Source of the DNA: Actinomycetes bacterium
GTDB lineage: Bacteria; Actinomycetota; Coriobacteriia; Anaerosomatales; Anaerosomataceae
DNA: 59,856 nucleotides
Assembly: GCA_021372825.1 (NCBI GenBank)
Contig: JAJFTR010000095.1
Span: forward strand, 1-59,856
Direction of reading: 5' to 3'
Shown: in pieces, positions 1 through 59,856 of the stretch
How positions within the stretch are numbered: position 1 is the first letter of the stretch
Layout of the letters: every line of letters starts with the position of its first letter
Program-made: the position numbers and the translations under genes
Notes under the pieces: generated by a model
What the model saw: the letters and a program-made list of their open reading frames with translations, nothing else
Databases searched by the model: none
What the model was told of the DNA's origin: nothing

Positions 1-42
1 GCACCACCGGCGCCACCCGCACCACCGGCGCCACCAGAGTGA
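1..42 (+). CDS. C-terminal end of a convergent gene with Ala-Pro-Pro repeats (partial)
   Basis: Frame 1 of the plus strand reads as four Ala-Pro-Pro units, then Glu and a TGA at 40-42. It would be the tail of a gene that enters from the left edge and converges on ftsZ. Only 13 residues are visible, so no function can be given. Pro-Ala-rich tails are common in actinobacterial surface or membrane proteins, but GC-rich sequence also produces such frames by chance. The placement of a strong hairpin between this stop and the ftsZ stop fits a real convergent pair. It could equally be non-coding. Confidence 0.3.
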   Translation, partial: APPAPPAPPAPPE

Positions 43-72
43 CGCCATCGTCGCTGTCGCTTACGCAAGACC

Positions 73-119
73 TCGGCCGCGCCCCGGCGAGTATGCATGC
101 CTCGACGGGACGCGGCCGA
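73..119. terminator. Bidirectional terminator-like hairpin downstream of ftsZ
   Basis: Arms 73-91 and 101-119 pair through about 17 base pairs with two mismatches (82/110 and 87/105), leaving a 9-base loop. The hairpin lies 20 bases beyond the ftsZ stop and 31 bases beyond the putative convergent stop at 42. Neither side has a run of T, so it is a hairpin-only candidate terminator that could serve both genes. Confidence 0.6.
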
Positions 120-138
120 ATGCTGTCGGTCATAGGGA

Positions 139-1230
139 TCAGCGGCGGCGCAGGAACTCTGGTATGTCGAACTCGTCTTCCTCCGCCGTGCCCTTGAGCG
201 GCTCGAACGTCGGGATCAGCGGACCTGTGCTTTCGCCTCCAGACAGTGTCTGCTCGAAGTCCATCGCTTCCTGGCGACGCTTCGCTCCGAAACCTGTCGC
301 GATCACGGTCACGCGGATCGAATCCATCATCGAATCATCGATCACCGCTCCGAAGATGATGTTCGCATCGGGATGACCCGCAGCCGAGACGACCTCTGCC
401 GCCTCGTTGACCTCGAACAGCCCCAGATCGCTCCCGCCAGAGATGGAGAGGAGCACGCCTTGCGCGCCCTCGATACTGCTCTCCAGGAGCGGGCTGGAAA
501 TCGCCGCCTTTGCCGCTTCGTGAGCCCGATTGTCTCCCGTCGCGACGCCGATGCCCATCAGCGCCGATCCGGCGTCTTGCATGATCGTACGCACGTCTGC
601 GAAATCCAGGTTGATGAGTCCAGGCACGGTGATGAGGTCCGTGATGCCCTGCGTCCCCTGCCGAAGCACATCATCAGCGATACGGAACGCGTCCAGGATC
701 GACGTCTTCTTCTCAGCCACCTGCAAGAGGCGATCGTTTGGGATGACGATCAGAGTATCCACGTGTTCGCGAAGACGCTTGATACCTTCCTCTGCCTGGA
801 GTGCGCGCTTACGCCCCTCGAACGAGAACGGCCGTGTCACCACAGCCACCGTGAGAGCGCCGATCTCCTCTTTGGCGATCTCGGCGATGACAGGGGCCGC
901 ACCTGTGCCCGTCCCGCCGCCTTCACCCGCTGTGATGAACACCATGTCCGCGCCCTGAAGGGCTTCTTTGATCTCGGCCTTGTTCTCCTCGGCAGCTTGG
1001 AAGCCCACATCCGGATCCGCTCCGGCACCCAGACCCTTCGTGAGTCCGACGCCGATGTGGACCTTGTAGTCCGCATCGGACATGAGAAGCGCTTGGGCAT
1101 CGGTGTTCACCGCGATGAACTCCACACCTTTCACGCCCGCCTCGACCATCCGGTTGACGGCATTCGTCCCGCCGCCTCCGATGCCGAGCACCTTGATCAC
1201 TGCGAGGTAGTTCGCCCCCGTCTCAAGCAT
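139..1230 (-). CDS. ftsZ: Cell division protein FtsZ
   Basis: Tubulin-like GTPase that polymerises into the division ring under the membrane. The 363-residue protein has an N-terminal glycine-rich nucleotide site ([13 protein letters not shown], residues 16-28), the tubulin signature GGGTGTG at 104-110, and the T7 synergy loop [12 protein letters not shown] short acidic linker of about 35 residues leads to the conserved tail DIPEFLRRR, the peptide that binds partner proteins. I chose the ATG at 1230 because AGGAGG (1237-1242) sits six bases before it; an upstream TTG at 1278 has no support. It is the last gene of the dcw cluster, separated from ftsQ by a 136-base gap with its own promoter-like sequence. 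No ftsA lies between them, as is usual in Actinomycetota, where other proteins anchor FtsZ. Confidence 0.98.
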
Positions 1231-1283
1231 GTCATGCCTCCTGCTATCTGCGGCGTTCGGTGCTGCCCTCAACCTCAACTACA

Positions 1284-1310
1284 TGTATATAGAGCTCAGG
1301 CAAACGTCAA
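1284..1310 (-). promoter_or_regulatory. Putative ftsZ promoter
   Basis: On the minus strand a TTGACG -35-like element (1305-1310) is followed after 15 bases by TATACA (1284-1289). The spacing is short; shifting to TACATG gives 17 bases but a poorer match. Initiation near 1277 would leave a leader of about 47 bases containing the AGGAGG site. A separate ftsZ promoter inside the dcw cluster is common in other bacteria. Confidence 0.4.
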
Positions 1311-1366
1311 TCTTTGCATGAACCTTACACTACGAGCAAGGTGTTTGCAAGAAATTTCGTATCACG

Positions 1367-2356
1367 CTACTCGTCAAGACCACGCGCGACCGGACGCTCC
1401 GTGTTCCGGACATCGATGAACACCACTGCGCCCGCCTGCTCATGAAGGATCTTAAGCACGATGGCATCCTTCTTCTCCAGGTCGACCGCCTCCCCCATCA
1501 AGATCTCCACGTTGTCCTTCGTGATCAACGTGGTCTCGTCGATCGATGGCGCGCTCACCGCCCTTGTTCTGCTGCGCAGTTCGTCACTCACACCCCCCAA
1601 TAGTGCGAGTGCGTTCATCACGACCTCTGACGACGTCTTCCTTCCCGCCGCAAGGTCGAGCCCCGGAGTATCACGGACGACGACAAGGTTGGACGTCGCC
1701 TCCAAGGATTGCTGCGCCACCACATAGCCCTCTTTGTCGACGATCCAGAACTCCTCGCCCGTATCGACGATGGCTTGGGGCACGCGTTCCGTGACGCGGA
1801 TCTTGAGCGTGTGGGGATAGTCGCGAGTGATCTGCACATCAGCGATCCATGCCTGAGTGAGCAGTCTTTCGCGCATCTCGTCTTGTGGGTACCGCAAGAG
1901 CGTCGCGTCGGCAGGCACTGCCGCCCGCGAACGGACCTCGTCCGGCGTCAGCCGATGCGTTCCGGTCACTTGTACTGATCGGATATCAAACACCTGCGAG
2001 CGGTAGAGAGCGACGGCGCCACCAGCCAGCAAAGCGATGACGACAGCAGCCACCAGCAGCCGCATCCGTGTCCGGCGCGCCCGCTCGGCGCGTCTGCGCT
2101 CTCTCTCCTCGCGCTTCTTCTGAGCGATGCTCTGCCCTGCGTTCGCATGCGTCCGGTCATCCCTGCCGCCCCTGGGATGAGCCGAACGCCTCTCCACATC
2201 ACGTGGAGTCTGAGCCCGCCGGGGAGATTCGGGCCCAGGGTGAGGGACCGGTTGCTCGGAGAGCTTTCGGCTTCGCGAACCGGTACCCACGTGCGCTTCT
2301 CTACGGTTCGGCGAACTCCCCGAGGAACCGTACCTCCGGCTGGAGTTCGATGCCAT
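1367..2356 (-). CDS. ftsQ: Cell division protein FtsQ/DivIB
   Basis: Bitopic divisome protein that bridges FtsL and the septal synthase outside the membrane. The 329-residue protein has a basic, proline-rich cytoplasmic region, an Arg/Glu-rich helix (about 78-97), one membrane segment (98-118) and a POTRA domain from about 121 to 190 (SVQVTGTHRLTPDEVR and on). The FtsQ beta domain follows. The ATG at 2356 overlaps the end of murB by 56 bases and has a GAGG seven bases upstream. A GTG at 2290, ten bases after the murB stop, would give a 307-residue protein but has a weaker ribosome site. The family and gene position are secure; only the start is uncertain. Confidence 0.93.
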   Translation of the reverse strand: MASNSSRRYGSSGSSPNRREAHVGTGSRSRKLSEQPVPHPGPESPRRAQTPRDVERRSAHPRGGRDDRTHANAGQSIAQKKREERERRRAERARRTRMRLLVAAVVIALLAGGAVALYRSQVFDIRSVQVTGTHRLTPDEVRSRAAVPADATLLRYPQDEMRERLLTQAWIADVQITRDYPHTLKIRVTERVPQAIVDTGEEFWIVDKEGYVVAQQSLEATSNLVVVRDTPGLDLAAGRKTSSEVVMNALALLGGVSDELRSRTRAVSAPSIDETTLITKDNVEILMGEAVDLEKKDAIVLKILHEQAGAVVFIDVRNTERPVARGLDE

Positions 2357-3218
2357 ACCTATCCCTCACGGTCATCTGGATCTTCCGTATCAGCCCGATC
2401 ACGTCTGATGCCCGCGCACCGCCGTCGTTGACGATGAAGTTCGCGTGCACATCTGACACCCGCGCCCCTCCGAGGCGCGTGTTCTTCAGCCCTGCCGCCT
2501 CGATAAGCCGCCCTGCCGAGTCACCCGCGGGGTTCACGAACACGCTGCCCGCGCTCGGTATGCCCAGAGGCTGCGACTCCTTGCGCCGATCGAGAGCCTG
2601 CTCCATTTGCAGACGGATACGACGCGGATCCGCCTCGGCAAGCTTAAGAACACTTTCTACGATGATACCGCGCTCGGGAAGTCCGCTCCTGCGATACCCC
2701 CAGGTGATGTCACGTCCCGATACGCGCTCAAGCCCCTCACCCGGCACGTAGAGCGTCACGGAGTCCGTCACCTGTCCGATCCACGCATCCCGGGTGCCCG
2801 CATTCATCGCAAGCGCCCCTCCAAGAGTGCCGGGCACTCCTACCGCAAACTCCAGTCCCCCCAATCCGCGTGCGAAGGCATCCTGCACCAGATATGCCAG
2901 AACACACGCAGCACCTGCACGCACATAGTCGCCCTCTACGGCATGGCGCTTGAACTCCTTGCCGAGCGTCAGGACCGCGCCTCTGTACCCCTCATCGGAG
3001 ACGAGCAGGTTCGTGCCTTTGCCCACTACCACGAAAGGTATGCCCTCTTCGCTCAGGATCTCGATCGCCTCGCTCAGGTCGGCCACGGTGTCGCAGATCA
3101 AGAAGAGATCCGCCGGCCCGCCGATCCGGTACGAGGTGTGTCGCGCCATCGGCTCCATCGCACGGACATCGCCCGAAAGCTTCGCTTTGAGCCGCTGATA
3201 TGCGTGTGTCACCGTCAC
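2301..3218 (-). CDS. murB: UDP-N-acetylenolpyruvoylglucosamine reductase MurB
   Basis: Flavoenzyme that reduces UDP-GlcNAc-enolpyruvate to UDP-MurNAc with NADPH in the cytoplasm. The FAD domain shows YRIGGPAD (30-37), GKGTN (66-70) and GVPGTLGGALAMNAG (127-141). The C-terminal domain carries AGSVFVNP with the proton-donating Ser225, and PEVRFLG with Glu295. The length of 305 residues is normal for the shorter type found in Gram-positive bacteria. The start overlaps the murC stop in an ATGA, so translation is probably coupled. Confidence 0.97.
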   Translation of the reverse strand: MTVTHAYQRLKAKLSGDVRAMEPMARHTSYRIGGPADLFLICDTVADLSEAIEILSEEGIPFVVVGKGTNLLVSDEGYRGAVLTLGKEFKRHAVEGDYVRAGAACVLAYLVQDAFARGLGGLEFAVGVPGTLGGALAMNAGTRDAWIGQVTDSVTLYVPGEGLERVSGRDITWGYRRSGLPERGIIVESVLKLAEADPRRIRLQMEQALDRRKESQPLGIPSAGSVFVNPAGDSAGRLIEAAGLKNTRLGGARVSDVHANFIVNDGGARASDVIGLIRKIQMTVRDRYGIELQPEVRFLGEFAEP

Positions 3219-4609
3219 GCCGTCTCCCGGTCATCCTCACGCGCGCCAAGCGCCTGGACGAGCTCTCCTGCAAGCGTCGTCACGTCCCCTGCCCCCATCG
3301 TGAGAACCAAGTCACCCTCTCTCATCCGCGTGACCAGATACCCGCAGACATCCGCCCGGTGTGGGAAGTACGCCACTTGCGCGCGGTGATCGGCATCAAG
3401 GACAGCGTCTACCACCGTCTTGCCGCTCACGCCCGGTATGGGCGCCTCCCCAGCGCTGTAGACGTCCATGCAGACGATGCGGTCTGCGTCCGAGAAAGCC
3501 TTGCCGAACTCTCGACCCAGCGCGGCCGTCCTGCTGTATCGATGAGGCTGGAAGACCACCCACACACGGTCGAACCCCGCATCGGCCGCCGCAGCAAGTG
3601 TCGCACGCACCTCGGTAGGATGGTGTGCATAGTCGTCGATGACGACGACGCCGCCTGCTTCCCCCACTCTTTCGAAGCGGCGACGGACACCCGTGAAGCC
3701 CGCGAGAGCCTCCGCGGCCTCCGCCACATCCAGACCAAGTGCGTCGATCGCCGCAAGCACGCCCGTCGCATTGACCACGTTGTGGACCCCCGGCACGCCT
3801 GTCCGCACGTGGATCTGCCTCCCGTCGTCAAAGGTCACACAGAAGCGGTACCCTGCGCCGTCACGCTCGAGTCCCTCGCAGCGGACCTGCGCGTCAGGAT
3901 GACGCCCATACGTCACCACGTGGGCATCGCAATGCTCACGCGCAAGCGTGGGCAGTCGGGGGTCGTCTGCGCACACCACGGCGGCGCCACTCGGTGCGAT
4001 ACTCCCAAGGAACTCCCCGAACGTGTCCACCACCTCATCGATGCCCGAGTAGTGGTCCAGGTGGTCCGCCTCCACGTTGGTGACGATCGCCAGATAAGGG
4101 TCAAGGAACACGAGGGAGCCGTCACTCTCGTCGGCTTCCACGACGTAGTACTCCCCGGTTCCGCCACGGGCGTTGGCGCCCATGTCATTGAGCTCCCCAC
4201 CGATCATGAACGTCGGATCCAGTCCGAGGCCGGCAAGGACACTCGCGAGCATCGAAGACGTCGTCGTCTTACCGTGCGTTCCCGCGACCGCGAGGGTCTT
4301 ACGACCCTCGCCCATGTGAGCGAGCATCTTGGCCCGCGGCCACACGTCGATCCCTCTCCTGCGTGCCTCGACCAATTCCGGGTTGTTCTCAGGGATCGCA
4401 GAGGACACCACCACGACCTCGGGATCACCGAGGTTCTCGGCTGCATGCCCGATATACACCGGCACTCCCGCCTGGACGAGCGACCGCGCGTAGCGCGAGT
4501 CTTTCAAGTCCGAGCCAGTCACGGCGACCCCACGCTCGTGAAGCACGCGCGCGATACCGCTCATCCCCGCGCCACCGACCCCGATGAAGTGAGCGTACAC
4601 CCGGCTCAT
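3215..4609 (-). CDS. murC: UDP-N-acetylmuramate--L-alanine ligase MurC
   Basis: ATP-dependent ligase that adds the first peptide residue, L-alanine, to UDP-MurNAc. The N-terminal Rossmann-like domain starts with GVGGAGMSG (10-18). The central ATP-binding loop is GTHGKTTTSSM (110-120), in which the His after Thr is characteristic of MurC. The DNYAHHPTE-type motif appears as DDYAHHPTE in the C-terminal half. The 464-residue length is typical. It overlaps murG and murB by four bases each, so the three genes form a coupled run. Confidence 0.98.
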   Translation of the reverse strand: MSRVYAHFIGVGGAGMSGIARVLHERGVAVTGSDLKDSRYARSLVQAGVPVYIGHAAENLGDPEVVVVSSAIPENNPELVEARRRGIDVWPRAKMLAHMGEGRKTLAVAGTHGKTTTSSMLASVLAGLGLDPTFMIGGELNDMGANARGGTGEYYVVEADESDGSLVFLDPYLAIVTNVEADHLDHYSGIDEVVDTFGEFLGSIAPSGAAVVCADDPRLPTLAREHCDAHVVTYGRHPDAQVRCEGLERDGAGYRFCVTFDDGRQIHVRTGVPGVHNVVNATGVLAAIDALGLDVAEAAEALAGFTGVRRRFERVGEAGGVVVIDDYAHHPTEVRATLAAAADAGFDRVWVVFQPHRYSRTAALGREFGKAFSDADRIVCMDVYSAGEAPIPGVSGKTVVDAVLDADHRAQVAYFPHRADVCGYLVTRMREGDLVLTMGAGDVTTLAGELVQALGAREDDRETA

Positions 4610-5730
4610 CGAGTCTCCTCACTCTCATGTCCTACGACCACGCCACGCACGAGGTCGGCGACGCGGCGCCCCGCGTCAGGGCGGCCGAGTGCCGCAGCCG
4701 CCGTCGCCATCAGCTGGCGTTTCTTCTCATCGAGTAGCAAGCTAAGCACCGCCTTCTCGAAAGTCTCAGTCTCCACTTCAGCGTCAGAGATGACGACTGC
4801 TGCGCCATGAGCGGCCACAGCTCGGGCGTTCAGTGTCTGGTGGTCGTCCGTCGCATAAGGATACGGCACCAGGACCGACGCTCGGCCGATCGCGGTGATC
4901 TCCGCGATGGACGTCGCCCCCGCGCGCGCAACTACCAGGTCCGCTGCCGCGAGCGCACCGCCCATGTCATCGAGGTACTCGTAGGCCTGATACCGTCCGG
5001 TACCGCCCTGCAGAGTCTGTGCCATCATCTCAGAGACACGACCGGCGTCAATGCCGCCTGTCACGTGGAGCACGTGTAACGAGGGGATCTCGGCGAGCTT
5101 CGGCCACAGCCGCACCACCGCGTCGTTAAGCCTGCGTGCTCCTCGGCTCCCTCCGAAGACGAGGAGCACGAGCGCACCAGGGTCGATCCCCAACAGACGG
5201 CGCCCCGCCTCACGGGTGGAACGCGTGATCCCGTCTCGGACAGGATTGCCGGTCACGATCGCCCGCTCGGGATGTGCGAGATGCTTCACCGAGGACTCAT
5301 ACGTGACACCGGCCGCCTTGGCCCATCGGGAGAGCACGCGATTGGCAAGACCAGGCACCGAGTTCTGCTCGTGTATGACCAAAGGCACACGCCGCACCAC
5401 CGCCGCCAGACCGACGGGTAGCGACACATACCCTCCGAAGCCGACGACGACATCAGGGCTGTACCGCCCGACAAGACGCCACGCCCGAACTGCCGAGACG
5501 AGCACCTTGACACTGGATGTCACGAGGGTGAGTGGACTGCCCCGATCGAAACCCGCTGAGGACAAAGGTTCGAACGCCACTCCGGCTTCCGGAACCAGGC
5601 GAGCCTCCAGGCCATCGGGCGTGCCCACGAAAAGGACATCGTCACGCGCGCCTCCGGCGAGCAGAGACGCCACGGTCAGCGCCGGGTAGATGTGACCCGC
5701 CGTTCCGCCTCCGCTGAGCAGAAACCTCAC
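4606..5730 (-). CDS. murG: Lipid II synthase MurG (GlcNAc transferase)
   Basis: Peripheral membrane glycosyltransferase that adds GlcNAc to lipid I to make lipid II. The protein (374 residues) opens with GGGTAGH at 7-13, the lipid-phosphate loop of the family, and contains HEQNSVPG, a FGGSRGARR loop and ARAGATSIAEI, the UDP-GlcNAc site near the C terminus. I chose the GTG at 5730, with GAAGGG eight bases upstream, because the first motif must be retained and residues further upstream are Arg-rich and unlike MurG. This start lies inside the last 89 bases of ftsW. Confidence 0.96.
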   Translation of the reverse strand: MRFLLSGGGTAGHIYPALTVASLLAGGARDDVLFVGTPDGLEARLVPEAGVAFEPLSSAGFDRGSPLTLVTSSVKVLVSAVRAWRLVGRYSPDVVVGFGGYVSLPVGLAAVVRRVPLVIHEQNSVPGLANRVLSRWAKAAGVTYESSVKHLAHPERAIVTGNPVRDGITRSTREAGRRLLGIDPGALVLLVFGGSRGARRLNDAVVRLWPKLAEIPSLHVLHVTGGIDAGRVSEMMAQTLQGGTGRYQAYEYLDDMGGALAAADLVVARAGATSIAEITAIGRASVLVPYPYATDDHQTLNARAVAAHGAAVVISDAEVETETFEKAVLSLLLDEKKRQLMATAAAALGRPDAGRRVADLVRGVVVGHESEETR

Positions 5731-6991
5731 CTTGTGATCCCTTCGTCGCTTGAGGTCGCGACGATCTCGCCGCGGTGTTCTGTACCAAGTGTATCCGCGC
5801 CGCGCCCGACGCGCTTGACGGCGTGGCGGGGACCCGGACCCCTCGAGCACGCGCAGCCTCACGCGAACTGCGGCGCGCGACGCCGACGACCAGCCCAATG
5901 CAGCCCAAAGTGAACATGAGCGAAGACCCGCCGTAACTCATCAAGGGCAGGGGTATCCCGGTGATCGGCATGAGCCCTGTCACCGCTGCCATGTTCATGA
6001 TCGCTTGCGTCGCGATCATCGCGGTGATGCCCCCTGCGAGCAGCCTGTCGAACTCGTTGGACGCCTGCAGGGCGATCCGGATGCCCGCGTATGTGAAGAC
6101 GACGAACGCCAGGACGACGATGAGTGTGCCGATGAGGCCGAACTCCTCGCCCACGATCGCGAAGATGAAGTCGGTGTGCGCCGCCGGCAGGTAGAAGAAC
6201 TTCTGCCGCGACAGGCCCAGGCCCACACCTCCGACACCTCCCGAACCGAACGCGTACAGCGACTGGATGATCTGGAAACCTGCACCAAGCGGGTCCTTCC
6301 ACGGGTCGAGGAACGCCATGAGCCGATCGAGCCTGTATGACGCGACCCACACGAGGACCGCAGCCCCCGCCGCGCCTCCGGCAAAAAGAGCGACAAGAAC
6401 TCGCGCGCTCACCCCGCCGAGGAGAAGGAGCAGGTAGACCGGCGCCACCACAGACACCGCGGTACCCATGTCCGGCTGGAGCATCACCAGCAAGAAGACC
6501 ACTCCAGCGCTTGCAAGCAGGCGCCCCGCCAGCACATTGGAGGGAATCTGTCCCTTACTCCATTGCGCCAAGGCGAGCGCCGTCACAAGGACACACCCTA
6601 GCTTCGCGAACTCGGATGGCTGCAAGCTGATCGGTCCCAGATCGAGCCAGCGTTGGGCACCGTACCTCGATTCCCCGAAGAGGAGCACCGCCACGAGACC
6701 GGCCACCGCGAACGCCCATACCCCCCACGATAGGGCAGCCGGGTCGCGCAACAACCCTGGCCGCCGCGCGCCGAAGCGGACGTCCACTCGGGAGGCCAAC
6801 CACATCCCTGCTCCTCCCGCCAGCAGCCACACCAGTTGCCTCACCATGTGATACGAACTCGTGCCTCTCTGGACATAGTCCGAGACAGAGGCCGCCGAGT
6901 AGATCATGAGCAGCCCCATGAGCGCAAGCACAAGGGTGCTGCCGAGCAACAGGTATACCGGCTTCACTCCCCGGGAAGAGCTCCGGGCCAC
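5642..6991 (-). CDS. ftsW: Septal peptidoglycan polymerase FtsW (SEDS family)
   Basis: Polytopic glycosyltransferase that polymerises lipid II at the septum, working with the class B penicillin-binding protein encoded upstream. About ten membrane helices are visible. Family motifs are QPSEFAKL (124-131), HTDFIFAIVGEE (272-283) with the conserved catalytic Asp274, and LPLMSYGGSS near residues 348-357. The start is a GTG at 6991 preceded by GGGGG at a good distance. The cytoplasmic tail after residue 372 is about 77 residues, Arg- and Ala-rich, and its last 29 codons overlap murG out of frame. That is unusual and could reflect a true overlap or a frameshift that lengthened the tail. Confidence 0.95.
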   Translation of the reverse strand: MARSSSRGVKPVYLLLGSTLVLALMGLLMIYSAASVSDYVQRGTSSYHMVRQLVWLLAGGAGMWLASRVDVRFGARRPGLLRDPAALSWGVWAFAVAGLVAVLLFGESRYGAQRWLDLGPISLQPSEFAKLGCVLVTALALAQWSKGQIPSNVLAGRLLASAGVVFLLVMLQPDMGTAVSVVAPVYLLLLLGGVSARVLVALFAGGAAGAAVLVWVASYRLDRLMAFLDPWKDPLGAGFQIIQSLYAFGSGGVGGVGLGLSRQKFFYLPAAHTDFIFAIVGEEFGLIGTLIVVLAFVVFTYAGIRIALQASNEFDRLLAGGITAMIATQAIMNMAAVTGLMPITGIPLPLMSYGGSSLMFTLGCIGLVVGVARRSSREAARARGVRVPATPSSASGAARIHLVQNTAARSSRPQATKGSQGEVSAQRRRNGGSHLPGADRGVSARRRRA

Positions 6992-6994
6992 CTT

Positions 6995-8386
6995 CTACCC
7001 CCTCTCGGAGAGCTGGGCGACGAGCTGCTTGAAACGCACGCCCCTCTCTTGATAGTCGGCGAACTCATCAAAAGACGCGCACGCAGGCGAGAGGACGACC
7101 ACATCACCCGGATCCGCTATCTCGGCCGCCGCAGCGACCGCATCCGCCATCCCCCGCACGCGAACGACTTCGCACGCACGGCCCTGATGAGCGAACGCCG
7201 CCTCCAACTCCTCCGCGCATTCGCCGAACACGACCGCCGCACGGCAACGTGCCGAGACAGCCCGCGCAAGCTCGCTGAAGTCGTTGCCCTTGTTGTGACC
7301 CCCGAGGAGTACCACCAGCGGGCGTTCGTCAAAGGCCGTGAGAGCCTTGGCCACAGCGTCAGGGTTCGTCGCCTTTGAGTCGTTGAAGTACTCGACGCCG
7401 TGTACGACTCCCACGGGCTCAAGACGGTGCTCGATCGGTTCGAAGCTGCGAAGACCCTCTCGAATGCCCTGTATGCTCGCGCCGGCCGCATAGGCGGCGC
7501 TCGCTGCCGCAAGCGCGTTGCTCACGTTGTGATCACCGTGGATCTTAAGATCGGACACCGCCACGAGCGGTGTCGTCTCGTTGCGCCGTCGCAGCACGAG
7601 GACGCCCTCTTCTACGGTAGCGAAGGCGGCAGCCGCGCCGGCCCGGCTCACCCTCAAGACCTCGACACCGCGTGGCGTCAGTCTGTCCGCGTAAGGAGCT
7701 GAGCCAGTATCGTCGACGTCGATGACCGCAGTGTCACCCTGCGTCTGGTTCGCGAAGATCCTGGCCTTGTCGCCGGCATAGCTCTCGAACGAGCCGTGGT
7801 AGTCGATGTGGTCCGGCGTGATGTTGAGCAGCACCGACACCCGCGGGTGGAACCGCTCCGTCAACATCAGCTGGAAGCTTGATACCTCCGCGACGAGCAG
7901 CCGGGCCGGGCCGGCGCTCGCAGCCACCTCCGTGGCCGCATTCCCGATGTTGCCGACAGCTTCGCACGGCAAGCCTGCAGTCCCGAGCAGGTGAGCGACG
8001 AGCGCCGTTGTCGTGGTCTTCCCGTTGGTACCGGTGATGGCGATCCAGGGTGAGCGCGACACGCGGTACGCGAACTCTATCTCTCCGATGACCGGCACTC
8101 CCCGTGCGTGCGCAGACATCATCAGGGGGCTGGCAGGCGGGACACCCGGGCTCGCGACCACGAGGTCCGCGTCGCCGGGCACCTCGTCAGTACCGAGCAG
8201 CACGCGCACTCCATGCGCGCGGAGGTCCTCGGCAGTTGCGCGGAGCAAGGGAGTGTCTCCGCTGTCGAGCGCGGTCACTCGCACGTCGACCCCGTCACGA
8301 GCGCGGCTGGCCAGGTACTCCGCCACCGAGCGTCCCGAGCGCCCGAGCCCCAGTACCACCATGTGCCCCGTCATGCCCTCGGCCAC
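6995..8386 (-). CDS. murD: UDP-N-acetylmuramoylalanine--D-glutamate ligase MurD
   Basis: ATP-dependent ligase that adds D-glutamate to UDP-MurNAc-L-Ala. The N-terminal nucleotide-sugar domain has VLGLGRSGRSVAEYL, the ATP loop is GTNGKTTTT (119-127), and the C-terminal domain contains YFNDSKATNPDAV and VVLLGGHNKG, both typical of MurD. The start is the GTG at 8386 with GGAGG nine bases upstream; that site spans the mraY stop. The length of 463 residues is normal. Confidence 0.97.
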   Translation of the reverse strand: MAEGMTGHMVVLGLGRSGRSVAEYLASRARDGVDVRVTALDSGDTPLLRATAEDLRAHGVRVLLGTDEVPGDADLVVASPGVPPASPLMMSAHARGVPVIGEIEFAYRVSRSPWIAITGTNGKTTTTALVAHLLGTAGLPCEAVGNIGNAATEVAASAGPARLLVAEVSSFQLMLTERFHPRVSVLLNITPDHIDYHGSFESYAGDKARIFANQTQGDTAVIDVDDTGSAPYADRLTPRGVEVLRVSRAGAAAAFATVEEGVLVLRRRNETTPLVAVSDLKIHGDHNVSNALAAASAAYAAGASIQGIREGLRSFEPIEHRLEPVGVVHGVEYFNDSKATNPDAVAKALTAFDERPLVVLLGGHNKGNDFSELARAVSARCRAAVVFGECAEELEAAFAHQGRACEVVRVRGMADAVAAAAEIADPGDVVVLSPACASFDEFADYQERGVRFKQLVAQLSERG

Positions 8387-8392
8387 GTGTCC

Positions 8393-9445
8393 CTACCTCC
8401 ACAGAGCGCTGACGAAGTAGACCGCAAAGCCCGCGCCCGCCATGATCCCTGTCACGATCCAGAAGCGCACCATCACCTTGGTCTCGCTCCACCCCTTCAT
8501 CTCGAAATGATGATGGATAGGCGCCATGCGGAAGATGCGCTTACCGGTGAGTTTGAAGGAGACGACCTGCAGGACCACGGAGAGCGTCTCAACGAGGTAG
8601 ATCCCGCCGATCAAGATCAAGAGCAGTTCAGTCTTGGTGACGATCGCCATGCTCGCAAGTGCGGCGCCCAGGCCGAGAGATCCCGTGTCGCCCATGAAGA
8701 TGTCCGCAGGGTAGCTGTTGTACCACAGGAAGCCGACACATGCGCCCGCGATGCTCGCCGCCAGCAGCGACACCTCCAAGGAATCCTGCCTGAAGGCGAT
8801 CGCCATGTACGCGAGCATCACGATCATCACCGTGCCTGCCGCCAAACCGTCAAGCCCGTCGGTGAGATTGACCGCGTTGCTCTCGCCCACCACCATGAAC
8901 CATACCAACGCCACGTACATCCACGGGATGACGATCTCGAACGAGCCGATCCTGACGGTCGACGACAGGATCCCGAGATCGAGCGAGCCCACGAAGGGCA
9001 CGGCCACGTGCGTGTCCAGGTGCGCCCAGTTCACCGCCGCGAGCGCGACGAAGATCGCTACCGCCGCCTGACCCGCGATCTTCGCCCGAGGCTTGAGACC
9101 CAAGGACCGCTCGTGGACGACCTTCGCGTAATCGTCGATGAACCCTAGCATGCCGCAGGCGACCATCGCGATGAGCGGTATCAGGCCGAGACGACCCACG
9201 ACGCCCATCGCCAGATACACGCCACCCGCAACAAGAAGGATCAGGACTCCGCCCATGGTCGGCGTGCCTTGCTTGACGAGATGCCCCTGCGGCCCATCCG
9301 CGCGCACCTGCTGACCGATGTTGCGGTACTTGAGAATGCGGATCCACAGAGGAAAGAGCACGGCAGCCAGGACCAGGGCAACTACAGCTGCCAGGAACAC
9401 CTGGTAGGTGGGGTATCGCGCTATCTCAGGTATAAAGCTAAACAT
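8393..9445 (-). CDS. mraY: Phospho-N-acetylmuramoyl-pentapeptide transferase MraY
   Basis: Integral membrane enzyme that transfers phospho-MurNAc-pentapeptide to undecaprenyl phosphate, giving lipid I. The 350-residue protein has about ten membrane segments and the full set of catalytic motifs: FIDDYAK (Asp104, Asp105), NAVNLTDGLDGLAAG, FMGDTGS, and the MraY-specific HHHFEMKGW. The start overlaps the murF stop by eight bases. A second, diverged member of the same superfamily is encoded at 28125-29150. Confidence 0.98.
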   Translation of the reverse strand: MFSFIPEIARYPTYQVFLAAVVALVLAAVLFPLWIRILKYRNIGQQVRADGPQGHLVKQGTPTMGGVLILLVAGGVYLAMGVVGRLGLIPLIAMVACGMLGFIDDYAKVVHERSLGLKPRAKIAGQAAVAIFVALAAVNWAHLDTHVAVPFVGSLDLGILSSTVRIGSFEIVIPWMYVALVWFMVVGESNAVNLTDGLDGLAAGTVMIVMLAYMAIAFRQDSLEVSLLAASIAGACVGFLWYNSYPADIFMGDTGSLGLGAALASMAIVTKTELLLILIGGIYLVETLSVVLQVVSFKLTGKRIFRMAPIHHHFEMKGWSETKVMVRFWIVTGIMAGAGFAVYFVSALWR

Positions 9446-10850
9446 GAGGTTGAATGATGCCCTCCACCACTCGTTCCAGTCCCATCACCCTCGAAGCCTT
9501 GACGAGGACCACGTCTCCTCCCTCGAGCACATCATCGAGGACCTCGCTCGCCTCCTCCGGCGACGCACACGGTCGTACCCGATCCTCCATCATCCCTGCA
9601 GCGAGTGCGCCTTCCGCGATCCGTCGAGCTCGCTCGCCCACCGTCACAAGCACGTCGACTCTGCTGCGAGCCGCTTCTTCACCGAGCTTGAAGTGGGCGA
9701 GCTCTGACAGAGACCCCAGTTCGGCCATGTCGCCGAGAACGGCTATCCGGCGCCCGGATGCTGGCACGTCGGTCAACGCCGCAAGCGCTGCTCTCATGGA
9801 CACCGGATTCGCGTTGTATGCATCGTTGATCACAGTGACACCGCTTGCAGCCTGGAAGGTCTCCATGCGCATCCGCGTGAAGGTCGCCTCCTCGAGACCG
9901 CGCACGACATCGTCCAGGCTCACCTCGAGGTAGAGGCCGACGGCTGCGGCGGCGAGCGCGTTGTAGACGTTGTGCCGACCGGGGACTGGCAACGTGACGC
10001 TTGCACTCCCCTGCTCTGCCACGAGAGTGAACACCGGGTTGCCGAGCTCCGTCACACCTATGGCCTCGGCCCGCACGTCACATGCCTCACTCACGCCATA
10101 GCGCGTCACCGCTGCCTGCGTCCGTGCTGCGATGACGTCAGACCACGCGTCGTCACCGTTCAAGAAAAGCCGCCCGTGTTCGGGAAGCGCGTCTGCGAGC
10201 TCGCCTTTGGCGTCCGCGATGGCTTCCTCGGTGCCCAGCACCTCTATATGACTCACGCCGACATTGGTGATCAACCCCGCCGTCGGCCGAGCGATCCGGG
10301 CCAGCTTGGCTATCTGGCCTCGTCCACGCATCGCCATTTCCACGACGAGAGCTCCTGTGTCGAGTCCCGCTTCCATGATCGTGAGCGGCACCCCCAGCTC
10401 GTTGTTCCGGTTGCCCTCGGTGGCGACGACCTTCATCCGCGTCCCCAACACAGAGCGCAAGAGGTCCTTTGTCGTCGTCTTGCCTGTGGAACCCGTCACC
10501 CCGATGACCGGACATGTCAGCCGATCACGGTGAAAAGAGGCGAGTGCCTGCACCGCCGCCGCCGCGTCATCGACGCGGACCAAAGCGACCCCTTGCCGCC
10601 GGGACGTCGCAAGCGTCTCGCGGAAGGACTCCTCATCGCGTGTGACGATGATCGCCCGCGCCCCCGCGCGCACTGCGTCGGCAATGAAATCATGCCCGTC
10701 CACGCGTTCGCCGGTGAACGCCACAAAAGCGGATCCCGGCATGACCTCGCGTGAGTCGATGGCAAGGCCGTTGATCATCGTGCGCTCTTCTCCAGCCAAG
10801 AGCTCTCCGCCTGTCACCTCTAGGAGCCTGGTGACCGAAAGTGTCAGCAT
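9438..10850 (-). CDS. murF: UDP-N-acetylmuramoyl-tripeptide--D-alanyl-D-alanine ligase MurF
   Basis: Cytoplasmic ligase that adds D-Ala-D-Ala to the UDP-MurNAc-tripeptide. The N-terminal domain begins with IDSREVMPGSAFVAF, the ATP loop is GSTGKTTTKD (120-129), and the C-terminal half has the family sequence INDAYNANPVSM. At 470 residues it is of usual length. The ATG at 10850 overlaps the murE stop by seven bases. Confidence 0.97.
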   Translation of the reverse strand: MLTLSVTRLLEVTGGELLAGEERTMINGLAIDSREVMPGSAFVAFTGERVDGHDFIADAVRAGARAIIVTRDEESFRETLATSRRQGVALVRVDDAAAAVQALASFHRDRLTCPVIGVTGSTGKTTTKDLLRSVLGTRMKVVATEGNRNNELGVPLTIMEAGLDTGALVVEMAMRGRGQIAKLARIARPTAGLITNVGVSHIEVLGTEEAIADAKGELADALPEHGRLFLNGDDAWSDVIAARTQAAVTRYGVSEACDVRAEAIGVTELGNPVFTLVAEQGSASVTLPVPGRHNVYNALAAAAVGLYLEVSLDDVVRGLEEATFTRMRMETFQAASGVTVINDAYNANPVSMRAALAALTDVPASGRRIAVLGDMAELGSLSELAHFKLGEEAARSRVDVLVTVGERARRIAEGALAAGMMEDRVRPCASPEEASEVLDDVLEGGDVVLVKASRVMGLERVVEGIIQPHV

Positions 10851-12295
10851 CGTGCTCTCAACTCCTGTCGGGCGACTTCGCGGTCGTCGAAATGCACCTT
10901 CCTGTCCGAGAAGACTTGGTACTGCTCGTGACCCTTGCCCGCGATCAGCACCGCATCACCCGGCGATGCCAGATCCAAGGCCGTGGCGATGGCTTCTCGG
11001 CGGTCGACCACGACTCGGTACGAGGTCCCCGTGGGCCGGATCCCGTCTTCGATCTCAAGGATGATACCGACCGGGTCCTCGCTCCGTGGGTTGTCGCTCG
11101 TGATCACGACCTCGTCGGCTCCGTGACCTGCCGCTGCTCCCATGAGGGGGCGTTTGTCAGGATCGCGGTCACCGCCGCAACCGAACACGACGATCACCCG
11201 CCCCGGCGTGGCCGCGCGGACAGCAGCGAGGGCCTTCGCGAGAGAGTCGGGCGTGTGCGCGTAGTCGACGAGGACCGCGAAGGGCTGACCCTCGTCGATG
11301 CGCTCCAAGCGTCCTGGCACCTGAGGGGCTTCTTCGAGCCCGCGTGCGATCGCATCCAACTCGATCCCCACTGCGATGCCACTTCCCGCGGCTACCAGCG
11401 CGTTATCCACGTTGTAGCGCCCGGCCAGCGGTACTCTCAGGCGTCGAGAGCCCCATGGCGTCACCAGTGTGAACACGCTGGATGTCGCAGCCTGCACCTC
11501 ATCGGCTGCGCGGACAAGCGCCTCATCGCCGCGGCCGACAGCGATGGCCGATCCAAGCGTGGAAGCGAGCTCCCTGCCCGCTGGATCATCAGTGTTCACG
11601 ACGCGCGCGCGCACGTCCATCTCGGTGAAGAGCCGCCGCTTGACGGACCAGTACTCCTCCATCGTGTGATGGTAGTCGAGGTGGTCCTGCGTGAGGTTCG
11701 TGAAGGCCGCCACGGCAAACGTCACGGCATCCACTCGATGAAGGTCGATGGCGTGCGAGGAGACCTCCATCGCCACACCGCTTACCCCAGCTTCGCGCAT
11801 CTGGGCGAACAGCCGCTGAAGGTCCGCTGACTCGGGTGTCGTCCGCGACGAGTCGTGCCGCGCCCCCGCGATGCGCGTCTCTACCGTGCCGATCAGCCCG
11901 GTCGTACGCCCCGCGGCGCGCATGATGCTCTCCACCAGGTAGGCCGTCGTGGTCTTCCCGTTCGTGCCTGTGACACCTACCACGTCCATGTCCCGCGTCG
12001 GGAATCCATAGAAGCGCGCCGACGCCACCGCGAGCGCCTTTCGTGAATCGTCCACGAGTGCGGTCGGCACGTCCACGCCGGGGATCGCGTGTTGCGCCAC
12101 CAGCGCCACGGCGCCCCTTGCTACCGCATCGTGAGCGAACTCGTGCCCGTCGTTCTCGAAACCGGGTATGCAGAAGAACACGTCCCCGGGGGTCACGCGG
12201 TCCGAACGGTATGCGATCCCGCTCACGGGCGCGGTGCCCGAGTGCCGGACTCGGTCAAGGTCTTCCAAGAGCGTTACGAGGTCCGTTGTCTCCAC
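10844..12295 (-). CDS. murE: UDP-N-acetylmuramoyl-tripeptide synthetase MurE
   Basis: Ligase that adds the third peptide residue to UDP-MurNAc-L-Ala-D-Glu. The protein is 483 residues from the GTG at 12295. It shows VTGTNGKTTTAYL (108-120) and, at 401-404, DNPR, the motif that marks meso-diaminopimelate rather than lysine addition. I therefore infer mDAP-type peptidoglycan. The reading frame stays open upstream to 12937, but that part lies out of frame inside the penicillin-binding protein gene. After that gene's stop at 12352, GTG 12295 is the only usual start codon before the conserved sequence; its AGGA site is close, at four bases. Confidence 0.95.
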   Translation of the reverse strand: METTDLVTLLEDLDRVRHSGTAPVSGIAYRSDRVTPGDVFFCIPGFENDGHEFAHDAVARGAVALVAQHAIPGVDVPTALVDDSRKALAVASARFYGFPTRDMDVVGVTGTNGKTTTAYLVESIMRAAGRTTGLIGTVETRIAGARHDSSRTTPESADLQRLFAQMREAGVSGVAMEVSSHAIDLHRVDAVTFAVAAFTNLTQDHLDYHHTMEEYWSVKRRLFTEMDVRARVVNTDDPAGRELASTLGSAIAVGRGDEALVRAADEVQAATSSVFTLVTPWGSRRLRVPLAGRYNVDNALVAAGSGIAVGIELDAIARGLEEAPQVPGRLERIDEGQPFAVLVDYAHTPDSLAKALAAVRAATPGRVIVVFGCGGDRDPDKRPLMGAAAGHGADEVVITSDNPRSEDPVGIILEIEDGIRPTGTSYRVVVDRREAIATALDLASPGDAVLIAGKGHEQYQVFSDRKVHFDDREVARQELRARC

Positions 12296-12351
12296 TGCTT
12301 CCTGCCGCCTCTGAAACCCAGAGATTCTAGCATAGGCCCGCGCACGTGTTC

Positions 12352-14151
12352 TCAGTCGTCGCCACCTTGTAGGGCTTGCGCCGCCGTGCCTGCCGTCCGA
12401 GAACCATCGGTGCTTGCGGGAAGCTTGCCCGAGCTCGGAGGCACTTGGAGATGAGACATACAAAACGAGGCGATCTTCGAGAACGTCGGCGCAGCCACGA
12501 CGCCTCCGTAGATCGACCCCTTCGGCTCGTCGATGGTGACAACGATCAGCACCTTGGGGTCTTCGGCCGGCAGAAAACCTGAGAAGGACGCGACGTACTT
12601 GCCCTTCGCGTAGCCCGCCACCCCGTCGGTGCGGGCCTTCTGGGCGGTACCCGTCTTCCCGGCCACCGTGTACCCACGGACCTTCGCTCCCGCACCCGTC
12701 CCTTCGGTCACCACTTCTGCGAGCACTTCGCGCATGGTCGCAGCCGTCTCGGCTGACAAGACGTTCTTCGTGTCCCAGGCGATCTTCTGTGAGGGTTCGT
12801 CGGGCAGCGAGTGCAGGAAGTGAGGCGTCACCAGATTGCCGCCGTTGGCGATCACAGCCAGCCCGCGAGCCAGTTGTAAGGGGGTGACCGAGATACCCTG
12901 ACCGAACGGGATGTTGCCGATCGAGCTCGCGGACCACTTCTCGGGCGCCGGCAGCCAGCCCTTTGCTTCACCAGGGAAGTCGACCCCTGTCTTCTCGGTC
13001 AAACCGAACTTGGAGAAGTACTCGTACAAGCGCTTCTCCCCGAGCGCGAGGCCGAGCTTGACCGACCCGATGTTCGACGAGTTCGTGACGATCTGAGCGA
13101 GAGACCACTCCACGGTTCCCCGGTCATGCGCCTCGTGTATGGTCCGGCCACCGACTTTGATGGTCGGGGGAAGCCTGAACATGCTCGCGGGGTCGAACAG
13201 CCCCTCCTCGATCACCGCCGCGGCCGTGAACGACTTGACCGTGGACCCCGGTTCATACGTGTCCACCACCGGGCGGTTCCTGAAGCTCACAGGATCGGCG
13301 CTCGAGAAGCCGTTGGGGTTGAAGACCGGCGTGGAGGCCATCGCGAGGATCTCGCCTGTATCAGGGTCCATCACTATGACTGAGCCGGACTTCGCCTTCC
13401 ACTTGTCAACCGCTGTCTGTAGCTCGAGTTGAGCTTGATACTGGATGTCCTTGTCGATGGAAAGGACGACGTTCTTGCCGTCGATCGGGTCTTCGCGGAG
13501 CTCCACACCGCCCGGGATCGGCACGCCCCCCGGGCCCTTCTCCGCGATCAGCTTCCCCGGCTTACCGCCGAGCACCTCGTCGTAGTACTTCTCGATGCCC
13601 GCGAGACCTTCATCGTCGACGCCGACGAAGCCCAGGACCTGGCACGCCAGCTCGTTGGATGGGTAGACCCGCCGCGAGTCTTCCTGGAAGTAGATCCCCC
13701 TGAGCCCGAGGTCCTCCAGTGCCTTCGCCCGTGTGACGTCGACCTTCCGCGCGAGATAGACGAAAGTCGCGTCCTTGGTAAGCTTTGCGAGGTAGCTTTC
13801 CTTGTCTCCGCCGAGCACCGACGCGAGCGCTAGGGCAGCCCCCTCGGGATCGGTGACGCTCTTGGGAACCGCATACACATTCCGAGCCTCCATGCTCACC
13901 GCCAGAGGCTGTCCCTCGCGATCGTAGATCGAGCCGCGCTCGGGTGGGATATCAAGCTCGCGCTGGCGCTGCTCAAGAGCCATCTTCGCGTACGCGGGGC
14001 CCTCCACCACTTGGAGCCATACGAGCCTCGCGCCGATGACCAAGAAGGCCGACCCGAACAAGCCGAGAAGGACCACATACCTCACGGACCGCTTTCGCGG
14101 TCCGCGTGTGGCCCTCGTTCTCGCCTCCCTCTTCTGGCGGTCCCGGCTCAT
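12352..14151 (-). CDS. Class B penicillin-binding protein, FtsI/SpoVD type
   Basis: Bitopic transpeptidase that cross-links septal peptidoglycan and partners FtsW. The 599-residue protein has a basic tail, a membrane helix (about 24-46), a dimerisation domain with RGSIYDREG (72-80), and a transpeptidase domain. The catalytic serine is Ser303 in STVK, followed by SSN at 358-360 and KTGT at 499-502. No C-terminal PASTA repeat is present, so it is closer to FtsI than to SpoVD in layout. The protein ends in a short Ser/Thr/Ala-rich segment. It overlaps ftsL by four bases in an ATGA. Confidence 0.95.
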   Translation of the reverse strand: MSRDRQKREARTRATRGPRKRSVRYVVLLGLFGSAFLVIGARLVWLQVVEGPAYAKMALEQRQRELDIPPERGSIYDREGQPLAVSMEARNVYAVPKSVTDPEGAALALASVLGGDKESYLAKLTKDATFVYLARKVDVTRAKALEDLGLRGIYFQEDSRRVYPSNELACQVLGFVGVDDEGLAGIEKYYDEVLGGKPGKLIAEKGPGGVPIPGGVELREDPIDGKNVVLSIDKDIQYQAQLELQTAVDKWKAKSGSVIVMDPDTGEILAMASTPVFNPNGFSSADPVSFRNRPVVDTYEPGSTVKSFTAAAVIEEGLFDPASMFRLPPTIKVGGRTIHEAHDRGTVEWSLAQIVTNSSNIGSVKLGLALGEKRLYEYFSKFGLTEKTGVDFPGEAKGWLPAPEKWSASSIGNIPFGQGISVTPLQLARGLAVIANGGNLVTPHFLHSLPDEPSQKIAWDTKNVLSAETAATMREVLAEVVTEGTGAGAKVRGYTVAGKTGTAQKARTDGVAGYAKGKYVASFSGFLPAEDPKVLIVVTIDEPKGSIYGGVVAAPTFSKIASFCMSHLQVPPSSGKLPASTDGSRTAGTAAQALQGGDD

Positions 14152-14690
14152 CTGCTCGCCGAGAGTCCCATGTCGCCGACAAGAAGCATCTGCGCCTCAC
14201 CTGCCGCAAGGTCCATCACCGTGTCGAGGGCGGACGCGAGAACACCTGTGCGAGAGCTCTCTTCGGACGCCATCGCGGGCGTGCTCTGCTCGGCAAGCGT
14301 GATGTACCGGACCTCGCCGGGTCCCGTCATCTTGAGTGTCGAACCTGCGATGGCCTTGATGCGCGAGGGCGCCGCCAGAGTGCTGCAATCCGCCTCCAGC
14401 GACTTGCTGGCCAGCTGCTCCGCTTTGATCGACCGCTCGAGTTCGACGGCGTCGATGGCGTCTTCGGCGGCCCGCACCGCCAACGTCACACGCAGGAGCC
14501 CCACCGCGGCAAGAAAGACAGCGACGGCACAGAACACTCCGAAGACGACAGGCGCTTGGGCGTGCCGAGAACGGCGGCGGGTAGGAGAGACTGTGCGCAC
14601 ACCCCGGCTGGGTGGCGCTGTGACAAGCCGCAAGGTCTGCCGCCCGCTCACGGTCTGCCCGTGGTCGAGCTTGCGCGCCGCGACCGCCAC
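14148..14690 (-). CDS. ftsL: FtsL-like divisome membrane protein
   Basis: This small bitopic protein (180 residues) lies between rsmH and the penicillin-binding protein gene, the normal place of ftsL. It has a basic cytoplasmic region, one membrane helix (about 47-67) and an extracellular helical segment (about 70-115) suited to coiled-coil pairing with FtsQ/DivIC. FtsL proteins have little sequence conservation, so the call rests on position, size and topology. The GTG start at 14690 has AGGAGG eight bases upstream. A C-terminal extension of some 60 residues is longer than in typical FtsL. Confidence 0.8.
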   Translation of the reverse strand: MAVAARKLDHGQTVSGRQTLRLVTAPPSRGVRTVSPTRRRSRHAQAPVVFGVFCAVAVFLAAVGLLRVTLAVRAAEDAIDAVELERSIKAEQLASKSLEADCSTLAAPSRIKAIAGSTLKMTGPGEVRYITLAEQSTPAMASEESSRTGVLASALDTVMDLAAGEAQMLLVGDMGLSASR

Positions 14691-14729
14691 TGCACGTGCC
14701 TCCTCTGCTACGACTACTGCTGCATCTGT

Positions 14730-15665
14730 TCAGATCTTCTCCGCGCTTCTCAGCTTGGCGCTTCGCGAACGCGGGTTTTGCGCTATCTCCTGCTCGGTGG
14801 GGACCACCGGGCGACGAGTGATGATGCGGAGTACCGGCACGTGTCCACATGTGCATACAGGCACATCAGGAGGACACACACACCCCTGCGCGTGCTCGGC
14901 GAACACACGCTTGACCACGCGATCCTCGAGAGAGTGGTACGAGATCACCACGATCCGCCCCTCGGGAACAAGCCACCGTATCGCCGCGTCAAGCCCGCGC
15001 TCAAGAGCCTCGAGTTCATGATTGACCTCGATGCGCAGCGCCTGAAAGCTTCGCCGAGCAGGGTGCCCTCCTTCCCGCCGCGCTCCGGCAGGAATGGCGG
15101 CCTTCACGATCTCGACAAGCTCTCCTGTCGTCGTGATCGGATGGTGGGCCCGCGCGGCTACGATGAAGGCTGCGATGCGCGAGGCCCACCTTTCCTCACC
15201 GTACTCGCGGATGATGTGTGTAAGCTGCGTCTCGCTGTACGTGTTGATGATGTCGGCCGCGGTCGGCTGCGACGACGAGGTGTCCATGCGCATGTCCAGA
15301 GGGACATCCTCTTGGTAGGTGAAACCGCGACCGCCGACATCCAACTGAGGAGAAGACACGCCCAGGTCGAACAGGAACCCGTCGACGTAGGGTACTCCGG
15401 CATCGACGAGCAGGCGGTCAAGATCGGCGAAGTTGCCCTTGATCAGGATCGTTTGCCGGCCGAGGGGTAGTATGTCGCGTGCTGCGGCCAGTGCGGCGTC
15501 ATCTTGGTCGATCCCCACAAGGATCCCCGTAGGCGCGATGAGCTCTGCGATCCGCTTCGCGTGTCCTGCCCCGCCCAAGGTACAGTCGACGATGATCGCT
15601 CCATCATGCGGCGATAGGTGCTGCGTCACCTCGGCCGGCAAAACTGGGATGTGCCGGTATTCCAT
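14730..15665 (-). CDS. rsmH: 16S rRNA (cytosine1402-N4)-methyltransferase RsmH
   Basis: SAM-dependent enzyme that methylates C1402 of 16S rRNA in the decoding region. The sequence starts MEYRHIPVLPAEV, has the SAM-binding motif DCTLGGAGH at 27-35, and later FDLGVSSPQLD and VISYHSLEDRVVK, both diagnostic of the family. The start is the ATG at 15665, with AGGG eight bases before it; a TTG two codons upstream is spaced too close to that site. The gene follows mraZ with little space. Confidence 0.97.
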   Translation of the reverse strand: MEYRHIPVLPAEVTQHLSPHDGAIIVDCTLGGAGHAKRIAELIAPTGILVGIDQDDAALAAARDILPLGRQTILIKGNFADLDRLLVDAGVPYVDGFLFDLGVSSPQLDVGGRGFTYQEDVPLDMRMDTSSSQPTAADIINTYSETQLTHIIREYGEERWASRIAAFIVAARAHHPITTTGELVEIVKAAIPAGARREGGHPARRSFQALRIEVNHELEALERGLDAAIRWLVPEGRIVVISYHSLEDRVVKRVFAEHAQGCVCPPDVPVCTCGHVPVLRIITRRPVVPTEQEIAQNPRSRSAKLRSAEKI

Positions 15666-15675
15666 TTTCAAGGCC

Positions 15676-16110
15676 CTAGAGGATGCCGGATTCGGCCAGT
15701 TCTTTCGTCACATCTTCGATGCGCTCAGTGGTCTCGCCGTTGTAGGCAGCCCACGTGGCCGAGTCCCACAGCTCGATACGATTGCCATTGCCGATGACCG
15801 CCACGTCGCGATCGAGTCCCGCGAACTCGCGGAGCACAGGCGTGAGCGTGATACGTCCCGCCGAATCGAGCTCCGTCTCGATAGCTCCGGAGGTGAAGAA
15901 CCGTCGCACCTGCCGGAAACGCGGATCGAAATCGTCTTGCTCCATCAAGCGCTCGATGAACGCTTGGTACTCCTCGGCGGATTGCACGTACAGACAGCCG
16001 CCAAGCCCCTTGGCGACCACGAGGCTCCCGGTCATCTGCCCCCGGAACTTGGCAGGCAGAGACAGTCGCCCTTTGGCGTCCAGCGTGTGCTGGTATTCGC
16101 CGAGAAACAT
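15676..16110 (-). CDS. mraZ: Transcriptional regulator MraZ
   Basis: DNA-binding ring protein that controls its own dcw operon and co-purifies with the nucleoid. The 144-residue protein has two SpoVT/AbrB-like halves, each with a DxxGR loop: DAKGRLSLPAKFR near the N terminus and DSAGRITLTP in the second half. I chose the ATG at 16110, which gives the canonical MFLGEYQHTLD start and has AGGAGG six bases upstream. A frame open to 16149 adds 13 residues foreign to the family. Its probable operator is at 16180-16234. Confidence 0.97.
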   Translation of the reverse strand: MFLGEYQHTLDAKGRLSLPAKFRGQMTGSLVVAKGLGGCLYVQSAEEYQAFIERLMEQDDFDPRFRQVRRFFTSGAIETELDSAGRITLTPVLREFAGLDRDVAVIGNGNRIELWDSATWAAYNGETTERIEDVTKELAESGIL

Positions 16111-16170
16111 CCCGTCCCTCCTGGCTCCTCCGGGAGTACGTTCGGACACTGCTCGTGTCCCGATGGCATC

Positions 16171-16199
16171 AGACTATGCCACTTCATCCCACTTTGCAA
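16171..16199 (-). promoter_or_regulatory. Putative dcw (mraZ) promoter
   Basis: On the minus strand TTGCAA (16194-16199) and TAGTCT (16171-16176) are separated by 17 bases. Initiation near 16164 would give a leader of about 54 bases before the mraZ ATG. The -35 element lies among the MraZ boxes, as expected for autoregulation. Confidence 0.45.
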
Positions 16200-16234
16200 C
16201 ACTTTTTGGGTAAGTTCCCCACCTATCGCCACTT
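16180..16234 (-). promoter_or_regulatory. MraZ operator: five boxes in 10-bp register
   Basis: Read on the minus strand, AAGTG occurs at 16180-16184, 16190-16194, 16200-16204 and 16230-16234, and AGGTG at 16220-16224. All start exactly 10 bases, or a multiple of 10, apart. The position at 16210 is the only gap in the series. Known MraZ operators are direct GTGG-like or TGGG-like repeats with 10-base periodicity, so this is a very likely MraZ binding array overlapping the promoter. Confidence 0.8.
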
Positions 16235-16370
16235 CATGCCGCTGACTGGGACAGTCGTGGCACCCGGGCGGCATGCGAACCAACCCGACACGAAAGCCGT
16301 CTTACAGGCGTGAGGCAGGAATCGGCCGTTGACAGCGGAATAGTGGAGCGAGGACTTAGGAACGTGCAGG

Positions 16371-16400
16371 TTGCCCCTCGTGTGTCTGGGGCGATAGAAT
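16371..16400 (+). promoter_or_regulatory. Putative promoter for the 50-residue membrane peptide gene
   Basis: TTGCCC (16371-16376) and TAGAAT (16395-16400) are 18 bases apart on the plus strand. Initiation near 16407 would place the GGAGG ribosome site about 17 bases downstream. It is divergent from the mraZ promoter. Confidence 0.45.
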
Positions 16401-16438
16401 CTTGAGTACCAGCAGGCGCGATGGAGGTGGGTAGCCCG

Positions 16439-16591
16439 ATGTATGGATGGTTCAGTCTCGGCAACAACGTCGCCGGCATCGTCTTCAACATGCTTGTGGT
16501 CGCGTTTCTCGTCGTGTGCGCGATCGGCATCGGTTTTCTCCTGTACGCTGACAAGCAGCTGAAGGCACGCGAAGACGACACCTCGAAGTAG
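16439..16591 (+). CDS. 50-residue single-span membrane peptide, function unknown
   Basis: A short open frame from ATG 16439 to TAG 16589-16591 encodes a protein with a 10-residue N terminus, one strong membrane helix (about residues 11-37, from VAGIVFNML to GFLLY) and a charged tail rich in Lys, Asp and Glu. GGAGG lies upstream at about 11 bases, a promoter-like pair lies at 16371-16400, and a strong hairpin follows at 16613-16657. It therefore looks like a complete, independently transcribed small gene. I do not recognise the family. It sits between the mraZ operator and a DUF4349 lipoprotein gene. Confidence 0.6.
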   Translation: MYGWFSLGNNVAGIVFNMLVVAFLVVCAIGIGFLLYADKQLKAREDDTSK

Positions 16592-16612
16592 CGCTCCGCT
16601 CGACCGCACGTT

Positions 16613-16657
16613 CGACGCCCCGATACGCCTGCTCACGTCAGGTGTGTTGGGGCGTCG
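16613..16657 (+). terminator. Strong hairpin after the 50-residue peptide gene
   Basis: Arms 16613-16631 and 16639-16657 pair over 19 positions if G-T pairs are allowed, nine of them an unbroken CG-rich base (CGACGCCCC with GGGGCGTCG). The 7-base loop is CTCACGT. No T run follows. It starts 21 bases after the stop at 16591 and ends 42 bases before the DUF4349 gene, so it likely terminates or attenuates transcription between them. Confidence 0.6.
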
Positions 16658-16699
16658 CCGTCTACCGGGACGTCAGCATGCGACGTCGAGGAGGTCACC

Positions 16700-17716
16700 A
16701 TGCGCAGGCAGCAAGCCATGATGCGAGTGAGAAACAGCATGCTGGGCATCGGCATGGCGCTCGCTCTCGTCACGAGCGTCACAGGTTGTGCGGCCGTCGA
16801 GGAGTACCGCCAGATCGCTGACCAAACCGGAGCGGTCACCTCACCACAGTTCGGCGGGGCGCAGGATACCAAGAGCGTCAGCCCTGCGCCGGTCGTTGGC
16901 TCGACTGATGCCGAGAGCGTGCCGGGTTCATCGGGAGATGTCGCCCAAGGGATACCAAAGACGGACCGGCTCATCGTGCGAGTCAAGACACTCAGGCTCG
17001 AGGTGAAGGCCGTAGAAGTCGCGATCGACGCGATACGCGACGTCGCGGGCGAGCACGGTGGCGTCATCACGGACATGCAGGTCGCCTCTGAAACCGAAGG
17101 TCCGATCTACCGATACCAGGATACCGGCGTCCCTTCAGACGGAGCCCCTCTTTCAGGATGGGTCACTGTCCGCGTGCCCGTCGACGAGTTCGACGCTTTC
17201 GTGAACGCCGTTTCCCGTGTCGGCAAGGTGAGGTACCAAGCTCAGTCCAGCAGTGACGTCACGCAGCAGCACGTCGATCTCAAAGCGCGACTCGGTAACC
17301 TCCGCGCCGAGGAAGAACGCCTGCGCCAGTTCTTCGACGCCGCCAAGAGCGTGGACGACATGCTTGCAATCGAACAGGAGCTGGCGCGCGTGCGCGGCGA
17401 GATAGAGAGTCTCGACGCTCAGGTACAGTATCTCGAGCGTCAGGCAGCCATGGGTACGGTCACCATAGAACTCGTCGAACCTAAGGACATCGTGCGGCCG
17501 CAGGGCGAGAGCTGGGGCTTCGCCGACGCGATCACCACAGGCGTACGAGGCGCAGCGACGGCCATCAAAGTCCTTATCGTCGTCATCATCTCGGTCGCCC
17601 CGTACGTGATCATCGGAGCCGCGCTGTTCTATGCGATCCGCTTCTTCGTACGGCGGAGGCGCGCGCTCAAGACCACGGGACCCGCGCCGGACGGTGCAGA
17701 CACGGAGTCCGAGTGA
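16700..17716 (+). CDS. DUF4349 domain lipoprotein
   Basis: A lipid-anchored surface protein of 338 residues. The signal peptide ends in a lipobox, with VTGC placing the modified cysteine at residue 30. A low-complexity stretch rich in Ser, Ala and Pro leads to the DUF4349 domain (about 88-285), which contains RVPVDEFDAFVNAV and a long helical, coiled-coil region (about 210-255, with repeated Leu and Glu). A C-terminal membrane helix (about 293-317) is followed by basic residues, so the protein is anchored at both ends. The ATG has AGGAGG five bases upstream. The family is widespread but its biochemical role is not established; an envelope-sensing or scaffold role is only a guess. Confidence 0.88.
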   Translation: MRRQQAMMRVRNSMLGIGMALALVTSVTGCAAVEEYRQIADQTGAVTSPQFGGAQDTKSVSPAPVVGSTDAESVPGSSGDVAQGIPKTDRLIVRVKTLRLEVKAVEVAIDAIRDVAGEHGGVITDMQVASETEGPIYRYQDTGVPSDGAPLSGWVTVRVPVDEFDAFVNAVSRVGKVRYQAQSSSDVTQQHVDLKARLGNLRAEEERLRQFFDAAKSVDDMLAIEQELARVRGEIESLDAQVQYLERQAAMGTVTIELVEPKDIVRPQGESWGFADAITTGVRGAATAIKVLIVVIISVAPYVIIGAALFYAIRFFVRRRRALKTTGPAPDGADTESE

Positions 17717-17958
17717 GCATCGTACGGCCCAAAGTCCGCCTACCTCTGCCGGCGGCGATCGCCATCCCGGTCGCCGCCTACATCATCCGCTCACTGGCCA
17801 GGGGCTTCGACTTCTCGCTCGAGATGCCCCAAGACGCCATCGTCTTAGGGGCTCTTCTATTCATCGTGCTGCTCGCCATCGCGTCGCGTCGTGCGCGCAT
17901 TCAAGACGAGCGCTTTTCCAAGCGATCCCAGGACGTAGACGACCACGACTCCGGCTGA
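17713..17958 (+). CDS. Small two-helix membrane protein, function unknown
   Basis: An 81-residue protein that starts with a GTG overlapping the stop of the DUF4349 gene in a GTGA. It has two hydrophobic segments (about 11-29 and 42-58) and an Arg- and Asp-rich tail. Codon third positions are as GC-rich as in neighbouring genes, which favours a real gene, probably translated with the DUF4349 lipoprotein. Its last 102 bases overlap a gene on the opposite strand (17857-18150). I do not recognise the family. Confidence 0.55.
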   Translation: MSIVRPKVRLPLPAAIAIPVAAYIIRSLARGFDFSLEMPQDAIVLGALLFIVLLAIASRRARIQDERFSKRSQDVDDHDSG

Positions 17959-18150
17959 CGTGGCGAGCGGCACAAGGACAAGGTCAGGCACCGGGTCGAG
18001 CGCCGCGACACCCGGCGCTCCCGTTGCGCTCGTGAGGTTCAGATATCCGCCGAGCGCCACTCCGATGCCGGCGCCCGCGGCCCACGTGACAGACCACCCG
18101 AGCGCCGAGACGAATCGCCATGGCGATCCATCTGCACGCACGGGGCGCAC
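17857..18150 (-). CDS. Small membrane protein after the nucleoside permease genes
   Basis: A 97-residue frame with two hydrophobic stretches (SVTWAAGAGIGVALGGYL and LVPLATSAGVVVVYVLG) and a charged tail. The GTG at 18150 has AAGGGG about eight bases upstream, overlapping the stop of the permease gene at 18155; an alternative GTG at 18177 would add nine residues. GC-rich third positions support coding. It may be a late addition to the importer operon. The tail-to-tail overlap of 102 bases with the plus-strand gene means one of the two could be spurious. I do not recognise the family. Confidence 0.5.
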   Translation of the reverse strand: MRPVRADGSPWRFVSALGWSVTWAAGAGIGVALGGYLNLTSATGAPGVAALDPVPDLVLVPLATSAGVVVVYVLGSLGKALVLNARTTRRDGEQHDE

Positions 18151-18154
18151 GGTC

Positions 18155-19111
18155 CTACCCCTTCTCGTAGGGAACACCGACGGCTGCCGGTGAGACCGCC
18201 CTGCCGATGACCCCGGCGAGCACGACCACCGTGAGCACGTATGGCAACATCAAGAAGAACTGCGGCGGGATATCGATCTCGGCCCGGAAGAGCTGCAGCT
18301 TGATCTGCAGTGCGTCAGCGAAGCCGAAGAGCAACGACGCCAAGTATGACCCCACCGGTGTCCATCGGCCGAAGATGTTGGCTGCGAGCGCGATGAACCC
18401 TCGTCCGTTGGTCATGTTCTCGGTGAAACTCCCGACTTGCTCGAGCACCAGGTTCGCACCTGCCATGCCGCCCAAAGCGCCGCTCATCATCACCGCTATC
18501 CAGCGTCCCCGCGACACGTTGATACCCACCGTGTCGGCAGCTCGTGGATGTTCACCAAGCGCCCGCAACCTCAGTCCCCAGCGCGTACGGTACATCGCCC
18601 ATTGCGCGATGACCGCGACGGCAATGGCGAGATAGACGATCGGTGTGTGCGAGAACACGATCGAATTGATCCACGTCCACACGGTCCCGAGCACGCCCTC
18701 TCCGCCATTCGGGAAGTGGAACACCGGTCTCAACATCTGCGGCACAGGATCGGTCGTTCCCGGATGCCCGTACAACAGCTCCATCAAGAAGCCGGTGACC
18801 CCCAGCGCAAGGATGTTGATCGCTGTGCCCGAGACGACCTGGTCCGACTTGAGATTGATCGACGAGAACGCGTGGATCGCGGACACAGCGACGCCTGCTG
18901 CGATAGCTGCCAGAAGTCCGAGCCACCCGCTGCCGGTCGCAAGGCCCGCGGCCGCCGCCGCGAACGCTCCGATGAGCATGATGCCCTCGAGCGCGATGTT
19001 CACCACGCCGGACCGCTCGCACAGCGTGCCACCGATCGCGGCCAGCGCGAGAGGAGTGGCCATACGCAGTGCCGACGCGAACAAGTCGGGGGTGAGGATG
19101 TCACCCAGCAT
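18155..19111 (-). CDS. BMP-type nucleoside ABC transporter permease, second subunit
   Basis: Integral membrane subunit of a nucleoside importer of the BmpA/NupOPQ kind (branched-chain amino acid and sugar permease superfamily). The 318-residue protein has eight to ten membrane segments and the family sequences LCERSGVVNIALEGIML and ALGEHPRAADTVGIN. I chose the ATG at 19111, which has AAGGAGG nine bases upstream. A frame open to 19159 only adds charged residues that overlap the previous gene. It overlaps the first permease gene by 11 bases. Confidence 0.92.
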   Translation of the reverse strand: MLGDILTPDLFASALRMATPLALAAIGGTLCERSGVVNIALEGIMLIGAFAAAAAGLATGSGWLGLLAAIAAGVAVSAIHAFSSINLKSDQVVSGTAINILALGVTGFLMELLYGHPGTTDPVPQMLRPVFHFPNGGEGVLGTVWTWINSIVFSHTPIVYLAIAVAVIAQWAMYRTRWGLRLRALGEHPRAADTVGINVSRGRWIAVMMSGALGGMAGANLVLEQVGSFTENMTNGRGFIALAANIFGRWTPVGSYLASLLFGFADALQIKLQLFRAEIDIPPQFFLMLPYVLTVVVLAGVIGRAVSPAAVGVPYEKG

Positions 19112-20228
19112 GGCTGAGGGCCTCCTTCTGTCGCCGCTTGATGAACCATTGGATGACACTCTCGGCCGCGATCAAGAAGATCACGACCGCCTGGATTATC
19201 GAGATGATCTTCTGCGGGACGTCCGCTTCGAGCTGCATAAGTCCCGAGCCCGCCGACAGTGCGCCGAAAAGGAGGGCTGCGGGGATCACGCCCAGCGGGT
19301 TCTTCTTCGCCACGAGGGCCACTGCGATGCCCGTGAAGCCGAACCCGGACGAGAACTGGTCGAAGATCTTGTAGTGGACGCCCATGACCTCGACGGCGCC
19401 CGACAGACCCGCAAGCGCGCCCGAGATGCACAACGCCTTGATGATGGTCGAGGAGACGGAGATCCCGCCGGTCTCGGCCGCAGTGGGGTTGAATCCCACA
19501 GCACGCGCCTCGTACCCGAGTGTCGTGTATTTGAGGATCGCCCACATGATCACCGCGAACAGGATCGCGACGACGATCCCCATATGTGCCCGACCGAACC
19601 GCAAGAACGGAAGCGCCTCTAGTGTCGCCTCGGAGAAGAGGGTCTGTATCCTGGGAAGTTGGGCGCTCGTCCCGATAGTCACGGTCTGTGGGATCTGTCC
19701 CGGCGCTTTGAGCGGGCCCACCACGAGCCACGACACGAGGTACTTACCGATGTAGGTGAACATCATCGTCGTGATCACCTCGTGTGCCCCGATACGCGCC
19801 TTGAGGACCGCCGGCACAAAGGCCCACGCGGCGCCTGCCGCCATCGCCCCCAGCAACAGTACCGGGACGGCCGCGTACCAGGGTTGTGCGGCTAGCTGTA
19901 CCCCGAGGTATGCCGCCGCAAGGCCTCCCATGAAGAGCTGGCCCTCGGCGCCGATGTTGAAGAGCCCCGCGCTGAACCCGTACGCGACCGCGAGCCCGGT
20001 GAAGATGAGCGGCGTCGCGCGCAAGAGCGTGTCCCCGAACGCTTTCGGGCTTCCGAACGAGCCCTTGAACAGCGCAGCGAAGGCGGCTCCCGCATCGTAG
20101 CCAGAAACCCACATGATGACCGAACCGATGCCGATCGCGATGATCACCGAGATGACCGGGGCGCCTATCTGCTGGACCACGCCCATCCAGCGGCGCTGCT
20201 CAGGCAGCGCCTCGTGCGTCTCGCTCAT
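19101..20228 (-). CDS. BMP-type nucleoside ABC transporter permease, first subunit
   Basis: Membrane permease (375 residues) that pairs with the next subunit to form the import channel. It shows about nine helices and the family motif GFSAGLFNIGAEGQLFMGG, followed later by AVGFNPTAAETGGI. The N terminus is cytoplasmic and charged. The ATG overlaps the ATPase stop in an ATGA. Substrate is inferred to be nucleosides from the BMP binding protein of the same operon; purine nucleosides are the usual ligands. Confidence 0.92.
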   Translation of the reverse strand: MSETHEALPEQRRWMGVVQQIGAPVISVIIAIGIGSVIMWVSGYDAGAAFAALFKGSFGSPKAFGDTLLRATPLIFTGLAVAYGFSAGLFNIGAEGQLFMGGLAAAYLGVQLAAQPWYAAVPVLLLGAMAAGAAWAFVPAVLKARIGAHEVITTMMFTYIGKYLVSWLVVGPLKAPGQIPQTVTIGTSAQLPRIQTLFSEATLEALPFLRFGRAHMGIVVAILFAVIMWAILKYTTLGYEARAVGFNPTAAETGGISVSSTIIKALCISGALAGLSGAVEVMGVHYKIFDQFSSGFGFTGIAVALVAKKNPLGVIPAALLFGALSAGSGLMQLEADVPQKIISIIQAVVIFLIAAESVIQWFIKRRQKEALSHAG

Positions 20229-21784
20229 CGTTCGCCCTCCCCTCTCGCGCCTGTCGCGCCCGTTTCAGGAGCAAGCTTCGAGCCTCCACCGCCGGTCATG
20301 TAAAAGCCGAGCGTCTCGTCGTCGGCTTCGCCTGCTGCAAACTCCTTGACGATGCGACCCTCGTAGATGACGAGGATCCTGTCGGCAAGGGCCGAGATCT
20401 CCTCGAGCTCCAAGCTCACAAGCAGCACCGCCTTGCCAGAATCCCGCTCTTTCAAGATCTGGCGATGCACGAATTCGATCGCACCGACATCGAGCCCACG
20501 CGTGGGCTGCGCCGCCACGAGCAACTCAGGGTCACGCCCGATCTCCCGCGCGACCACCACTTTTTGCTGGTTGCCCCCCGAGAGCGCCGAGGCGAGCACC
20601 CGCTCAGAGGGCGTCCGAACGTCATAGTCCACGATGCGCCGCTTGGCCATGGCCGTCACGGCTGTGGGACGCATGAGGCCGCGCGTGGAATACGGAGCGA
20701 GCCGATGGTCTCCCAGCATGAGGTTCTCGGCGATCGTGAACTCGAGTATCAAGCCACGGCGATGCCTGTCCTCGGGAATGTGCGAGACGCCCGCCTCGAT
20801 CGACGAGCGTGCGCTCGCGTGAGTGATGTCCTCGCCCTTCAGGCGGATCGTCCCGGACGTGGGCTTGCGCAATCCCACGATGGACTCCACGATCTCGCGC
20901 TGACCGTTCCCATCCACCCCGGCGATCGCGACGATCTCCCCGCCGCGGACAGAGAGCGCGACGCCTCTGACGGCTTCAAGCCCGCGGTCGTCCTTCACGT
21001 GCAAGCCGTCCACTTCAAGTACGGTGTCACCGCACGCCCTCGGCGCCTTCTCCACGCGCAGGACCACGTCTCGCCCCACCATCATCCGCGCGAGCCCCAC
21101 AGTGTCCGTGTCGCTCGGCCTCGTTTCGCCCACGAGCCGGCCATCGCGCATCACGAGGATCCGGTCCGCCACCGCCATCACTTCTTCAAGCTTGTGAGTG
21201 ATGAAGACCACCGAGAGCCCCTCGTTCACGAGCGACCGCACGACCGCAAAGAGCTCTCGCACTTCCTGCGGCGTGAGTACCGCGGTAGGCTCGTCCAAGA
21301 TGAGTATGCGAGCGCCTTGGTACAGGGCCTTCAGGATCTCCACCCGTTGTTGCATGCCCACCGAGAGGTCCATGATGCGTGAGTCGGGATCCACCTTGAG
21401 GCCATAGCGGGCCGATATCTCCAGAACCTTCTTGCGAGCGGTCGCAAAGTCGATCACGCCAAAACGGGCAGGCTCGTGCCCGAGCACGATGTTCTCGGTC
21501 ACCGTCAGCGGCTGGACCAGCATGAAGTGCTGGTGGACCATCCCGATCCCAAGGTCGATGGCGTGCCTTGGGGACTTGATCTTCACCGGCCTTCCATCGA
21601 CCAGCAACTCTCCCCCGTCACAGCTAAGCAGCCCGTAGACGACGTTCATGAGGGTCGTCTTGCCCGCTCCGTTCTCGCCGAGAAGCGCGATTATCTCGCC
21701 TTCTTCAAGTGAAAGCGACACATGGTCGTTCGCGACGACGCCGGGAAAGACCTTCGTGATCTCGCGCAGTTCGAGTACAGACAT
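20225..21784 (-). CDS. Nucleoside ABC transporter ATP-binding protein (two ATPase domains)
   Basis: Cytoplasmic ATPase of 519 residues that drives the two permeases. The N-terminal domain has a full Walker A (GENGAGKT), the unusual signature LSVGMQQRVEI and the switch region typical of this group. The second domain has a degenerate P loop (GVDGNGQREIVESI) and the signature LSGGNQQKVV, followed by QPTRGLDVGA. This arrangement is shared with RbsA/MglA-type and NupO-type proteins. The ATG at 21784 has AGAGG six bases upstream. A structured spacer of 136 bases with two hairpins separates it from the binding-protein gene. Confidence 0.93.
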   Translation of the reverse strand: MSVLELREITKVFPGVVANDHVSLSLEEGEIIALLGENGAGKTTLMNVVYGLLSCDGGELLVDGRPVKIKSPRHAIDLGIGMVHQHFMLVQPLTVTENIVLGHEPARFGVIDFATARKKVLEISARYGLKVDPDSRIMDLSVGMQQRVEILKALYQGARILILDEPTAVLTPQEVRELFAVVRSLVNEGLSVVFITHKLEEVMAVADRILVMRDGRLVGETRPSDTDTVGLARMMVGRDVVLRVEKAPRACGDTVLEVDGLHVKDDRGLEAVRGVALSVRGGEIVAIAGVDGNGQREIVESIVGLRKPTSGTIRLKGEDITHASARSSIEAGVSHIPEDRHRRGLILEFTIAENLMLGDHRLAPYSTRGLMRPTAVTAMAKRRIVDYDVRTPSERVLASALSGGNQQKVVVAREIGRDPELLVAAQPTRGLDVGAIEFVHRQILKERDSGKAVLLVSLELEEISALADRILVIYEGRIVKEFAAGEADDETLGFYMTGGGGSKLAPETGATGARGEGER

Positions 21785-21810
21785 GGCCGTCCTCTCGCTG
21801 GTGTCGCGCC

Positions 21811-21864
21811 ATTACACTCGAGAGGCGGTCGGACCCATCCGTCCGGCCGCCTCTCCAGTGTGAT
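21811..21864 (-). other. 24-position stem hairpin between BMP and ATPase genes
   Basis: Arms 21811-21834 and 21841-21864 pair over 23 of 24 positions, with a single C-C mismatch (21819/21856), two G-T pairs and a six-base loop. No T run follows on the minus strand. It lies 26 bases upstream of the ATPase start. It may act as an RNA stabiliser, processing site or attenuator that sets a higher level of the binding protein than of the transporter. Confidence 0.7.
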
Positions 21865-21874
21865 GTCCGGAGGG

Positions 21875-21907
21875 CGGAGGGACCGCATACCTCGTGCGGT
21901 CCCTCCG
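21875..21907 (-). other. 13-bp perfect hairpin just downstream of the BMP gene
   Basis: Arms 21875-21887 and 21895-21907 pair perfectly, with the seven-base loop TACCTCG. It starts 13 bases after the stop of the binding-protein gene and is followed by a second, longer hairpin. It may be a partial terminator or a 3'-end stabiliser for the binding-protein message. Confidence 0.7.
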
Positions 21908-21920
21908 GTCCATGCGGCTC

Positions 21921-22991
21921 TTACAGTGTCTCCGGAACCGTGACTGCGCCGCTGATGATGTCTTGGCGCGCCTTCTCCACGGCATCTTTGATGGTCTGCG
22001 GGACCTTTGACTCGAAGTCATGGAAGGGCGCCAAATCCACGCCGCCTTCCTTGAGACCGAAGTACTGGATCTGTCCACCAGGGAACGATCCGTTCACTGC
22101 CGCCTTGACCGTCTCGAAGACCGCGATATCCACGCGCTTCATCATGGACGTGAGCATCACGTCACCCGACCCGGGAACGGTGTTGTACTGGTCGGCATCG
22201 ACTCCGATGAAGAGCGCGCCCTTGTCCTTGCAGGCCTCGATTGTGCCCAGGCCCACCGCGCCGGCAGCCGCGTAGATCACGTCGGCCTTCTTCTCGATGA
22301 GCGAGTAGCCGAGCTCTTTGCCCTTCGCCTGGTCGGTGAAGTTGCCCGCATAAAGCGAGATCACCTGGACATCGGGATTCACTGACTTCGCACCAGCCAC
22401 GAAGCCGGCCTCGAACTTCTTGATGAGCGGCACGTCCATACCACCGACGAACCCGATGACGTTGTCATCGTTGATCTTGTCCGAGATGGTCTTGTCCTTT
22501 GTCGCGAGACCCGCGACGACCCCGGCAAGGTAGCTGCCCTCTTGCTCCTTGAAGTTCAGACCCACGACGTTGGCCGGAGGCTCCGCGAAGAACTCGTCGA
22601 CACCCGCGAAGTTCACATCGGGGTACATCGTCGAGACCTTGGAGACTGTGTCGGTCATCAGGAAGCCGACAGCGAAGATCGGGCTATAGCCCGCGCTGGC
22701 CAGCTGGTCGATGTTCGACTCGTAGTCGGTGATCTCCTTGGACTCAAGGACCTTGATCTCGACGCCAAGCTCTGACTGAGCACGCTTCAGACCCTCGTAC
22801 GACAAGTCGTTGAACGACTTGTCGCCCAGCCCGCCGACGTCAGTTACCATGGCCGCCTTGACACTGGTAGCGGGCTTCTCTGCGGGCGTAGGCTCACCCG
22901 TCTCCTGCTCGCTGGCGCAGCCAGGGACGAACGCCACAAGCAGCGTCAGTGCGAGTGCAACCGCCAGGACCTTGCTCCATTTCCTGTTCAC
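21921..22991 (-). CDS. BMP-family nucleoside-binding lipoprotein
   Basis: Extracellular substrate-binding protein of the importer. The 356-residue precursor has a signal peptide with lipobox FVPGC (modified Cys25), a Glu/Pro/Thr linker, and the BMP domain with GGLGDKSFNDLSYEG, VGGMDVPLIKKFEAGF and a C-terminal segment DVMLTSMMKRVD. These match PnrA/BmpA proteins, which bind purine nucleosides. The start is a GTG at 22991 with GGAGG at a rather long 11-base distance. It is the first gene of its operon. Confidence 0.94.
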   Translation of the reverse strand: MNRKWSKVLAVALALTLLVAFVPGCASEQETGEPTPAEKPATSVKAAMVTDVGGLGDKSFNDLSYEGLKRAQSELGVEIKVLESKEITDYESNIDQLASAGYSPIFAVGFLMTDTVSKVSTMYPDVNFAGVDEFFAEPPANVVGLNFKEQEGSYLAGVVAGLATKDKTISDKINDDNVIGFVGGMDVPLIKKFEAGFVAGAKSVNPDVQVISLYAGNFTDQAKGKELGYSLIEKKADVIYAAAGAVGLGTIEACKDKGALFIGVDADQYNTVPGSGDVMLTSMMKRVDIAVFETVKAAVNGSFPGGQIQYFGLKEGGVDLAPFHDFESKVPQTIKDAVEKARQDIISGAVTVPETL

Positions 22992-23059
22992 GCTACGATC
23001 CGCCTCCCTTTATACCGGATTAGGTACACCGCTATTCATCTTACCCCTACGGGTTGTGG

Positions 23060-23071
23060 GGCTGTACAGCC
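23060..23071. other. Perfect 12-base palindrome upstream of the BMP gene
   Basis: GGCTGTACAGCC is a perfect inverted repeat about 69 bases upstream of the BMP start and 33 bases beyond the xerD stop. It could be an operator for a dimeric regulator of the importer or a short RNA stem. No regulator gene lies next to it. I see no convincing -35/-10 pair nearby. Confidence 0.3.
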
Positions 23072-23103
23072 TGTTTCAGGTTTTCGGCAGCCGGAACACG
23101 CTC

Positions 23104-24006
23104 TCATCTCAACCGGGCTCTAGGGTGGGTCGACAGATACTCCTCCATGATGTGCGCGCGGTCGACGTGCGTATAGATCTGAGTCGTGGAGATGTCGGCG
23201 TGGCCCAGCATCTCCTGCAGAGCCCGCAAGTCGGCGCCGCCCTCGAGCATATGCGTGGCAAACGAGTGTCTGAGCGTGTGAGGATGCAGATCCAAGCCGG
23301 CACGGCTCCCGTATCGGCGGACGATGTCGAACACAGCTTGCCGAGAGAGACGCTGGCCCCGCTGGCTCAGGAAGACCGCTGAAGGGTCCGGCCGAGGCGA
23401 CCCGCTCTTCGTCCTGAGATAAGGACGACCGTGCGCCAGGTAGTCCCCCAGTGCGCGTGATGCCGCGCCCGCGATCGGCACCAGCCGTTCTTTGCCGCCC
23501 TTCCCATACACACGGACGAGTCCCGTGTCCAAGTCGACGGCGGGAAGGTCCAGCCCGGAAAGCTCGCTCACACGAAGCCCACACCCGTACAGGACCTCGA
23601 GGATCGCCTGGTCCCGGTATCCGCAAGGACCCTCGGGGAAGGGCTGCGACAGCACGCGATCCATGTCGTCGATCGACACCACATCCGGTAGTCGCTCCGG
23701 CGTCTTTGGAAGCGGTAGCCGCATCGTGGGGTTCTCGGCTACGATCCCTTCCCGAACACAGAAGCGATAGAACGACTTTATCGCCGCCACGTTGCGTTGG
23801 ACGCTTTTCGGGCCAAGCCCGGCTTCGCGCAGTCGTCCCAGGTGACTGGCGACGTCTTCCCGAGTCGCATCCACAGGCGTCGTGCCGCGCAAAGCAAGCG
23901 TCGCCTCGTAGCGGATGAGGTCGCGGCGATACGCGGCAAGGGTGTTCGGCGACGCGCCGCGCTCAACGGCCATGTAAGCGATGAAGTCGGACATGCTCGA
24001 ATGCAT
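23104..24006 (-). CDS. xerD: Site-specific tyrosine recombinase XerD
   Basis: Recombinase that resolves chromosome dimers at dif together with a partner Xer. The 300-residue protein has the SAM-like N-terminal DNA-binding domain (to about 100) and a catalytic domain with Arg145 (GCGLR), Lys172 (GKGGKE), His243 and Arg246 (HPHTLRH), His269 (LGH) and the nucleophile Tyr278 (TTQIYTH). Numbering is almost the same as in E. coli XerD. The start may be the ATG at 24006 or the Met four codons on; neither has a clear ribosome site. I see no dif-like site in the window. Confidence 0.93.
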   Translation of the reverse strand: MHSSMSDFIAYMAVERGASPNTLAAYRRDLIRYEATLALRGTTPVDATREDVASHLGRLREAGLGPKSVQRNVAAIKSFYRFCVREGIVAENPTMRLPLPKTPERLPDVVSIDDMDRVLSQPFPEGPCGYRDQAILEVLYGCGLRVSELSGLDLPAVDLDTGLVRVYGKGGKERLVPIAGAASRALGDYLAHGRPYLRTKSGSPRPDPSAVFLSQRGQRLSRQAVFDIVRRYGSRAGLDLHPHTLRHSFATHMLEGGADLRALQEMLGHADISTTQIYTHVDRAHIMEEYLSTHPRARLR

Positions 24007-24031
24007 ACCGCGATTGTACGCGACGTGTGCC

Positions 24032-24063
24032 GCGTGCGGGACGCTTGTGGACGCCCCGCACGC
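24032..24063 (-). terminator. Hairpin after the alanine dehydrogenase gene
   Basis: Arms 24032-24043 and 24052-24063 form nine base pairs (GCGTGCGGG with CCCGCACGC), one mismatch and two more pairs. It begins 11 bases after the ald stop on the minus strand and has no following T run. It likely ends the ald transcript before xerD. Confidence 0.5.
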
Positions 24064-24073
24064 ATAACGACCG

Positions 24074-25186
24074 CTAGAGGAGTTTCTCCAGCGGCGTGTA
24101 GTTCATCTGGTGCGCATCGGCCACCGGCTTGTAGGTGATCTTGCCATCCAGGACGTTCACACCCCTGGCAAGGGCAGGGTCGTCTTTCACCGCCTGCTTC
24201 CAGCCCTTGTCGGCGATGGCCAAGCCATAGCGCAAGGTCGCGTTGGTAAGAGCGAGAGTCGAGGTGTTGGGCACCGCGCCTGGCATGTTCGCCACGCCGT
24301 AGTGCAAGACGCCGTCGACGAAGTACGTAGGGTCGGCGTGTGTCGTAGGGTGCGTCGTCTCGATGCACCCACCTTGGTCCACGGAGACGTCCACGACCAC
24401 CGCGCCCGGCTTCATGTTAGGAAGCATGTCCTCGGTCACCAAGAACGGCGTCTTCGCGCCCGGGAGCAGAACCGCGCCGATAACGAGGTCGGCCTCGTAG
24501 ACCGCCTCCTCGATGTTGTGCTTGCTGGAGTACAAGGTACGCACGCGATTGCCCCATATCTCGTCAAGATAGCGCAGGCGATCGATGTTGACGTCCATGA
24601 TCGTCACGTGCGCTCCCATACCCATCGCCACATACGTCGCATTCGATCCGACGACGCCACCGCCGAGCACGACGACCCTTGCGGGCAAGACACCAGGCAC
24701 GCCACCCATCAGCACGCCTCGGCCGCCGAAAGGCTTCTGCAGATACGTCGCGCCCACTTGTGCGGCCATGCGACCCGCGACCTCCGACATGGGCGCGAGC
24801 AGAGGCAGCGTGTGGTTGGGAAGTTCGACGGTCTCATAGGCGATACACACCGCACCGGACTTGATCAGCCCCTGGGTCTGCGCGAGGTCGGGGGCCAGGT
24901 GCAGATACGTGTAGAGGATCTGCCCCGGACGGAGCATCGCTATCTCGCCCGGCTGAGGCTCTTTCACCTTCACGACCATCTCGGCTCGCGCGAAGATCTC
25001 CTCGGCTGTGTCCACCAACTCGGCGCCAGCCGCCTCGTAGGCAGCGTCAGAAAACGACGATCCCTCCCCCGCGGACTTCTCGACGAGCACGGTGTGGTCG
25101 TGACCAACGAACTCCCTCACGCCGCCGGGAGTCATTCCAACACGGAACTCGTTGTTCTTGATCTCTTTGGGTACGCCGATGATCAC
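24074..25186 (-). CDS. ald: Alanine dehydrogenase
   Basis: NAD-dependent enzyme that interconverts L-alanine and pyruvate plus ammonia. The 370-residue protein has the active-site residues of the family at matching positions: Arg15 (EFRVG), Lys75 (KVKEP), His96 and Asp270 (VSVDQGGC). The NAD site is [12 protein letters not shown] near 172-183. I chose the GTG at 25186, which gives the conserved start IIGVPKEIK and has AAGGAGG nine bases upstream. The frame runs open further upstream into the end of the next gene but has no family sequence there. A promoter-like pair and a hairpin on either side suggest a single-gene transcript. Confidence 0.97.
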
Positions 25187-25288
25187 TGTCGTGTTCCTCC
25201 TTGCTGGGCAGCACTCGCACGCCTGTGGATGATGACCCGCATAACCGGGGCCACACGACTGCATACATCGTGCGAACCGGATTCGAAC

Positions 25289-25316
25289 AGTGTATCGCGT
25301 GGCGCCTGTGGCGCAA
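25289..25316 (-). promoter_or_regulatory. Putative ald promoter
   Basis: On the minus strand TTGCGC (25311-25316) and TACACT (25289-25294) are 16 bases apart. Initiation near 25282 would leave a leader of about 96 bases before the ald GTG. Confidence 0.4.
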
Positions 25317-25386
25317 ACCGCCGCCGAGACGCCCGAGATCGCGCGGGCAACGCGAGCGGGCCACTCCCGCACGCGATGGCTCCAGC

Positions 25387-26463
25387 CTAGTCCTCGTCGC
25401 GCGCGCACATCTGCGCCGCGATCGTCCCACCAGCGCACGCCGCCAAGAAGAACGCGGGGTCCTCTGCGACCGATCGGCCCATCGAACGCATGGCGATGCC
25501 GCGCGTGTCAGGCATCTCGTCGATAACCACATCCACCCGCGTGTGCCGCTCCCAGATCCCAGCGTCTTCCAGTGCCTGGTCGACGGCCCGCGCCTCGCTC
25601 GAAGGGAGCACCGGGACCGCCACGACCGCGGGTGCGAGCGCGATGCGGCGAAGCGCCACAAGCGAGTGGTGACTCACCCCGCGGTGACGCGGGCGCGGAT
25701 CCGCGAAGGACATCCTCAAGACCGCCACTGGTCTCCCGTCCAGGGCAGCTGCTGCGTTGATCGTCTCTCCCGCCCCTACCCCACCGTGACCATACGGCGT
25801 CGCGGTGCCCGTGATACCAGGTCCTGGCGCCACGACGGCGAGATCGGCGTGCGCCACGTGACGTGCCGCCAACAGGCCTGAGTGCACACTCACTGATTCC
25901 AGGTCCCCGCCGAAGGACTGGCCTGAGGTGATCGTGGCGTCGAGCAGCCCCGCTTCCCGCATGTTGGCAACGACATCGGAGAATGCGAGCGGCAGCGAAG
26001 CGGTGTCCGTCATGAGATAAGCGACCCGCAAGGACGGGTCGTACTGCCTCGCGGCCGCAACTGCCGGAAGAACCTGGCTGTGGAGCCCGCAGCACACCAC
26101 CGGCATTCCCTCGAGGCTCGTTGCGGCAGCCATCACTGCTGCATGTTCACTCGCCGCTTCCTCGACTGCCAGCACATCGCACTGCAGCGGTGTGTAGCGG
26201 AGCTTCATGATGTGCCCGCCGGAAGGCTCGTCGACCCCGACGCCGGCGCCCTCGCGAGCAACCACCAGGTGGAACCCGCCCGTGCCCAGGCCGAGATCGA
26301 CAGCGGTGGTGTTCACGAGTACGCGCTCTCCTACCTCACAGCGGCCGGAGAGCCGCGGGTACGCGATCGCTGGCGCCTCCGTCCCCTCTACACGCACCGT
26401 GAGCCGCTGAAGGTCACCTCTAGCCTCGGCGATATGGACGACCTCTCCCCAGACAAGCCTCAT
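25387..26463 (-). CDS. DUF3866 family protein
   Basis: A 358-residue soluble protein that I assign to DUF3866. It begins with a small beta-rich region (about 1-80) and continues with [13 protein letters not shown] and a central sequence [17 protein letters not shown] that is characteristic of the family. The rest is alpha/beta, with ACAGGTIA near the C terminus. No catalytic residues can be assigned. The ATG at 26463 has TGAGG five bases upstream, and the gene follows pyrG after 39 bases, so both are probably cotranscribed. The function is unknown. Confidence 0.85.
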
Positions 26464-26502
26464 CGGCGCCTCATCTCTTCGCGGCGCGTCCCTGGGGCGC
26501 GT

Positions 26503-28116
26503 CTAGGCGCGCGACTTCTTGTAGGCGACCGCCGCACCCACGAAGTCGCGGAACAAGGGCGCAGGACGCGTGGGCCGGCTCTTGAACTCAGGGTGTCCCT
26601 GGCTTCCCACGAACCATGGGTGGCCGGGCAGCTCCACCATCTCCACGAGCTTGCCATCCGGCGAAACCCCGCTGATCACCATTCCCGCATCGGTGAGCCG
26701 CTGCCGATAGGCGTTGTTGACCTCGTAGCGGTGGCGGTGACGCTCGTAGATGACCTCTTGTCCGTACGCCTCAGATGCCTTCGTCCCCGGCTGCACCTTA
26801 CAGGGGTAGGCGCCGAGTCGCATCGTGCCCCCCATGTCGCTCACATCTTGCTGCTCGCGCATGAGGTCGATCACGGGGTGCTCGGTCACCGGGTCGAACT
26901 CACTGGAGTTCGCGCCTTCCAGGCCGACGACGTTGCGGGCGAACTCCGCAACCGCGACTTGCATCCCCAGACAGATGCCCAGATACGGCACCTTGTTCTC
27001 ACGCGCGAAACGCGCTGCGCTGATCTTGCCTTCGATGCCTCGGATACCGAACCCGCCGGGCACCAGGATCCCGTCGAACGACGTGAGCTCTTGCTCGACC
27101 TCCTCGGGAGTGAGGCTTTCGGCGTCCACCCAATGCACGTTGACCTTGTGATCGTGGTGGATACCCGCATGTTGGAGCGCTTCGGTGACCGAGAGGTACG
27201 CGTCGGGAAGCTGCACGTACTTCCCCACGAGCGCGATATCCACCTCATCGACGATCTGCTTGCGGTGCTCCACGAACGCGGCCCACTCGGCCAGGTCCAC
27301 GTCCCCGCACTCAAGCTCGAGCCGGTCGAGGACCATCTTGTCGAGCCCCTGCTCGTGCAGGGTGAGGGGCACCTCGTAGATGCTCGGCGCGTCCACTGCC
27401 GAGATGACCGCGTGGGCGTCGACGTCGCAGAAGAGCGCGATCTTTCGCCGGATGCCCACATCGATCGGACGGTCCGACCGGCACACGATGAAATCAGGCA
27501 GGATACCGATGCTGCGCAGCTCTTGCACGGAGTGCTGGGTCGGCTTGGTCTTGAGCTCTCCTGATGCGGCGATGTAGGGCACGAGCGTGACATGGATGTA
27601 GCACACGTTCTCTCGGCCGCGGTCCTTGCGAAGCTGACGGATCGCCTCAAGGAAGGGCAGCGATTCGATGTCGCCCACCGTCCCGCCGACCTCCGTGATG
27701 ATCACATCGGGTTGGGTCTGCTCGGCAAGACGGACGATGCGGTCCTTGATCTCGTTGGTCACGTGTGGGATGACCTGGACCGTTCTGCCGAGAAAGTCCC
27801 CACGGCGTTCCTTGGCGATAAGCGCCTGATACACGGACCCCGCCGTCACGTTGCAGTCGCGCGACAGCGACTCGTCGATGAAGCGCTCGTAGTGCCCCAG
27901 GTCGAGGTCGGTCTCACCGCCATCGTCGGTCACGAAGACCTCGCCATGTTGGAAGGGACTCATCGTGCCGGGATCGACGTTGAGGTAGGGGTCGAGCTTC
28001 TGGATCGTCACCTTGAGTCCTCGCGACTTGAGCAGCCGTCCGAGAGATGCAGCAGTGATCCCCTTGCCGAGCGATGAGACCACGCCGCCTGTGACGAAGA
28101 TGTGCTTTGTCGCCAT
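26503..28116 (-). CDS. pyrG: CTP synthase
   Basis: Glutamine-dependent enzyme that aminates UTP to CTP. The synthase domain starts with [19 protein letters not shown], whose P loop is near residues 11-20, and includes the metal and nucleotide region [14 protein letters not shown]. The class I glutaminase domain has nucleophile Cys382 in GICLGMQ and His508/Glu510 in GHPEF. At 537 residues it is full length. In Mycobacterium the same gene lies close to the tlyA-nadK-recN-SteA-SteB block; here about 5 kb of envelope genes separates them. Confidence 0.98.
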
Positions 28117-28124
28117 ACCTTGGA

Positions 28125-29150
28125 TCAGGCCTCCCTCGAGTCGTGGTCGTCGGGTCCATCATACCGCGTGTCGTCCGCCTCTGGCGGTGGCTCGGGCACC
28201 TCGTGCTCTCGTCTTCGGCCGATCGAGTCAAGCCACGCAAGAACCGGCGTACGCTCGATGACCGCCGAGAACGAGAGCCTTTCGGAGAGGAGGTTGAGGA
28301 CGAGCATCACGACTGCATAGGCGACGAGTCCGCTCGTGGGGAGCCCGCTTGCGATGGTCACGCCGACGGCAGCGCCCATGGCGTTGGCGCCCGCGTCTCC
28401 GAGCATCCCTTCTTCTCCTAGGTCGTACCGCCACACCGCGAAGACGGGGCCAAGAAGCATGAGAGCGAAGACCGTCAGCTCAGTGATAGAGCCACGGGCC
28501 ACGGCCAGCTCCCCCGTGTACGGCCCCAGCCCGAAGACGACCGAGACGACGCCGACGCAGGCGAGCACGCAGTAGGTCTTAAGAGCGCGCCCCGGACGAA
28601 GGTCCATGAGGTTCACGAAGTTCGACGTGAGAGCGACGGCAGCTGCCGCCAGGAGCACGAGCGCTACGTCGCGCAGACCCCATGGTCTCACGTGACGGCT
28701 CCAGGGCGCGGCGACCGCCAGCAGCGCCGCGACGCCGATGCTGGCCGCGCTGATTCCCACGAGCTTGAGCCCACCGGTGGTGAGGCGCCCCGTCATGATC
28801 GCGCGCACATGACCGCGAAAACCTCTTACCTCTCTCGTGCCAAGAGCGTCGTCCACCAACCCGAAGCTGAAGCCGGCAAGAGCCACAAGACCTGCAAGAG
28901 CAAGCACGAGCGTCGCCCTCAGTCCCGGGAAGACCACGGGGAGCACGATCCCTGCGACCATCGCGCCCCCCGCCCAGACGAGCCACACGACGCCGAGTCC
29001 CAAGAAGACGTCACGGCCGCGGTAGTTCTTCATCCGGGCATGTGCTGTATCACGGAGCACCGGTAAGAGCATGCGCATGGCGCCCCACGGGACGAGGACC
29101 CCCACGACAAGCGCCGAGGTGATCGCGAGCAGCGAGTCCAGAAGACTCAC
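28125..29150 (-). CDS. MraY/WecA-like glycosyl-1-phosphate transferase (GT4), diverged
   Basis: An integral membrane protein of 341 residues with about ten helices. It keeps landmark sequences of the polyprenyl-phosphate HexNAc-1-phosphate transferase superfamily: GLVDDALG (Asp100, Asp101), NFVNLMD (177-183) and GDAGAN (251-256), which matches the GDTGS site of MraY. The usual DGLDGLA sequence is replaced by DLRPGRA, and the MraY HHH motif is absent. It probably handles a lipid-linked sugar phosphate, but the substrate is unknown, and loss of activity cannot be ruled out. A charged, Pro/Glu-rich tail ends the protein. It overlaps the next gene upstream by four bases. Confidence 0.78.
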
Positions 29151-30865
29151 CGAGCCACCTCCCTCTCATCGGCGTCAGGCGCGAGCATGAGCATGACGAG
29201 AGCGCCTGCAAGGTAGAGCAGCATGAGTCCGAGTATCGCGACCCCGGAGTCCTCGACCACCATGCCGACCGTTCCACCCACAAGCCCCGCGATGACCGCG
29301 CCATGAAAGGTGGGGTAACGCTTGAAGACAGCTGCCATCCGGCCACGCGGATGAGCCACCATGTACACGAAACCGATGACCACCAGGCACGCGATCGCCG
29401 TGATGGGGGTCTCCGTGAAGATCCGCAAGCTCGTCTCAGCGCGACGCACCACTACATCGAGCATGCCGCTCGGGCCGCTGTCGAGCGCGCGGGTGACATG
29501 GGTCGCTCCGGGCATGAGGCGATCGACCATCACGACCACCCCGAGCGAGATCACCACGGCGCCGGCCGCCAGGAACACGTCGCTGAATCTCACTCTCCTG
29601 TGCCGAGACGCCACCGCAAGGGCCACGAAAGTCACGGGAGCCCACACCGCCACGACCGAGTTCGCACCGAGGAACGGCAGCGCCGCCACACAGACCGCCA
29701 CTACGCCGGTCAAGACGATCACGCGGTCGGACGTGCGCCTATCGGCCCGAACCGCATCGAGTTCGAGGGCGACTCCTGTGAGCAGAGCGCCCACGAGTAC
29801 GGCGGCGCCCTCATTGCCCAGCCCATAGAACCGGAAGCCCGCCACAGGCGAGTAGGAGAACAGACTCGACGTGGAAAGAGGCGCACCGAGCACCTGGTCG
29901 ACGACGAGCGTCGCCGCCGTCGCCAACGCTGCGAGCGCAATACCCGCGCCGGTCCCGAACCGGTGCCATGCGAGCTGCGAGAACAGCCAGACAAGACCGC
30001 TTGCGGCGAGCAAGAGTGCGACGATCCGCGCACCGGTGGCAGGATAGCGCTCCACTGCGAAGAGCAGCGTCCCTCCCGCTGGTACGCACAGGCCGAACAG
30101 CAGCGCCCGTCGTGTGACTGTCGACCAGTACAGGTAGCGCGTCCTCGAGCGTCCGCGCTCCGCAAGCAGCCAACCCACGACCACCAGGACCACCATCGCG
30201 ACGGTGAATGCGCTCTGCAAAGGGATCCGCGTGCGCTCCATCGCCACGAGGAAGGACTCCATCTCGGCCACACGCTCGATGCGCTCGGCCGCGCCAAGAC
30301 CCCCACGGTCGACCGAGCAGACGGCATCGCTATCCGCACTGTCTCGCCGTCCCGCGACGTTCATGATCGTCTCGGCCACGTCATGGTCGGTGACGATCCC
30401 CACCCGTCGGGTGCTCGAGCTCAGCAGGAGCCCATTGTCGTAACCACCACCGCGCAACACGACAAGGCCGGGACGGTCCGACGTGGGGACCGACACCAAC
30501 GCCACCATGGCATGCGGCGGCGTGCTCTGGACGACCTCCGCGATGCGCGTGTCCGCGACGCGACCGCTTTCCGGAACGACCACGGTGTGGATGTCGCGGC
30601 CGTAAGGAGCACTCGCGTAGACGCTCAGCGTCGCAGTGGTCTCCTCCGGCACATGCGTCACCACCAGGCCGAGCGCCCCTTCCTCGGCAAGCTCGCGCGC
30701 GGCCGGCATCATACCCGATGCGATATCGGACGACCTCAGACCAGAACAGACGATCACCGTGACATCAGTGCGAGCAGAGGCCGGAGACGCGGGTAGCTCG
30801 GCGCACCCGGCGAGTCCGGCCGACACGATCAGCGCCATGAGTGCCGCCGCGATCCGTGCCCGCAT
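29147..30865 (-). CDS. Lipobox-bearing polytopic membrane protein, function unknown
   Basis: A 572-residue protein that starts with a lipoprotein signal (LAGC, modified Cys21). An extracytoplasmic domain of about 180 residues follows, with TDVTVIVCSGLRSSDIA and repeated loops resembling the core of alkaline-phosphatase-like hydrolases (weak resemblance, not proven). From about residue 220 there are some ten membrane helices, including the motif SPVAGFRFYGLGNEGAAVL. I have a general recollection of similar GLGNE or GIGNE motifs in membrane proteins of Gram-positive bacteria but can name no family. The ATG at 30865 has GGAG upstream; the frame is open to 31456 but that part underlies murJ. It overlaps the GT4 gene by four bases and is divergent from murJ. 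Confidence 0.75.
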   Translation of the reverse strand: MRARIAAALMALIVSAGLAGCAELPASPASARTDVTVIVCSGLRSSDIASGMMPAARELAEEGALGLVVTHVPEETTATLSVYASAPYGRDIHTVVVPESGRVADTRIAEVVQSTPPHAMVALVSVPTSDRPGLVVLRGGGYDNGLLLSSSTRRVGIVTDHDVAETIMNVAGRRDSADSDAVCSVDRGGLGAAERIERVAEMESFLVAMERTRIPLQSAFTVAMVVLVVVGWLLAERGRSRTRYLYWSTVTRRALLFGLCVPAGGTLLFAVERYPATGARIVALLLAASGLVWLFSQLAWHRFGTGAGIALAALATAATLVVDQVLGAPLSTSSLFSYSPVAGFRFYGLGNEGAAVLVGALLTGVALELDAVRADRRTSDRVIVLTGVVAVCVAALPFLGANSVVAVWAPVTFVALAVASRHRRVRFSDVFLAAGAVVISLGVVVMVDRLMPGATHVTRALDSGPSGMLDVVVRRAETSLRIFTETPITAIACLVVIGFVYMVAHPRGRMAAVFKRYPTFHGAVIAGLVGGTVGMVVEDSGVAILGLMLLYLAGALVMLMLAPDADEREVAR

Positions 30866-31055
30866 GCGCTCTTCTCTCCTCACGGCTGATGAAACGTACG
30901 TCAAGCCGGCTCTCGGCTCGCGGAGTCGCACCTGATGGCTCGTCATGAGACGGCGTCCGGCACCCGCCCGCAAGTATACCGGAACGTTGCGTGCGAACCA
31001 CGGGACAGCACCGGGTCGCGTCGCTCCGTTACAATCAGCAAGGAATCCCACGGCC
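30866..31055. promoter_or_regulatory. Divergent promoter region between the membrane protein gene and murJ
   Basis: About 190 bases without a gene. On the minus strand TATACT (30973-30978) is a good -10 candidate for the membrane protein gene, with no clear -35. On the plus strand TACAAT (31030-31035) is a good -10 candidate for murJ, 26 bases before its Shine-Dalgarno sequence, again with a poor -35. No operator repeat stands out. Confidence 0.4.
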
Positions 31056-31070
31056 GAGGAGTAAGCCATC
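31056..31070 (+). promoter_or_regulatory. Strong ribosome site facing an ATC codon at the 5' end of murJ
   Basis: GAGGAG (31056-31061) is followed after six bases by ATC (31068-31070) in frame with murJ. An in-frame TAA at 31062-31064 excludes any start further upstream. The next usual start is ATG 31104, which has no ribosome site. Translation from ATC would give MAEKQSIARSTA before the later Met-Met, a plausible MurJ N terminus. Confidence 0.55.
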
Positions 31071-31103
31071 GCCGAGAAGCAATCCATCGCCCGCTCGACG
31101 GCC

Positions 31104-32663
31104 ATGATGTCGGTCTCGACGGCTGTCTCAAGGATATCCGGGTTCGTCAGGACGTGGGCCATGGCGTACGCCCTCGGACTCACGGCTATCGCCGACTCGT
31201 ACGACATCGCCAACAACCTTCCGAACATGATCTTCGAACTTCTGGCCGGCGGAGTCCTGTCATCGGTCTTCATCCCTCTGTTCATGGAGAAGCTCCAGTC
31301 AGAAGGCGACCAGAAAGCCGCACGCTTTGCGAGCTCGGTGCTCACGCTGATCATCGCGGTGCTGGGCGTTGTCGCCCTTGCTGGTACGATCTGGCCGGAA
31401 CCGTTCGTTCGAACCCAGACGCTCACCGTGAGCCCCGAAAAAGCGGCGCTCGCCACGCACCTGTTCCGCTTCTTCGCGGTGCAGATCGTCTTCTATGGCG
31501 CCGGCCTCGTGTTCACCGGCGTGCTCAATTCGTATCGGAAGTTCCTTGCGCCCGCTGTGGCGCCCATCTTCAACAACATCGTGGTCATCGTGGCGATCCT
31601 GGGATTCTACGTACCTTTTCGCGACACACGGCCGGACTTGGCGATCGCGGGCCTCGCAGTGGGTACCACACTCGGCGTGCTCGCGATGGCGCTCGTGCAG
31701 GTGCCGAGCCTCATTAAGCTCGGATTCCGCTATACGGCTCGAGTCGACTGGCACGACCCGGCTCTGGCGAAGGTCGCTGCCAAGATGGGGCCCACTCTCG
31801 TTTACGTTGTAACGAACCTTGTCACCGTCTCGGCCAGAACCAACTTCGCTGTCGCTACGGGCGAAGGAGGCCAGGCCGCCCTGAGGTATGCGTGGCAGTT
31901 CTACCAGCTGCCGTACGGGATCTTCGCCGTCGCGCTCGCCACCGCGATCTTCCCTGAGCTTGCCGAACGTGCCAACGCGCACGACATGGCAGGCTTCAAG
32001 GCGATCTTCTCTCGCGGTCTTCGAGCGACGATAGTCCTCATCGTGCCTCTCGCGACGATGCTCGGGGTCCTCGCACGCCCCATCATCACGCTCTACCGCG
32101 CCGGTCGCTTCACGGCCGAAGACGTGCCTGTGGTCGCTGGCGTACTCACCTGGTGGGCGGCAGGGCTCTTCTTCTTCGCTGCTTACATGTTCGTCCTCAA
32201 GACCTTCTACTCCCTGCAGGACACGCGCACACCCATGTTCACGAACATCTTCGCCTCCGCGATCCAGGTGGCGCTCTATGCCATCCTCACCACCGGCGCT
32301 TGGGGTGTGACTCCGCTCGGAATCACCGGTATCCCAATCGCCGATGGCATCTTCTATGGACTGCACCTCACCGCTCTCACGCTTCTGCTACGCCGGCGTA
32401 TCGGCGGGTTCGATTTGCGTGGCATCACCGGCACGTTCGCGCGCGTCCTCGCCGCCTCGGCCATCGGTGGAGCAGCCGCATACGGCGTGCTTCGACTCAC
32501 CGCTTCGCTCGGCTCAGGTGCAGGCTTCATCGTGCAGCTCCTCCTTGCCGGTGCTGCAGGACTCGGCATCACATACGGTGTCGCAGCGGCTCTGGGCGTG
32601 CCTGAGATCCGGGCGGGAGCTCGGCGCGTGCGCTCGGTCGTCCTGCGCCGCAAGGAGTCGTGA
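31104..32663 (+). CDS. murJ: Lipid II flippase MurJ (MviN family)
   Basis: Polytopic MOP-superfamily transporter that moves lipid II across the membrane. The sequence has about 14 helices, an N-terminal SVSTAVSRISGFVRTWAMA that matches the start of MurJ proteins, ANNLPNMIFELLAGG in the first lobe, the conserved YGIFAVALATAIFPELA, and VLKTFYSLQDTRTP. From ATG 31104 the protein is 519 residues. Twelve more family-like residues precede it, and the only strong ribosome site points to an ATC codon at 31068, so the true start may be there. The gene starts a plus-strand pair with the GT2 gene. MurJ is not part of the dcw cluster here. Confidence 0.94.
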   Translation: MMSVSTAVSRISGFVRTWAMAYALGLTAIADSYDIANNLPNMIFELLAGGVLSSVFIPLFMEKLQSEGDQKAARFASSVLTLIIAVLGVVALAGTIWPEPFVRTQTLTVSPEKAALATHLFRFFAVQIVFYGAGLVFTGVLNSYRKFLAPAVAPIFNNIVVIVAILGFYVPFRDTRPDLAIAGLAVGTTLGVLAMALVQVPSLIKLGFRYTARVDWHDPALAKVAAKMGPTLVYVVTNLVTVSARTNFAVATGEGGQAALRYAWQFYQLPYGIFAVALATAIFPELAERANAHDMAGFKAIFSRGLRATIVLIVPLATMLGVLARPIITLYRAGRFTAEDVPVVAGVLTWWAAGLFFFAAYMFVLKTFYSLQDTRTPMFTNIFASAIQVALYAILTTGAWGVTPLGITGIPIADGIFYGLHLTALTLLLRRRIGGFDLRGITGTFARVLAASAIGGAAAYGVLRLTASLGSGAGFIVQLLLAGAAGLGITYGVAAALGVPEIRAGARRVRSVVLRRKES

Positions 32664-33340
32664 TGCCGAGCGTCATCGCACTCGTGCCCGCACACAACGA
32701 AGAGGAGCGCATCGCCGACACCGTGCGTGCGATCACAAACCTCCCGCAGGTGACACGCGTGCTCGTCGTCGATGACGGCTCGACGGATGCTACCGCGGCG
32801 ATCGCCCGTGACGCGGGCGCCGAGGTCGTACGTCTTAAGCGCAACGTCGGCAAGGGAGGAGCTCTCAACGCCGGCTTCGAGGCGATACGCCACTCCGCCG
32901 ACATCGTGCTGCTGCTCGACGCCGACCTGGGCGAGAGCGCACGCGAAGCACGCGCGCTCCTCGCACCTGTTCTCACCGGTGAGGCCGACATGTCCGTCGG
33001 CATCCTTGCCCGACCCGCCGGCTCCGGCGGCTTCGGCCTGGTGAAAGGGCTTGCCCGAGCGGGTATCCGCAGGCTCGGCGGGTTCGATGCCGCGGCTCCG
33101 CTCTCGGGCCAGCGTGCCCTTGATCGCGCCGCGCTGCGCGCCGCGACTCCCTTCGCCCCGGGCTTCGGAGTAGAGGTGGCCATGACGGTACGTGTCCTTC
33201 AGGCGGGGCTGCGCCTCGTGGAGGTCCCGGTCGCGATGACGCACGCTGCCACCGGCAAGACGATGTCGGGCTTCGTACACCGGGGACGGCAGTTCTTCGA
33301 CGTCGCTCGTGTGCTGATGGCGCTTGTCGCTAAGCGCTAG
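32663..33340 (+). CDS. Family 2 glycosyltransferase (DPM1-like)
   Basis: A soluble or peripheral GT-A enzyme of 225 residues. It has VPAHNEE (8-14), DDGSTD (37-42) and the metal-binding DADLGE (86-91), then the pattern of polyprenyl-phosphate mannose/glucose synthases with GFGVEVAMT. There is no C-terminal membrane domain. The ATG at 32663 overlaps the murJ stop in TGATG and has AAGGAG five bases upstream; a GTG three bases earlier is too close. It probably transfers a sugar to a lipid carrier, perhaps for wall polymer decoration, but donor and acceptor are unknown. Its stop overlaps the steB stop on the other strand in CTAG. Confidence 0.85.
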   Translation: MPSVIALVPAHNEEERIADTVRAITNLPQVTRVLVVDDGSTDATAAIARDAGAEVVRLKRNVGKGGALNAGFEAIRHSADIVLLLDADLGESAREARALLAPVLTGEADMSVGILARPAGSGGFGLVKGLARAGIRRLGGFDAAAPLSGQRALDRAALRAATPFAPGFGVEVAMTVRVLQAGLRLVEVPVAMTHAATGKTMSGFVHRGRQFFDVARVLMALVAKR

Positions 33341-34203
33341 GACCTCGCAGGCTTGGCTTCGAGTGGCGGGTACGCGCCATCGGAGCCCGTGCCCAGGCCG
33401 TAGTACCCCGTCGCCCGCCCCGACAACACCCAGACCAGCGAAAACGCCCCCGCTGGAGTATCGACATGATCCACAGCCGAGAACCCCGCGTCAACGGCCT
33501 CAGCAGCCACACCCGTGGCCTGGTTGGTCGCCTCGACGCCTGTGACCACGACACCCGACCCGTCAAAGGCCTTCGCGATCGCCATGGCGGCGCTGTCAGG
33601 CTCTCCTGAGAACGACGCCATCACCACGCAGGCGTCCACCGTCGCGGTGGCTGTCGCCCCATCGACGCTCAGCTCACCGTCGTCGACCAACAGATCGGTC
33701 ACGGGACGTTCTCCTTGCCTGAGCCACTCACCTGCCATGCGCGAGGCTACCGCCTCGAGAATCGCATCGGGGGTTCCGCCGACGTCTTGTCCGAGCATGC
33801 CTGAAAGACCCTCTGGCGTTGCGATATCGAGTCCCAGCATGGGCTTCTCGAACGTGAAGACCACAGGCGTTCCGCCTGCCTGCTCGATAGACGTCGTGAC
33901 CGCTTCAAGACCACTGCTGCGTCCAGAGTTGACGAGAACGCCCACGGTCTTTCCGCGAAGGGCCTCTGCGGTGAGCACAGGCACCGCCTCTTGCGCGAAT
34001 GCACGGTCGTGCTGTAGCTGCTCGCGAAGCGCCCGGTTCTCTTGCTGCATAGCATCGAACTGCTTCTGCAGGTCCTGCACTATGATCGACGTCTGGTCGC
34101 CGATGGTGCCGCGCTCAGCTACGACACTCCCTAGCACCAGTCCGATCGTGAGCGCGAGGAAGACCGCCACCAAAGACGCGATGTGATACCTGAGGTTGTA
34201 CAT
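33337..34203 (-). CDS. steB: SteB / MctB family membrane protein (DUF3186)
   Basis: A 288-residue protein with an N-terminal membrane helix (NLRYHIASLVAVFLALTIGL region) that is highly typical of the family, then a coiled coil (about 40-70) and an alpha/beta extracytoplasmic domain. The family was first described as copper transport protein MctB in Mycobacterium; in Corynebacterium the homologue SteB works with SteA in the cell-separation pathway that controls a peptidoglycan hydrolase. Here it follows steA after 22 bases, with GGGAG six bases before the ATG, so the cell-separation role is the likelier one. Confidence 0.88.
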   Translation of the reverse strand: MYNLRYHIASLVAVFLALTIGLVLGSVVAERGTIGDQTSIIVQDLQKQFDAMQQENRALREQLQHDRAFAQEAVPVLTAEALRGKTVGVLVNSGRSSGLEAVTTSIEQAGGTPVVFTFEKPMLGLDIATPEGLSGMLGQDVGGTPDAILEAVASRMAGEWLRQGERPVTDLLVDDGELSVDGATATATVDACVVMASFSGEPDSAAMAIAKAFDGSGVVVTGVEATNQATGVAAEAVDAGFSAVDHVDTPAGAFSLVWVLSGRATGYYGLGTGSDGAYPPLEAKPARS

Positions 34204-34225
34204 GAAAGACTCCCTGCTCGTGGCC

Positions 34226-35347
34226 TCAGATGCCGATGGTAGCCCTCACGCGGAGCACCACCAGCCAGACGAGTGAGCGCATGCCTGGCGAGATGAGGAT
34301 CGCCGTGGTGATCACGGTGAGCGCAGCGACGACCAGAACCATCAAATGGGTCGGCTTTACCGAGGCGCGATACAGCTTGTTCACACCTTTCGCGTCCACG
34401 AGTTTCGGACCCACCTTGAGGCGGACCAAGAACGTCGATGCCGCACCCTTGCGACCCTTGTCAAGGTTCTCGATCAGGTTAGCGTGAGTGCCGACAGCGA
34501 CGATGAGCTCCGCGCCCGATTCGTACGCGAGCAGAAGCGCGAGGTCTTCGCTCGTTCCCGGCATCGCCCACCGGACTCCTTGGAGTCCGAGCGTGGTCAG
34601 GCGTGCCTCGCCAGGGGCACGACCGTCAGGATACGCATGGACGATCAGCTCTGCGCCGCTTCGAAGGGCCTCGTCGGAAACAGAATCCATGTCACCGACG
34701 ATGATGTCGGCGGAAAGGCCGAACTCCCTGAGCGCGTCAGCGCCCCCGTCCACCCCGATCAAGACCGGTTTGACCTCACGGATGTACGGAAGCAGCGCCC
34801 TCAGGTCCTCCTTGTAGTCGTATCCGCGCACCACCACGAGCGCGTGGCGACCCGCTATCGGCGTCCGGGTGATAGGCGCGGTGATCCCCTCGGTGAGAAG
34901 CGCTTTCTCGTGAGCGATGTACTCCAGCGTGTTCCGTGCGAAGCTCTCGAGCTGCTGGTCCAGACCTTCTTTGGCAGCCTCCATGGCCGCTTCCACCTGG
35001 TCGACCGTCAGACGATGTCCCGAGGCCACGACCACGCCGTCCTTGACGATGTCGTCGTCGATGACCTCTATCTCATCGCCTTCCTTGACACGTTCGAAGA
35101 CCTCCGGCCCCACATCATCGATGAGACGCACTCCCCCTCTAGCGAGGAGCAGCGGCCCGAGGTTGGGATACGTGCCTGAGATGGAACGCGCAGCGTTGAC
35201 GACGACTTCCACCCCGGTCTCCAGAAGCGACTCGGCGCTCACCCTGTCCATGTCGACGTGGTCGATGATCGCGATGTCGTTTCTGCCGAGGCGCTTCACC
35301 AGGTCCTTGGTGCGCCTATCAAGCTTCGCTATGCCTCGAAAACGCAT
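34226..35347 (-). CDS. steA: Putative cytokinetic ring protein SteA
   Basis: A 373-residue protein with a large cytoplasmic part and one C-terminal membrane helix (about 335-352). The first 160 residues form the conserved SteA region. Residues 190-320 resemble the thiamine pyrophosphokinase catalytic domain and keep GVDGGAD (198-204) and GDMDS (218-222), the metal and nucleotide site of that family. Whether it binds a nucleotide is not known. SteA localises to the division site in Corynebacterium and acts with SteB. The ATG has GAGG five bases upstream. It follows recN after 23 bases. Confidence 0.9.
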   Translation of the reverse strand: MRFRGIAKLDRRTKDLVKRLGRNDIAIIDHVDMDRVSAESLLETGVEVVVNAARSISGTYPNLGPLLLARGGVRLIDDVGPEVFERVKEGDEIEVIDDDIVKDGVVVASGHRLTVDQVEAAMEAAKEGLDQQLESFARNTLEYIAHEKALLTEGITAPITRTPIAGRHALVVVRGYDYKEDLRALLPYIREVKPVLIGVDGGADALREFGLSADIIVGDMDSVSDEALRSGAELIVHAYPDGRAPGEARLTTLGLQGVRWAMPGTSEDLALLLAYESGAELIVAVGTHANLIENLDKGRKGAASTFLVRLKVGPKLVDAKGVNKLYRASVKPTHLMVLVVAALTVITTAILISPGMRSLVWLVVLRVRATIGI

Positions 35348-35370
35348 ACCGTCCTCTCAGAGCGGATGCT

Positions 35371-37032
35371 TCAGTCTAGCAGAGGGACATCCGCCGCCGC
35401 CCGTGCGCGGACCGAGGCGAGCAGCTCGCGGGCATGCTCGATACCCGCCGAAGACGTCCCGCCCGACAGCATGCGCGCGATCTCGACGACGCGTTGCTCG
35501 CCCTCCACCGGAGTCGCGACCGTCACGCTGCGACCATCACTCTTCGCCCTGGAGACCACCACCTGATGGCCGGCATACGCAGCGACCTGCGCGAGATGGG
35601 TCACCACCAGCACCTGATGGGTGCGCGCAAGCGAGGCGAGCCTCGCACCGACCGCACGGGCCGTCGCACCACCGATGCCCGCGTCCACTTCGTCGAACAC
35701 GAGTATGGGGGTCTTATCGGCGCCTCCCAGCACGTCTTTGAGAGCGAGCATCACACGGGATATCTCGCCGCCCGAAGCGATCTTTGCAAGAGCCCGAGGC
35801 GTCTCCTGCGCGCTCGAGCTGAACAAGAACTCGACCTTCTCAGGCCCCTCGAGCGTCCACGCGTCGAAAGGCAAACTCCTGCGCACGACATCGAAGCGGG
35901 CTTCCGGGAGTGCAAGGTCCTCAGCAGCTTGTGCAAGTGCCGACGCGAATGCGGACGCTGCCTGATCGCGTATCGCGCTCAGCCGGGCCGCAGCGTCACG
36001 CAGCTCAGCTTCTGCGTCTAAGACAGCCGCCCGAGCGCTCGCCAGCCCCTCCTCACCCATGCCGAGGGTCTCGAGCTCTTGCGCCGCGCTCGCGCGAGCT
36101 GCCAGAACGTCGTCCAAAGCCGGACCGTACTTGCGCCGCAGGGTCTCGATCGCAGCAAGACGCCCTTCGACCGTATCGAGTGTGCTCGGGTCATCCTCCA
36201 GCTGCTCGGCATACTCCCGAAGGCGAGCGCCAAGGTCGTCGATCTGAGCCGACAGACCCTCGAGCTCGACCGTCATGTCGTCCAGCGCACCATCAAGACC
36301 CGCAGCTGTGCGCAGAGCCGCGATGGCGCGTGCGATGCTGTCAGACGCCGCCTCATCGCCTCTCAAGGCCATCCACGCGCCCGCTGCCGCCTTCGTAAGA
36401 CGGTCTGCGTTCCTCAGCCGAGGAAGGAGCGCCTCGAGTCGGGCGTCCTCTCCGGGAGCCGGAGCGACCGCATCGATATCGGAGACCTGGAAGCGCAGAT
36501 AGTCGATCCGGCGTTCCTTGTCGGAGAGGGATGCCTCCAGAGACGCCAGCGCCCCGCGTGCCTCACGCAGGGCTTGGAACGCCGACCGGTACTGCTCCTT
36601 GGCCGCTGCGGCCACCTCTCCGATGTAGCGGTCGAGGTATCCCGCATGGTTGGAGACAGCCAGAAGAGCCTGGTGTTCGTGCTGCCCGTGAAGGTCGACG
36701 ACATCCGAGAGGAGCGCGCTCAGAGAGGACACCGTCGCCATCTCCCCGTTCACGCTGCACCGGGACCGGCCATCAGCACCCACGCGCCGGCGCACGAGAT
36801 ACTCGGCCCCATCGATGAGGAACCTGCCCTCAACGAGCGCTTCTTGTGCCCCCTCGCGGACGAGCGAGGTGTCAGCGCGGTCTCCCATGAGCAGCTTGAG
36901 CGCCCCCACAAGCACCGTCTTGCCCGCACCTGTCTCTCCCGTGAGAGCGGTCAGCCCATCACCGAACTCCAACCACACCTCTTCGACGAGGGCCAGGTCT
37001 TTGACGTGGAGTTCAGCGAGCATGCCGTTCAC
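35371..37032 (-). CDS. recN: DNA repair protein RecN
   Basis: SMC-like ATPase that acts in double-strand break repair. The 553-residue protein has Walker A GETGAGKT (32-39), a long central coiled coil with an N-terminal and a C-terminal helix (about 155-360), the signature ASGGEISRVMLALK and Walker B DEVDAGIGG. The start could be the GTG at 37032, which overlaps the nadK stop in GTGA, or the ATG at 37023, which gives the standard MLAELHVKDLALV; neither has a good ribosome site, so coupling to nadK translation is probable. Confidence 0.96.
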   Translation of the reverse strand: MNGMLAELHVKDLALVEEVWLEFGDGLTALTGETGAGKTVLVGALKLLMGDRADTSLVREGAQEALVEGRFLIDGAEYLVRRRVGADGRSRCSVNGEMATVSSLSALLSDVVDLHGQHEHQALLAVSNHAGYLDRYIGEVAAAAKEQYRSAFQALREARGALASLEASLSDKERRIDYLRFQVSDIDAVAPAPGEDARLEALLPRLRNADRLTKAAAGAWMALRGDEAASDSIARAIAALRTAAGLDGALDDMTVELEGLSAQIDDLGARLREYAEQLEDDPSTLDTVEGRLAAIETLRRKYGPALDDVLAARASAAQELETLGMGEEGLASARAAVLDAEAELRDAAARLSAIRDQAASAFASALAQAAEDLALPEARFDVVRRSLPFDAWTLEGPEKVEFLFSSSAQETPRALAKIASGGEISRVMLALKDVLGGADKTPILVFDEVDAGIGGATARAVGARLASLARTHQVLVVTHLAQVAAYAGHQVVVSRAKSDGRSVTVATPVEGEQRVVEIARMLSGGTSSAGIEHARELLASVRARAAADVPLLD

Positions 37033-37874
37033 CCGAGTATCTTCTCGGCCAGGATCTCGTAGAATCCGCGACCGTCGGACTTGAGGAACTGCACATCGTG
37101 CTCACCGGCCCACACGCTCACCGAGTCCAGCGACCGACGGCACGGAGCCTGGTACCCATCGATCGTCACGCACGCCCCGGCACGCGCAGGGTTGGGACAC
37201 GAGATCTCGACGCGATCGTTCGCCCCGACCACGAGAGCGCGTGCCGACAAGTAGTGTGCGGCCACCGGTACGAGGACCATCCCGCGCACCTCGGGCGACA
37301 CCAGCGGACCGCCTGCGGACATGGCGTACGCCGTCGAGCCGGTGGGCGTCGCGACGATGACGCCGTCGCAGACGAACCGCCACAGCCGCACGCCGTTCAC
37401 GGCAACCTCCAGCTCGACCACTCGCGCTCCGCCACCTCTGCCGACGAACACCTCGTTGAGAGCCCGGTACGCGCCTGCCGAGCGGCCCCCGACGTCGACC
37501 GAGCACTGGAGAGTCTGCCGTCGCTCGATGCGTGCCTCGCCCGCAAGTGCGCTCACGAGCGCTCCTTCCATCTCGCTTGACTCAGCGCCTGAGAGGAAGC
37601 CCAGCCGGCCGAGGTTGACACCGAGTATCGGCACATCCTCGTTGCCGAGCAGATGCACGGCTTTGAGCGTGGTACCGTCGCCGCCAAGGGCCACCACAAG
37701 CTCGACAGATCCTATCTCCGACGGCGCGACCCCTCGCTCGGGCATCCCACAGGCGACTGCGTCCTCAGTGACAAGGGCCGGCTCGTACCCGTGGTCCGCC
37801 AGCCAGCCCGCGATCGTGCGAGCTGCGATGACCGAGCGCTCGGTCGCAGGGTTCGGAACGACAAGTACACGCAC
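37029..37874 (-). CDS. nadK: NAD kinase
   Basis: Phosphorylates NAD to NADP. The 281-residue protein has the GGDGT motif at 64-68, LNEVFVGR with the conserved Asn-Glu, and ATPTGSTAYAMSAGGP. The GTG start at 37874 lies one base after the tlyA stop. Gene order tlyA-nadK-recN-steA-steB is the same as in Mycobacterium. Confidence 0.97.
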   Translation of the reverse strand: MRVLVVPNPATERSVIAARTIAGWLADHGYEPALVTEDAVACGMPERGVAPSEIGSVELVVALGGDGTTLKAVHLLGNEDVPILGVNLGRLGFLSGAESSEMEGALVSALAGEARIERRQTLQCSVDVGGRSAGAYRALNEVFVGRGGGARVVELEVAVNGVRLWRFVCDGVIVATPTGSTAYAMSAGGPLVSPEVRGMVLVPVAAHYLSARALVVGANDRVEISCPNPARAGACVTIDGYQAPCRRSLDSVSVWAGEHDVQFLKSDGRGFYEILAEKILG

Positions 37875-37875
37875 G

Positions 37876-38670
37876 TCAGTCCCCTAACGCCTCATGCGCG
37901 CCAGCCACCACATCAGCTGGTCGCGCGACACTGGGCTCGCCTGAGCTGGCGAACCACGCCAGGAACTCGATGTTACCCTGTGGCCCCTTCAAAGGCGACC
38001 ACGTGAGTCCGCGTACCACCCACCCGATGTCTTCCACCGCGCGCATGACACTCTCTAGTACGTCCACATGGACGGCCGCGTCGCGCACCACACCCTTCTT
38101 ACCGACTCGGCCTTTCCCCGCTTCGAACTGTGGCTTAACAAGAGCTATCACCGAGCCGTTCTCGCCTGCAAGCGCGACCAGCCTCGGAAGGACGCGGACG
38201 AGTGAGATGAACGACACGTCGCATACCACAAGATCGAAAGGCGCGCCCACAAAGGCGGGGTCTAGATCGCGGATGTGAGTACGTTCCAGGACCGTCACAC
38301 GTGGGTCGTTGCGAAGAGACCAGTCCAGCTGTCCGTATCCCACGTCGACCGCGACGACCGAAGCAGCACCTCGCTTGAGAAGGCAATCAGTGAACCCCCC
38401 GGTGGAGGCGCCCACATCGATCGCCCGCATACCCGTCACATCGATACCGAAGCGGTCGAGTGCCGCCTCGAGCTTATGGCCGCCGCGTGAGACGTAACGT
38501 TTGACCTGCGTGACCTCGACCACCGCATCATCACGGAGATTCTCGCCGGCCTTCGTCAGCGGACGCCCATCCACTCGAACCAGTCCTGCGAGTATGGCGG
38601 CCCTGGCCTGCTCCCGCGATGAGAACAAGCCTCGGCTAACGAGCTCGACGTCGGCCCTGCGGTACGTCAT
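37876..38670 (-). CDS. tlyA: TlyA family 2'-O-methyltransferase / hemolysin-like protein
   Basis: Bifunctional rRNA 2'-O-methyltransferase (16S C1409 and 23S C1920 in mycobacteria; also linked to capreomycin susceptibility). The 264-residue protein has an N-terminal S4 RNA-binding domain (about 5-60) and an FtsJ-like Rossmann fold with AIDVGASTGGFTDCLL as SAM site, VCDVSFISL and ALVKPQFEAG. I chose the ATG at 38670, which has GAGGAG seven bases upstream; it overlaps the end of dxs by 35 bases. An earlier start at 38730 would lie wholly inside dxs. Confidence 0.94.
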   Translation of the reverse strand: MTYRRADVELVSRGLFSSREQARAAILAGLVRVDGRPLTKAGENLRDDAVVEVTQVKRYVSRGGHKLEAALDRFGIDVTGMRAIDVGASTGGFTDCLLKRGAASVVAVDVGYGQLDWSLRNDPRVTVLERTHIRDLDPAFVGAPFDLVVCDVSFISLVRVLPRLVALAGENGSVIALVKPQFEAGKGRVGKKGVVRDAAVHVDVLESVMRAVEDIGWVVRGLTWSPLKGPQGNIEFLAWFASSGEPSVARPADVVAGAHEALGD

Positions 38671-40576
38671 GCGCGCACTCCTCGGCTCGAGGGCCCTTGA
38701 TGCCGACGAGGCGGCCCAGGACTGCTCCACGCACGGCTTCAGGTGTGAGTCCCACTTCCGAGAGCAGCTTGGCTGTCTCTCCGTGGGTGACGAAGCAGTC
38801 GGGTACTGCCAGCCGAAGCACCGGAGTGGTGAACCCTAAGTCGGCCAAGCTCTCGAGCACCGCGGCGCCCACTCCGCCAAGCGCCGTGTTCTCCTCGAGT
38901 GTCACGATCAGCGGACTCGACGCGGCGGCCTTGGCGATCTCCTCCAGGTCGATGGGCTTTATCCAGCGGAGGTTCACTACGCGTGCTTCGACCCCGTCTG
39001 CTGCGAGCAAGTCCGCTGCCTTCTCGGCCACACCCACCATGCGTCCTACCGCCAGTATCGCGACATCGTCTCCTTGGCGTCGCACCTGCGAGCGCCCCAC
39101 CTCGAGCGCCACCGGCATCTCGGGCAGCGGAAGCCCGACACCCGAGCCGCGCGGATAGCGGATCGCCACAGGACCATCGGCGACAAGAGCGGTGTGGAAC
39201 ATGTTGACGAGCTCCGCCTCGTCGGCCGGCGCCATGATGGTGAGCCCGGGAACGGTCCGAAGGTACGTGAGGTCGAAGACGCCGTGGTGTGTCGGTCCGT
39301 CCTCGCCCACCAGACCCGCCCGGTCCATGGCGAACACCACGTGCAGACCCTGCAGAGCGACATCCATGATGAGCTGATCGTATGCGCGCTGCATGAACGT
39401 GGAGTAGATAGCCACCACAGGGACCATCCCCCCGGTCGCCATCCCCGCCGCCAGACCCACCGCGTGCTCCTCGGCGATACCCACATCGAAGAAGCGCTCC
39501 GGGAAGCGTTCGGCAAAGCGGTCCAGGCCGGTCCCGGAAGGCATCGCCGCTGTGATCGCGACGATCCGGGAATCACGCTCGGCTTCGGCGACGATAGCTT
39601 CCCCGAAGGCCTCCGTGTAGGAGATGGGACCGCCTTTGACGCCGTTCACTTTCCCCGACTCGACGGAAAACGGGCTGATCCCATGGAAGGTGTCGGGGCG
39701 GTTCTCGGCGGGAACGTAGCCCTTGCCCTTGCGGGTGACGACGTGGATCAACACCGGTCCATCCACATCTTTGGCGAGTTTGACGGCGCGCTCCACCTGG
39801 GCGATGTCGTGTCCATCGATCGGCCCGATGTACTTAAGACCGAGCTCCTCGAAGAACATGCCGGGGACGAGCAGCTGCTTCACGGACTCTTTGGCCGCCT
39901 CACCGGCGGCGACGACCGCCGCACCCAGCTTGGTGCGAGCCAAGGTCGATTCGACATCATCCCTGAGACGCCGGTACCGGCGGTCGAGGCGGACTCGGGC
40001 AAGGTAGCTCGAGAGCGCGCCGACGTTGGGCGATATCGACATCTCGTTGTCGTTGAGCACGACGATCACGCGCTTGTGGAGATGGCCGAGATGATCGAGT
40101 GCCTCGAACGCCATCCCCCCGGTGAGCGAGCCGTCCCCTATGACCGCGACGATGGTCTCCGTGCCCCCGAGCTGGTCGCGCGCGCAGGCGAGGCCCAGAG
40201 CCACAGAGATCGAGGTCGAGGCATGGCCTGTATCATGCACGTCATAAGGGCTCTCAGAGCGCTTCGGGAACCCGCATACGCCTCCGTACGTCCGAAGCGT
40301 GCCGAAACGCTCGCGTCTGCCGGTGATGAGCTTGTGCACGTAGGACTGATGGCCGACATCCCACACGATCTTGTCTGTGGGACAGTCCAGAGCACGATGG
40401 AGTCCGAGTGTGAGTTCCACGACTCCGAGGTTCGGCGCCAGGTGGCCGCCCGTCTGTGACACGGTCGTGATGAGCGTCTCGCGAATCTCGGCTGCGAGCT
40501 GCTCAAGAGAAGGACCATCCAGAGCCTTGAGATCGGCTGGCGAGTCTATCGAATCAAGGATGCGCTCAGCGCACAC
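38636..40576 (-). CDS. dxs: 1-deoxy-D-xylulose-5-phosphate synthase
   Basis: Thiamine-diphosphate enzyme that makes the first intermediate of the MEP isoprenoid pathway from pyruvate and glyceraldehyde 3-phosphate. The 646-residue protein shows TGGHLAPNLG (42-51), DVGHQSYVHK (73-82), the thiamine site GDGSLTGGM with ND at 175-176, and DRAGLVGEDGPTHHG in the pyrimidine domain. The GTG at 40576 is the likely start, with GGAAG at only four bases. The preceding 120-base gap contains a TTACCG/TACCAT pair that is too poorly spaced to call. Isoprenoids made here feed undecaprenyl phosphate for the wall genes. Confidence 0.97.
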   Translation of the reverse strand: MCAERILDSIDSPADLKALDGPSLEQLAAEIRETLITTVSQTGGHLAPNLGVVELTLGLHRALDCPTDKIVWDVGHQSYVHKLITGRRERFGTLRTYGGVCGFPKRSESPYDVHDTGHASTSISVALGLACARDQLGGTETIVAVIGDGSLTGGMAFEALDHLGHLHKRVIVVLNDNEMSISPNVGALSSYLARVRLDRRYRRLRDDVESTLARTKLGAAVVAAGEAAKESVKQLLVPGMFFEELGLKYIGPIDGHDIAQVERAVKLAKDVDGPVLIHVVTRKGKGYVPAENRPDTFHGISPFSVESGKVNGVKGGPISYTEAFGEAIVAEAERDSRIVAITAAMPSGTGLDRFAERFPERFFDVGIAEEHAVGLAAGMATGGMVPVVAIYSTFMQRAYDQLIMDVALQGLHVVFAMDRAGLVGEDGPTHHGVFDLTYLRTVPGLTIMAPADEAELVNMFHTALVADGPVAIRYPRGSGVGLPLPEMPVALEVGRSQVRRQGDDVAILAVGRMVGVAEKAADLLAADGVEARVVNLRWIKPIDLEEIAKAAASSPLIVTLEENTALGGVGAAVLESLADLGFTTPVLRLAVPDCFVTHGETAKLLSEVGLTPEAVRGAVLGRLVGIKGPRAEECAHDVPQGRRRAR

Positions 40577-40696
40577 AGGGCTTCCATCTCCCAGAAAAAA
40601 GACATCGTCGTGCAGTCGTGACAGTCATAAACGAGATGGTATCACCTCGCACGTGCCGGTAACGCTCGTGGTCACCTCACCGTAACACGAAGAACG

Positions 40697-41005
40697 TCAC
40701 TGACCGGTCACGCCCACGGTATCGCCGGCGCCCTCACCCATCTCAGCCGACGACGGCGCACATCGTGTGCCATCGGGTGCGTCGGCGGCCTTCTCTTCGC
40801 TGGGTGACTCATCAGCCGCAGGCGCCTCGACCGTCGCCCCGAGGTCGGTGTGGTCCACAAGCTCATTACAGATGTTCGCGAGACGTACACCTTCCTCGAG
40901 AAGATCGAGGCTCTTCTCAAGCGACACGTCCTTCTTTCGGACCTGAGAGGCGATCTCCTCAAGACGGATGCGCGCCTGCTCGAACGTGTATCGTTCGTCA
41001 CTCAC
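40697..41005 (-). CDS. xseB: Exodeoxyribonuclease VII small subunit
   Basis: Small helical subunit of the single-strand-specific exonuclease VII. The first 60 of 102 residues match the family, with YTFEQARIRLEEIASQV and LEKSLDLLEEGVRLA. An acidic Ala/Pro/Glu-rich tail of about 40 residues follows and is unusual in length. I chose the GTG at 41005, which overlaps the nusB stop by eight bases and has GGAGG six bases upstream. The large subunit gene xseA, normally adjacent, is not in this window. Confidence 0.9.
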   Translation of the reverse strand: MSDERYTFEQARIRLEEIASQVRKKDVSLEKSLDLLEEGVRLANICNELVDHTDLGATVEAPAADESPSEEKAADAPDGTRCAPSSAEMGEGAGDTVGVTGQ

Positions 41006-41441
41006 GGGTTTCCTCCGGCTCTTCGTCGGCGGTCTCCACACGCCCGTACTGCTCCGCGATGCGGCCCAAGACACCGTTCACGAACTTGGACGAATCGTCT
41101 CCACCATAGGTCTTCGCCATCTCGACGGCTTCGTTTATCGCCACCGACACAGGCACCTCGTCCCGGAACATGATCTCGTATGCCGCCAATCGCAAGATGT
41201 TCCTGTCGACCAGCGGCATGCGTGCGAGTGTCCAGTGTTCCGAGGTCGCCTCGATGCTCCGGTCGACGCTTGTCTGGTTCGCCTCGGCGCCCAACAGGAG
41301 CTCCCGGCAGTACTCCGAAGGCTCGCCGTCCTCCACGCTGTACGTGCGGTTCGCGAGGATGGAGCTCACCGTCTCACCGGTGATCTCACGCTGATACAGG
41401 ATCTGGAGCGCCTGTCGACGTGCACGAGTCCGCTCCAGCAT
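40998..41441 (-). CDS. nusB: Transcription antitermination factor NusB
   Basis: All-helical RNA-binding protein that with NusE (S10) binds boxA in rRNA leaders. The 147-residue protein has ERTRARRQALQILYQ at the start, the central LVDRNILRLAAYEI and NEAVEMAKTYGGDDSSKFV, which are strongly conserved. Two adjacent ATGs at 41444 and 41441 are possible; I prefer the second, which lies five bases from GGAG. The protein ends in an acidic tail. Confidence 0.95.
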   Translation of the reverse strand: MLERTRARRQALQILYQREITGETVSSILANRTYSVEDGEPSEYCRELLLGAEANQTSVDRSIEATSEHWTLARMPLVDRNILRLAAYEIMFRDEVPVSVAINEAVEMAKTYGGDDSSKFVNGVLGRIAEQYGRVETADEEPEETRE

Positions 41442-41469
41442 CATTTCTCCACCGGCACCTCGAGCACGC

Positions 41470-41811
41470 CTATTCCTCGGGAAAGACGATGCTGTCGACA
41501 AAGACGTCGATGCTCGCCGCACGTTGACCGGTCTGACTCTCGAGCGCGTCCGCGATGGACTTCTGCACGTCCGTGGCGATCGACCGCAGTGGCGTCCCGT
41601 ACCGGGCAGCGATGTGCACCTGCACGTTCAGCGCGCCCTCATCCGAGATGGTCACCGCCACGCCGCGGCTCGGAGCCCTTCCCACCAGGCCCGACATCCC
41701 CTTGCTCTGCACGGCGGCGACACCCGGGACCTGTTCGGCCGCAAGCGTGGCTATCGTCTCGAGCACGCCCGGAGCGACACCGATACCCTCGAGCTGTATC
41801 TCTTCACTCAT
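41470..41811 (-). CDS. Asp23/Gls24 family envelope stress protein
   Basis: A 113-residue alpha/beta protein of the Asp23/Gls24 family. Family sequences are GIGVAPGVLETIATLAAEQVPG at the N terminus (positions 9-30) and VNVQVHIAARYGTPL-like sequence in the middle. Members bind to membrane anchors such as AmaP or relate to wall stress; the exact role here is unknown. A member of this family commonly lies between accC and nusB in Gram-positive bacteria, as here. The ATG has AAGGAG seven bases upstream and overlaps the accC end by eight bases. Confidence 0.93.
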   Translation of the reverse strand: MSEEIQLEGIGVAPGVLETIATLAAEQVPGVAAVQSKGMSGLVGRAPSRGVAVTISDEGALNVQVHIAARYGTPLRSIATDVQKSIADALESQTGQRAASIDVFVDSIVFPEE

Positions 41812-43207
41812 CCGTCGTCTCCTTCGCGGGGAGAACTCCGCTCATGAAGGCCGTGAAGGCCTCGGCAGTCACATGTTCATCAACGTAATCAGTATAGACC
41901 TCGCCGCGTTGGAAGTGCGGCTCTTCGACGACGAACTGGTGGAACGGGATGGTCGTCGGTATGCCCACGACGATGAACTCGTCCAGTGCGCGGCGCGCAC
42001 GATTGACCGCCTCGGCACGGGTCTCCCCCCACACGACCAGCTTCGCGAGGAGCGAATCGTAGTTGGGAGGAACACAGTAACCCGAATACACGTGGCTGTC
42101 GAAGCGCACACCGAATCCCCCGGGAGGATTGAAGACGTCGATCCGGCCGGGGTGGGGACGGAAACCGTGCGCAGGGTCCTCCGCGTTGATGCGGAACTCG
42201 ATCGCGTGCCCCCGCAGCGTCACGTCGCGCTGGCATGCGTGTTTCATCGGCTCACCTGCGGCGATGCGGATCTGCTCCTTCACGATGTCCACACCCGTGA
42301 TCTGCTCGGTCACAGGGTGCTCCACCTGGATACGGGTGTTCATCTCCATGAAGTAGAACCGGCCGTCCTGGTCGAGAAGGAACTCCACCGTGCCGGCGTT
42401 CACATAATCGACAGCCCGGACGGCCTTGAGTGCGGCCTCGCCCATGGCCGCCCGCAGCTCTGGCGTCAGCGCAGGGCTCGGCGCCTCCTCGATGAGCTTC
42501 TGGTGCCGGCGCTGGACCGAGCAATCACGCTCGCCGAGGTAGATCGCGTTACCGTGCGTGTCGGCAAGCACCTGCATCTCCACATGCCGAGGGTGTGTCA
42601 GGTACTTCTCGACGTACACGGCGTCATCGCCGAACGCTGCGGCGGCCTCCGTCTTGGCAGCCACGAAGTTGCGCTCGAGTTCGGCAGGATCTCGCGCCTC
42701 GCGCATGCCTTTGCCCCCGCCCCCCGCTGACGCCTTGATGAGCACCGGAAAGCCGACCTGCTCGGCAAAGTCCAACGCCTCGGCGGCCGTGGCGACGGCA
42801 CCGTCACTGCCTGGAATACACGGCACGCCCGCCGCCATCATGGTCGCGCGAGCCGCCGCCTTGTCGCCCATGCGCTCGATCGCGTCAGGCGAGGGCCCGA
42901 TGAACGCGAGTCCGGAATCAGCGACCGCGCGTGCGAATGCAGCGTTCTCGGCAAGGAAGCCGTATCCGGGATGTATCGCCTCAGCGCCCGTGATCAGCGC
43001 AGCAGAGATGATCGCCGGCATCGAAAGGTAGCTCTGGGTGGCGGGCGCAGGGCCGATGCATACCGCTTCATCCGCCATCCTCGCATGCAGACAATCACGG
43101 TCGGCTTCAGAATAGACCGCGACAGAGCGAACACCCATCTCCTTGCACGCACGAACGACTCGTAAGGCGACCTCCCCCCTGTTGGCTATGAGAATGGAGC
43201 GGAACAT
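41804..43207 (-). CDS. accC: Biotin carboxylase subunit AccC
   Basis: ATP-grasp enzyme that carboxylates the biotin of a carrier protein with bicarbonate. The 467-residue protein begins with ILIANRGEVALRVVRA, has the glycine-rich loop KASAGGGGKGM ending at 168, and MEMNTRIQVEHPVTE (288-301) with catalytic Arg292 and Glu296. It follows the carboxyltransferase-AccB fusion gene by three bases, so that protein is its probable partner. It can belong to acetyl-CoA carboxylase, pyruvate carboxylase, or both. Confidence 0.96.
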   Translation of the reverse strand: MFRSILIANRGEVALRVVRACKEMGVRSVAVYSEADRDCLHARMADEAVCIGPAPATQSYLSMPAIISAALITGAEAIHPGYGFLAENAAFARAVADSGLAFIGPSPDAIERMGDKAAARATMMAAGVPCIPGSDGAVATAAEALDFAEQVGFPVLIKASAGGGGKGMREARDPAELERNFVAAKTEAAAAFGDDAVYVEKYLTHPRHVEMQVLADTHGNAIYLGERDCSVQRRHQKLIEEAPSPALTPELRAAMGEAALKAVRAVDYVNAGTVEFLLDQDGRFYFMEMNTRIQVEHPVTEQITGVDIVKEQIRIAAGEPMKHACQRDVTLRGHAIEFRINAEDPAHGFRPHPGRIDVFNPPGGFGVRFDSHVYSGYCVPPNYDSLLAKLVVWGETRAEAVNRARRALDEFIVVGIPTTIPFHQFVVEEPHFQRGEVYTDYVDEHVTAEAFTAFMSGVLPAKETTDE

Positions 43208-43210
43208 CTC

Positions 43211-45088
43211 TTAGGCCACGGGTTCGTAATAGAAGAGCACGGTCCCATAGTGCACCGGACTCCCGTTGTCGACACACACTTCGCGTATCACGCCAGGCTC
43301 TTCGGCGGTGATCTCGTTCATGAGCTTCATGGCCTCCAGGATGCACAGCGTCTGACCCTCGACGACGTGGTCCCCCACCTTCACAAACGGGTCAGCGCCC
43401 GGAGAAGGAGCGGCGTAGAACGTCCCGACCATCGGTGCGACGATCGCGCGCCAGGTGTCCGGCTTCTCCTGCGGTTGCGATCCGGCGTTCGCGATCTGCG
43501 GCGACTCCGGAGATGCAGGCGTCGCCGGCGCGACGGACTCGGCGGGTCCCGTGTGCGTTTGAGCCGACACCGTCTCGGTCACGCCACCTTTGCGCACGAC
43601 CACACGCGTGTCGCCCTCTTCGACCACGACTTCTGTGACCCCGGACTCCTCGACGACCCTCACGAGCTCCCGGATCTGATCGACATTCACTGAATCGTCC
43701 TCCTTGACGGTGTTGATCTCCTCACCAGTGAGGAAAACGGCACGCTCGGCGCCCTCTTGGTGCTTCTGCAAGTACGCGCGGGCCTCGTTGGGGAAGAGGG
43801 CGTACGTGAGCACGTCCTCCTCGGTCCTCGCAAGGTCGCCTATCTCCTCGGCCATCTGCTCGTAGGTGGTCGTCACCAGCGAGCCGGGCCGCACGTCATC
43901 GGGAAGCCTGTCGGCCCCCCCGAGCACTTTGGCCACGATCTCCTCGTCCATGGGACCCGGCGCCTTGCCGTACAGCCCGCGGACATAGTCCTTCATCTCC
44001 TGAGGGATGATCGCCCATCGGGTGCCGGTGAGCACGTTCATCACCGCCTGCGTGCCGACGATCTGCGATAGAGGCGTGACCAGCGGCGGATAGCCGACCT
44101 CGGCCCGTACCCGGGGGATCTCCGCCAAGACGTCAGGCAGCCGTTCGGCCGCGTTCTGCAACTCGAGCTGACTCACCAGGTTGCTCATCATGCCACCGGG
44201 CACCTGATGGCTGAAGACCTCCATCGACAAGAGCGTGGTGATACCGCGCTTGAGCTTCTTGGACTCGCGCACGTCTTCCCAGTACTCCGCTATCTCGAAG
44301 AGGGTATCCAGGTCGAGACCCGTGTCGTACTCGGACTCTTTGAGCGCCGCTACGATCATCTCCACGGCCGGCTGGCTGTTGCCGAACGCGAGAGCGACCA
44401 CCGCGGTGTCGATGATGTCGGCGCCTGCCTCGGCGGCCTTGAGGTAGTTCATGGGCGCCATACCGCCGATGTAGTGGCAATGCACGTGCACCGGGAGGCC
44501 GACCTGCTCCTTGAGCGCGCGGACCATCTTCTCGGTCCTGAACGGGGTGAGCATACCCGCCATGTCCTTGATGCAGATGGTGTCCGCGCCGAGCTCCTTG
44601 AGCTGTTGCGCATACTCCAGGTAGCTGTCCAGGGTGTGCACCGGCGACACGGTGTAGCTGATGGCGCCTTCGAAGTGGCCGCCGCACTCCTTGACCGCCT
44701 GGCCGGTGGTCTCGACGTTGCGGATGTCGTTGAGCGCGTCGAATATCCGGAAGATGTCCACGCCGTTGCGCTTGCTCGCGTAAACGAAACGGCGGCAGAT
44801 GTCGTCGGAGTAATGACGGTATCCTACGAGGTTCTGGCCACGAAGCAGCATCTGCAACGGTGTCTTCGGCGCGTGCTGCTTGATGATGCGCAGACGCTCC
44901 CACGGGTTCTCGTCGAGGAACCTCAAGGCCGCATCGAACGTCGCTCCGCCCCAGACTTCAAGCGACCAATAGCCGACCGAGTCCATCTTGGGCAGTATCG
45001 GCAGCATGTCCGCCAGCGTCATACGGGTCGCCCAGAGCGACTGATGTGCGTCGCGCAGGGTGGTGTCGGTTATCCGGATCGGTCGCAT
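43211..45088 (-). CDS. Pyruvate carboxylase-type carboxyltransferase fused to an AccB-type biotin carrier
   Basis: A 625-residue fusion. Residues 1 to about 460 are a biotin-dependent carboxyltransferase of the pyruvate carboxylase B / oxaloacetate decarboxylase alpha type, with DTTLRDAHQSLWATRM, the Lys site in ICIKDMAGML and the metal ligands in HVHCHYIGGM. Residues 468-502 (VDQIRELVRVVEESGVTEV and on) match the N terminus of acetyl-CoA carboxylase AccB rather than the PycB tail. A Pro/Ala/Ser linker (503-546) leads to the biotinyl domain (547-625), with biotinylated Lys588 in EAMKLMNE. The gene occupies the place of accB, between efp and accC. It may make oxaloacetate from pyruvate with AccC, and may also carry carboxyl groups for acetyl-CoA carboxylase (inference). 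Confidence 0.92.
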   Translation of the reverse strand: MRPIRITDTTLRDAHQSLWATRMTLADMLPILPKMDSVGYWSLEVWGGATFDAALRFLDENPWERLRIIKQHAPKTPLQMLLRGQNLVGYRHYSDDICRRFVYASKRNGVDIFRIFDALNDIRNVETTGQAVKECGGHFEGAISYTVSPVHTLDSYLEYAQQLKELGADTICIKDMAGMLTPFRTEKMVRALKEQVGLPVHVHCHYIGGMAPMNYLKAAEAGADIIDTAVVALAFGNSQPAVEMIVAALKESEYDTGLDLDTLFEIAEYWEDVRESKKLKRGITTLLSMEVFSHQVPGGMMSNLVSQLELQNAAERLPDVLAEIPRVRAEVGYPPLVTPLSQIVGTQAVMNVLTGTRWAIIPQEMKDYVRGLYGKAPGPMDEEIVAKVLGGADRLPDDVRPGSLVTTTYEQMAEEIGDLARTEEDVLTYALFPNEARAYLQKHQEGAERAVFLTGEEINTVKEDDSVNVDQIRELVRVVEESGVTEVVVEEGDTRVVVRKGGVTETVSAQTHTGPAESVAPATPASPESPQIANAGSQPQEKPDTWRAIVAPMVGTFYAAPSPGADPFVKVGDHVVEGQTLCILEAMKLMNEITAEEPGVIREVCVDNGSPVHYGTVLFYYEPVA

Positions 45089-45149
45089 CGCACCATCCCT
45101 TCATCCCGCATGTACGGAAAGAGCGTCTCTCCTCACTGTTGAACGCAAT

Positions 45150-45192
45150 AGTATACCGGAGAGAGGCGCCACTGGCATGCGATCAGCTGGCG
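45150..45192 (-). promoter_or_regulatory. Hairpin after efp and -10-like element before the carboxylase genes
   Basis: In the 113-base gap between efp and the fusion gene, arms 45167-45174 and 45184-45192 form an eight-pair stem with one bulged base, close to the efp stop. Further along on the minus strand is TATACT (45150-45155), a good -10 element without a clear -35. Together they may end the aro-efp transcript and restart transcription for the carboxylase operon. Confidence 0.4.
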
Positions 45193-45201
45193 GACCGGGT
45201 T

Positions 45202-45762
45202 CTAGACGCGCGTGATGTAGCGCCCGTCGCGCGTGTCGACCTTGATCACATCACCGTTGTTGATGAACATCGGCACCTGCACCACGGCACCCGTCTCAAG
45301 AGTGGCTGGCTTGCTGCCGCCCTGCACGGTATCGCCCTTGAAACCGGGGTCGGTCTCGGTGACCTCGAGCTCCACGAACATAGGCGGTTCGACGCCTATC
45401 ATCTCGCCGCCGGCATACATCACCTGGACTTCGTCGTTCTCTTTGAGCCACTTAGCGGCTTCGCCCACGAAGTCCGAGGCAAGTTCGAACTGTTCGTAGG
45501 TCTCGGTATCCATGAAGTGATAAGCGCTGCCGTCGTTATAGAGGTACTGCAGCGACTTGTTCTCCACGCGCACGTCGTCGAATTTCTCACCCGAGCGGAA
45601 GGTGACATCCACGACTCGCCCGCTTTTCAGCTCCTTGAGCTTCGTACGGACAAAGGCGCCGCCCTTGCCGGGCTTGACGTGCTGGAACTCCACGATGGTC
45701 CACATCTTGCCGTCGTACATGATGCACATGCCGTTCTTGAAGTTCGCAGTCGATACTGCCAT
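45202..45762 (-). CDS. efp: Translation elongation factor P
   Basis: Relieves ribosome stalling at polyproline. The 186-residue protein has the three-domain layout of EF-P and the loop KPGKGGAF (30-37), with Lys33 at the tip that contacts the peptidyl-tRNA. The sequence NGDVIKVDTRDGRYITR is near the C-terminal end as expected. The AAAGGG site overlaps the stop of the peptidase gene. Proline-rich tails in FtsQ, the PilP-like protein and others in this window are candidates for EF-P dependence (inference). Confidence 0.97.
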   Translation of the reverse strand: MAVSTANFKNGMCIMYDGKMWTIVEFQHVKPGKGGAFVRTKLKELKSGRVVDVTFRSGEKFDDVRVENKSLQYLYNDGSAYHFMDTETYEQFELASDFVGEAAKWLKENDEVQVMYAGGEMIGVEPPMFVELEVTETDPGFKGDTVQGGSKPATLETGAVVQVPMFINNGDVIKVDTRDGRYITRV

Positions 45763-45774
45763 CGAACGCCCTTT

Positions 45775-46863
45775 CTAGATCTCGATCAGCTCCCGCGGCG
45801 CTGTGCTCAGCACGCGGGCGCCGCCCTCGTCGACCACCACCAAGTCCTCGATTCTAACACCGCCGAACCCAGGCATATACACCCCCGGCTCTATGGTGAT
45901 CACCGAGCCCACCCTGAGCGAGTCGCGGCTCTTGGCGCCTACCCCGGGAAGCTCATGGACATCAAGACCCACGCCATGGCCAAGACCGTGCGTGAAGTAC
46001 TCGCCCAGTCCGAGGTCGTCGAGTGTCTTGCGTGCCACCGCATGGACGTCCTTGCCGACCATGCCCGGCTTGACCGCCGCCACACCGGCACGGTTCGCTT
46101 CGAGCACCGCCGCGTGGACCTCACGCTGGCGTTCACTCGCCGTGCCGATCACCACTGTGCGAGTCATGTCCGAGCAGTATCCGCCGACTCGCGCGCCGAA
46201 ATCGAGCTTGAGAAAGTCGCCGCGCTCGATCACGCGGTCGCTCACGCCCGCGTGAGGGCGCGCGGAGTTGGGGCCACTCGCCACGATGGGATCGAAGGCC
46301 AAGCCCTGCGAGCCGTGTGTGCGCATCCAGTACTCCAGTTCGAGCCCGACCTCTCGTTCGGTCATCCCCGGTCGCACAAACCCGCAGATGTAGTCGAAAG
46401 CGGCATCAGTGATAGCAGCAGCTGCCTGGATGCGCTCGATCTCGCTGGCGCTCTTGATCTGGCGGATCTCCTCGATGAGGTGGTCGGTCACTCTCACGCT
46501 TCCTACGAACTGCTCGGATATGAAGGTGAACCTGCCATAGGGTATCGCCGACTCCAGCGTGAGCTGTGTCACGCCCTCAGCCTGCAATTCGCGGCACACC
46601 TCGACGTAAAGGTCGTCCTCGGGCACTCGGACCTGCCACGGCGTGCCGACCGCGGCTACCTCCGCCGCTTCACTGTAGCGCTTGTCGGTGTAGAAGCGCG
46701 CCCGCTCACTTGTGACGAGGCACGCCGCGTTGATGCCGCTATCAAACACGGTGTCGAATCCGGTGATGTAGCGCATGTTGGAGACGGTGGTCACCAGCAT
46801 GGACGGAAGCTCCTCGTCCTTGAGACGGCGCCTCAAGGCAGCAAGTCGCGCGTCGGCGTTCAT
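45775..46863 (-). CDS. Xaa-Pro aminopeptidase (M24 family)
   Basis: Metallopeptidase that removes an N-terminal residue before proline. The 362-residue protein has a creatinase-like N-terminal domain and a pita-bread domain with the five metal ligands Asp221 (LKLDFGA), Asp232 (CSDMTRT), His296 (GLGHGVG), Glu325 (TIEPGVY) and Glu339 (RIED). I chose the ATG at 46863, which overlaps the aroQ stop in ATGA and has AAGGAGG four bases before it. The position between aroQ and efp is widely conserved. The frame remains open upstream to 46950 without family similarity. Confidence 0.94.
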
Positions 46864-47306
46864 GAGACCTCCTTGGCAAGTCGATCCGCTATCGCACGCA
46901 GCCCCAACGCGTAGGAGTCCGCACCCAGGCCGCACACGAGCCCCACACACGCCGCCGCGGTGACACTCATCGCCCGGAAGTCCTCCCGTGCGTGGATGTT
47001 GCTCAGATGCACCTCCACTGCGGGGAGGTCCACGGAGGAGAGCGCGTCGCGCAGCGCGTACGAGTAGTGCGTAAACGCGCCTGGGTTGATGACGATGCCG
47101 TCAGCGTCGCCCGCCGCGGCGTGAATCCTATCGATGAGCGCGCCTTCGTGGTTGGATTGGAAGAAGGACACCTCGATCCCCAGCTCTCCAGCAAGTCCGG
47201 TGAGCTCGGCCTCTATGTCCCCTAGGGTCGTGCGGCCGTACACTTCAGGTTCCCGCACGCCGAGCATGTCGAGATTCGGGCCGCTCACCACGAGTACGCG
47301 CTTCAT
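46860..47306 (-). CDS. aroQ: Type II 3-dehydroquinate dehydratase
   Basis: Dodecameric enzyme that dehydrates 3-dehydroquinate in the shikimate pathway. The 148-residue protein starts with [15 protein letters not shown], has Tyr23 in the flexible loop, [15 protein letters not shown] and [13 protein letters not shown] with the catalytic His. I chose the ATG at 47306, with GGAG eight bases upstream. It follows the aroK-aroB gene within 20 bases. Confidence 0.97.
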
Positions 47307-47325
47307 CTCCACCACTCCTTTGGAC

Positions 47326-48918
47326 CTACTCATCGACCCATCGCTCGAGGGCGTCACGAAGAGCGCCACCTTCGACGGGCACGACCACCCACTCCCCCGG
47401 TTCCCGCAACAGCACGAACCGCACGGCGCCGCCTCTGGCCTTCTTGTCGATGCGCATCGCCTGCATCAGCTCCTCCGCTGAGGAGGGCCTCGTCGCAAGC
47501 CGGGGCACGGCGAGCGCGTCGAGAAGCCCCGCCACTCGTGACGTCGTGGAGGAGGGAGCGCCGATGATCTCCTCGGCGAGCCGGGCCGCAAAACGCATCC
47601 CCTCGGCCACCGCCACGCCATGGGAGACGACACCATACCCGATGACCGCCTCCAACGCATGGCCGAGTGTGTGCCCGAAGTTCAGACACTCGCGAGGGCC
47701 TTCCTCACGCGCGTCGGCGGCCACGACGTCGGCCTTGAAACGCACGCTCGCCTCGATCGCTGCACGCGTCGCCACGGCATCCCGCACGACCAGACGGGGC
47801 GCCGTCTTCTCGAGCGCCGCCGTTTGTGTTTCTCCCGCGAGAAGCGCGGACTTTGCAGCTTCCACGAGACCGTTGCTCCACTCGGCGTCCGGCAGCGTCG
47901 CCAGAGCCGCGATGTCGCTCACCACCATCGCCGGCTGCCAGAATGCGCCCGCCAGGTTCTTGCCCGCGCGCAAGTCGACTCCTGTCTTCCCGCCTATCGA
48001 GCTGTCGACCTGCGCCAAGAGCGTCGTCGGCGCCTGCACGAGACTCACACCCCGCATGTAGGTGGCGGCCGCAAATCCCGCCAGGTCGCCCACCACCCCC
48101 CCTCCCAGTGCGACGACGCAGCCTCTCCGATCGAGTCCCGCCTCGGCGAACCGGTCGAGCAGCCTGCCCGCGGTCTCCCAGTTCTTGGAGCTTTCCCCAG
48201 GTGGCACCACCACAGATGTCGCGTCGACCCCTGCATCCGCGAGAGATCGCATCGCCGTCTCCAGATGCAGCCGTGCGACGTTCTCATCGGTCGCCACCAC
48301 TGTCTTGGCCTGGCCGAGAGCAGCCGACATCCGCGCGCCCAGGTCGCGCAGCACTCCGCAGCCCAGCACCACCGGATACCTTCCCGAGCCCGCCGTGCTC
48401 ACGACGATCTCCTGCACGTCACCGAGAACGGTGACGAGACCCTCGACGACCTCATCCACCGTCCGCCCCACGGTATCCACGACGATATCGGCGGCGGCGC
48501 GATAGAGCGAGAGACGTGCCTCAAGGATGCGCGGCGCCATTCCGGCCGCATCCGCTGCCAGCAGCGGCCGCCCCGCAGCGTCGCCGATGCGGGCGAGCGC
48601 CTCTTCCGGCGTCACCATGAGGTACACTGCGGTCCCACTCTTCTTCAGCACACGCCGGTTCTCGTCACGCAGGATGGTCCCCCCACCGCACGCGACGACG
48701 GCGGGTCTTGCCGAGGCGACCTCGGCAAGCAGCGCTTCCTCGATGTTGCGGAACCCCTCCTCACCACGCTCATCGAATATCGCGCTCACCGGCATCCCGG
48801 CGCGCTCCTCGACCAAACGGTCGAGGTCGATGAACGGCCTGCCGAGCCGAGCCGCAAGCGCAAAGCCCACCGTCGACTTGCCCGACCCCATGAAACCGAT
48901 GAGATAGATGTGGCTCAC
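47326..48918 (-). CDS. Fused shikimate kinase and 3-dehydroquinate synthase (AroK-AroB)
   Basis: A 530-residue two-enzyme fusion. Residues 1-165 are shikimate kinase with Walker A GFMGSGKS (8-15), [17 protein letters not shown] and GRPLL in the lid. Residues about 168-530 are dehydroquinate synthase with [32 protein letters not shown] and the metal ligands in [11 protein letters not shown]. The two steps are not consecutive in the pathway (steps 5 and 2), so the fusion secures co-expression rather than direct channelling. The ATG overlaps the aroC stop by four bases. Confidence 0.96.
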
Positions 48919-50066
48919 CGCGGAAGCCTCGCCCGATACGCCTCAAGAGCCTCCAGGATGTCATCGACCGATCGGACGCCGAACGCCTGGGTGTAGGCGT
49001 CCGCGAGCACCATCGCCACTTCCGCTTCGGCGACCACCGCCGCGGCGGGAACGGCGCACACATCGGACCGCTCCTTGGCGGCGTCGACCGGCTCCCCTGT
49101 TGCCAGGTCCACGCTCGCGAGAGGCCTCATGAGGGTCGGGATAGGCTTCATCGCCGCTCGCACCACGAGCGTCTGGCCATTGGTCATGCCGCCTTCCAGC
49201 CCTCCGGCGTGATTGGACGGACGCACGATCCCACGGCCCGGTTCGAACAGAATCGGGTCATGGACCGCCGAGCCGACTCGCGCGGCGGCAGCGAAACCGT
49301 CGCCGAACTCCACCCCTTTGATGGCCGGTATCGACAGCACTGCTGCCCCAAGGCGCGCATCCAATCGCTGACTTGCCTCGGCATAACCGCCCAAGCCGGG
49401 CACAAGACCCGTAGCCGCCACGACGAACACCCCTCCAAGGCTCTCACCCGCTGAGCGTGCGGCATCGATCGCATCCCGCATGCGTGCGGATACGACCGGG
49501 TCCGGACAGCTCACGTCCGAGACTTCCGCCGCCTCGAAGTCGACCGCCTCAGGCTCCGGTTCCGAGTCAAGGGCCACGTCGCCGATCCGCACCACGAAAG
49601 AAGCCACGCCTACGCCCACGTGGCCGAGCAGGGCCTTCGCGACCGCACCAGCCGCGACGCGTGCGGCTGTCTCGCGAGCGCTCGCGCGCTCCAGCACGTC
49701 TCGGACGTCGTCGGTGTTGTTGCGCAACACGCCGGCCAGGTCGGCATGTCCCGGACGTGGAGAAGTGACCTTGGCGGCCCTGGCGCCATCGCCTGAGGTC
49801 GCCATCACATCCGTCCAGTTGTCCCAGTCGCGGTTTCCGATCGTCATCGCCACGGGAGAGCCGATGGTGCGGCCGAAACGCACGCCCGAAAGGATCACCG
49901 CCCTGTCAGATTCGATGGCCATCCGCCCGCCGCGTCCGTATCCTTTTTGGCGCCGCGCGAGGTCGGCGTCGATGCGATGGGAGTCAAGCCGGATGCCCGC
50001 CGGCACATCGCTCACAACCGACACCAGGGCCTTGCCGTGCGACTCACCCGCAGTGGTGTAGTGCAT
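48915..50066 (-). CDS. aroC: Chorismate synthase
   Basis: FMN-dependent enzyme that makes chorismate from EPSP, the last step of the shikimate pathway. The 383-residue protein begins MHYTTAGESHGKALV and contains RRQKGYGRGGRM, the loop ASARETAARVAAGA and NHAGGLEGGMTNG, all diagnostic. I chose the ATG at 50066 with TGAGG five bases upstream; a frame open to 50135 adds residues across the terminator hairpin. It is the first gene of the aro-pepP-efp run. Confidence 0.97.
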   Translation of the reverse strand: MHYTTAGESHGKALVSVVSDVPAGIRLDSHRIDADLARRQKGYGRGGRMAIESDRAVILSGVRFGRTIGSPVAMTIGNRDWDNWTDVMATSGDGARAAKVTSPRPGHADLAGVLRNNTDDVRDVLERASARETAARVAAGAVAKALLGHVGVGVASFVVRIGDVALDSEPEPEAVDFEAAEVSDVSCPDPVVSARMRDAIDAARSAGESLGGVFVVAATGLVPGLGGYAEASQRLDARLGAAVLSIPAIKGVEFGDGFAAAARVGSAVHDPILFEPGRGIVRPSNHAGGLEGGMTNGQTLVVRAAMKPIPTLMRPLASVDLATGEPVDAAKERSDVCAVPAAAVVAEAEVAMVLADAYTQAFGVRSVDDILEALEAYRARLPR

Positions 50067-50108
50067 CGTATCCTCACCTCGCCGACCACACGATTCTACC
50101 AAGAACGC

Positions 50109-50133
50109 GAAGCGCCGCGAGATGCGGCGCTTC
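50109..50133 (-). terminator. Hairpin terminator at the end of the pilus locus
   Basis: GAAGCGCCGC (50109-50118) and GCGGCGCTTC (50124-50133) pair perfectly around a five-base loop. On the minus strand the stem is followed by GCGTTCTTGG, only weakly T-rich. It lies 38 bases after the PilP-like gene and before aroC. Confidence 0.65.
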
Positions 50134-50171
50134 AAGAGGGTCCTGGTACCGGGCGGGGCACCCGGGAGCTC

Positions 50172-50786
50172 CTACTTTTGGATGCCCTGTCCGACCGTGA
50201 GAACGACCTGCTGGTCGCCGTAGAGCATCACCACAGAATCGTCGCCGATAGACAGGACCTTCCACGGCGTGCCGGGGATCGAGTCGCCTTCACTGAGTGT
50301 GTATGATTTCTGGTCCCACATCATCAACGCTGTGGGAGACCCGCCTACCGTGCTGATCGAGAGCAAGTACAGCGTATCAGCCGCGTACTCTGACACATCC
50401 GGCGCCGACGTGCTGTCAGGCGATGCAGTCGGCGTGGCGCTCTCCTCCAGCGGTTTGATAAGGGGGTCGAATATGTCGCGGAAGGTGAATACCTCATCGA
50501 GAGGCACCTCGGGCGCGGGCTGCGCCGCTTCAGCGGTCGTCGTCGCCTGCTGCGCGCTCGACGCCGGCTTTGGCGCAGGAGCACGGACTTCCGTCTCCGG
50601 CGCCGACGGGAAGAGCACGGGGATCACAAACGCCGCGAGCAGACCCACGACGACCGCGAGGACCAGCAGGCCTCCGATGATCATGGCCGTCCTGTTGCCG
50701 CTCGTCGGGAAGAATCCCTGCTTGCCCGCGGAAGCGGCGGATGCAGGGGCGCCCGTTCCGGTACTCTGGGTGATCTCGTCAGTCAC
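50172..50786 (-). CDS. PilP/GspC-like pilus assembly protein (diverged)
   Basis: A 204-residue bitopic protein at the place of pilP in a pilM-N-O-P order. It has a short cytoplasmic region, a membrane helix (about 34-55), a Pro/Ala/Thr-rich spacer (about 60-135), then a small beta domain (about 138-204) with YLLSISTVGGSPTALMM and YTLSEGDSIPG, like the homology region of PilP and GspC. No lipobox is present, unlike PilP of Gram-negative bacteria. The GTG has AGGAGG six bases upstream. The call rests on position and layout. Confidence 0.62.
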   Translation of the reverse strand: MTDEITQSTGTGAPASAASAGKQGFFPTSGNRTAMIIGGLLVLAVVVGLLAAFVIPVLFPSAPETEVRAPAPKPASSAQQATTTAEAAQPAPEVPLDEVFTFRDIFDPLIKPLEESATPTASPDSTSAPDVSEYAADTLYLLSISTVGGSPTALMMWDQKSYTLSEGDSIPGTPWKVLSIGDDSVVMLYGDQQVVLTVGQGIQK

Positions 50787-50805
50787 TGTCTACCTCCTGC
50801 CAAGA

Positions 50806-51450
50806 TCACTGAGACGGCGTCGCACTGGCGGGCGGCGAAGCCGTCGCCGGAGCCGACGCAGACGACGGGCGCGAACTTTGCACGATCGACATCGTGTAGA
50901 CCTCGATCTCGATGACCCCTTTGATCACGGCTCCTTCGGTCTCCGTCGGGGCGACGTAGGCGTAGTCGCACGAGAGCACTCGCACGCCTCGCGTCAGCTT
51001 GTCGATCTTGCGAACGTACTCGACGTGGTCGGCCCAGTCTCCCGTGACCACGATCGAGATAGGGATCCTCGTGTAGCCCAGGCTCTTCCCTGCCGCATCA
51101 ACGGCCGGCACGGGCTCGTTTGGTTGAATCTGCGTGAAGGTCAGACCGGCCGCGTTGGCGACATCCTGAAGATCGACGATCAGGGTGGGAAGCTCCGGCC
51201 CCTCGGGCACCTGGTTCGCGATGTGGAGGAGCTCAACCTGGTTCTCGGCGGCCCGAGCCTTGGCGCTGGTGCGCCGATCAAGGACAGCCTGCTGTTGTGC
51301 GATCTGGCTTTCCGTGTCAGTGATCTGGGCGCTGATCTGGGACGCCTTGTCGAACTGCGGCATGATCAGCAGGAACGTGGCGGCCACTGCGATCACAACG
51401 ATCACGACGACGGCGATGATCAATTGGCTCTGTGTGGAAAGTCGGTTCAT
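50806..51450 (-). CDS. pilO: Type IV pilus inner-membrane protein PilO
   Basis: Bitopic protein that pairs with PilN to form the alignment complex. The 214-residue protein has an N-terminal membrane helix (about 9-30), a coiled coil (about 33-70) and a ferredoxin-like domain (to about 190), ending in a Ser/Ala/Pro-rich tail. It follows pilN within 15 bases. Confidence 0.85.
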   Translation of the reverse strand: MNRLSTQSQLIIAVVVIVVIAVAATFLLIMPQFDKASQISAQITDTESQIAQQQAVLDRRTSAKARAAENQVELLHIANQVPEGPELPTLIVDLQDVANAAGLTFTQIQPNEPVPAVDAAGKSLGYTRIPISIVVTGDWADHVEYVRKIDKLTRGVRVLSCDYAYVAPTETEGAVIKGVIEIEVYTMSIVQSSRPSSASAPATASPPASATPSQ

Positions 51451-51465
51451 CTCGTCACCTGGTGT

Positions 51466-52065
51466 CTAGGGCGATGGTGTAGTGGTGGAGGCAGTAGAAG
51501 CGGGTACCTCGACTCCTGCGGTGATGCTGAACTGCAGAGCGGGCTGCTCCTCCACCAACGTGGCAACGGAGTTGGTGAGCCAGACGTCATACAGCTGGTC
51601 GAGGTCTGCGAGGCGCACGAGCAGCTTCGCTATCGTCTTGTGCCCGTAGTCCGGGGAGTCTTCCGGATCAACGGCATAGCCGTCGAGCTGAGCCCCCTCC
51701 GTTTCCCCTACATTGAGTGTGATCAGCCACATGTCCGCCGGCATCACGAGGGATACCTCATCAAGCAACCTGCTCCAGTCGCGACGAGCGTCAAGGGCCA
51801 TAGACGCGACACTGCGACGACGCTGCAGCTCACTTTCCTGCAGCTCGAAGACCTGCAGCGCCTCGGCCTTCTGAGTCGTCGTCGCGAGGAGCTGGGTCTT
51901 CTGGTCGAGAACGGTCTGCTTGCTACTGACGTTCATCGATGCGACGACGTACACGCCGGCGAGAACGATCACCACGCCGATGAACGCAAAGGCCACATAG
52001 ACCATTCGCCGCTCGGCTCGTCGCCTCTCCAAGATCTCGGGAGGCAGCAGGTTGACACGCATCAT
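51466..52065 (-). CDS. pilN: Type IV pilus inner-membrane protein PilN
   Basis: Bitopic partner of PilO and of cytoplasmic PilM. The 199-residue protein starts with MMRVNLLPPEI; the NLLPxE sequence is the motif that inserts into PilM. A membrane helix (about 21-42), a coiled coil and a ferredoxin-like domain follow. I chose the ATG at 52065, which overlaps the pilM stop in ATGA and has GGGAGG nine bases upstream. Confidence 0.9.
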   Translation of the reverse strand: MMRVNLLPPEILERRRAERRMVYVAFAFIGVVIVLAGVYVVASMNVSSKQTVLDQKTQLLATTTQKAEALQVFELQESELQRRRSVASMALDARRDWSRLLDEVSLVMPADMWLITLNVGETEGAQLDGYAVDPEDSPDYGHKTIAKLLVRLADLDQLYDVWLTNSVATLVEEQPALQFSITAGVEVPASTASTTTPSP

Positions 52066-53189
52066 GCGCCTGTACCTCCCATCGCAAGACCGATGGCGGT
52101 CACGCACCCCATGCGATCGGCTGTGACCACCGGCTGAAGGTTCGCGGGCACCTGCACACGGGTAAGCGGATCGCCAAGTACAACATGCGCCTGAAGGCCC
52201 TTTTCAAGATAGCCAGCCAGGTTCTTCAGCTGAGCACCACTGCCGGTGAGGATGATGCGTTGAATCGTACGCGCCTGCGACGTCTGAGTGAGGTAGTAGT
52301 CGAGCGAACGCCTGATCTCGGCGATGAACTTGTTCACCTCTCGCTCCAGGGCCTCCTGCACGACCTGGGCGGTCTGCTCGTCGACATCGATCGGTAACTG
52401 GCTGCTCGCCGCCTCGACATCGGGTAGGCCAACCTTGACCTTCAAGCTCTCCGCTTCGTCAAAGGTGAGATTGAGCACGTTCGCGATAGCGTGGGTGAAC
52501 TGGTTTCCCGCAAGTGCCGAGACGCGATTGAAGCGCGGGATGCCACGCTCCACCACGGTGATGTTGGTGATACCCGAGGACACATGGATGACGCCTGTGG
52601 CACTTGACGCGTCGCCCTCCTCAGGGAAGAACCCCGCCTCGCCACCCATGAGCGCGCGCACAACGGCAAACGAGGACACATCGATCTCGTTGAGCCTCAG
52701 GCCCGCCCCTTCGACCGCCTGCACAGCGGCCGCGATCATCTCCCTGTGAGCCGCGACGAGGAGCACTTCCATCATGTGTTCGTCAGAAGACGTCATGTAG
52801 TCGCCGATGATCTGGAAGTCCAGGATCGACTCCTCGACGGCCATCGGGATGTAGTCCTGGGCCTGATACTGGATCGCGCCCTCAAGCTCCGCGCGCTCCA
52901 TGAAGGGCAGGTCGATCAGGCGCACGACGACCTTTTGGTTGGACACCCCGATGCTGACGTCCTTGCCCTTGACGCCCGACCGACGCCACAATTCCTTGAT
53001 GGAGGCCGAGACACTCTCGGGTGCAACGATCTCGCCCTCGACGACGGCACCCATCGGGACGTCCACCATAGCGTACGCACTCAACACGAAATTGGCACCG
53101 GCCGGCCGCATCTGGGCGACCCGGATGTGATCGGTGCCGATATCGAGTCCTATTGCTGCGGAACTGCTACCGAAGGAGAGGGGACCCAA
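52062..53189 (-). CDS. pilM: Type IV pilus assembly ATPase-like protein PilM
   Basis: Cytoplasmic actin-like (FtsA-fold) protein that docks on PilN and links to the assembly motor. The 375-residue protein has the phosphate-1 region GLDIGTDHIRVAQ (14-26), DLPFMERAELEGAI and a C-terminal ILTGSGAQLKNLAGYL adenosine region. The start is a TTG at 53189 with AGGAGG six bases upstream. It follows a 183-base gap after the pilX-like gene that contains a TTGACA element. Confidence 0.93.
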   Translation of the reverse strand: MGPLSFGSSSAAIGLDIGTDHIRVAQMRPAGANFVLSAYAMVDVPMGAVVEGEIVAPESVSASIKELWRRSGVKGKDVSIGVSNQKVVVRLIDLPFMERAELEGAIQYQAQDYIPMAVEESILDFQIIGDYMTSSDEHMMEVLLVAAHREMIAAAVQAVEGAGLRLNEIDVSSFAVVRALMGGEAGFFPEEGDASSATGVIHVSSGITNITVVERGIPRFNRVSALAGNQFTHAIANVLNLTFDEAESLKVKVGLPDVEAASSQLPIDVDEQTAQVVQEALEREVNKFIAEIRRSLDYYLTQTSQARTIQRIILTGSGAQLKNLAGYLEKGLQAHVVLGDPLTRVQVPANLQPVVTADRMGCVTAIGLAMGGTGA

Positions 53190-53372
53190 GGGAATCCTCC
53201 TTCATCTGTGCCACGACGAGACTGCGATGAGTGCTGCGTGTTTGTGAATCTCCCCTCGCGGTCCTCACCGGGCCGACGAGAACCTGGCCTTGTGAAGTCA
53301 CATACCATATACATCCAACCGCACATGTAGCCTGTTTGTCAACAAGCACCCGTGCGCGCCGCCCCGGACGGT
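53190..53372 (-). promoter_or_regulatory. Spacer before pilM with a TTGACA element
   Basis: This gap separates the minor pilin genes from pilM-N-O. On the minus strand a consensus -35 TTGACA occurs at 53337-53342, within the imperfect inverted repeat TTGTTGACAA. The best -10 at 17-18 bases (TTGGAT) is poor. A second promoter for the pilM group is likely but not proven. Nothing else is seen. Confidence 0.4.
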
Positions 53373-54968
53373 CTACAGACGGGTCCACAATCCCGGCATC
53401 AGGAGGCCCTGGTCCACACCCGGAAGCGACTGCGGCAAGTAGGTCGGGAGCAGCGGGTTGGTCACAAGACACATGTTCGGGTGGTCCGAGTCTATACGGC
53501 CGGCGATGACTGATCCGCGCATCAATACGTTGTGCTGGAAGTTCACCACGCCCTCCGCGTAGAAGGCTCCCGCGATGGTCGGCGCCGCTTGGCGGGCGGT
53601 CTCGAGGTCCGAGTTGCCCCCAAGCGGGTTGTTGTCAGCGGTTGCGATCACCAGGTCCGCAGGAGTCGCCAGCCCCAAGGCCCAACCGTTCTGCTCGCCC
53701 ACCGTGTTGCTGTACACGGACCCGCCGTACGGGCGAACCATGCCGTTCACGTAGATGGGCCCGTTGCAGACGATAGTCCCGTTGCCCACGTACGTCATGT
53801 CCTCGTCGAAGTAGACGGGGCCGTCCACAAAGACCGTGCCTTCGATGTACAGCCGGTTGTTCTCGTCGTCGTAGGCGAAGTCATCGTGGCTGTTCGAAAG
53901 GGTGTAGTGACCGTCTCCTGGGAAAGACGTCCCTGTCGTGGTGAGCGACCCCCACGAACCGAACGTGCGGTTGCCGATGTGCAGCGGCGTCGGCCCCTGC
54001 CCTTTTGCGGAGATCGTGCCGTCCGCCGCGCCGATGAACTTGTAGCAGGCGTTGCGCTCGTCACTCGGCCTCGAATCGGCATAGGCCCGGGTCCATGCTC
54101 CTGAACTCGGCGGCTGCATGGTGGCGTATGTGTTCGGGTCCCCGCCGACCGACTCCAGATTGGTCACGGTCGACCTGTCGGGCGGACCCATGATATTGTC
54201 GATCGACTCCGATTGCGCCTTGGTCGCCCACTGTTCCAGCTGCTCCTGAGAGATCGCCGGCAGTGTGATGTCGGGCACCGAACGTGTGGCCGTGCTGATG
54301 TAGACGCCACCTGCGTTGCCCTTGTTGTTGTTGGCAGGCACATCGCCGTCGCAGAAGACCCGGATGAACATGTCCGGGGCGCCCAGCTGCCCGCTGGAAG
54401 ACACACTTATACTGCCGCCTTTCACGAAGAGCGGCCCCTCGAGCACGGCCATGTTCGCAGCGATCGCCAGGTTACCCTTCATGTAGAACGGTCCGACGAT
54501 GTTACTGGTGCCCCGAAGACCCCCGGAACCGCTGATGAGTGTCTGATCACCTGTGCCGGCGAAGTTCATCTTCCACAGGTTCATGTAGTAGAACTGCTGG
54601 GAGACAGTCTCCTGTGAACCGTCTTTGCCCGTCGCAACGGCCGTCAGGCGGTATTCTCCAAAGCCCGGGTCGAGCTCTTCAGCTGTCACGGTGTATGTCC
54701 CGTCCGGCGTCGCTCCCACCAAAGGGAACGTGCCGTCCGAAAGCGCCGTCTCATCAAAGGCGGAAAGAACGCGCTCGAGACCGGAATCCGCCGCACGGAA
54801 AGCCTTGGACTCCTCCTCGACTCTTCGCGTCTCGTGCAGGGACTGACTGGCGACAGCATAGGAGCCCACCGCCAGGACCGTCATCACGGCGATGACGCCC
54901 ATGACCGTGATGAGCGCGACACCGTCGTCTCCGCGGACGCGGCGTGCAAGACTGGACAGCATCGTCAT
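53373..54968 (-). CDS. PilX-like pilus-associated protein with large C-terminal domain
   Basis: A 531-residue protein that begins like a pilin (GDDG, then VALITVMGVIAVMTVLAVG) but lacks the usual Glu at +5, as in PilX/GspK proteins. After the helix it has a Glu/Arg-rich stretch and a large extracellular part (about 130-530) rich in Gly, Asn, Thr and Ser. That part has repeated phrases such as VFVDGPVYFDEDM and IVCNGPIYVNGM, which suggest a beta-solenoid (inference). I chose ATG 54968 with GGAG four bases upstream; GTG 54971 and ATG 54962 are alternatives. It may cap or initiate the pilus or act as an adhesin. Confidence 0.75.
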   Translation of the reverse strand: MTMLSSLARRVRGDDGVALITVMGVIAVMTVLAVGSYAVASQSLHETRRVEEESKAFRAADSGLERVLSAFDETALSDGTFPLVGATPDGTYTVTAEELDPGFGEYRLTAVATGKDGSQETVSQQFYYMNLWKMNFAGTGDQTLISGSGGLRGTSNIVGPFYMKGNLAIAANMAVLEGPLFVKGGSISVSSSGQLGAPDMFIRVFCDGDVPANNNKGNAGGVYISTATRSVPDITLPAISQEQLEQWATKAQSESIDNIMGPPDRSTVTNLESVGGDPNTYATMQPPSSGAWTRAYADSRPSDERNACYKFIGAADGTISAKGQGPTPLHIGNRTFGSWGSLTTTGTSFPGDGHYTLSNSHDDFAYDDENNRLYIEGTVFVDGPVYFDEDMTYVGNGTIVCNGPIYVNGMVRPYGGSVYSNTVGEQNGWALGLATPADLVIATADNNPLGGNSDLETARQAAPTIAGAFYAEGVVNFQHNVLMRGSVIAGRIDSDHPNMCLVTNPLLPTYLPQSLPGVDQGLLMPGLWTRL

Positions 54969-54977
54969 CACACTCCG

Positions 54978-55565
54978 TCACTGATTACGGAACAGGATCG
55001 TCCGCGAGTCCGAGAACTGATGGCCGTCGTACATCGTCACGACGGTCACGACGACCTTCGCCGCCTGCGAGGGAACGTCTCCCAGATTCGTGATCTGCGC
55101 TCCTGCCTTGTCGTAGAAGATGAAAAGGGGTGTGCCCGTTTGCATGTTGTAGTTGCTCTCGGACCAAGCATAGGTAGAAGGAGCCCGCTCGTATGTCCCA
55201 TCCTGACGAACCTCAGCGTTGCTCATCAACAGCCGGTGATCGCTCGTCGCGGTGAACTCCCACACCTCGCGGTTGTCGTCGTTGTCAGCATCCGTCTCCA
55301 CTTCGAGGTGATAGGCGGTCACTCCTGGGTAGTCAGAGTCGATCCGGTACTGCTGTTGCAGGACTTTTTCCATCTGCTGCAAAGGTGCGGCCACCTCTCG
55401 TGCCATCCACGCCTGCCGGTCGGAGAGGCGACTGTAGGAGTGCGATACTTGGAACCCGCCGTATGTGACACCCAGGACGATGCCGAGCAATCCAAGAGCC
55501 GCGAGAAGCTCTGAGAGCGTGAAACCGCGGTCTTCCTTAAGAGAAGCAAATGGACGCTTCATCAC
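54978..55565 (-). CDS. Minor pseudopilin, PilW-like
   Basis: A 195-residue prepilin. The signal ends EDRG, with cleavage before FTLSELLAALGLLGIVLG; Glu at +5 is present. The globular part has YRIDSDYPGVTAYHLEVETD and IFYDKAGAQITNLGD, typical of PilW/GspJ-like pseudopilins. The GTG at 55565 overlaps the stop of the next upstream gene in GTGA; an ATG follows directly. Confidence 0.82.
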   Translation of the reverse strand: MMKRPFASLKEDRGFTLSELLAALGLLGIVLGVTYGGFQVSHSYSRLSDRQAWMAREVAAPLQQMEKVLQQQYRIDSDYPGVTAYHLEVETDADNDDNREVWEFTATSDHRLLMSNAEVRQDGTYERAPSTYAWSESNYNMQTGTPLFIFYDKAGAQITNLGDVPSQAAKVVVTVVTMYDGHQFSDSRTILFRNQ

Positions 55566-57034
55566 CAGATCACCGCCATCGGTGAGGCGTTCGAAGGGCC
55601 GACGATGTTCGAGCGCAGTGTCACGGGCGTCGGAGACTCGAGGACGCCGTTGTCGGTCCCGATGGGTGTCACCGTCACCTCGAACTGGTAGTAGTAGTCA
55701 TCCGTCTTCTTGAACGACTCCGTGAACGTGTTCATGTTCACAGGGAGGGTCTGGTGCCACGTGAGGTTCGTCGAAGTCGTCCCCCGATAGACGCTATAGG
55801 TGAAAGACGAGTACGGGAACTGCGGCGTCGAACAGGTGAGATTCACGGTGCGGTTCGATCCGCTGGTGGTGCTGGTGCCGCTCAGCGCGGGCCTGCTTAT
55901 CCAGGAAATGGGGTGCACATACCAGTCCGACATGTTGTTCCGCGGGCTGTGCGCCTGCATCTGCAGCCGGTAGCGCGAGAACGGGGTGGTCGTCACCTCG
56001 GCTGACAGGCCCTTGAAGGTGTTGAGTTGCGAATCCAACGCCCATGTGTCACTCGTGGCTGCCTGCTTGTAGAAGTACACCATGTAGTGGTCGGCTGGCG
56101 TGGTGCCGTCCATCACCTCGGCCCAGGAGACCTGGCTCTTCGTCGCCGTCACGGGAACCGCACTCGCGGTCGTGGGTACAGCGGGCGCATGGTTGTCCAC
56201 CAGGAAGTGCCGCACTGTGTACTTGCTCACGCCCCCGGAATCGAGCACATAGGCGCTCAGCGTCCGGTAGCCGTCCACGATCACGTACTCGCCGAGCTCA
56301 TTCGTCTGACGCGTGTCCCAGATGAACGACGGAGTGGTGAACGTCTGTGCGTCCACCGATGTCCATGAAGCCACGTTACCGAGAGTGTCTTTCAACAGGA
56401 ACTGGTCGTCGCACCACAGCGCTACTGAACTCACGGCTCGGCCCTCGGCGGCCTGCGCGGTGGCTCCCACGGTGAGCGCACCGCCGGAATGGTTGCTCTC
56501 CCATACGACGCTGCCTTCGGCGGGTGTCGAGTCCGTGAAGGATATCCGAGGATCGGTCTCAGGACTGCTTACCGCAGACGTGAGGAACCTGTCCCGGTCG
56601 CGGATGAGGACCTCGGTCACGTAGGAGATGGGGGAGCCGCTCGCGCCGCGCGTCACACTCACGGTGAGGCGCAAACGCTTGAGCGTCGGCGTCTCCGACG
56701 ACGTCATCGTTGTCGGTATCGAGACTGCGGGCCGTATCACGATCACGAACTCGCCCACGGTCTGGGTCTCCTCGGCAGAGAGCTCACCGCCGTTCTCGAC
56801 AAGCGCCACATCCTCGAAAGGCATGGCGCTCACTCGCTCGACGTAGGCGTTGATGGCGTTCGTCATGACGGCGTGCTGCTTGGCCGCCGTGCTCATCTGC
56901 GTGGTGGTGCCGAGCAGCCCCAGAATAGCCGTGAGCACCACGAAGAAGATGACCGCCGAGATCACGATCTCGATCATCGTCAGGCCATCGTCGCTTCGAA
57001 AGCGCCTCGCGACAGCCGCTCGCATCGTGCCCAC
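55562..57034 (-). CDS. Minor pilin, PilV-like, with large fibronectin/Ig-like C terminus
   Basis: A 490-residue prepilin. The signal ends SDDG, with cleavage before LTMIEIVISAVIFFVVLTA and Glu at +5. A pseudopilin-like domain to about 170 is followed by two or three beta-sandwich-like modules (one about 245-360 with a fibronectin III pattern, another about 380-470). This length is far above the usual 150-200 residues for minor pilins. I chose the GTG at 57034 because GGAGG lies eight bases upstream; the ATG three codons later is an alternative. An adhesive tip role is an inference. Confidence 0.78.
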   Translation of the reverse strand: MGTMRAAVARRFRSDDGLTMIEIVISAVIFFVVLTAILGLLGTTTQMSTAAKQHAVMTNAINAYVERVSAMPFEDVALVENGGELSAEETQTVGEFVIVIRPAVSIPTTMTSSETPTLKRLRLTVSVTRGASGSPISYVTEVLIRDRDRFLTSAVSSPETDPRISFTDSTPAEGSVVWESNHSGGALTVGATAQAAEGRAVSSVALWCDDQFLLKDTLGNVASWTSVDAQTFTTPSFIWDTRQTNELGEYVIVDGYRTLSAYVLDSGGVSKYTVRHFLVDNHAPAVPTTASAVPVTATKSQVSWAEVMDGTTPADHYMVYFYKQAATSDTWALDSQLNTFKGLSAEVTTTPFSRYRLQMQAHSPRNNMSDWYVHPISWISRPALSGTSTTSGSNRTVNLTCSTPQFPYSSFTYSVYRGTTSTNLTWHQTLPVNMNTFTESFKKTDDYYYQFEVTVTPIGTDNGVLESPTPVTLRSNIVGPSNASPMAVIW

Positions 57035-57162
57035 TTCCCTATCCTCCGTGCGGACACCGCTCAGCGGCGCCCACGACTCCATCACAAGTATCGGCATCGC
57101 CGATACCAGACTTGACGCCTCCTGAACGTGTTCCACATCCGCTCACCATGTACGTACCCGCC

Positions 57163-57996
57163 TTACCCTGTGAGCCCCACGAGAGCAAGGTACCACGCCA
57201 GAGCCTGCTCGCCCCACATGACAGTGAAAAACGTTCCCATCGCAAGGAAAGGTCCGAATGGGATGCGGCCTGCAAGCCCGCCTTCGACCCTACGTCGCGC
57301 GGCCAGCCCCACGAGCGCGCCGATCACGCTGCCTGCGAAGAGCGCCATCAGCACGTAAGGTCCGATGAACAGGCCGAGCGTGGTCAAGAGCTTGATGTCG
57401 CCCATGCCCATCCCTTGCTTCCCGCGAAGGGCGCCGTACGCGGCAGAGATGCCGAGGGTGATACCGGCGCCCAGAAGAGCGCCGAGCGCCGCCTGCGCGA
57501 CCGGACCGGTCGCCAGGTACGGGTTTCGCAGTCCCACGAGCGGCAGGACCGGGACAGCGGCCACCACCGACAGACCTACGCCGACGACACCGAGCGCCGC
57601 AAGCACGCCCACGAGCGGGTTGGGCAGTCGCATGTGGTCGATGTCGATGGCGCTCAGCACCAAGAGGAGGTAGAAGAGCGCTGCGGCGAAGAGCGCGCGC
57701 CAGGAAAGCCCGAACCTTGTGCCCGCCGCGACGCACACAAGCGCGCTGGTCGCTTCGACGAGAGGATAGCGTGGCGATATCCTCGCCCCGCACGAGCGGC
57801 ACTTCCCGCGGAGCACCAGCCACGAGATCACGGGGATGTTGTCACGCCACCGGATCGGCGCATCGCACACCGGGCAATGCGAACCCGGTGCCGCAAGGGA
57901 CTCGCCGCGCGGCAAGCGCCAAATGACGACGTTGGCAAAGCTGCCGAAGACGAGTCCGAAAACGCCGAGCGTCACGATGAAGAAAGGCTGCGGCAT
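57163..57996 (-). CDS. pilD: Prepilin peptidase PilD
   Basis: Membrane aspartyl protease that cleaves the leader of prepilins and N-methylates the new terminus. The 277-residue protein has the N-terminal domain with a zinc-binding CPVC/CRSC tetrad (41, 44, 66, 69) and the catalytic Asp118 in AIDIDHMRLPN and Asp200 in GMGMGDIKLL. About eight helices are visible. Ribosome site before the ATG is weak. A strong hairpin lies between pilA and this gene. Confidence 0.95.
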   Translation of the reverse strand: MPQPFFIVTLGVFGLVFGSFANVVIWRLPRGESLAAPGSHCPVCDAPIRWRDNIPVISWLVLRGKCRSCGARISPRYPLVEATSALVCVAAGTRFGLSWRALFAAALFYLLLVLSAIDIDHMRLPNPLVGVLAALGVVGVGLSVVAAVPVLPLVGLRNPYLATGPVAQAALGALLGAGITLGISAAYGALRGKQGMGMGDIKLLTTLGLFIGPYVLMALFAGSVIGALVGLAARRRVEGGLAGRIPFGPFLAMGTFFTVMWGEQALAWYLALVGLTG

Positions 57997-58081
57997 GTGC
58001 TGTGTCCAAAGTGTGACGTTTGGTATCCCCTGGTGCGTACCCTACCCGACCTCCAGAGACACCGCAAGTGACGCCGAAATG

Positions 58082-58115
58082 GGAAGAGCCGGGGCGTCGC
58101 CGCTCCGGCTCTTCC
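58082..58115 (-). terminator. Strong hairpin after pilA
   Basis: Arms 58082-58096 and 58101-58115 pair over 15 positions, one of them G-T, with the loop TCGC. It begins 16 bases after the pilA stop. Only a short T stretch follows on the minus strand. It may let pilA be expressed far above the downstream pilD and minor pilin genes. Confidence 0.65.
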
Positions 58116-58131
58116 GGCGTGGCCCTAGATC

Positions 58132-58515
58132 CTAGTAATGGCCGTGCGCGAGCACACCGCTCACCGGGCACGTGGTGTTGCCCGACGCCAGTGTGTACTG
58201 AAGGTCACCTTCCGGACAAGCCGGGGCTTCCTTGATGTAGCCGTTGGCGCCGAGGAGCGTGGCTGTCGCGCCTGAGCCGGAGGCTCCGAGAACACCGTCG
58301 GTCTGAGCGATGGTGTTGTTCGGGCTGGCGGCCAGGTACTGCTGGACGGCTCCCTCGATGGTGCGCTGGTTCGAGTGGCACGTGCGCTGACGGGCAGTGC
58401 GGGACGCTGCGTTGAAGACAGGGATCGCGATTGCAACAAGGATACCGATAATGAGAACGACGACCATCAGTTCGACAAGCGTGAAGCCTTCGTCTTTCCT
58501 TCGGAACATCCGCAT
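58132..58515 (-). CDS. pilA: Type IV pilin, major subunit candidate
   Basis: A 127-residue prepilin with a 10-residue leader ending KDEG, then FTLVELMVVVLIIGILVAIA, a textbook pilin helix with Glu at +5. The globular part is small, Gly/Ala/Thr-rich, and has three cysteines; a pair in ACPEG and TTCPVSG could form a disulfide loop near the C terminus. The ATG has AGGAGG nine bases upstream, and a GC-rich stem lies upstream of that. The strong terminator after it supports its role as the abundant subunit. Confidence 0.93.
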   Translation of the reverse strand: MRMFRRKDEGFTLVELMVVVLIIGILVAIAIPVFNAASRTARQRTCHSNQRTIEGAVQQYLAASPNNTIAQTDGVLGASGSGATATLLGANGYIKEAPACPEGDLQYTLASGNTTCPVSGVLAHGHY

Positions 58516-58536
58516 CGATGTCCACCTCCTGTTCGT

Positions 58537-58552
58537 GGGGACCGCAGTCCCC
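58537..58552 (-). other. Hairpin in the pilA leader
   Basis: GGGGAC (58537-58542) pairs perfectly with GTCCCC (58547-58552) around a four-base loop. It lies about seven bases upstream of the AGGAGG ribosome site of pilA. It could stabilise the 5' end of an abundant message or modulate translation. Confidence 0.45.
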
Positions 58553-58640
58553 CATCAGAAACCTCCACTTGCATGTATCGGCGCTCCCGGAAGCATCTTT
58601 AGCACTTCTCGGGCACACACCCTCAATTGCGTGTCCGGCG

Positions 58641-59855
58641 TCACTTCACCAGCGTGATGACTTGGAACATCGGCATGTAAAGAGCGATGACGATTCCGCC
58701 GACCACAACGGCGAGAACCGCCATCATGAGAGGCTCGATCACAGACGTAAGGCCATCGACCGCGGCACTCACTTCTTCGTCGTAGAAGTCAGCGACCTTG
58801 GAGAGCATCGCATCCAGAGCGCCTGTCTCTTCACCAACAGCGATCATCTGCACCAGCATGTTCGGGAAGACCGGGGATTCGGAGAGCGGTTTCGCGATGG
58901 TCTCACCCTCTTTCACGGCTGACCGAACGCCTTTGACGGCACGGGCGATGACTTCGTTGCCGGCGGTGTCTCCCACGATATCGAGCGCGGATAGAATCGG
59001 AACGCCTGCAGCGACGAGCGTACCGAACGTCCTTGTGAACCGAGCGAGCGAAAGCTTGCTCACAAGAGGTCCCACGATCGGCATCCGAAGCTTGATGCCG
59101 TCCCAGATGTACCGGCCTGAGGTCGTGGCTATCCACGACCTGAACGCGATCACCCCTCCCACGATCACCACAAGTACGATCAGACCCGGCAGACCTCTGG
59201 CTCCATCTGAGACGGCCACCAAGATCTGCGTCGGGAGTGGCAACTCGCCGCCCATGTCAGCGAACATCTTCTGGAAGGTAGGCACAACGAAGATCATCAT
59301 CGCGATGAGGACGACCAATACAAGTCCGCCCATCACGATCGGGTACGTCATGGCCGACTTGATCCGTCCTTTGAGCGCAGCATCGCTTTCGAAGTGGTCG
59401 GCCACACGAGAAAGCACCTCGTCGAGCACGCCGCCGGTCTCCCCGGCGCGCACCATGTTGATGAAGATCGGCGGGAACACCTTGGGGTGTTTGGACATCG
59501 CCTCGGATAGCGACTGACCGGCCTCGACATCCCGCCCGACCTGCAGGATGATCTCGCGGAACTCCTTGCTTTCGGCTTGTCCCGCGAGGATGCTCAGGCA
59601 CTTGGTGAGCGAAAGGCCCGCGTTGATCATCGTCGCGAACTGCCTTGCGAAGATGGTCACCTCTTTCATCTTCACGGTCGTGCCGAACTGTATCTTGTTG
59701 AGCGCCGCCAGACGATCCTCGTTGAGGTCGAGGATGATGTAGCCCATCTGCCGCAGCTTCGCGGCGACCGCGTCGCGGCTCTCCCCCTCGAGCCTGCCGT
59801 TCGTGACCTTACCGGTCTTGTCTCGAACGCTGTACTTGAACGTCGTCGTCGCCAT
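58641..59855 (-). CDS. pilC: Type IV pilus platform protein PilC
   Basis: Polytopic inner-membrane platform (GspF family) that couples the motor ATPases to pilin insertion. The 404-residue protein has a short N-terminal region (TFKYSVRDKTGKV), two type II secretion F domains (about 68-195 and 272-400), with ARQFATMINAGLSL in the first and ARFTRTFGTLVAAGVPIL in the second, and three membrane segments. The gene is complete, with its ATG at 59855, one base inside the window edge. The motor ATPases (PilB, PilT) are expected just beyond. Confidence 0.96.
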   Translation of the reverse strand: MATTTFKYSVRDKTGKVTNGRLEGESRDAVAAKLRQMGYIILDLNEDRLAALNKIQFGTTVKMKEVTIFARQFATMINAGLSLTKCLSILAGQAESKEFREIILQVGRDVEAGQSLSEAMSKHPKVFPPIFINMVRAGETGGVLDEVLSRVADHFESDAALKGRIKSAMTYPIVMGGLVLVVLIAMMIFVVPTFQKMFADMGGELPLPTQILVAVSDGARGLPGLIVLVVIVGGVIAFRSWIATTSGRYIWDGIKLRMPIVGPLVSKLSLARFTRTFGTLVAAGVPILSALDIVGDTAGNEVIARAVKGVRSAVKEGETIAKPLSESPVFPNMLVQMIAVGEETGALDAMLSKVADFYDEEVSAAVDGLTSVIEPLMMAVLAVVVGGIVIALYMPMFQVITLVK

Positions 59856-59856
59856 C

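Follow-up and report, generated by a model that had tools for sequence, protein, structure and literature searches.

The cell separation genes steA and steB of a member of the order Anaerosomatales (Coriobacteriia; GenBank assembly GCA_021372825.1) lie beside genes that are probably best explained as an ancestral SteAB-linked lipid-glycan module, with murJ in the same interval standing separately on a start codon expected to be sensitive to initiation factor 3 (IF3). The window analyzed is the 59,856-nucleotide stretch of contig JAJFTR010000095.1 in which this locus occurs. Its steA gene (34226 to 35347, minus strand) scored 486.9 bits to NF040608 (cut-off, 150) and is adjacent to steB of the MctB family (33337 to 34203, minus strand; PF11382, E = 1.9e-34). 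The boundary genes are recN (35371 to 37032, minus strand) and pyrG (26503 to 28116, minus strand; PF06418). Between steB and pyrG, in the positions given by a first-pass annotation, are a GT2 glycosyltransferase (32663 to 33340; PF00535) and murJ, of the lipid II flippase family (31068 to 32663), on the plus strand, and an AlkP-like polytopic protein, here called Poly (29147 to 30865), and an MraY-like enzyme, MraYL (28125 to 29150), on the minus strand. The GT2 gene is convergent with steB, and its start overlaps the murJ stop (TGATG). Two starts were corrected: that of Poly to about 30865 from the mechanical open reading frame start at 31456, and that of murJ to an ATC at 31068, upstream of the first ATG (31104).

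A total of 80 named steA loci were compared; SteB was present in 75 of them, adjoining SteA in each, GT2 in 70, MraYL in 71, and Poly in 28. The arrangement SteA-SteB-glycosyltransferase-MraYL is common to Coriobacteriia, other Actinomycetota, and Clostridia. The glycosyltransferase is either a GT2 or a GT4 (MraYL-bearing actinomycete loci lack GT2), and the block of some relatives includes a PMT_2-type enzyme. One actinobacterial family (f20) carries a full package of recN-steA-steB-murJ-GT4-Poly-MraYL-pyrG. Clostridial loci keep SteA-SteB-GT2-MraYL with other genes after recN; no pyrG appeared in the flanking sequence retrieved, and Poly was not found in the clostridial named loci. Conserved adjacency across two phyla rules out an insertion specific to Coriobacteriia.

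Among 149 Actinomycetota genomes, 64 had both SteA and MraYL, 6 had SteA only, 2 had MraYL only, and 77 had neither (Fisher P of ~2e-32, with kinship ignored). Wherever the two genes were on one contig in these genomes, they were <16 kb apart (59/59 pairs). Co-occurrence in Bacillota is based on named loci only. In the host's order, SteA, MraYL, and Poly were all present in 41 of the genomes that were at least 90% complete and all absent from 6; a single further genome had SteA only, and its steA is at a contig end. Six relatives from four families have jointly lost steA, steB, Poly, and MraYL in place, while murJ remains; GT2 is also gone from five of the six, and the sixth (G040) retains it beside murJ. 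In two of these four families, other genera retain steA, steB, Poly, and MraYL, and such natural joint losses offer ready comparisons. The genes are thus not scattered independently of steA-steB, as the first-pass annotation had supposed they would be if the block were due to chance: adjacency spans two phyla, co-occurrence in genomes is near perfect, and loss is joint and in place. SteA-SteB-glycosyltransferase-MraYL is an ancient block whose linkage is more than chance.

Conserved linkage could also be neutral, the genes being neighbors by descent near the essential recN and pyrG with no common function. Consistent with this, tlyA, nadK, recN, and pyrG are likewise conserved neighbors in steA loci, and mycobacteria-like genomes retain SteAB without MraYL. 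However, the core persists in Clostridia separated from recN and with pyrG not seen beside it, the loss in place of four genes around an intact murJ is unlike gene order drift, and co-occurrence of SteA and MraYL at the level of whole genomes also counts against it. Neutral conservation of gene order is therefore strongly disfavored, with only a slight chance of being correct. The continuous mycobacterial order with which the locus had been contrasted, tlyA-nadK-recN-steA-steB-pyrG, was found in three of four genomes of the mycobacteria-like family f42; SteB was not recognized in the fourth (G110). These genomes have steA-steB without MraYL, GT2, or Poly at the locus, and the mycobacterial order is a reduced state of which the host's block is the fuller one. 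SteAB has so far been studied in mycobacteria as a stand-alone wall hydrolase switch, and a broader phylogenetic view suggests that it originated, or long persisted, together with a lipid-linked glycan pathway. Nothing relevant to synteny of SteAB with MraY was found in the literature.

MraYL appears to be a polyprenyl-phosphate transferase of the MraY/DPAGT1 fold. Its DD, NxxNLxD, and GDAGSN motifs are conserved, and the key residues are invariant in 65 sequences. Searched against the PDB, the family profile matched MraY (E = 3e-8), and the predicted structure (pLDDT of 91.2) matched MraY and DPAGT1 in Foldseek (probability of 1.00; E = 4e-5). MraYL shares with MraY, WecA, and DPAGT1 (PF00953) the fold and the DD, NxxNLxD, and GD(A/V)GS motifs. 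In contrast to these enzymes, it carries DLRPGRAxK, with the signature DLRPGRA, in place of DGLDGLA, and the HHH loop of MraY was not found, the 65 sequences lacking an invariant His toward the C terminus; it does not, on these features, qualify as a lipid I synthase. The copy in the window had no Pfam match at a threshold of E = 0.1 and no NCBIfam match, although PF00953 was matched by 35/65 family members (matches counted without reading gathering scores). MraYL has the fold and catalytic motifs of the PNPT superfamily, and the copy in the window falls short of the Pfam gathering score. A canonical mraY, separate from MraYL, is located elsewhere in the window (profile-matched span of 8546 to 9412, minus strand) and was matched weakly (30 bits) by the MraYL profile.

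The GT2 protein has the GT2 core, including DDGS and DxD motifs, that is shared by AglJ, ArnC, DPM1, and GpgS, and its nearest solved structures are GpgS, ArnC, and DPM synthase. It differs from the four proteins in being only 226 amino acids long, without a membrane part, and in scoring far under the cut-off of each NCBIfam model matched. Poly has a lipobox signal, a shortened AlkP-like outer domain, and ~10 membrane helices; the lipobox (LAGC) noted in the first-pass annotation is retained in the nearest relatives (L033 to L037). The copy in the window had no Pfam or NCBIfam matches, and the Poly profile gave only nonsignificant matches to PDB sequences, so Poly was placed by alignment and through the modeled structure of a relative, L040 (pLDDT of 88.8). 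Foldseek matches were to YejM/PbgA, LtaP, and sulfatases. VIA, whose list is mainly of the AlkP domain, aligned 250 residues of the L040 outer domain, longer than that of the window copy, to iPGM at 3.1 Å (Z = 22.3), and the outer domain, as tested on L040, has the AlkP superfamily fold. An outer domain of this fold and membrane helices are shared with YejM/PbgA and LtaP. Unlike those proteins, Poly has the reverse order, with the outer domain N-terminal and the ~10 helices C-terminal, and the outer domain is shortened in the host's genus group. No His column reached at least 50% conservation in the outer domains of 21 full-length members, and conserved metal-binding His residues are absent, in contrast to YejM/PbgA and LtaP.

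SteAB is a cell separation system in Corynebacterium and Mycobacterium (PMC6705760, PMC12977500). SteA is a TPK-like cytoplasmic protein with a membrane C terminus, and it matches the solved SteA structure 9hmy (E = 3.6e-73). SteB is its single-pass, extracytoplasmic partner; a solved-structure search with SteB gave no match. The host shares with the SteAB-RipA system the adjacent SteA/SteB orthologues, the tlyA-nadK-recN frame, and, in its genome, three hydrolases with the coiled-coil and NlpC/P60 layout of the SteB target (two were scanned for the PcsB coiled coil, which was over the Pfam cut-off in one and just below it in the other). It differs in that MraYL, GT2, and Poly, all absent from the locus in mycobacteria-like genomes, accompany the pair, and in that the host SteA has the full TPK-like nucleotide motif (GVDGGAD...GDMDS), which Mycobacterium tuberculosis SteA has lost. 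The motif DGGAD...GDMDS is intact in 81/81 aligned sequences and in every MraYL-carrying genome examined, and it has decayed in M. tuberculosis SteA and in all four f42 genomes. This loss is a single lineage event.

The earlier suggestion that a lipid-linked glycan is made here suits the parts (a PNPT-fold enzyme with catalytic motifs, GT2 or GT4, and a PMT_2-type enzyme in some relatives). The likely function of the block is to supply a dedicated lipid-linked glycan, coupled to the control that SteAB exerts over a wall hydrolase. MraYL would transfer a sugar-1-phosphate from a UDP-sugar to undecaprenyl phosphate, and GT2 (GT4 in relatives) would elongate the lipid-linked product. Flipping would fall to a module-owned MurJ where present and elsewhere to the housekeeping MurJ or another flippase. 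Poly, with its AlkP-fold outer domain seemingly devoid of metal ligands, may sense, ligate, or polymerize the product outside. SteA may bind a nucleotide linked to the glycan pathway and, with the signal passing outward via SteB, position a coiled-coil NlpC/P60 hydrolase, such that wall cutting at separation would be matched to the glycan. That the glycan would be used at the septum is inferred by analogy with what SteAB does in Corynebacterium and Mycobacterium (PMC6705760, PMC12977500). Corynebacterium glutamicum SteA is stabilized by UDP or GDP (PMC12977500), and association of SteAB with a glycan pathway makes a UDP- or GDP-sugar, or its product, a candidate class of SteA ligand and gives a reason for the SteA pocket. 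SteAB also functions in mycobacteria, where the glycan genes are missing, so its dependence on them is not strict.

It is possible, though somewhat unlikely, that the link is structural, with a wall polymer or anchor glycan acting as the substrate or landmark of SteAB-controlled hydrolases and no sensing by SteA. The parts do resemble a lipid-linked oligosaccharide pathway, and M. tuberculosis SteAB binds and positions a hydrolase (PMC12977500). However, the SteA motif is retained wherever MraYL is present and is degraded in the lineage without MraYL, and this tracking points to a cytoplasmic link as well. A less probable alternative, to which we attach little weight, is that SteA and SteB act outside mycobacteria as regulators of the glycan pathway (of MraYL activity, for instance), with hydrolase control as a later use. 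The tight adjacency and co-occurrence of SteAB and MraYL and the full TPK-like motif would suit such regulation, whereas the MctB family layout of SteB and the presence of proteins of the known-target layout in the host genome argue against it. Our preferred explanation remains the SteAB-linked lipid-glycan module. In a more specific and speculative form, which we put forward only tentatively, SteA would be a nucleotide or nucleotide-sugar sensor gating separation on the glycan, mycobacteria would have kept the hydrolase switch only, and murJ would be IF3 controlled.

The murJ gene scored 329.4 bits to TIGR01695 (cut-off, 235.55) and is the sole strong MurJ match in most genomes of the host's order. 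Because it stays in place where the rest of the module is lost, murJ was rejected as a module part in this order, and the earlier proposal of flipping within the block needs changing accordingly. Only outside the order is there support for flipping by a module-specific MurJ, namely, in some Actinomycetes and in family f20, in which a second murJ joins the module.

AUC- or AUU-type starts are rare and typical of infC, the gene for IF3 (ATT/ATC). In the window, a Shine-Dalgarno GAGGAG, an in-frame TAA, a spacer, and the ATC start of murJ occupy 31056 to 31070 on the plus strand. Across the order, 52 of 56 murJ copies start with AUC, AUA, or AUU behind a good Shine-Dalgarno sequence, a conserved start other than ATG, GTG, or TTG of the kind under IF3 control. 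In a controlled comparison involving 11 neighboring gene families, murJ had the noncanonical start in 18/18 cases. Translation could instead begin at the in-frame ATG at 31104, which is conserved in all 56 copies, with the ATC merely part of a leader. This is highly improbable: no copy has a Shine-Dalgarno sequence of at least 4 bases ahead of that ATG, the codons from the ATC up to the ATG specify a conserved peptide (P-S-I/V-A-R-S-T-A) and vary mainly in their third bases, and the TIGR01695 alignment begins upstream of the ATG. The Shine-Dalgarno sequence belongs instead to the AUH codon, infC has a like arrangement in 28/28 genomes read from the same set, and one murJ copy, that of G021, carries a GTG at roughly the ATC position.

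No report of a noncanonical murJ start was found in the open-access literature. The Streptomyces sigR gene has an IF3-controlled noncanonical start, GTC (PMC5472188), and murJ shares with infC and sigR a rare start codon, a strong Shine-Dalgarno sequence, and conservation across many species; the gene here differs in encoding a lipid II flippase. As for infC, IF3 repression is expected from the AUC/AUA/AUU start, and the sequence and this analogy predict that murJ is under IF3 control. If the conserved AUC/AUA start is true, murJ would join the very few genes for which control by IF3 is expected, and the start would tie export of wall precursors to the state of translation initiation.

The steA, steB, GT2, murJ, polytopic, MraY-like, and pyrG genes reported in the first-pass annotation were all located in the window. 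The genes for steA, steB, the polytopic lipobox protein (Poly; 29147 to 30865, start near 30865, lipobox LAGC), the MraY-like enzyme (MraYL), and pyrG lie on the minus strand, and those for GT2 and murJ (start ATC at 31068) on the plus strand. Convergent steB and GT2 touch at their ends, the murJ stop is overlapped by the GT2 start (TGATG), and Poly and MraYL overlap by 4 bases. A canonical mraY, separate from MraYL, lies at ~8546 to 9412.

Among 149 Actinomycetota genomes, 64 carried both SteA and MraYL, 6 SteA alone, 2 MraYL alone, and 77 neither (Fisher P, ~2 × 10−32, shared ancestry ignored); many of the genomes compared were MAGs. Rather than being scattered, as a chance grouping would have it, SteA and MraYL lay within 16 kb of each other in 59 of 59 same-contig pairs. 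Four of the SteA-only genomes belong to one family (f42) and have the mycobacterial gene order, and the other two are 85 to 87% complete; both MraYL-only genomes are from genus g69 and had weaker matches. A second SteA match at G045:C22:60790-62701 is a truncated tandem copy, and two full SteA copies on contigs C56 and C75 of an incomplete genome (G024) may reflect a mixed bin.

We fetched 80 named loci via SteA (≤10 kb per side) and assigned neighbors with iterated profiles built here. Of these loci, 75 carried SteB, 71 MraYL, 70 GT2, 28 Poly, and 26 MurJ; contig ends truncate several loci. The reading of the block as an insertion was rejected, as steA-steB-MraYL gene sets recur in Coriobacteriia, other Actinomycetota, and Clostridia. 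Among the named loci, Coriobacteriia keep the window's gene order. In Aquicultor-type and certain other basal Actinomycetota, a single strand carries steA-steB-GT2-(further glycosyltransferases)-Poly-MraYL-pyrG, the extra genes being GT4-type and, in locus L060, also a PMT_2-type enzyme. Jiangella, Phytomonospora, and Streptosporangiaceae have steA-steB-MraYL-murJ. Clostridia have steA-steB-GT2-MraYL, with pyrG not seen within the fetched flanks; SteAB there is reported to be located downstream of spo0A (PMC12977500). Between recN and steA, two basal Actinomycetota loci (L060:8864-9745 and L056:9201-9992) encode a protein whose match to M23 peptidase falls below threshold, possibly another wall-cutting enzyme beside SteAB. 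In one uncultured genome, sugar-dehydrogenase-like, AP_endonuc_2 TIM-barrel, and rhomboid proteins lie between steB and MraYL (L067:11034-16664).

Within the window's order, a hand count of genomes at least 90% complete gave 41 carrying SteA, MraYL, and Poly together, 6 lacking all three, and 1 whose SteA sits at the end of a contig. In six SteA-less genomes, the locus reads dxs-tlyA-nadK-recN-[murJ]-pyrG: steA, steB, Poly, and MraYL are all missing from the locus, as is GT2 in five (G040 retains it beside murJ), and murJ remains on the opposite strand. Since these genomes span four families, and other genera of families f5 and f15 retain the block, several separate losses are likely. This joint loss argues for one functional unit, to which murJ, staying where the others are lost, does not belong in this order. 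Most genomes of the order have a single strong MurJ match, and murJ is therefore probably the housekeeping flippase. In family f20, recN-steA-steB-murJ-GT-Poly-MraYL-pyrG forms one run (two genomes, G141 and G061; L216 and L217), and this murJ is a second copy, another strong MurJ lying elsewhere in the genome.

By alignment and predicted structure, MraYL is a PNPT enzyme: its paired Asp residues are invariant, NxxNLxD and GDAGSN are present, and DLRPGRAxK stands where MraY has DGLDGLA; its profile matches MraY structures; and its confident model (pLDDT 91.2) matches MraY and DPAGT1. The nearest likenesses of GT2 are GpgS, ArnC, and DPM synthase. A model of full-length Poly relative L040 (pLDDT 88.8) has an AlkP-fold outer domain followed by ~10 helices. 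Because no conserved His was found in that domain in the alignment of members, Poly is unlikely to function as a phosphatase-type enzyme. Compared with relatives of ~770 residues, Poly in the genus group of the window has lost ~200 residues from the outer domain, which carries a lipobox.

The TPK-like motif of SteA (GVDGGAD...GDMDS) is essentially invariant in 81 of 81 aligned sequences. It is intact in all MraYL-carrying genomes read (GDFDS in one) and in the two incomplete SteA-only genomes, and degraded in the four f42 genomes without MraYL, as in the solved MtSteA (GVGTGAD...GDPDQ); this correlation is suggestive rather than proof, since it reflects one lineage event. CgSteA is stabilized by GDP or UDP (PMC12977500). 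Candidate SteB targets in the window's genome are three RipA/PcsB-like coiled-coil NlpC/P60 proteins (L242, L243, and L244), whose layout is the one bound by SteB in Mycobacterium tuberculosis. We propose that SteA reads out a dedicated pathway for a lipid-linked glycan and that SteB couples it to a separation hydrolase. The first-pass proposal of a lipid-linked glycan made and flipped for use at the septum is partly supported: it is backed by the genes present, by the fold of MraYL and the conserved motifs, and by the co-occurrence and joint loss, but murJ falls outside the module in this order, and we infer which substrates are used, what Poly does, and that the glycan serves the septum.

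The murJ start (31056 to 31104) has an in-frame TAA two codons upstream of ATC 31068 and GAGGAG six bases before it; no ATG, GTG, or TTG occurs between that TAA and ATG 31104, which lacks a Shine-Dalgarno (SD) sequence. Called starts in 56 copies across the order were ATC (43), ATA (8), ATT (1), CTG (2), GTG (1), and GTA (1), never ATG. The AUA/AUC/AUU (AUH) start, in 52 of 56, persists where the steA block is lost and so belongs to murJ, not to the SteAB module. In the 56 copies, the SD forms a sharp signal from −11 to −7, codons past the start (P-S-I/V-A-R-S-T-A) vary mainly at third positions, and columns upstream of the SD are near random. By a simple motif score for the SD, murJ had an AUH start with SD, and no canonical one, in 18 of 18 named Coriobacteriia loci; in eleven neighbor families, the start was either canonical and preceded by an SD or could not be called clearly, a few copies coming out as AUH-only under this crude rule (PyrG, 4/17; GT2, 2/18; RecN, 1/18). 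A sample of 28 murJ genes from other orders showed no clear case of a conserved AUH start, although several of their starts were not callable. In the same genomes, infC has an AUH start in 28 of 28 read, an arrangement known for infC, and the GTC start of sigR is a precedent for IF3 control (PMC5472188); by analogy with both, IF3 is predicted to repress murJ. In the window's genome, infC (L172, G000:C66:6029-6532) has GGAGGTGGAACGCCT ahead of its ATC start, as is usual for autocontrol by IF3, and its codons 2 and 3 (AGC ACG) resemble those in many murJ copies.

Follow-up and report, generated by a model that had tools for sequence, protein, structure and literature searches.

In a bacterium related to Coriobacteriia, the three adjacent genes V, W and X probably encode minor pilins of types I, J and K for the type IVa pilus of a monoderm, and this set would prime and cap the filament and display ligand-binding modules. 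They lie in a window of 59,856 nucleotides, which is an entire contig of an assembly of 1.94 Mb in 105 contigs. Judged by sequence profiles and predicted folds, X is a ComZ-type K subunit, and V and W resemble types I and J. The coordinates 53373-57034 and the sizes (490 residues for V and 531 for X) given in the earlier note for three large or minor pilin genes were correct.

A complete pil operon was read on the minus strand, and all of its genes named here lie on that strand. The order was PilC-pilin-PilD-V-W-X-PilM-PilN-PilO, followed by a PilP-like gene and then a gene that we take to be aroC. The platform protein PilC (58641..59855), the major pilin (127 aa, 58132..58515) and the prepilin peptidase PilD (57163..57996) precede the trio, and PilM (52062..53189), PilN (51466..52062), PilO (50806..51450) and the PilP-like protein (204 aa, 50172..50786) follow it. 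The last was named by its position and showed weak likeness to the GspC domain, and no Pfam family matched it above cut-off. V (PilV/GspI-like, 490 aa, 55562..57034) starts with GTG, and a GGAGG was seen by eye about 8 nt upstream of this start at 57034. W (PilW/GspJ-like) has 195 aa (54978..55565) and X (PilX/GspK/ComZ-like) has 531 aa (53373..54968). Scans for promoters and terminators gave counts near chance, with 1 promoter-like site against 2.0 expected and 7 terminator-like sites against 5.1. No H-type gene was found within the pil cluster; an orphan pilin of 116 aa was located elsewhere in the genome. The comparison with PilY1 systems raised by the earlier note came out negative, since no PilY1 match exceeded the cut-off in this 105-contig assembly (best E 0.12).

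Prepilin cleavage sites were located by a rule that ignores position +5; such a site was present in 51 of the 55 X ORFs, in 50 of the 52 V ORFs and in all 52 W ORFs. In the window the sites read DDG/LTMIE in V, DRG/FTLSE in W and DDG/VALIT in X, so that V and W carry Glu5 and X carries Thr, as the earlier note had observed for X. The same pattern was found in the relatives. Glu was present at +5 in 49 of 50 V (Gln in the other) and in 52/52 W, and in none of the 51 X, where Thr (29), Val (9), Ala (6), Leu (3), Phe (2), Ser (1) and Ile (1) were counted. The smallest, median and largest mature lengths were 398, 491 and 530 residues for X, 149, 496 and 662 for V, and 173, 181 and 209 for W. As read from these sequences, putative I, J and K genes stand in one operon and K alone lacks Glu5, as is characteristic of HIJK sets.

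The structure of X was modelled by AlphaFold2 from seven sequences with middling confidence (pLDDT 66, pTM 0.66). The model comprised a pilin helix, four strands at 83-130, a beta-solenoid with long loops at residues about 138-512 (53433..54557) and a last strand at 521-530, with low confidence (pLDDT <50) in the loops 256-300 and 334-362. The solenoid is thus predicted to be inserted in the pilin sheet, between its penultimate and last strands, and pilin-only structures aligned to X at its start as well as at its last strand. The segment of residues about 513-531 (53376..53432, ending in GLLMPGLWTRL), which holds this last strand, was the most conserved of the protein, with a mean identity of 82% compared to 60% in the solenoid (seven sequences); its strong conservation would be explained by the return of the tail into the pilin sheet. 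In the available part of the ComZ paper, the same position between penultimate and last strand is described for the ComZ solenoid, and the pilin part is said to resemble GspK (PMC6561018).

Both fold and sequence comparison led to ComZ. When the X model was searched against the PDB by Foldseek, the only matches at E<=1e-3 were 6qvi_A and 6qvi_B, both ComZ of Thermus thermophilus (E 2e-11), and VIA-align superposed X on ComZ with Z 24.0 over 358 residues (rmsd 7.8, 22% identity). Lower ranks were taken by ice-binding solenoids (Z 13-14), tapirin domains (Z 9.2-9.4) and PilA of Streptococcus sanguinis (Z 8.8). A profile of 52 X sequences (A4) matched ComZ among PDB sequences at E 8.4e-9, the next match being at 0.44; the single window sequence matched none of them, and the profile of its relatives was needed. 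On the basis of the significant Foldseek match together with the profile match, X was assigned as a ComZ-type K subunit. The NCBIfam GspK model matched 22 of the 52 X, with the window X far below the curated cut-off. The Gly/Asn-rich repetitive part described in the earlier note was recovered only in part, as the composition was 11.9% G and 5.5% N and no direct DNA repeats of at least 15 nt were found within the X gene; its guess of a beta-solenoid was supported by the model and the fold matches.

Other labels for X were considered and dropped. Pfam DUF7305 matched X weakly (E 0.021) and matched 4/52 relatives, no match was obtained in the search of the window genome itself, and a below-cut-off match was also seen in the control Thermus composti. 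Ice binding, suggested by the DUF3494-type proteins among the solenoid matches, was set aside because a like match is reported for ComZ, with no functional insight drawn from it in the available text (PMC6561018). Which PDB entry matches X best hinges on the solenoid pilins whose structures are available.

The model of V (pLDDT 72.8, pTM 0.41) consisted of a pilin part and three beta-sandwich modules at residues about 158-482 (55589..56563). The middle module (281-384) showed the FN3 fold, with many matches to solved FN3 domains at Z about 11, and residues 158-384 frequently matched FN3 or Ig pairs among solved structures; the third, outermost module is less certain and was modelled with moderate confidence. 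The fibronectin/Ig-like modules noted earlier on V were accordingly recognised in the model, and Pfam fn3 gave a weak match at residues 287-344 (E 0.081). The window V scored 15.5 bits against N_methyl, below the cut-off of 21.2, and in the V family the models matched were ComGE (23/49), PilV (8/49) and GspI (3/49). Identity among seven sequences dropped outward, from 51% in the pilin part and 52% in the first module to 38% in the FN3 module and 33% in the last. From its sequence and model, V appears to be a modular pilin, with a pilin N-terminus and a C-terminal domain that is not pilus-specific. In other lineages V carried 1-4 stretches of PF13620 repeats in place of the FN3/Ig modules of the window group; these were seen in 7 of 10 V scanned, a chosen, non-random subset of 49, and in 8/49 in a wider scan. 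The presence of folded C-terminal modules in the models of V and X agreed with the expectation of the earlier note. W is the small member of the set, and its family matched GspH models (23/39) more often than GspJ models (6/39), so that W is labelled J chiefly by its place in the operon.

The distribution of the three genes in the class was then compared with that of pilM. Among 197 class genomes, pilM was over cut-off in 57, X was matched in 58 and V in 61, the V tally including weak Ig/FN3 matches to very large other ORFs. Of the 57 genomes with pilM, 52 carried X, compared with 6 of the remaining 140. The five pilM genomes that gave no match to the X profile A1 were G087, G059, G017, G095 and G103. 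A divergent V-W-X set was found at the locus in G087 and G059 (the X of G059 by position only), and the X of G017 was matched by a broader profile, which matched neither G095 nor G103. In G095 the PilD-PilM region was read intact and no X or V match was found in the genome; in G103 the contig is cut at this region and neither profile matched an X. Relatives with pili that lack these genes, which the earlier note had named as evidence against its reading, thus amounted to at most 2/57 pilM genomes.

V-W-X lay between PilD and PilM in 44 of the 61 loci scanned, which argues that the trio is not a chance association. The other 17 consisted of 7 cut by contig ends, 5 pilM loci with no set, 4 sets elsewhere and 1 orphan pilin, and four (G091, G087, G043 and G022) of the five genomes with set-less pilM loci carried a set elsewhere. 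The block V-W-X-PilM-N-O-P-aroC was common to all six X relatives in named records, which are MAGs labelled Coriobacteriia, Actinobacteria or Actinomycetes. Across the phylum, profile A4 matched 137 of 296 genomes, many in the N-terminal pilin part only, and in 11 genomes outside the class the match spanned nearly the entire length, with E of 3e-75 or better. In 14 phylum loci that were read, the X ORFs had 433-525 aa and the V ORFs 142-535 aa, and the mature V of G001, from another family of the same class, had only 149 aa. These lengths indicated that a large X is constant and a large V is variable. The unusual size stressed in the earlier note holds in that X is large throughout; size alone is not special, as modular pilins are widespread, with more than 1,200 proteins in 264 architectures according to the accessible part of PMC8179133.

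HIJK sets are described as occupying the pilus tip, topped by the K that lacks Glu5, in the available parts of PMC9934059 and PMC10191384, and ComZ is argued to be a tip pilin and proposed as a tip DNA receptor in that of PMC6561018. From this literature, the lack of a PilY1 match over cut-off and of a secretin in the window genome, its three PilT-family matches over cut-off and its ComEA and ComEC matches, we infer a three-pilin tip. PilD would cleave V, W and X, and their N-terminal helices would pair in the membrane and thereby start the filament. X, with no Glu5 and a bulky ComZ-type solenoid, would sit on top, with V and W as its link to the pilin fibre. At the tip, the X solenoid and the Ig/FN3 arm on V would then protrude and bind a ligand, replacing the PilY1 of diderm systems. 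The tip proposed in the earlier note was therefore upheld as an I-J-K priming set by gene order, the Glu5-less X, its GspK-type N-terminus and the ComZ fold. Its "large adhesin" was not borne out, since no ligand is known here for either module and they may also bind DNA, as has been suggested for ComZ.

Two ligands were weighed within this tip model. Binding of surfaces such as cells, polymers or minerals, with the FN3/Ig arm of V and the solenoid of X as adhesins, was given an even chance. It is favoured by the outer modules of V, which vary by lineage between FN3/Ig and PF13620 while X is more conserved, and by the frequency of FN3 and PF13620 among modular-pilin architectures in the available part of PMC8179133. 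Pili-like appendages have been described on cultured members of Anaerosomatales, the order to which the window probably belongs, in one strain only when ferrihydrite was present, although these are not shown to be type IV pili in the accessible text (PMC9686372). On the other side, no binding site was identified in V or X, and FN3/Ig modules can be mere spacers. The fold match of X to tapirins (Z 9.4) also points to surface binding, though it is weaker than that to ComZ. Tapirins are surface binders. In sequence, the tapirin model gave X a weak N-terminal match (E 0.028), and its whole-protein score was far below cut-off.

That X is instead a DNA receptor like the proposed ComZ, by which the tip catches DNA, retracts and hands it to ComEA and ComEC, was considered rather doubtful. 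The homology of X and ComZ in profile and fold speaks for it, as do the PilT-family matches and the location of the ComEA and ComEC matches within 1 kb of one another in this genome. ComEC was present in 188/197 class genomes, so its co-occurrence is uninformative on DNA uptake. The place of ComZ K233 (mapping inferred, with a numbering offset of 2) is Arg in the window and K/R in 25 of 44 ungapped X, but that of K98 (mapping likewise inferred from the profile alignment) is Glu in the window and K/R in just 7/52. The window X is moreover acidic (net -25, pI 4.5), and 49 of 52 X solenoids had a net charge <=0. This charge is weak evidence, because the available part of the ComZ paper reports no positive patch in ComZ either (PMC6561018). 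Regarding the machine itself, service of V-W-X in a T2SS-like secretion pseudopilus, to which the GspI- and GspK-like matches would fit, is very improbable, given that no secretin was found in the genome, that PilM, PilN, PilO and PilT are present and that the operon contains an ordinary pilin gene.

Compared with known systems, the proposed V-W-X tip widens a known design and founds no new one, as each part has precedent. ComZ (PDB 6qvi; PMC6561018, available part) is likewise a pilin with a large beta-solenoid before the last strand, lacks Glu5 (Gly in ComZ, Thr in X) and adjoins other minor pilin genes. Differently, no secretin was detected in the window genome, one of the two DNA-contact lysines is unmatched in X, and the partner V is modular whereas the Thermus partner PilA2 has a small subdomain only. 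The HIJK tip complexes (FimU-PilVWX, GspHIJK) share the I-J-K order, Glu5 in I and J and a bulky K that lacks it; here, in contrast, no H gene lies in the cluster, no PilY1 was found, the X solenoid replaces the GspK alpha-domain and large modules are carried on I. PilABC of S. sanguinis, as far as described in the available parts of PMC8179133 and PMC9934059, is also a monoderm three-pilin tip set with grafted modules and one Glu5-less member. That member, PilA, is small and I-like and the modules are vWA and lectin, whereas the Glu5-less member of the window set is a large ComZ-like K. Caldicellulosiruptor tapirins (PDB 6n2b, 4wa0) have a beta-helix domain in common with X (Z about 9), a match much weaker than that of ComZ.

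No monoderm T4aP that pairs a ComZ-type K with a modular I was found in the literature searched, including the available parts of PMC3244431 and PMC6916266, nor were ComZ relatives in Actinobacteria found there, in a search made mostly outside subscription papers. The Tfp studied in Actinobacteria are Tfpc, i.e. Tad/Flp, according to the accessible part of a 2019 review (PMC6916266). The present set connects the T4aP of Actinobacteriota-type genomes, which has received little study, with the tip design that is understood best. It also suggests that the ComZ cap is no Thermus oddity, as it accompanies pilM in Coriobacteriia and is also present in some further families of the phylum. Should X serve monoderms as a DNA receptor, the Thermus model would come to cover a second type of envelope. 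Since the V modules vary and X persists, V-W-X could directly test structural against ligand-specific parts of the tip.

We tentatively suggest, with more doubt than for the tip complex itself, that V-W-X may be an exchangeable tip cassette, whose sets are swapped, relocated or kept side by side on the same pilus machine as alternative tips, one of them the ComZ-type cap in a monoderm phylum. This behaviour, sometimes with two sets per genome, is possibly the new point of the present work. In a second type of set (type B), V carries PF13620 repeats and X is alike in the pilin part only; when eight type-B X sequences (A7) were compared with A1, only this part aligned (114 columns), and no solved structure matched them at E <0.1. 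G013 and G055 each held a main set (mature X of 512 and 516 aa) plus a stand-alone set (X of 398 aa). By position and length both set types are thus present in these genomes; PF13620 repeats were found on the stand-alone V of G013. In G043 the operon contained no V-W-X set and a stand-alone set was present, and in G294 two V-W-X sets were arranged in tandem.

The set of three minor pilins V, W and X was also found apart from the pil machinery, at three stand-alone loci (L096 in genome G013, L097 in G055 and L095 in G043), and the domain scan detected 3-4 PF13620 stretches on V from the sets of G013 and G043. In genome G294, the set occurred twice in tandem upstream of PilM (locus L125), where V was short (168 and 142 aa) and X was large (503 and 494 aa). 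At the pilM locus of genome G095 (L082), PilM directly followed PilD with nothing of V-W-X between them, and no V-W-X set was found anywhere in this genome when it was searched for X and V.

A conserved PilP-like protein was encoded on the minus strand of the window (50172-50786), and its top PDB sequence match was a GspC domain, which was weak (E 0.21). No secretin was found in the search of the window's own genome, which encodes this protein. The same genome gave three matches to the PilT family that passed the cut-off, and these lie outside the window, on contigs C67, C56 and C93. An orphan pilin of 116 aa (DDG|FTMLEI) was located on its contig C59 (locus L099, 4121-4471), and the neighbours were unrelated genes.
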